Positions 1-9,390 of a stretch of DNA of 9,390 bases are shown one piece after another; the stretch's first letter is position 1; every line of letters begins with the position of its first letter. Source of the stretch: Caldisericota bacterium (GTDB lineage: Bacteria; Caldisericota; JANLFM01). The notes below the pieces were generated by a model. It did no database searches. It saw nothing but the letters and a program-made list of their open reading frames with translations, and was not told the DNA's origin. The stretch lies in assembly GCA_024655865.1 (NCBI GenBank), contig JANLFM010000037.1:1-9390 (forward strand), read 5' to 3'. A program made the translations under genes and the position numbers.

Positions 1-845
1 TTCCAGCCTGCAAAAATTGTCCCCTAAACCAGAATTGCCCTTATGCGGTCGTATTTGAGTCCTCTCCTCCTGCTAATTCCACAATTATGAGGGACTTTTC
101 CGATACCCCTCGTCCCTTTGTTATTGAACCAGAAAACGATTCCAGGACCGAATATCTGCCCGGGGAAACCTTCTTTTTAGACCTGATCATCTTTGGCAAA
201 GCCCTTGACCTTTTCCCCTATTTTTTGCTTGCCTTCCGGGAATTGGCTTCTCAGGGAATCGGGAAAATGAGGGGGAGGGCGTCCCTTGAGAAGCTGGAAT
301 TTCAAGGGGGTGAAGGTAGGCAGTTAGTTTATCAAGTCGAGGATAACCTTATTCGCACTGGATGGCAGCCAGAAACCGGAAAGTCCCTAAAGAAGATTTT
401 CCAGGAGTTAATTTTCTCGGAAAATGATCACATTACTCTTTGCTTTCAAACTATGACGCGTTTGATCAACAAGGGCCATTTAGTGGAAATTCCGCATTTC
501 CACATTGTCTTTCGTAACTTGGTGAGGAGGGTTTCCGCTCTCCTGTACTTTTATCACGGAATGCGAATGGACCTGGATTATGGTTCCTTGTTCAGTGAGG
601 CGGAAAAAGTGAAATTGGTTAAAAACGAAACTGTTTGGGTGGATTGGGCTCGTTACTCCAAGCGCCAGCAGGAAAAAATGTTTATGGGCGGGCTCCTCGG
701 AAGGGCAACATACTTATTTGACGGAGTAAACCCCAGTGTTTTCCTACCCTTCGTCATATTAGGCGAAATCACTCATGTGGGCAAAGGCGCAGTTTTCGGT
801 TTAGGTAAGTATCGGGTTGAAACTTTGCGGTTCTGCCTCCGATGA
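1..845 (+). CDS. cas6: Cas6 CRISPR pre-crRNA endoribonuclease (5' end outside window)
   Basis: RAMP-fold endoribonuclease that cuts CRISPR precursor RNA within the repeats to give mature crRNAs for the I-D complex. The frame is open from the left edge (first full codon at 3), giving 280 visible residues before TGA 843-845, so the gene starts upstream of the window. An ATG at 87 is possible but too late: the codons before it encode the family's N-terminal cysteine cluster, CKNCPLNQNCPYAVVFE (Cys codons at 9, 18 and 36). The C-terminal half has the Cas6 pattern DWARYSKRQQ, then MGGLLG, and ends in the glycine-rich loop HVGKGAVFGLGKYRV (774-818) typical of the PF10040-type Cas6 C-terminal domain. 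The His of HVGKG is a possible functional residue, but the catalytic residue cannot be assigned from sequence alone. A 171-base gap separates it from cas3'; having cas6 first in the locus is less usual for I-D. The family is secure; only the true start is unknown. Confidence 0.92.
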   Translation, partial: PACKNCPLNQNCPYAVVFESSPPANSTIMRDFSDTPRPFVIEPENDSRTEYLPGETFFLDLIIFGKALDLFPYFLLAFRELASQGIGKMRGRASLEKLEFQGGEGRQLVYQVEDNLIRTGWQPETGKSLKKIFQELIFSENDHITLCFQTMTRLINKGHLVEIPHFHIVFRNLVRRVSALLYFYHGMRMDLDYGSLFSEAEKVKLVKNETVWVDWARYSKRQQEKMFMGGLLGRATYLFDGVNPSVFLPFVILGEITHVGKGAVFGLGKYRVETLRFCLR

Positions 846-1016
846 AGTGAAAGAGTGAGATTTTTCATGCCTTGCATATTGGCCAAAATCTTAAATCTTG
901 ATCAACAATGGAATACGGGATGCTTCAATATGCCCAGGTTTCAAAACGTAACTCGATATTTCCCCTAGCCAAAAAAGTGGCCAAGTAGGCTCGAGTTACC
1001 AAGGGAGGTTGATGTT
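846..1016. other. Intergenic spacer between cas6 and cas3'
   Basis: A 171-base gap with no convincing gene and no clear -35/-10 pair. It contains the 9-bp inverted repeat described separately and the cas3' ribosome binding site (AAGGGAGGT, 1001-1009, seven bases before the ATG). A 33-codon ORF (ATG 867, TAG 966-968) lies inside but has only a weak Shine-Dalgarno (GAGTGAG) and no recognisable product. Whether cas6 and the interference genes share a transcript cannot be told from sequence. Confidence 0.5.
948..999. repeat. 9-bp inverted repeat upstream of the cas3' ribosome binding site
   Basis: GTAACTCGA at 948-956 and its exact reverse complement TCGAGTTAC at 991-999 flank a 34-base loop. 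The right arm ends one base before the cas3' Shine-Dalgarno (1001-1009). It could be a split operator for a dimeric regulator or an RNA stem affecting cas3' translation. The repeat is plain in the sequence; its function is conjecture, and 9-bp pairs at this distance can occur by chance. Confidence 0.45.
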
Positions 1017-2855
1017 ATGACAAATTACTTATTGGAAACTTACCGAAAGACGGGAATCGAAAAGGTTTACTCTCACCAGAAAGAAGTTTGGGAAGCTTTA
1101 GAAAAGGGAAAAAATATTATTCTTGCAACCGGGACGGGCTCTGGTAAGACCGAAGCCGTTCTTCTTCCTTCTCTAGCAAAAAATCTTCGGATAATCCTTA
1201 TATACCCCACCAAAGCGCTTCTACAGGATCAGGTGCCCAGAACTGAGAAGTTGTGGAAGGAGATTAAAGGAAAAAATGAAACCGGGCATGTCTCAATAGA
1301 TACTGGCGATGAGACCGATGAGACTCTTTTTCGAGCCGATGTAATTTTGACAACTATAGATAAGTTCCTATTCCGCCTCTTTGGCTACGGGAGCACCCGT
1401 TGGGGATATATCTATCCATGGCGCATCGCTCAAAGTCCTCAGAAGAAGACACTCTTGATTTTTGATGAAGCCCATACCTACGACAAGGTTTCTCTTATTC
1501 ATTTCCTTTTCTTGATCGATAAACTGACCTACGAGAAAAGCGTGCAAACTGCCATACTCTCCGCTACTTTGCCTCGGGCTTTAGTTGACCATCTTCGGGA
1601 TGACCGTGGCGAGAGTTTCCCTAGAGCTAGTGGTGAGGGGGAATTCTTTCAGCTCATTAGTGAAAAAGCTGGTGAGGTCAAGCGAGGGCAGGTCCGGTAC
1701 GGTGGGCATCTCGGAAATCCCAATGAAGTTATTCAAAGAGCAACCGATGCCTACCAGCGAGGACAACAGGTGATTATCATCGTTAACAGGGTGTATCCTC
1801 CCAAAGTAGAGGAACCGACAAGCAGCGAGGAGGCGCAAGGATTTTCGGTCAAAGAGCTATGGGAAGCCCTGCAAGATAAGTTAGATGAACGAGCTCTAGA
1901 GAATTTGATCCTCTATCATGGCCATCAATCCCCAGGCCAGCGGCGGGAATTTCTGAAGAAGCTCCAGGAACGAGATGCATCCCGCGAAGATGCACCTAAG
2001 CCCTATATACTGGTGACTACATCGGCCTTCGAGGTAGGAGTGAATGTCTCTTGTGATTTAATGTTCACCGAGGTGTGCAGTCCTGATGCCTTTGTCCAGC
2101 GGATTGGACGCTGTGCCCGGCGATGGAAGAAAAGGGACGATGGTACCGAAGAGCCTGAGCAGGGGGAAGTTTATACCTTCGGAGATGTTTCTCCAAAAGT
2201 GTCACCTGGAGAGAAAGAAGCTCAGCACAGACTAATGCGTTTACTTCAACACTATAAAGGTAAAGCACTAGACGCTGATGTGAAAGTTCAGATCAATGCT
2301 CTAAACGTCTTTGATGCTACTTTGTTGGCCAGGCGTCGCAATACAATTATCTACACTGTGAATGCCAGCCTCTACGACTATGTGTATAACTTTGTGGCTA
2401 CTGGGGCCGAGATGTGGCGGAAGGGTGTTCTGGTCACACGGGATTGGGTGCCAACATTAGAAATCCAGCCAGATGGGGCAGATGCCCAAGAGCGGCTGCG
2501 GTTGTCTGCTACTTATACTGTCCCCCGGGAGTTGGTGAAAGGTTGGTGGTTCGAGGCAAGAGATGTAGACGGACGGCCCATCCCTATCCACGGCAAGGAT
2601 TTACTTGATCAGTTGCGGGCATGCGGGGTAACCACCCAACAGAAAGCGGTGAACGCTTATCAGGCAACCCTAGTTATCTGGCTAAAGCCCGAAGCCTGGG
2701 ATAATGTCTTCGGATTGAAGGAGCGAAAACGCTCAAAACGCTCGGATCCTGCGAAAGGTAACATACCATGCCCACCCGGGATGAGAGCAGTTTTCTTCGA
2801 ACCCTTGCCCGATGCTCCAGCGCTCTTCTGGTTCGAGCCCGAGGAGGAAGTGTAA
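1017..2855 (+). CDS. cas3: Cas3' superfamily 2 DNA helicase (no HD domain), type I-D
   Basis: ATP-dependent helicase that unwinds target DNA after it is recognised by the I-D crRNA complex; 612 residues. The helicase motifs appear in order: a Q-motif-like YSHQ (18-21), Walker A GTGSGKT (39-45), YPTKALLQDQ (Ia), TTIDKF (Ib), DEAH (150-153), SATLP (182-186), TTSAFEVGVNV (V) and QRIGRCAR (361-368). The first RecA-like domain spans about 20-190 and the second about 235-400; the remainder is a Cas3-type C-terminal region. No HD phosphohydrolase motif is present, as expected for I-D, where helicase and nuclease are separate chains. The start is ATG 1017, set by AAGGGAGGT seven bases upstream; an ATG at 1012 in another frame stops after two codons. 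The stop (2853-2855) is one base from the next start codon, so the HD gene is probably coupled to it. No key motif is missing. Confidence 0.95.
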   Translation: MTNYLLETYRKTGIEKVYSHQKEVWEALEKGKNIILATGTGSGKTEAVLLPSLAKNLRIILIYPTKALLQDQVPRTEKLWKEIKGKNETGHVSIDTGDETDETLFRADVILTTIDKFLFRLFGYGSTRWGYIYPWRIAQSPQKKTLLIFDEAHTYDKVSLIHFLFLIDKLTYEKSVQTAILSATLPRALVDHLRDDRGESFPRASGEGEFFQLISEKAGEVKRGQVRYGGHLGNPNEVIQRATDAYQRGQQVIIIVNRVYPPKVEEPTSSEEAQGFSVKELWEALQDKLDERALENLILYHGHQSPGQRREFLKKLQERDASREDAPKPYILVTTSAFEVGVNVSCDLMFTEVCSPDAFVQRIGRCARRWKKRDDGTEEPEQGEVYTFGDVSPKVSPGEKEAQHRLMRLLQHYKGKALDADVKVQINALNVFDATLLARRRNTIIYTVNASLYDYVYNFVATGAEMWRKGVLVTRDWVPTLEIQPDGADAQERLRLSATYTVPRELVKGWWFEARDVDGRPIPIHGKDLLDQLRACGVTTQQKAVNAYQATLVIWLKPEAWDNVFGLKERKRSKRSDPAKGNIPCPPGMRAVFFEPLPDAPALFWFEPEEEV

Positions 2856-2856
2856 G

Positions 2857-3750
2857 ATGAGTGAAAAAGAATTCCACGCCGCCAAGATTATTAGGTTCGG
2901 CAACGCTTTCTATCTTATGGAAGTGGACGACCATAATAGACACGTAGGTGAGATTGCAAAAACGCTTGGTGCTTCAGAGGCGGGGTGTGCGGCAGCTTTG
3001 TGTCATGATCTGGGCAAAATTGGCAATCTGGAGAGGGCTTTTGCCGGTCGCAAGCCACGGATAGCACGGGATTATTTACAGGCTTATGTGGATTGGATTG
3101 TAAAGCAAGCAGGGCTGGATAAACAGTTGAAAGGCTCCACAAGGCAACATTTCGTCCTGGCTTTGCTTTGCCGCACAAGGCAAGAGCGGTATATGGCAGT
3201 TAAAACCGCCCTTAGCGATATAAGCATACTAGATGATCGCTTACAGGAATTGATCGACCTTCCCGTATCGCCGTTCCCGCGCCATGCCGACGGTATCCCG
3301 GAAACGGTGCTGGGGCGTTCGGTGAAAAATGACTACCTTGCTCAGGCGGGGTGTCCGTATGAGTTGATTGATTACGCCTTTGAATTGATTCGCCTGCACC
3401 ATTCCTTCCGGGTAGACCGTATTGTAGAAGCTGCCAGCGCCCTGGAAGCCCGCTTGCCCAATGCCTCTGCTCAGCAATTTGTGCAGGACTTGCATACGCT
3501 CATCTCAGCCGACAATGTGGCCTCTGGTCTGTACGAGAAAGCGCTGTCGGCTACGAACGGGACATTTTCGTTTGGGAACCCGGCCCAGGAGTCGTTTCTA
3601 CTTCATGATTTGGAAGGTGCCGGTAAGGTAGAATGGCTCTCATCATCGGGCGAACTTCGCTGCTGCCGCATGCACCTTGAGTGGCAAGCATCTAGTTGTC
3701 CGAAAGAGCTCTACCTTGACGTGACTTTCCATGTAGTGGAGGTGGGATAA
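2857..3750 (+). CDS. Stand-alone HD nuclease, equivalent to the N-terminal domain of Cas10d (Cas3''-like)
   Basis: Predicted metal-dependent HD-family DNA nuclease of 297 residues that should cut DNA opened by Cas3'. Visible motifs are DHNRHVGEIAKTL (candidate metal-ligand histidines H26 and H29), LCHDLGKIG with the HD pair H50-D51, then H143 (PRHADG), H181/H182 (RLHHSF) and SADNVASGLYEKA with D219. The ADNxASG ending resembles the close of the HD domain in Cas10-family proteins, which points to an origin in Cas10d rather than ordinary Cas3''. In most I-D systems this domain is fused to the N-terminus of Cas10d/Csc3; here it is a separate gene whose TAA overlaps the ATG of the next gene (TAATG). 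The start ATG 2857 is chosen because GAGGAGG (2841-2847) lies nine bases upstream; an earlier in-frame ATG at 2812 lies inside cas3' and lacks this support. The family call is firm; the relation to Cas10d is inferred from position, motif and combined length. Confidence 0.87.
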   Translation: MSEKEFHAAKIIRFGNAFYLMEVDDHNRHVGEIAKTLGASEAGCAAALCHDLGKIGNLERAFAGRKPRIARDYLQAYVDWIVKQAGLDKQLKGSTRQHFVLALLCRTRQERYMAVKTALSDISILDDRLQELIDLPVSPFPRHADGIPETVLGRSVKNDYLAQAGCPYELIDYAFELIRLHHSFRVDRIVEAASALEARLPNASAQQFVQDLHTLISADNVASGLYEKALSATNGTFSFGNPAQESFLLHDLEGAGKVEWLSSSGELRCCRMHLEWQASSCPKELYLDVTFHVVEVG

Positions 3751-5750
3751 TGGAGTCCCTTTCAAAGGCCGTTCTTGCTCTGCTGAAATTTTCCGACCGT
3801 CCAGGAGAAGCAACAGCTCTGGCTCGCTCTTTGTTAAGACGCTCACTCACTGAAACCCAATACAGGGCCCTTTTGGTAGCCGTGGGGGCTTTTGCTAAGG
3901 ACAATGAATCATACTTCCTGCGCTATGACGATATCAAGGCAACCGCGGCTAATGAATTACTAAGCCAATTTGAGAGTTGGTTAGCCAGCGTGGAGGCGGG
4001 AGGCGATGCGCTTTATTGGCTTATCTTCCGCAAGCCCAACGAACCCCGTATGCGAGCAGCTTACGACGTCCTGGCGGGATGGGTGCTGAAATTTCTGTAT
4101 CAAACCAGAGGCGCTATTCCAGTGGATTACGCCGATGGTCAGGCAAAGATATGGTTGGCACAACCCTTGCCTTCTAAGGAAATATGGGACGAATTTATTA
4201 GATGGTTTTTGGAATCCCGTAGTGAGGTGCTCGAATCAAACATAGCAACACTTCTCAATTTCGCTCCTAAGAAACCTATAGGTGCTGTACCCGTGCCCGA
4301 TCACTTGTTTGAGCCAGTTAGTGATGCTCTTATGAAAGCGATTCAGAAAAATAGTAGATTATTGGGGAAGTTTCAGACTTCAGCAAAGGTCAAGTGGCAA
4401 CGGGCTCAAACGAATGAGGAGAGAAAAACAGCTATTTGCGAAGGCAAAAAGGCTACAAGCAGATCGCCATTTGAGGTTACAAACACACCCTCGCTGCATA
4501 CAGCTACTGCAGGACAAGGTACCCGAAGCTGCATTACATGCCTAACTGATAGCGGTATTGCTGAGCTGGGTACTCGATTGGTATTTCCAGAGTCCAAAAA
4601 GGTCTGGTACGACGAGCCTGGGCGCAATTTGCAGAATAGAGGAGTGAACCCGCCGGTGTGCCCAGAATGCTTCTTTGCTGCCATGATCAGCGGATTTTAC
4701 CCCTCAGAGGCCTACTCAGTGTGCGAGCTTCCTGTCGCTTCAGCGTACCAGACCTTTTTGTTGGCACAACGCCTATCCAATGTCACGGTATCCTTGGGTG
4801 CCATGGCTATTGCCCGTTCGTCTTTACTTACCGTAATACCTTCTAAGTATTTTCTAGTTCGGCTGACAACAGGCCGGGGTGCTTTGCCAAAGAAGACACA
4901 GCTCTATCTCCTTCTGGCGGATTACAGCCCTTCATTCCCTGGCGAAGGGAGTGGGATACAAGCCTATGTAGAGGCTGCTGGAGCGATCAATTATCTGAGC
5001 ATCCACTTGGACGTGCTACGGGTCCTAAACCTGTTCCGGCGGGGGGACGTGCTACCGCCTCATTTCGTTACAGAGGGCAATGCCAAAGCCCGAGCCAATG
5101 ATGCAGTACGTTTACTGGAAGCAGGCAAGCCCTATGCAGCCCTGTATCGACTGCTCTATGATGCCTTCCAAAATGCAAAAAAAGGGTGGTTCGGAGAACG
5201 GAGCCTTTTCAAATCACCAAATACCTTGGGAACCTTTGATAAAACGGTGCAGCAAGGCGCCAGGACCTTATTGAAATTTCTTCTGAGAGGAGGTGAAAGC
5301 GAGATGTTAATCAAAGACCCTGGGACGTTCTACCGGGATGTCAAGGACCTTTCCGATGCCCTTTACGACTTACTCCAGCCCATCGCTCAGTATGACGTGA
5401 ACCAAAGTGGCTCCAACGTTTCCGTGGTAGTCCGCAAATTCGTAGAGGCTGTTGAGAAACGCTTCCCCCAGCTTAATTTAGTCGAACTTCAGTACATGGT
5501 TGCCGAAGTTGGTGACAAGGCGGAGAAGCAACGGACGGAAGTTGAAACCGTCTATGTGAAGGGTAAGGAAAGACTGCAACAGGACCTGGATAAGATTGAA
5601 GGAAAGATCAACGAGATGTATGAAAAGTACTTCCAGAACGGAAGTGCCTACATCTGGCGAGAGTTTATCAAAGAGGTGAGCCAGCGTTTGCTGGCCAGAT
5701 TGTTGCTGGGTGTGAGGGCGTCAAAAGGGGGAGGGTCTGCCCAAGGTTAA
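3750..5750 (+). CDS. cas10d: Cas10d (Csc3) large subunit of the type I-D complex, lacking its HD domain
   Basis: Large subunit of the I-D effector, expected to sit at the crRNA 5' end and help recognise the PAM; 666 residues. Two CxxC pairs, CITC (C261, C264) and CPEC (C304, C307), make a likely zinc-binding knuckle as in Cas10-type proteins. No GGDD cyclase motif is present, consistent with the inactive palm of Cas10d; a GGDA at 84-87 is in the wrong place. Residues about 587-630 are highly charged and probably a long helix or coiled coil. No HD motif is present: that activity is in the preceding gene, and the two products total 963 residues, about the size of a fused Csc3. The start ATG 3750 overlaps the previous stop and has GGAGGTG at 3738-3744; this frame is closed by a TGA at 3717-3719, so there is no hidden fused ORF. 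The C-terminal 148 residues appear to be translated separately as well (see Cas11d). Identification rests on operon position, the CxxC pairs and length. Confidence 0.88.
   Translation: MESLSKAVLALLKFSDRPGEATALARSLLRRSLTETQYRALLVAVGAFAKDNESYFLRYDDIKATAANELLSQFESWLASVEAGGDALYWLIFRKPNEPRMRAAYDVLAGWVLKFLYQTRGAIPVDYADGQAKIWLAQPLPSKEIWDEFIRWFLESRSEVLESNIATLLNFAPKKPIGAVPVPDHLFEPVSDALMKAIQKNSRLLGKFQTSAKVKWQRAQTNEERKTAICEGKKATSRSPFEVTNTPSLHTATAGQGTRSCITCLTDSGIAELGTRLVFPESKKVWYDEPGRNLQNRGVNPPVCPECFFAAMISGFYPSEAYSVCELPVASAYQTFLLAQRLSNVTVSLGAMAIARSSLLTVIPSKYFLVRLTTGRGALPKKTQLYLLLADYSPSFPGEGSGIQAYVEAAGAINYLSIHLDVLRVLNLFRRGDVLPPHFVTEGNAKARANDAVRLLEAGKPYAALYRLLYDAFQNAKKGWFGERSLFKSPNTLGTFDKTVQQGARTLLKFLLRGGESEMLIKDPGTFYRDVKDLSDALYDLLQPIAQYDVNQSGSNVSVVVRKFVEAVEKRFPQLNLVELQYMVAEVGDKAEKQRTEVETVYVKGKERLQQDLDKIEGKINEMYEKYFQNGSAYIWREFIKEVSQRLLARLLLGVRASKGGGSAQG
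5286..5296 (+). promoter_or_regulatory. Internal Shine-Dalgarno inside cas10d for Cas11d
   Basis: AGAGGAGGTGA; its core AGGAGGTGA (5288-5296) is fully complementary to the 16S rRNA 3' end. It lies seven bases before an in-frame ATG at 5304. It is as strong as or stronger than the binding sites of the annotated genes around it, which is hard to explain for a site buried in a coding region unless it is used. It encodes LRGGESE in the Cas10d frame. Confidence 0.78.
5304..5750 (+). CDS. cas11d: Cas11d small subunit, internally translated from the cas10d gene
   Basis: A 148-residue protein in the same frame as Cas10d, starting at Met519 of the large subunit and sharing its stop. It begins MLIKDPGTFYRDVKDLSDAL and looks almost wholly helical, with a charged probable coiled-coil stretch (roughly GDKAEKQ to NEMYEKYF, residues 69-108) and an amphipathic C-terminal helix. 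Small subunits of type I complexes are short helical proteins that line the complex belly and bind the non-target strand. Independent translation of the small subunit from within the large-subunit gene is established for subtype I-D, and also for I-B and I-C. The support here is the perfect Shine-Dalgarno seven bases upstream, the in-frame ATG, the position at the gene's 3' end and the size. No other gene in the window could supply this subunit. Actual translation is inferred. Confidence 0.75.
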   Translation: MLIKDPGTFYRDVKDLSDALYDLLQPIAQYDVNQSGSNVSVVVRKFVEAVEKRFPQLNLVELQYMVAEVGDKAEKQRTEVETVYVKGKERLQQDLDKIEGKINEMYEKYFQNGSAYIWREFIKEVSQRLLARLLLGVRASKGGGSAQG

Positions 5751-5798
5751 TTTCAAACAAAAATATTTCTAACAAATTTCTAAGAAAGGAGAAGGAAT
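5751..5798 (+). promoter_or_regulatory. AT-rich leader and ribosome binding site of csc2
   Basis: A 48-base gap, the only real one inside the interference operon. It is AT-rich and probably unstructured, contains ATTTCTAA twice at an 11-base step (5765-5772 and 5776-5783), and ends with AGAAAGGAG (5783-5791), an exact anti-Shine-Dalgarno match seven bases before the ATG. This would favour high translation of csc2, whose product is needed in several copies per complex. The sites are visible; the expression effect is inferred. Confidence 0.5.
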
Positions 5799-6992
5799 AT
5801 GCCTGGAGAATATATTTTAGATTGTGGGCTGATTTCGCCAAACGCCAAGACCGTGATCGTCTCTGCTGTCCTGGAGACAGTAGGACAGGTGCGCTTTGGC
5901 GATGGCACGGAAGTTAACCTGACGATCACCGAGAAAGACCTCGTCCCTATACAAGGTGGGGGATTTGTGGAGAAGGTCGTCTTTTCCGGTTCCAAGCGGC
6001 GAGGAGTGGATCGGCGAACGATACACGCTCTGCGGAATCAGTTTTTGGCTCTTGATCCTCCCTGCTACATTCCTAAGCTGTGCGGCCAATGCCCTACCTG
6101 CTGGCTCTTCGGGCGCGCAGCTATGGGGGAGGGTTACAACATCAAGTCACGTGTCCTTTACGCCTCGGCTCTTTCAGTAGAACCGGCCGACATCGCCGTT
6201 GCCGTTCACAATCGCAATGCTCCCAACGAGTTAGACCACACCACAGGCGAAGCCGGTATTCACAGCGAGGAACTGATCAAGGCCAATGTTCACTTCCCTA
6301 CGATTACCGTTCTCGACAGGGTAGTGGATTGGGAAATCGGGGCTTTCGCCCATGCCCTGCTCGAGAACGTCAATGGCAATCGTTATACTGCTGCTTCTGC
6401 TCGGCAAGGGGGAGTTCGTTTCAGCGAGGGCGAAAATGGCAAACTTATTGTGGTAGATGTATCTGAGCGAGGAATCTTTCCTCTAGAAACGGTCAAAGTA
6501 CCCGGCGAGGAGACCGACTTCGAAAAGGTTTTGCAAATGTTTGCTGATGCCCCCGATCTTCAGAAGATCAAAGAATTCTTTGAGCGGCAGGGATTTACTT
6601 GCGAATATGACCAGACAAACAATTTATATACCGTTAAGAAGGACGATGGGGAGCTATGGACTATTAAAAGGGAAGGTTCTAAAATAACGGTCACACAAGG
6701 CAAGGACGAGAATTTTAGGGCCCTTATGACCCGCTACATTGGTGACCAAGCCCTCGGTTTTCTAAGGGAGAAACAAGAAGACTTCAAACTTTTCTTGGAA
6801 GGGTACACCGTTGATGCCTGGAACCAAACTCTTTCCGCGATCAAGGGTAAATTACTCCTGAACGAAAGCACTGGAGAAGCCCAAGGTGCCAGAAGGAGTA
6901 GAGGCCGCGGCAGACGCAGGGCTGCAAATGAAGAAGAAAGGACGGAGGAACAATTACCTTCAGAGTCGGAAGAAGAAAGTGGATCCTCATGA
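5799..6992 (+). CDS. csc2: Csc2, the Cas7-type backbone subunit of the type I-D complex
   Basis: RAMP-fold protein that polymerises along the crRNA spacer to form the backbone of the I-D complex; 397 residues. The N-terminal region is followed by a cysteine cluster, C89 then CGQCPTC (C95, C98, C101) in LCGQCPTCWLFGRAAMG, a Csc2 hallmark and likely zinc site. Next come conserved-looking stretches such as NAPNELDHTTGEAGIHSEEL and the NRYTAASARQGGVRF segment. Two parts look unusual. Residues about 240-304 form a separate charged, beta-rich segment that may be an inserted subdomain. Residues about 358-397 form a low-complexity tail: first arginine-rich (RRSRGRGRRR, 365-374), then rich in Glu and Ser. 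The start ATG 5799 follows AGAAAGGAG at a seven-base spacing. The stop overlaps the csc1 start (ATGA). The product is longer than I would expect for Csc2 (about 350 residues), consistent with those additions. Confidence 0.92.
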   Translation: MPGEYILDCGLISPNAKTVIVSAVLETVGQVRFGDGTEVNLTITEKDLVPIQGGGFVEKVVFSGSKRRGVDRRTIHALRNQFLALDPPCYIPKLCGQCPTCWLFGRAAMGEGYNIKSRVLYASALSVEPADIAVAVHNRNAPNELDHTTGEAGIHSEELIKANVHFPTITVLDRVVDWEIGAFAHALLENVNGNRYTAASARQGGVRFSEGENGKLIVVDVSERGIFPLETVKVPGEETDFEKVLQMFADAPDLQKIKEFFERQGFTCEYDQTNNLYTVKKDDGELWTIKREGSKITVTQGKDENFRALMTRYIGDQALGFLREKQEDFKLFLEGYTVDAWNQTLSAIKGKLLLNESTGEAQGARRSRGRGRRRAANEEERTEEQLPSESEEESGSS

Positions 6993-7750
6993 ACCGTTAT
7001 TTTTGCCTGGAGTTTCACCTACAGCCGCTCTCAGAGTTGCTGATCCGACAGGTAGGCAAGTCCAACGTACAGTGGTTTTCATACCCCTTCTTGCCGCCAA
7101 CCACCTTCAGTGGTTTTATTGCCAGCTTGCTTGCGGATGAAGGGACCGAGACATGGCGAAAAAATTACATAGAACTCAACGATCAGGAAACCAGGGAAGT
7201 GAATACACTTTTTCCAGGAGTATTTTCCGTAGGAGCTTACCCTGATCCGATGCTTGTCCGGCGAAATCGACACTATCGGCAACATCTGGGCGATGTATAC
7301 AATTACGAGGAGTTTGCCTGGGCAGGCAACAAGAAGTTGGCGGTCGCCGAAGCCTTTTGGACATCTGGGCTAAAAGGATTTTTGTTAGCTGCGACAATTG
7401 AACCTTTAAAACAAATCGCGCAAAATCCACTTCTGTCTTTCAGAGTAGCCCGAGTTGGAAAAAAGGGGGTAACAAAAGTACAATCGGTAATCGATCCTCA
7501 AGAATTACAGCTTCAGGAAATTGAAAAACTTGTACCGTCAACCGTTGCCCCATTAGAAATGGTTTGTGCTCTTCGAAGTGACCTGGAGGTATTCCACGTT
7601 CCAATTCGGAAAAAGCACAAAAAGCCTCTTGTCCGCGAGGTTTATCCCTGTGTGTTTGGTGAACCCGTTCGCGGAAAGGCGTATACAAATATTTCCAGAA
7701 CAATAATTATTCCTGAGCCGTTAGTGCATAATGTTATGCCTTGTACATAG
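6989..7750 (+). CDS. csc1: Csc1, the Cas5-type subunit of the type I-D complex
   Basis: RAMP-fold Cas5-family protein that should hold the crRNA 5' handle and join Cas10d to the Csc2 backbone; 253 residues, near the usual size. The N-terminal beta strand (RYFCLEFHLQPLSELLI) is followed by the Cas5/Csc1 signature LPPTTFSGFIASLLA starting at L35, where Cas5 proteins carry the first helix of the RAMP domain. The rest is a mixed sequence ending in strands such as YTNISRTIIIPEP. The ATG overlaps the csc2 stop by four bases (ATGA) and has only a weak Shine-Dalgarno, so translation probably depends on coupling to csc2. It is the last gene of the interference operon; a 255-base gap follows. Together with Csc2, this gene fixes the subtype as I-D. 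Confidence 0.9.
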   Translation: MNRYFCLEFHLQPLSELLIRQVGKSNVQWFSYPFLPPTTFSGFIASLLADEGTETWRKNYIELNDQETREVNTLFPGVFSVGAYPDPMLVRRNRHYRQHLGDVYNYEEFAWAGNKKLAVAEAFWTSGLKGFLLAATIEPLKQIAQNPLLSFRVARVGKKGVTKVQSVIDPQELQLQEIEKLVPSTVAPLEMVCALRSDLEVFHVPIRKKHKKPLVREVYPCVFGEPVRGKAYTNISRTIIIPEPLVHNVMPCT

Positions 7751-8005
7751 GAAAGCGTTATGAAACAAAAAATGGGCAAGATGGATCCAGGAATTTAATT
7801 CAACGTAACCGATCGGGCCATGGTCGGGGGGATTAAGTAACCCCAAGTGCGCTTAATTCTTCGGCTAAAAGGTTAAAAGGGTTTTAACGCCCACCAAGGA
7901 GGTTTGGCTTTTGTTGGTCAAATAAATGGTCACTATCCTCCTGTTAAAAACTATTAAGACAAAAAAGGACAAAACTCTTAAGATGGGAATGGAAAGGACA
8001 TCTGA
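7751..8005. other. Intergenic spacer between csc1 and cas1
   Basis: A 255-base gap separating the interference and adaptation genes. It holds a 17-bp palindrome (7872-7888, listed separately), an 8-bp palindrome CCGATCGG (7809-7816), and an ATTAAG/CTTAAT pair (7832-7837/7852-7857). An isolated strong Shine-Dalgarno-like AAGGAGGT (7896-7903) has no sensible start codon at the right distance. A possible weak promoter for cas1 is TTGTTG (7911-7916), 17 bases, TATCCT (7934-7939), matching consensus in 3 and 4 of 6 positions. There is no stem followed by a T-run, so no clear intrinsic terminator, and no CRISPR repeat. ORFs of 12 codons (7760-7798) and 27 codons (7926-8009) are not convincing genes. 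Confidence 0.5.
7872..7888. repeat. 17-bp palindrome before cas1
   Basis: GTTAAAA, GGG, TTTTAAC: perfect 7-bp arms around a 3-base centre. The left arm is part of a tandem pair CTAAAAGG/TTAAAAGG (7865-7880), and GTTAAAA recurs at 7943-7949. It is the right size for a dimeric regulator's operator in front of the adaptation genes. As an RNA hairpin it is AT-rich and lacks a T-run, so a terminator role is less likely. Function unknown. Confidence 0.5.
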
Positions 8006-9013
8006 TTGATCCTCATTGCTGACCGCTTTGGACAATTTATAGGTAGGACTTCCGAGAGGGTCGTAATCCGGGAGAAAGGAAAAACTGTGCAAGAAATTCC
8101 GTTCTTCCAGGTTGAACAAATTCTGGTGGTAGGAGCAGGTATTTCCCTGTCGAGCGACCTCGTTCGCGATTGTGCCGAAAGAGGGATAACCATCACTTTC
8201 CTTTCCAGCTCAGGAACTCCTCTGGCAAGGCTCTCCTCTCCTCAGATGGTGGGAACAGTACAAACGAGAAGGGAACAACTACTGGCAATATACGACCAAA
8301 GAGGTTTAGATCTAGCCAAGTACCTGATTGAGGGAAAAATCAAAAATCAGATTTCCACATTAAAATATTTCGCTCGCCACCGGAAGGAAGCAAATAGAGA
8401 AATGTTTGAGTTAATGATGCAGGGGACGGAGGAAATGGGAAAACTGTTAGCTGAGCTCGACAGTATAATCGATGGCACGGTTGAGACAAACCGGGAACTC
8501 CTCCTGTCTATAGAAGGAAGAGTAGCCTCCTGCTATTGGGACCTGGTTGCCAGGATTTTGCCTGCAGAATTAAATTTTTCGGGAAGAGAAAGAAGGGGAG
8601 CTTCGGACCCGGTAAATTCCTCTCTTAATTACTGCTATGGGATCCTCTATAGCCAAATCTGGAATGCGTTAATACTGGCAGGTCTCGATCCGTTCGCCGG
8701 TTTTTTGCACACCGATCGGCCCGGCAAGCCCTCCCTGGTTTTAGATTTTATAGAGGAATTTCGCTCTTTCGTGGTAGACCGTCCCCTGATCGCATTTTTT
8801 GGAAAGGGAAGCAAGGTAAAGATGGAGGAAGACAAAATAGCGGAGGCCTCACGACGAGAACTCGCCCAGAGGATCTTTGAGCGCTTGGAGGAATCCCACA
8901 CCTACGAAGGAAAAAAGCATAAACTTAGGGTGATTATTCAACTTCAAGCAAGAAAGCTGGCAGTTTTTCTGAGGAAGGAGGGCCCATATCGACCATTCGT
9001 AGGGACTTGGTAG
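8006..9013 (+). CDS. cas1: Cas1 CRISPR integrase
   Basis: Metal-dependent integrase that, with Cas2, inserts new spacers at the leader end of the CRISPR array; 335 residues, a normal full length. The N-terminal beta domain opens MILIADRFGQFIGR and carries IPFFQVEQILVVGAG. The helical catalytic domain holds the three conserved residues: E170 (LLSIEGRVASCYW), H235 (GFLHTDRPGKPSLVLD) and D247 in LVLDFIEEFR. All appear intact. The start is TTG 8006: the codon immediately before it in frame is TGA (8003-8005), so nothing further upstream is possible, and GGAAAGGA (7991-7998) is suitably placed. The stop TAG is directly followed by the cas2 ATG, showing coupling. It heads the adaptation module, apart from the interference genes, and may have its own promoter. 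Confidence 0.97.
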   Translation: MILIADRFGQFIGRTSERVVIREKGKTVQEIPFFQVEQILVVGAGISLSSDLVRDCAERGITITFLSSSGTPLARLSSPQMVGTVQTRREQLLAIYDQRGLDLAKYLIEGKIKNQISTLKYFARHRKEANREMFELMMQGTEEMGKLLAELDSIIDGTVETNRELLLSIEGRVASCYWDLVARILPAELNFSGRERRGASDPVNSSLNYCYGILYSQIWNALILAGLDPFAGFLHTDRPGKPSLVLDFIEEFRSFVVDRPLIAFFGKGSKVKMEEDKIAEASRRELAQRIFERLEESHTYEGKKHKLRVIIQLQARKLAVFLRKEGPYRPFVGTW

Positions 9014-9268
9014 ATGTTTACATTAGTAATTTATGACATCTCAGACGACAAGCTGCGAAACAAGTTAGCCTCCATTTGCAAGGATTATGGTCTGGAACAT
9101 ATTCAATTTTCCGCTTTTTGCGGACCGCTGTCCTGGAATAAACGAGAGGAACTATTTCTCCGTCTAAAGAAGGCTGCCGGGAAAAAAGAGGCGAACATCC
9201 ACCTATATGTTATTTGCGATCGCGACCTTAAACTGGCCAAGAAACACGTCTATCTCCAGGAGGGATAA
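9014..9268 (+). CDS. cas2: Cas2 CRISPR adaptation protein
   Basis: Small ferredoxin-fold protein (84 residues) that forms the dimeric core of the Cas1-Cas2 integration complex. It opens with the Cas2 pattern MFTLVIYDISDDKLRNKLA, a first beta strand ending in the conserved acidic position (D8), followed by the helix and by HIQFSAFCGPLSW, as in the second strand region of the family. IHLYVICDRDL forms a later strand. Length is normal for the family. The ATG abuts the cas1 stop (TAGATG) and lacks a good Shine-Dalgarno, so translation is probably coupled to cas1. Only two bases separate its TAA from the cas4 start. Confidence 0.95.
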   Translation: MFTLVIYDISDDKLRNKLASICKDYGLEHIQFSAFCGPLSWNKREELFLRLKKAAGKKEANIHLYVICDRDLKLAKKHVYLQEG

Positions 9269-9270
9269 AA

Positions 9271-9390
9271 ATGGGTGTGGAAATCTACCTGGACGTGACC
9301 TCAATTAAGCAGTATTTATATTGTCCAAGAATCCCTTATTTTCTTTATGTGGTTCCGATTCCAAGGAAAATAACCGCAAAAATGGAGATG
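9271..9390 (+). CDS. cas4: Cas4 adaptation nuclease, N-terminal fragment (3' end outside window)
   Basis: The first 40 codons of a Cas4-family Fe-S RecB-like nuclease, which trims and selects pre-spacers by their PAM for Cas1-Cas2. The visible sequence contains VTSIKQYLYCPRIPYFLYV; this Y-x-YCPR motif with C18 is the Cas4 N-terminal signature and its first Fe-S ligand. The three C-terminal cysteines and the nuclease motifs lie beyond the window. The start ATG 9271 has AGGAGGG (9259-9265) five bases upstream, overlapping the end of cas2. Cas4 downstream of cas2 is a less usual order than cas4-cas1-cas2. Small CRISPR-associated RecB-like relatives are the only realistic alternative. Confidence 0.88.
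   Translation, partial: MGVEIYLDVTSIKQYLYCPRIPYFLYVVPIPRKITAKMEM

What the first reader, a model, noticed from the sequence alone, without database searches (positions are those of the whole stretch)
5286..5750. Hidden cas11d gene: perfect internal Shine-Dalgarno and in-frame ATG inside cas10d
AGGAGGTGA (5288-5296) matches the 16S anti-Shine-Dalgarno over nine bases and precedes an in-frame ATG (5304) by seven bases, giving a 148-residue helical C-terminal protein. No separate small-subunit gene is present, and internal translation of Cas11d is established for other I-D systems. Standard annotation would miss this gene. The site shows the mechanism is kept in a system whose large subunit has already lost its HD domain to another gene.
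Basis: partly seen in the sequence, partly recalled or inferred. Interest (0 to 1): 0.75.

Follow-up and report, generated by a model that had tools for sequence, protein, structure and literature searches.

The report
Hidden small-subunit start inside CRISPR gene
A CRISPR gene in this microbe very probably makes two proteins, the full-length large subunit and, from a strong internal start signal kept in distant relatives, its last 148 residues as a separate small subunit; the trick is known in other CRISPR systems, but here it sits in a rare, hardly described variant.

Summary
AGGAGGTGA lies at 5288-5296, the in-frame ATG at 5304, and the remaining 148 residues are predicted helical. It is the strongest ribosome-binding signal in the operon. 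Fused large-subunit genes from six other genomes (two Bacillota MAGs, a third genome from the sampled Bacillota phylum, an Archaeoglobi archaeon, two Rubrobacter-type) have a GGAG-type site and a start codon (ATG, GTG or TTG) at the same alignment column, the only column out of 909 shared by all seven genes. Synonymous-shuffle tests are modest alone but significant combined (about 6e-4). A second R. radiotolerans strain has one extra A just before the site, so there the small subunit is a separate annotated ORF. No other small-subunit gene was seen. I conclude it is an internally translated Cas11 (about 0.88), not yet shown by experiment. The mechanism is established for types I-B, I-C and I-D: a new variant, not a new kind. 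Two corrections: the large subunit resembles Cas10d by predicted fold only (sequence models call it Cas8b or nothing); and the HD nuclease is a separate gene, but whether it was "lost" from the large subunit is untested. This rare I-D-like lineage with a free-standing HD is the more interesting part.

The parts
5288..5296 (+). internal Shine-Dalgarno AGGAGGTGA
   Evidence: only copy in window, strongest SD of the operon, GGAG-type site at the same alignment column in 7 of 7 large-subunit genes
5304..5306 (+). internal start codon ATG (Met519 of the large subunit)
   Evidence: ATG/ATG/ATG/ATG/TTG/GTG/ATG in the seven genes
5304..5750 (+). proposed cas11 small-subunit gene, 148 aa, in frame with and nested in the large-subunit gene
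   Evidence: stand-alone ORF homologue in R. radiotolerans RSPS-4
3750..5750 (+). large subunit, 666 aa, Cas10d-like by predicted fold, no HD domain, C-terminal Cas11 domain
4530..4670 (+). CxxC...CxxC zinc-finger segment of the large subunit (C261, C264, C304, C307)
   Evidence: invariant in seven sequences
2857..3750 (+). stand-alone HD nuclease (Cas3''-like), start ATG 2857 preferred over 2812
   Evidence: H, HD, HH and D residues invariant in six loci; SD before 2857 but not 2812
1017..2855 (+). cas3' helicase, I-D type
   Evidence: TIGR03158 above its cutoff, PADLOC Cas3d 3e-127
5799..6992 (+). cas7/csc2
   Evidence: TIGR03157 above its cutoff
6989..7750 (+). cas5 (PADLOC Cas5b)
87..845 (+). 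cas6 (frame open to the window's start; true start uncertain)
8006..9013 (+). cas1 (TTG start as listed)
9014..9268 (+). cas2

Best explanation
The gene 3750-5750 makes two proteins from one reading frame: the full-length large subunit from ATG 3750, and, by independent ribosome initiation at ATG 5304 guided by AGGAGGTGA, the C-terminal 148 residues as a free small subunit (Cas11). The full-length protein would sit at the crRNA 5' end of the Cascade with its own C-terminal Cas11 domain, and extra free Cas11 copies would extend the belly filament and steady the R-loop, as in type I-D Cascade. The very strong internal site would allow more Cas11 than large subunit. Shown here: the sequence signal, its conservation, its unusual strength, the domain boundary, and the absence of another small-subunit gene. 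Inferred: actual initiation, incorporation into the complex, stoichiometry and function.
For: Seven of seven homologous fused genes have an SD (duplex energy -8 or better) plus start codon within one codon of the same alignment column; no other column outside that cluster exceeds 3 of 7. The start-codon property is kept while the amino acid changes (Met, Leu by TTG, Val by GTG). Anchored on the window site, the product of per-gene background rates for L008, L026 and L009 is about 2e-6; this ignores amino-acid homology and is only a guide. In six of seven it is the best SD among all in-frame start codons. Combined synonymous-shuffle P for five lineages, SD plus start codon, is 6e-4. Codons just after the start (519-540) are identical in the three closest genes at 13 of 15 comparable sites against 48% gene-wide. 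In R. radiotolerans RSPS-4 a 1-nt A-run difference puts the segment in its own ORF beginning at the site. No separate small-subunit ORF lies in the operons L006, L008, L024 and L026. In the whole-protein model the C-terminal part aligns with C-terminal regions of Cas10d, Cas8c, Csm1 and Cmr2.
Against: No expression data. GGAG alone is easily produced by the Gly-Gly residues: synonymous shuffles keep GGAG plus a start codon in 9-62% of cases, 59% for the window, so the synonymous signal is moderate; for L008 (P 0.16) and L024 (P 0.42) it is not significant alone. The site is not unusually unpaired in predicted mRNA folds in most genes. The isolated 148-aa model has no significant Foldseek hit, and its best structural Z scores, including 6.1 to Cas10d, are within the range common for helical bundles. 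Window, L006 and L007 are close relatives and count as one lineage; L009 and L024 are also related (62%).
Confidence: 0.88

Rival explanations
1. The SD-like run is a by-product of coding Arg-Gly-Gly-Glu in a linker; only the full-length large subunit is made and its C-terminal domain is the sole Cas11 unit.
For: Gly-Gly is nearly invariant there and by itself often yields GGAG under synonymous shuffling; L008 and L024 are not significant on their own.
Against: Start codons ATG, GTG and TTG at the right distance in 7 of 7 despite residue changes; the only column with 7 of 7; window energy far beyond shuffles, P 0.006; elevated codon conservation just downstream.
Confidence: 0.08
2. The internal SD is a programmed ribosome pause that helps fold the preceding domains before the C-terminal helices, not a start site.
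For: It lies at a domain boundary with lower model confidence; SD-like runs pausing ribosomes is general knowledge, not tested here.
Against: A pause site needs no start codon, yet one is always present at initiation spacing; related systems are shown to initiate there (PMC10212523, PMC11899642).
Confidence: 0.02
3. A free small subunit arises by proteolysis of the large subunit or by frameshifting at the boundary.
For: Fragmentation was once proposed for Cas8b (cited in PMC11899642); R. radiotolerans RSPS-4 has an A6 run at the boundary.
Against: The other R. radiotolerans-type genome has A5 and an open fused frame; no homopolymer at the boundary in window, L006 or L007.
Confidence: 0.02

Closest known systems
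Type I-D Cascade, Cas11d from cas10d (Synechocystis pSYSA; McBride et al. 2020 as cited in PMC9123187 and PMC10212523)
   Same: Csc2-type Cas7, separate Cas3' helicase, large subunit whose 3' end encodes a helical small subunit; 146 codons follow from ATG 830 in Synechocystis against 148 here; the large-subunit model's four best PDB hits are I-D large-subunit entries.
   Different: The large subunit is 617-819 aa instead of 971-1158 aa and lacks the HD domain; no detectable sequence similarity to Cas10d even profile to profile; HD is a separate gene; Cas5 matches Cas5b profiles, not Csc1.
Type I-B Cas8b/Cas11b (Haloferax volcanii Met545, PMC11899642; other I-B systems)
   Same: Small subunit from an internal in-frame start in the large-subunit gene with an SD-like element; PADLOC places this large subunit with a Cas8b profile.
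   Different: H. volcanii has a weak GGATG; here a full AGGAGGTGA. Helicase and Cas7 are I-D type.
Type I-C Cas8c/Cas11c (cited in PMC9123187, PMC10212523)
   Same: Internal translation of Cas11 from the large-subunit gene; C-terminal segment aligns with a I-C Cascade large-subunit chain, residues 494-608 (Z 5.6, 108 residues, rmsd 4.6).
   Different: Other subunits and the rest of the large subunit differ.
Rubrobacter radiotolerans RSPS-4 plasmid CRISPR locus (NZ_CP007515.1)
   Same: Same effector gene order helicase-HD-large subunit-small subunit-cas7-cas5; homologous proteins.
   Different: One extra A separates the small subunit into its own annotated ORF (WP_156947981.1); a CARF gene is added.

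Membership tests
Internally translated Cas11 (as in I-B, I-C, I-D) | in-frame start with ribosome-binding site in the 3' part of the large-subunit gene | tested here: met
Internally translated Cas11 (as in I-B, I-C, I-D) | site conserved among relatives | tested here: met
   7 of 7 fused genes at one alignment column; synonymous-level support moderate
Internally translated Cas11 (as in I-B, I-C, I-D) | no separate cas11 gene in the operon | tested here: met
   window and loci L006, L008, L024, L026; RSPS-4 frameshift is the exception
Internally translated Cas11 (as in I-B, I-C, I-D) | helical product with Cas11 fold | tested here: inconclusive
   five-helix model; within the whole model it aligns with C-terminal regions of Cas10d, Cas8c, Csm1 and Cmr2, but the isolated model has no significant hit
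Internally translated Cas11 (as in I-B, I-C, I-D) | short protein made in cells and present in Cascade | not testable with these tools
   needs proteomics or mutagenesis
CRISPR-Cas subtype I-D | Cas7/Csc2 | tested here: met
   TIGR03157 54.2 bits, cutoff 38
CRISPR-Cas subtype I-D | separate Cas3' helicase of I-D type | tested here: met
   TIGR03158 73.6 bits, cutoff 69.1
CRISPR-Cas subtype I-D | Cas10d by sequence family | tested here: not met
   no NCBIfam or Pfam hit; hhalign to eight canonical Cas10d sequences E 0.07
CRISPR-Cas subtype I-D | Cas10d-like large-subunit fold | tested here: met
   Foldseek best hit 6thh_C E 2.2e-5, probability 1.00; next 7sba_I, 7sbb_I, 6yes_B; VIA Z 8.0, rmsd 5.6, 243 residues
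CRISPR-Cas subtype I-D | HD nuclease fused to the N-terminus of Cas10d | tested here: not met
   no conserved His in the large subunit; separate HD gene in all loci checked
CRISPR-Cas subtype I-D | Cas5/Csc1 | tested here: not met
   no Csc1 family hit; PADLOC Cas5b 1.3e-26
CRISPR-Cas subtype I-B | Cas8b large subunit | tested here: inconclusive
   PADLOC PDLC01203 'Cas8b' 3.6e-30, but that 688-position profile may derive from this very lineage: the RSPS-4 protein is 688 aa
CRISPR-Cas subtype I-B | Cas3 with fused HD and helicase | tested here: not met
   helicase and HD are separate genes

The most novel reading that the evidence does not exclude
This rare lineage, scattered over bacteria and archaea, is an undescribed I-D-like subtype in which the HD nuclease stands alone beside the helicase gene, i.e. 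the intermediate predicted by published scenarios for how the HD domain moved between the large subunit and Cas3, with internal translation of Cas11 already present in it.
Probability: 0.25. Interest if true: 0.62.

Novelty: new variant of a known kind. Interest (0 to 1): 0.42.

Why it matters
It extends internal Cas11 translation to a divergent large-subunit family that sequence models either do not recognise or label Cas8b, and it marks where the small subunit begins, which matters for reconstituting or repurposing the complex, where Cas11 may have to be supplied as its own gene (PMC10212523). The variation of the start codon between ATG, GTG and TTG with the site kept is a clean, testable sign of selection on initiation rather than on the residue. 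The same loci carry a free-standing HD nuclease, an arrangement that published scenarios predict as an ancestor or intermediate (PMC3150331, PMC10212523), so they could help decide which way that domain moved.

Tried and rejected
Viral contigs: no relatives with the single protein or with a two-sequence alignment. Searches by large-subunit sequence in the window's own phylum (54 genomes) found no other clear member (one borderline match, E 9.5e-4, was not followed). Broad genome searches, about 1,180 genome look-ups, found few members, so the lineage is rare in what is held. I first took the R. radiotolerans small ORF as evidence for an ancestral two-gene arrangement; the second genome shows it is a one-base difference in an A run, so it is either a strain mutation or a sequencing error and is not used as evidence for direction. 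Sequence searches of the PDB with the large- and small-subunit profiles found nothing relevant. Profile comparison of the HD gene with the N-terminus of canonical Cas10d was not significant, so 'moved from Cas10d' could not be supported. mRNA accessibility around the site is not distinctive. In the fold searches of the isolated 148-aa model, known stand-alone Cas11 proteins did not appear among listed rows; this is not evidence against the fold. No 16S was found in the window's assembly, so its own anti-SD could not be read. No CRISPR-array-like repeats were found in the window; one family member (L026) has them.

Full report
The observation. The window holds a CRISPR-cas operon: cas6, cas3' helicase, a separate HD gene, a 666-aa large subunit, cas7, cas5, cas1, cas2. 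Inside the large-subunit gene the sequence CTGAGAGGAGGTGAAAGCGAGATG puts AGGAGGTGA at 5288-5296 and an in-frame ATG at 5304; 148 residues follow. This is the only AGGAGGTGA on either strand, and its predicted pairing with a standard anti-SD (-21.6 kcal/mol) beats every annotated gene start tested in the window and all 43 in-frame start codons of the gene. Shuffling synonymous codons gives as strong a site in 0.6% of cases.

Relatives. By sequence the large subunit has no NCBIfam or Pfam match, and the only PADLOC match is a profile named Cas8b. A tblastn search of plasmids found one relative, in Rubrobacter radiotolerans RSPS-4; using cas7 of both loci, a scan of genome contigs found four more loci (two Bacillota MAGs, the Archaeoglobi archaeon JdFR-42, a Rubrobacteraceae MAG), and genome searches added G068, whose large subunit matches that of R. 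radiotolerans apart from the split, and G766, from the phylum of one of the Bacillota genomes. Identity of the large subunits to the window's ranges from 71% to 27%.

Conservation of the site. The codon-level sites are AGAGGAGGTGAAAGCGAG-ATG (window), AGAGGAGGCGAAAGCAAG-ATG (L006), AGAGGAGGTGAAAGTGAG-ATG (L007), ACCGGAGGTATTGCG-ATG (L008), AAAGGAGGTAAATCCAAA-TTG (L026), CAGAAAGGAGCGAGT-GTG (L009) and CAAAAAGGAGCA-ATG-ATG (L024). All lie at one place in the protein alignment. In a scan of all 909 columns, allowing one column of slack, this is the only one where seven of seven have a start codon with an SD; apart from its immediate neighbours no column exceeds three. In six of seven genes it is the best of all in-frame candidates. 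The residue at the start varies (Met, Leu, Val) but always by a codon that can start translation.

How strong is this statistically? Taken one by one the synonymous shuffles give P = 0.006 (window), 0.038 (L006), 0.003 (L007), 0.16 (L008), 0.014 (L026), 0.031 (L009) and 0.42 (L024), counting the start codon where it could vary. Treating window, L006 and L007 as one lineage, Fisher's combination gives 6e-4, or 3e-3 for the SD alone. The mere presence of GGAG is weakly informative because Gly-Gly tends to produce it; conversely the Gly-Gly may itself be kept for the SD, which cannot be decided here. The anchored-column estimate (about 2e-6) ignores amino-acid homology. In addition, in the three closest genes codons 519-540, just after the start, are identical at 13 of 15 comparable positions against 48% gene-wide, and the single most conserved run of ten comparable codons in the gene (530-539) lies there, as expected of a start region, although this stretch was noticed after the fact.

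A natural split. In RSPS-4 the segment is annotated as a separate 149-aa ORF (WP_156947981.1) overlapping the large subunit in another frame. It aligns with window residues 519-666 (27% over 140 residues, E 4e-11 for this one comparison). The other genome, G068, has one A fewer and an open fused frame of 819 codons. So the split is a one-base strain difference or an error in a homopolymer, but it shows that the internal start suffices for gene callers to see the small subunit as a gene.

What the large subunit is. AlphaFold with seven sequences gives a model of middling confidence (pLDDT 76.6, pTM 0.75). Its four best Foldseek hits in the PDB are all type I-D large-subunit entries: 6thh (E 2.2e-5), 7sba, 7sbb and 6yes, and VIA-align puts the same entries first (Z 8.0 to 6.5). 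Yet profile-profile comparison with canonical Cas10d is not significant (E 0.07). Cas7 and Cas3' pass NCBI's I-D cutoffs; Cas5 does not match Csc1 and matches Cas5b. The large subunit has no conserved histidine but keeps a CxxC-CxxC finger, while the separate gene before it keeps the H, HD, HH and D residues of an HD nuclease in six loci. I therefore call it an I-D-like variant with a free-standing HD.

Comparison with the known. Internal translation of Cas11 from the large-subunit gene is established for I-D, I-B and I-C (PMC10212523; PMC9123187, which estimates about 23% of systems; PMC11899642 for archaeal I-B). In canonical I-D genes the segments are of the same size: 146 codons from ATG 830 in Synechocystis, and SD-preceded start codons at 148 to 163 codons from the end in several others. 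The mechanism here is thus known in kind; its setting is new to me. I found no paper describing this variant among those searched, but the PADLOC profile of the same length as the RSPS-4 protein suggests classifiers have already met it under the name Cas8b.

How it works, and what remains inferred. The full-length protein would recognise the PAM and anchor the complex, with extra Cas11 copies along the crRNA-DNA hybrid; the strong SD would raise the Cas11 to large-subunit ratio. The signal, its conservation and the lack of another small-subunit gene are shown; initiation, assembly and function are inferred from related systems. Makarova et al. 2011 (PMC3150331) considered a stand-alone HD ancestor for I-D, and the 2023 review (PMC10212523) proposes transfer of HD from I-D to Cas3; this lineage fits either as a relative of the intermediate, but no rooted tree was made and the HD gene shows no significant similarity to the Cas10d N-terminus.

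Noticed in passing
window 2857-3750: Stand-alone HD nuclease gene between cas3' and the large subunit, conserved in all loci checked; its real start is probably 2857, not 2812.
   Followed up: partly
L005 7351-7362 (NZ_CP007515.1): R. radiotolerans RSPS-4 has A6 where the other genome (L024) has A5, splitting large and small subunit ORFs.
   Followed up: yes
L026, about 20 kb-scale locus, 20-mers from position 3353 on: Direct repeats at 71-75 nt spacing (contain TCAGTCTCCTACCTTACGGAG), a likely CRISPR array beside this variant's operon.
   Followed up: no
L005 9716-10945; similarly placed ORF in L009 8530-9882: A CARF-family gene (TIGR02710) lies between cas5 and cas6 in the R. radiotolerans locus, unusual for a type I system; the ORF in L009 was not checked against family models.
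   Followed up: no
L006 2360-3436; L026 reverse strand: WYL/HTH-like regulator genes precede the helicase in related operons, as in Synechocystis I-D; named from reading the sequence only.
   Followed up: no
L007 604-2892, L009 4365-6821: Large subunits vary in a poorly conserved insert between the N-terminal part and the zinc finger (617-819 aa overall).
   Followed up: no
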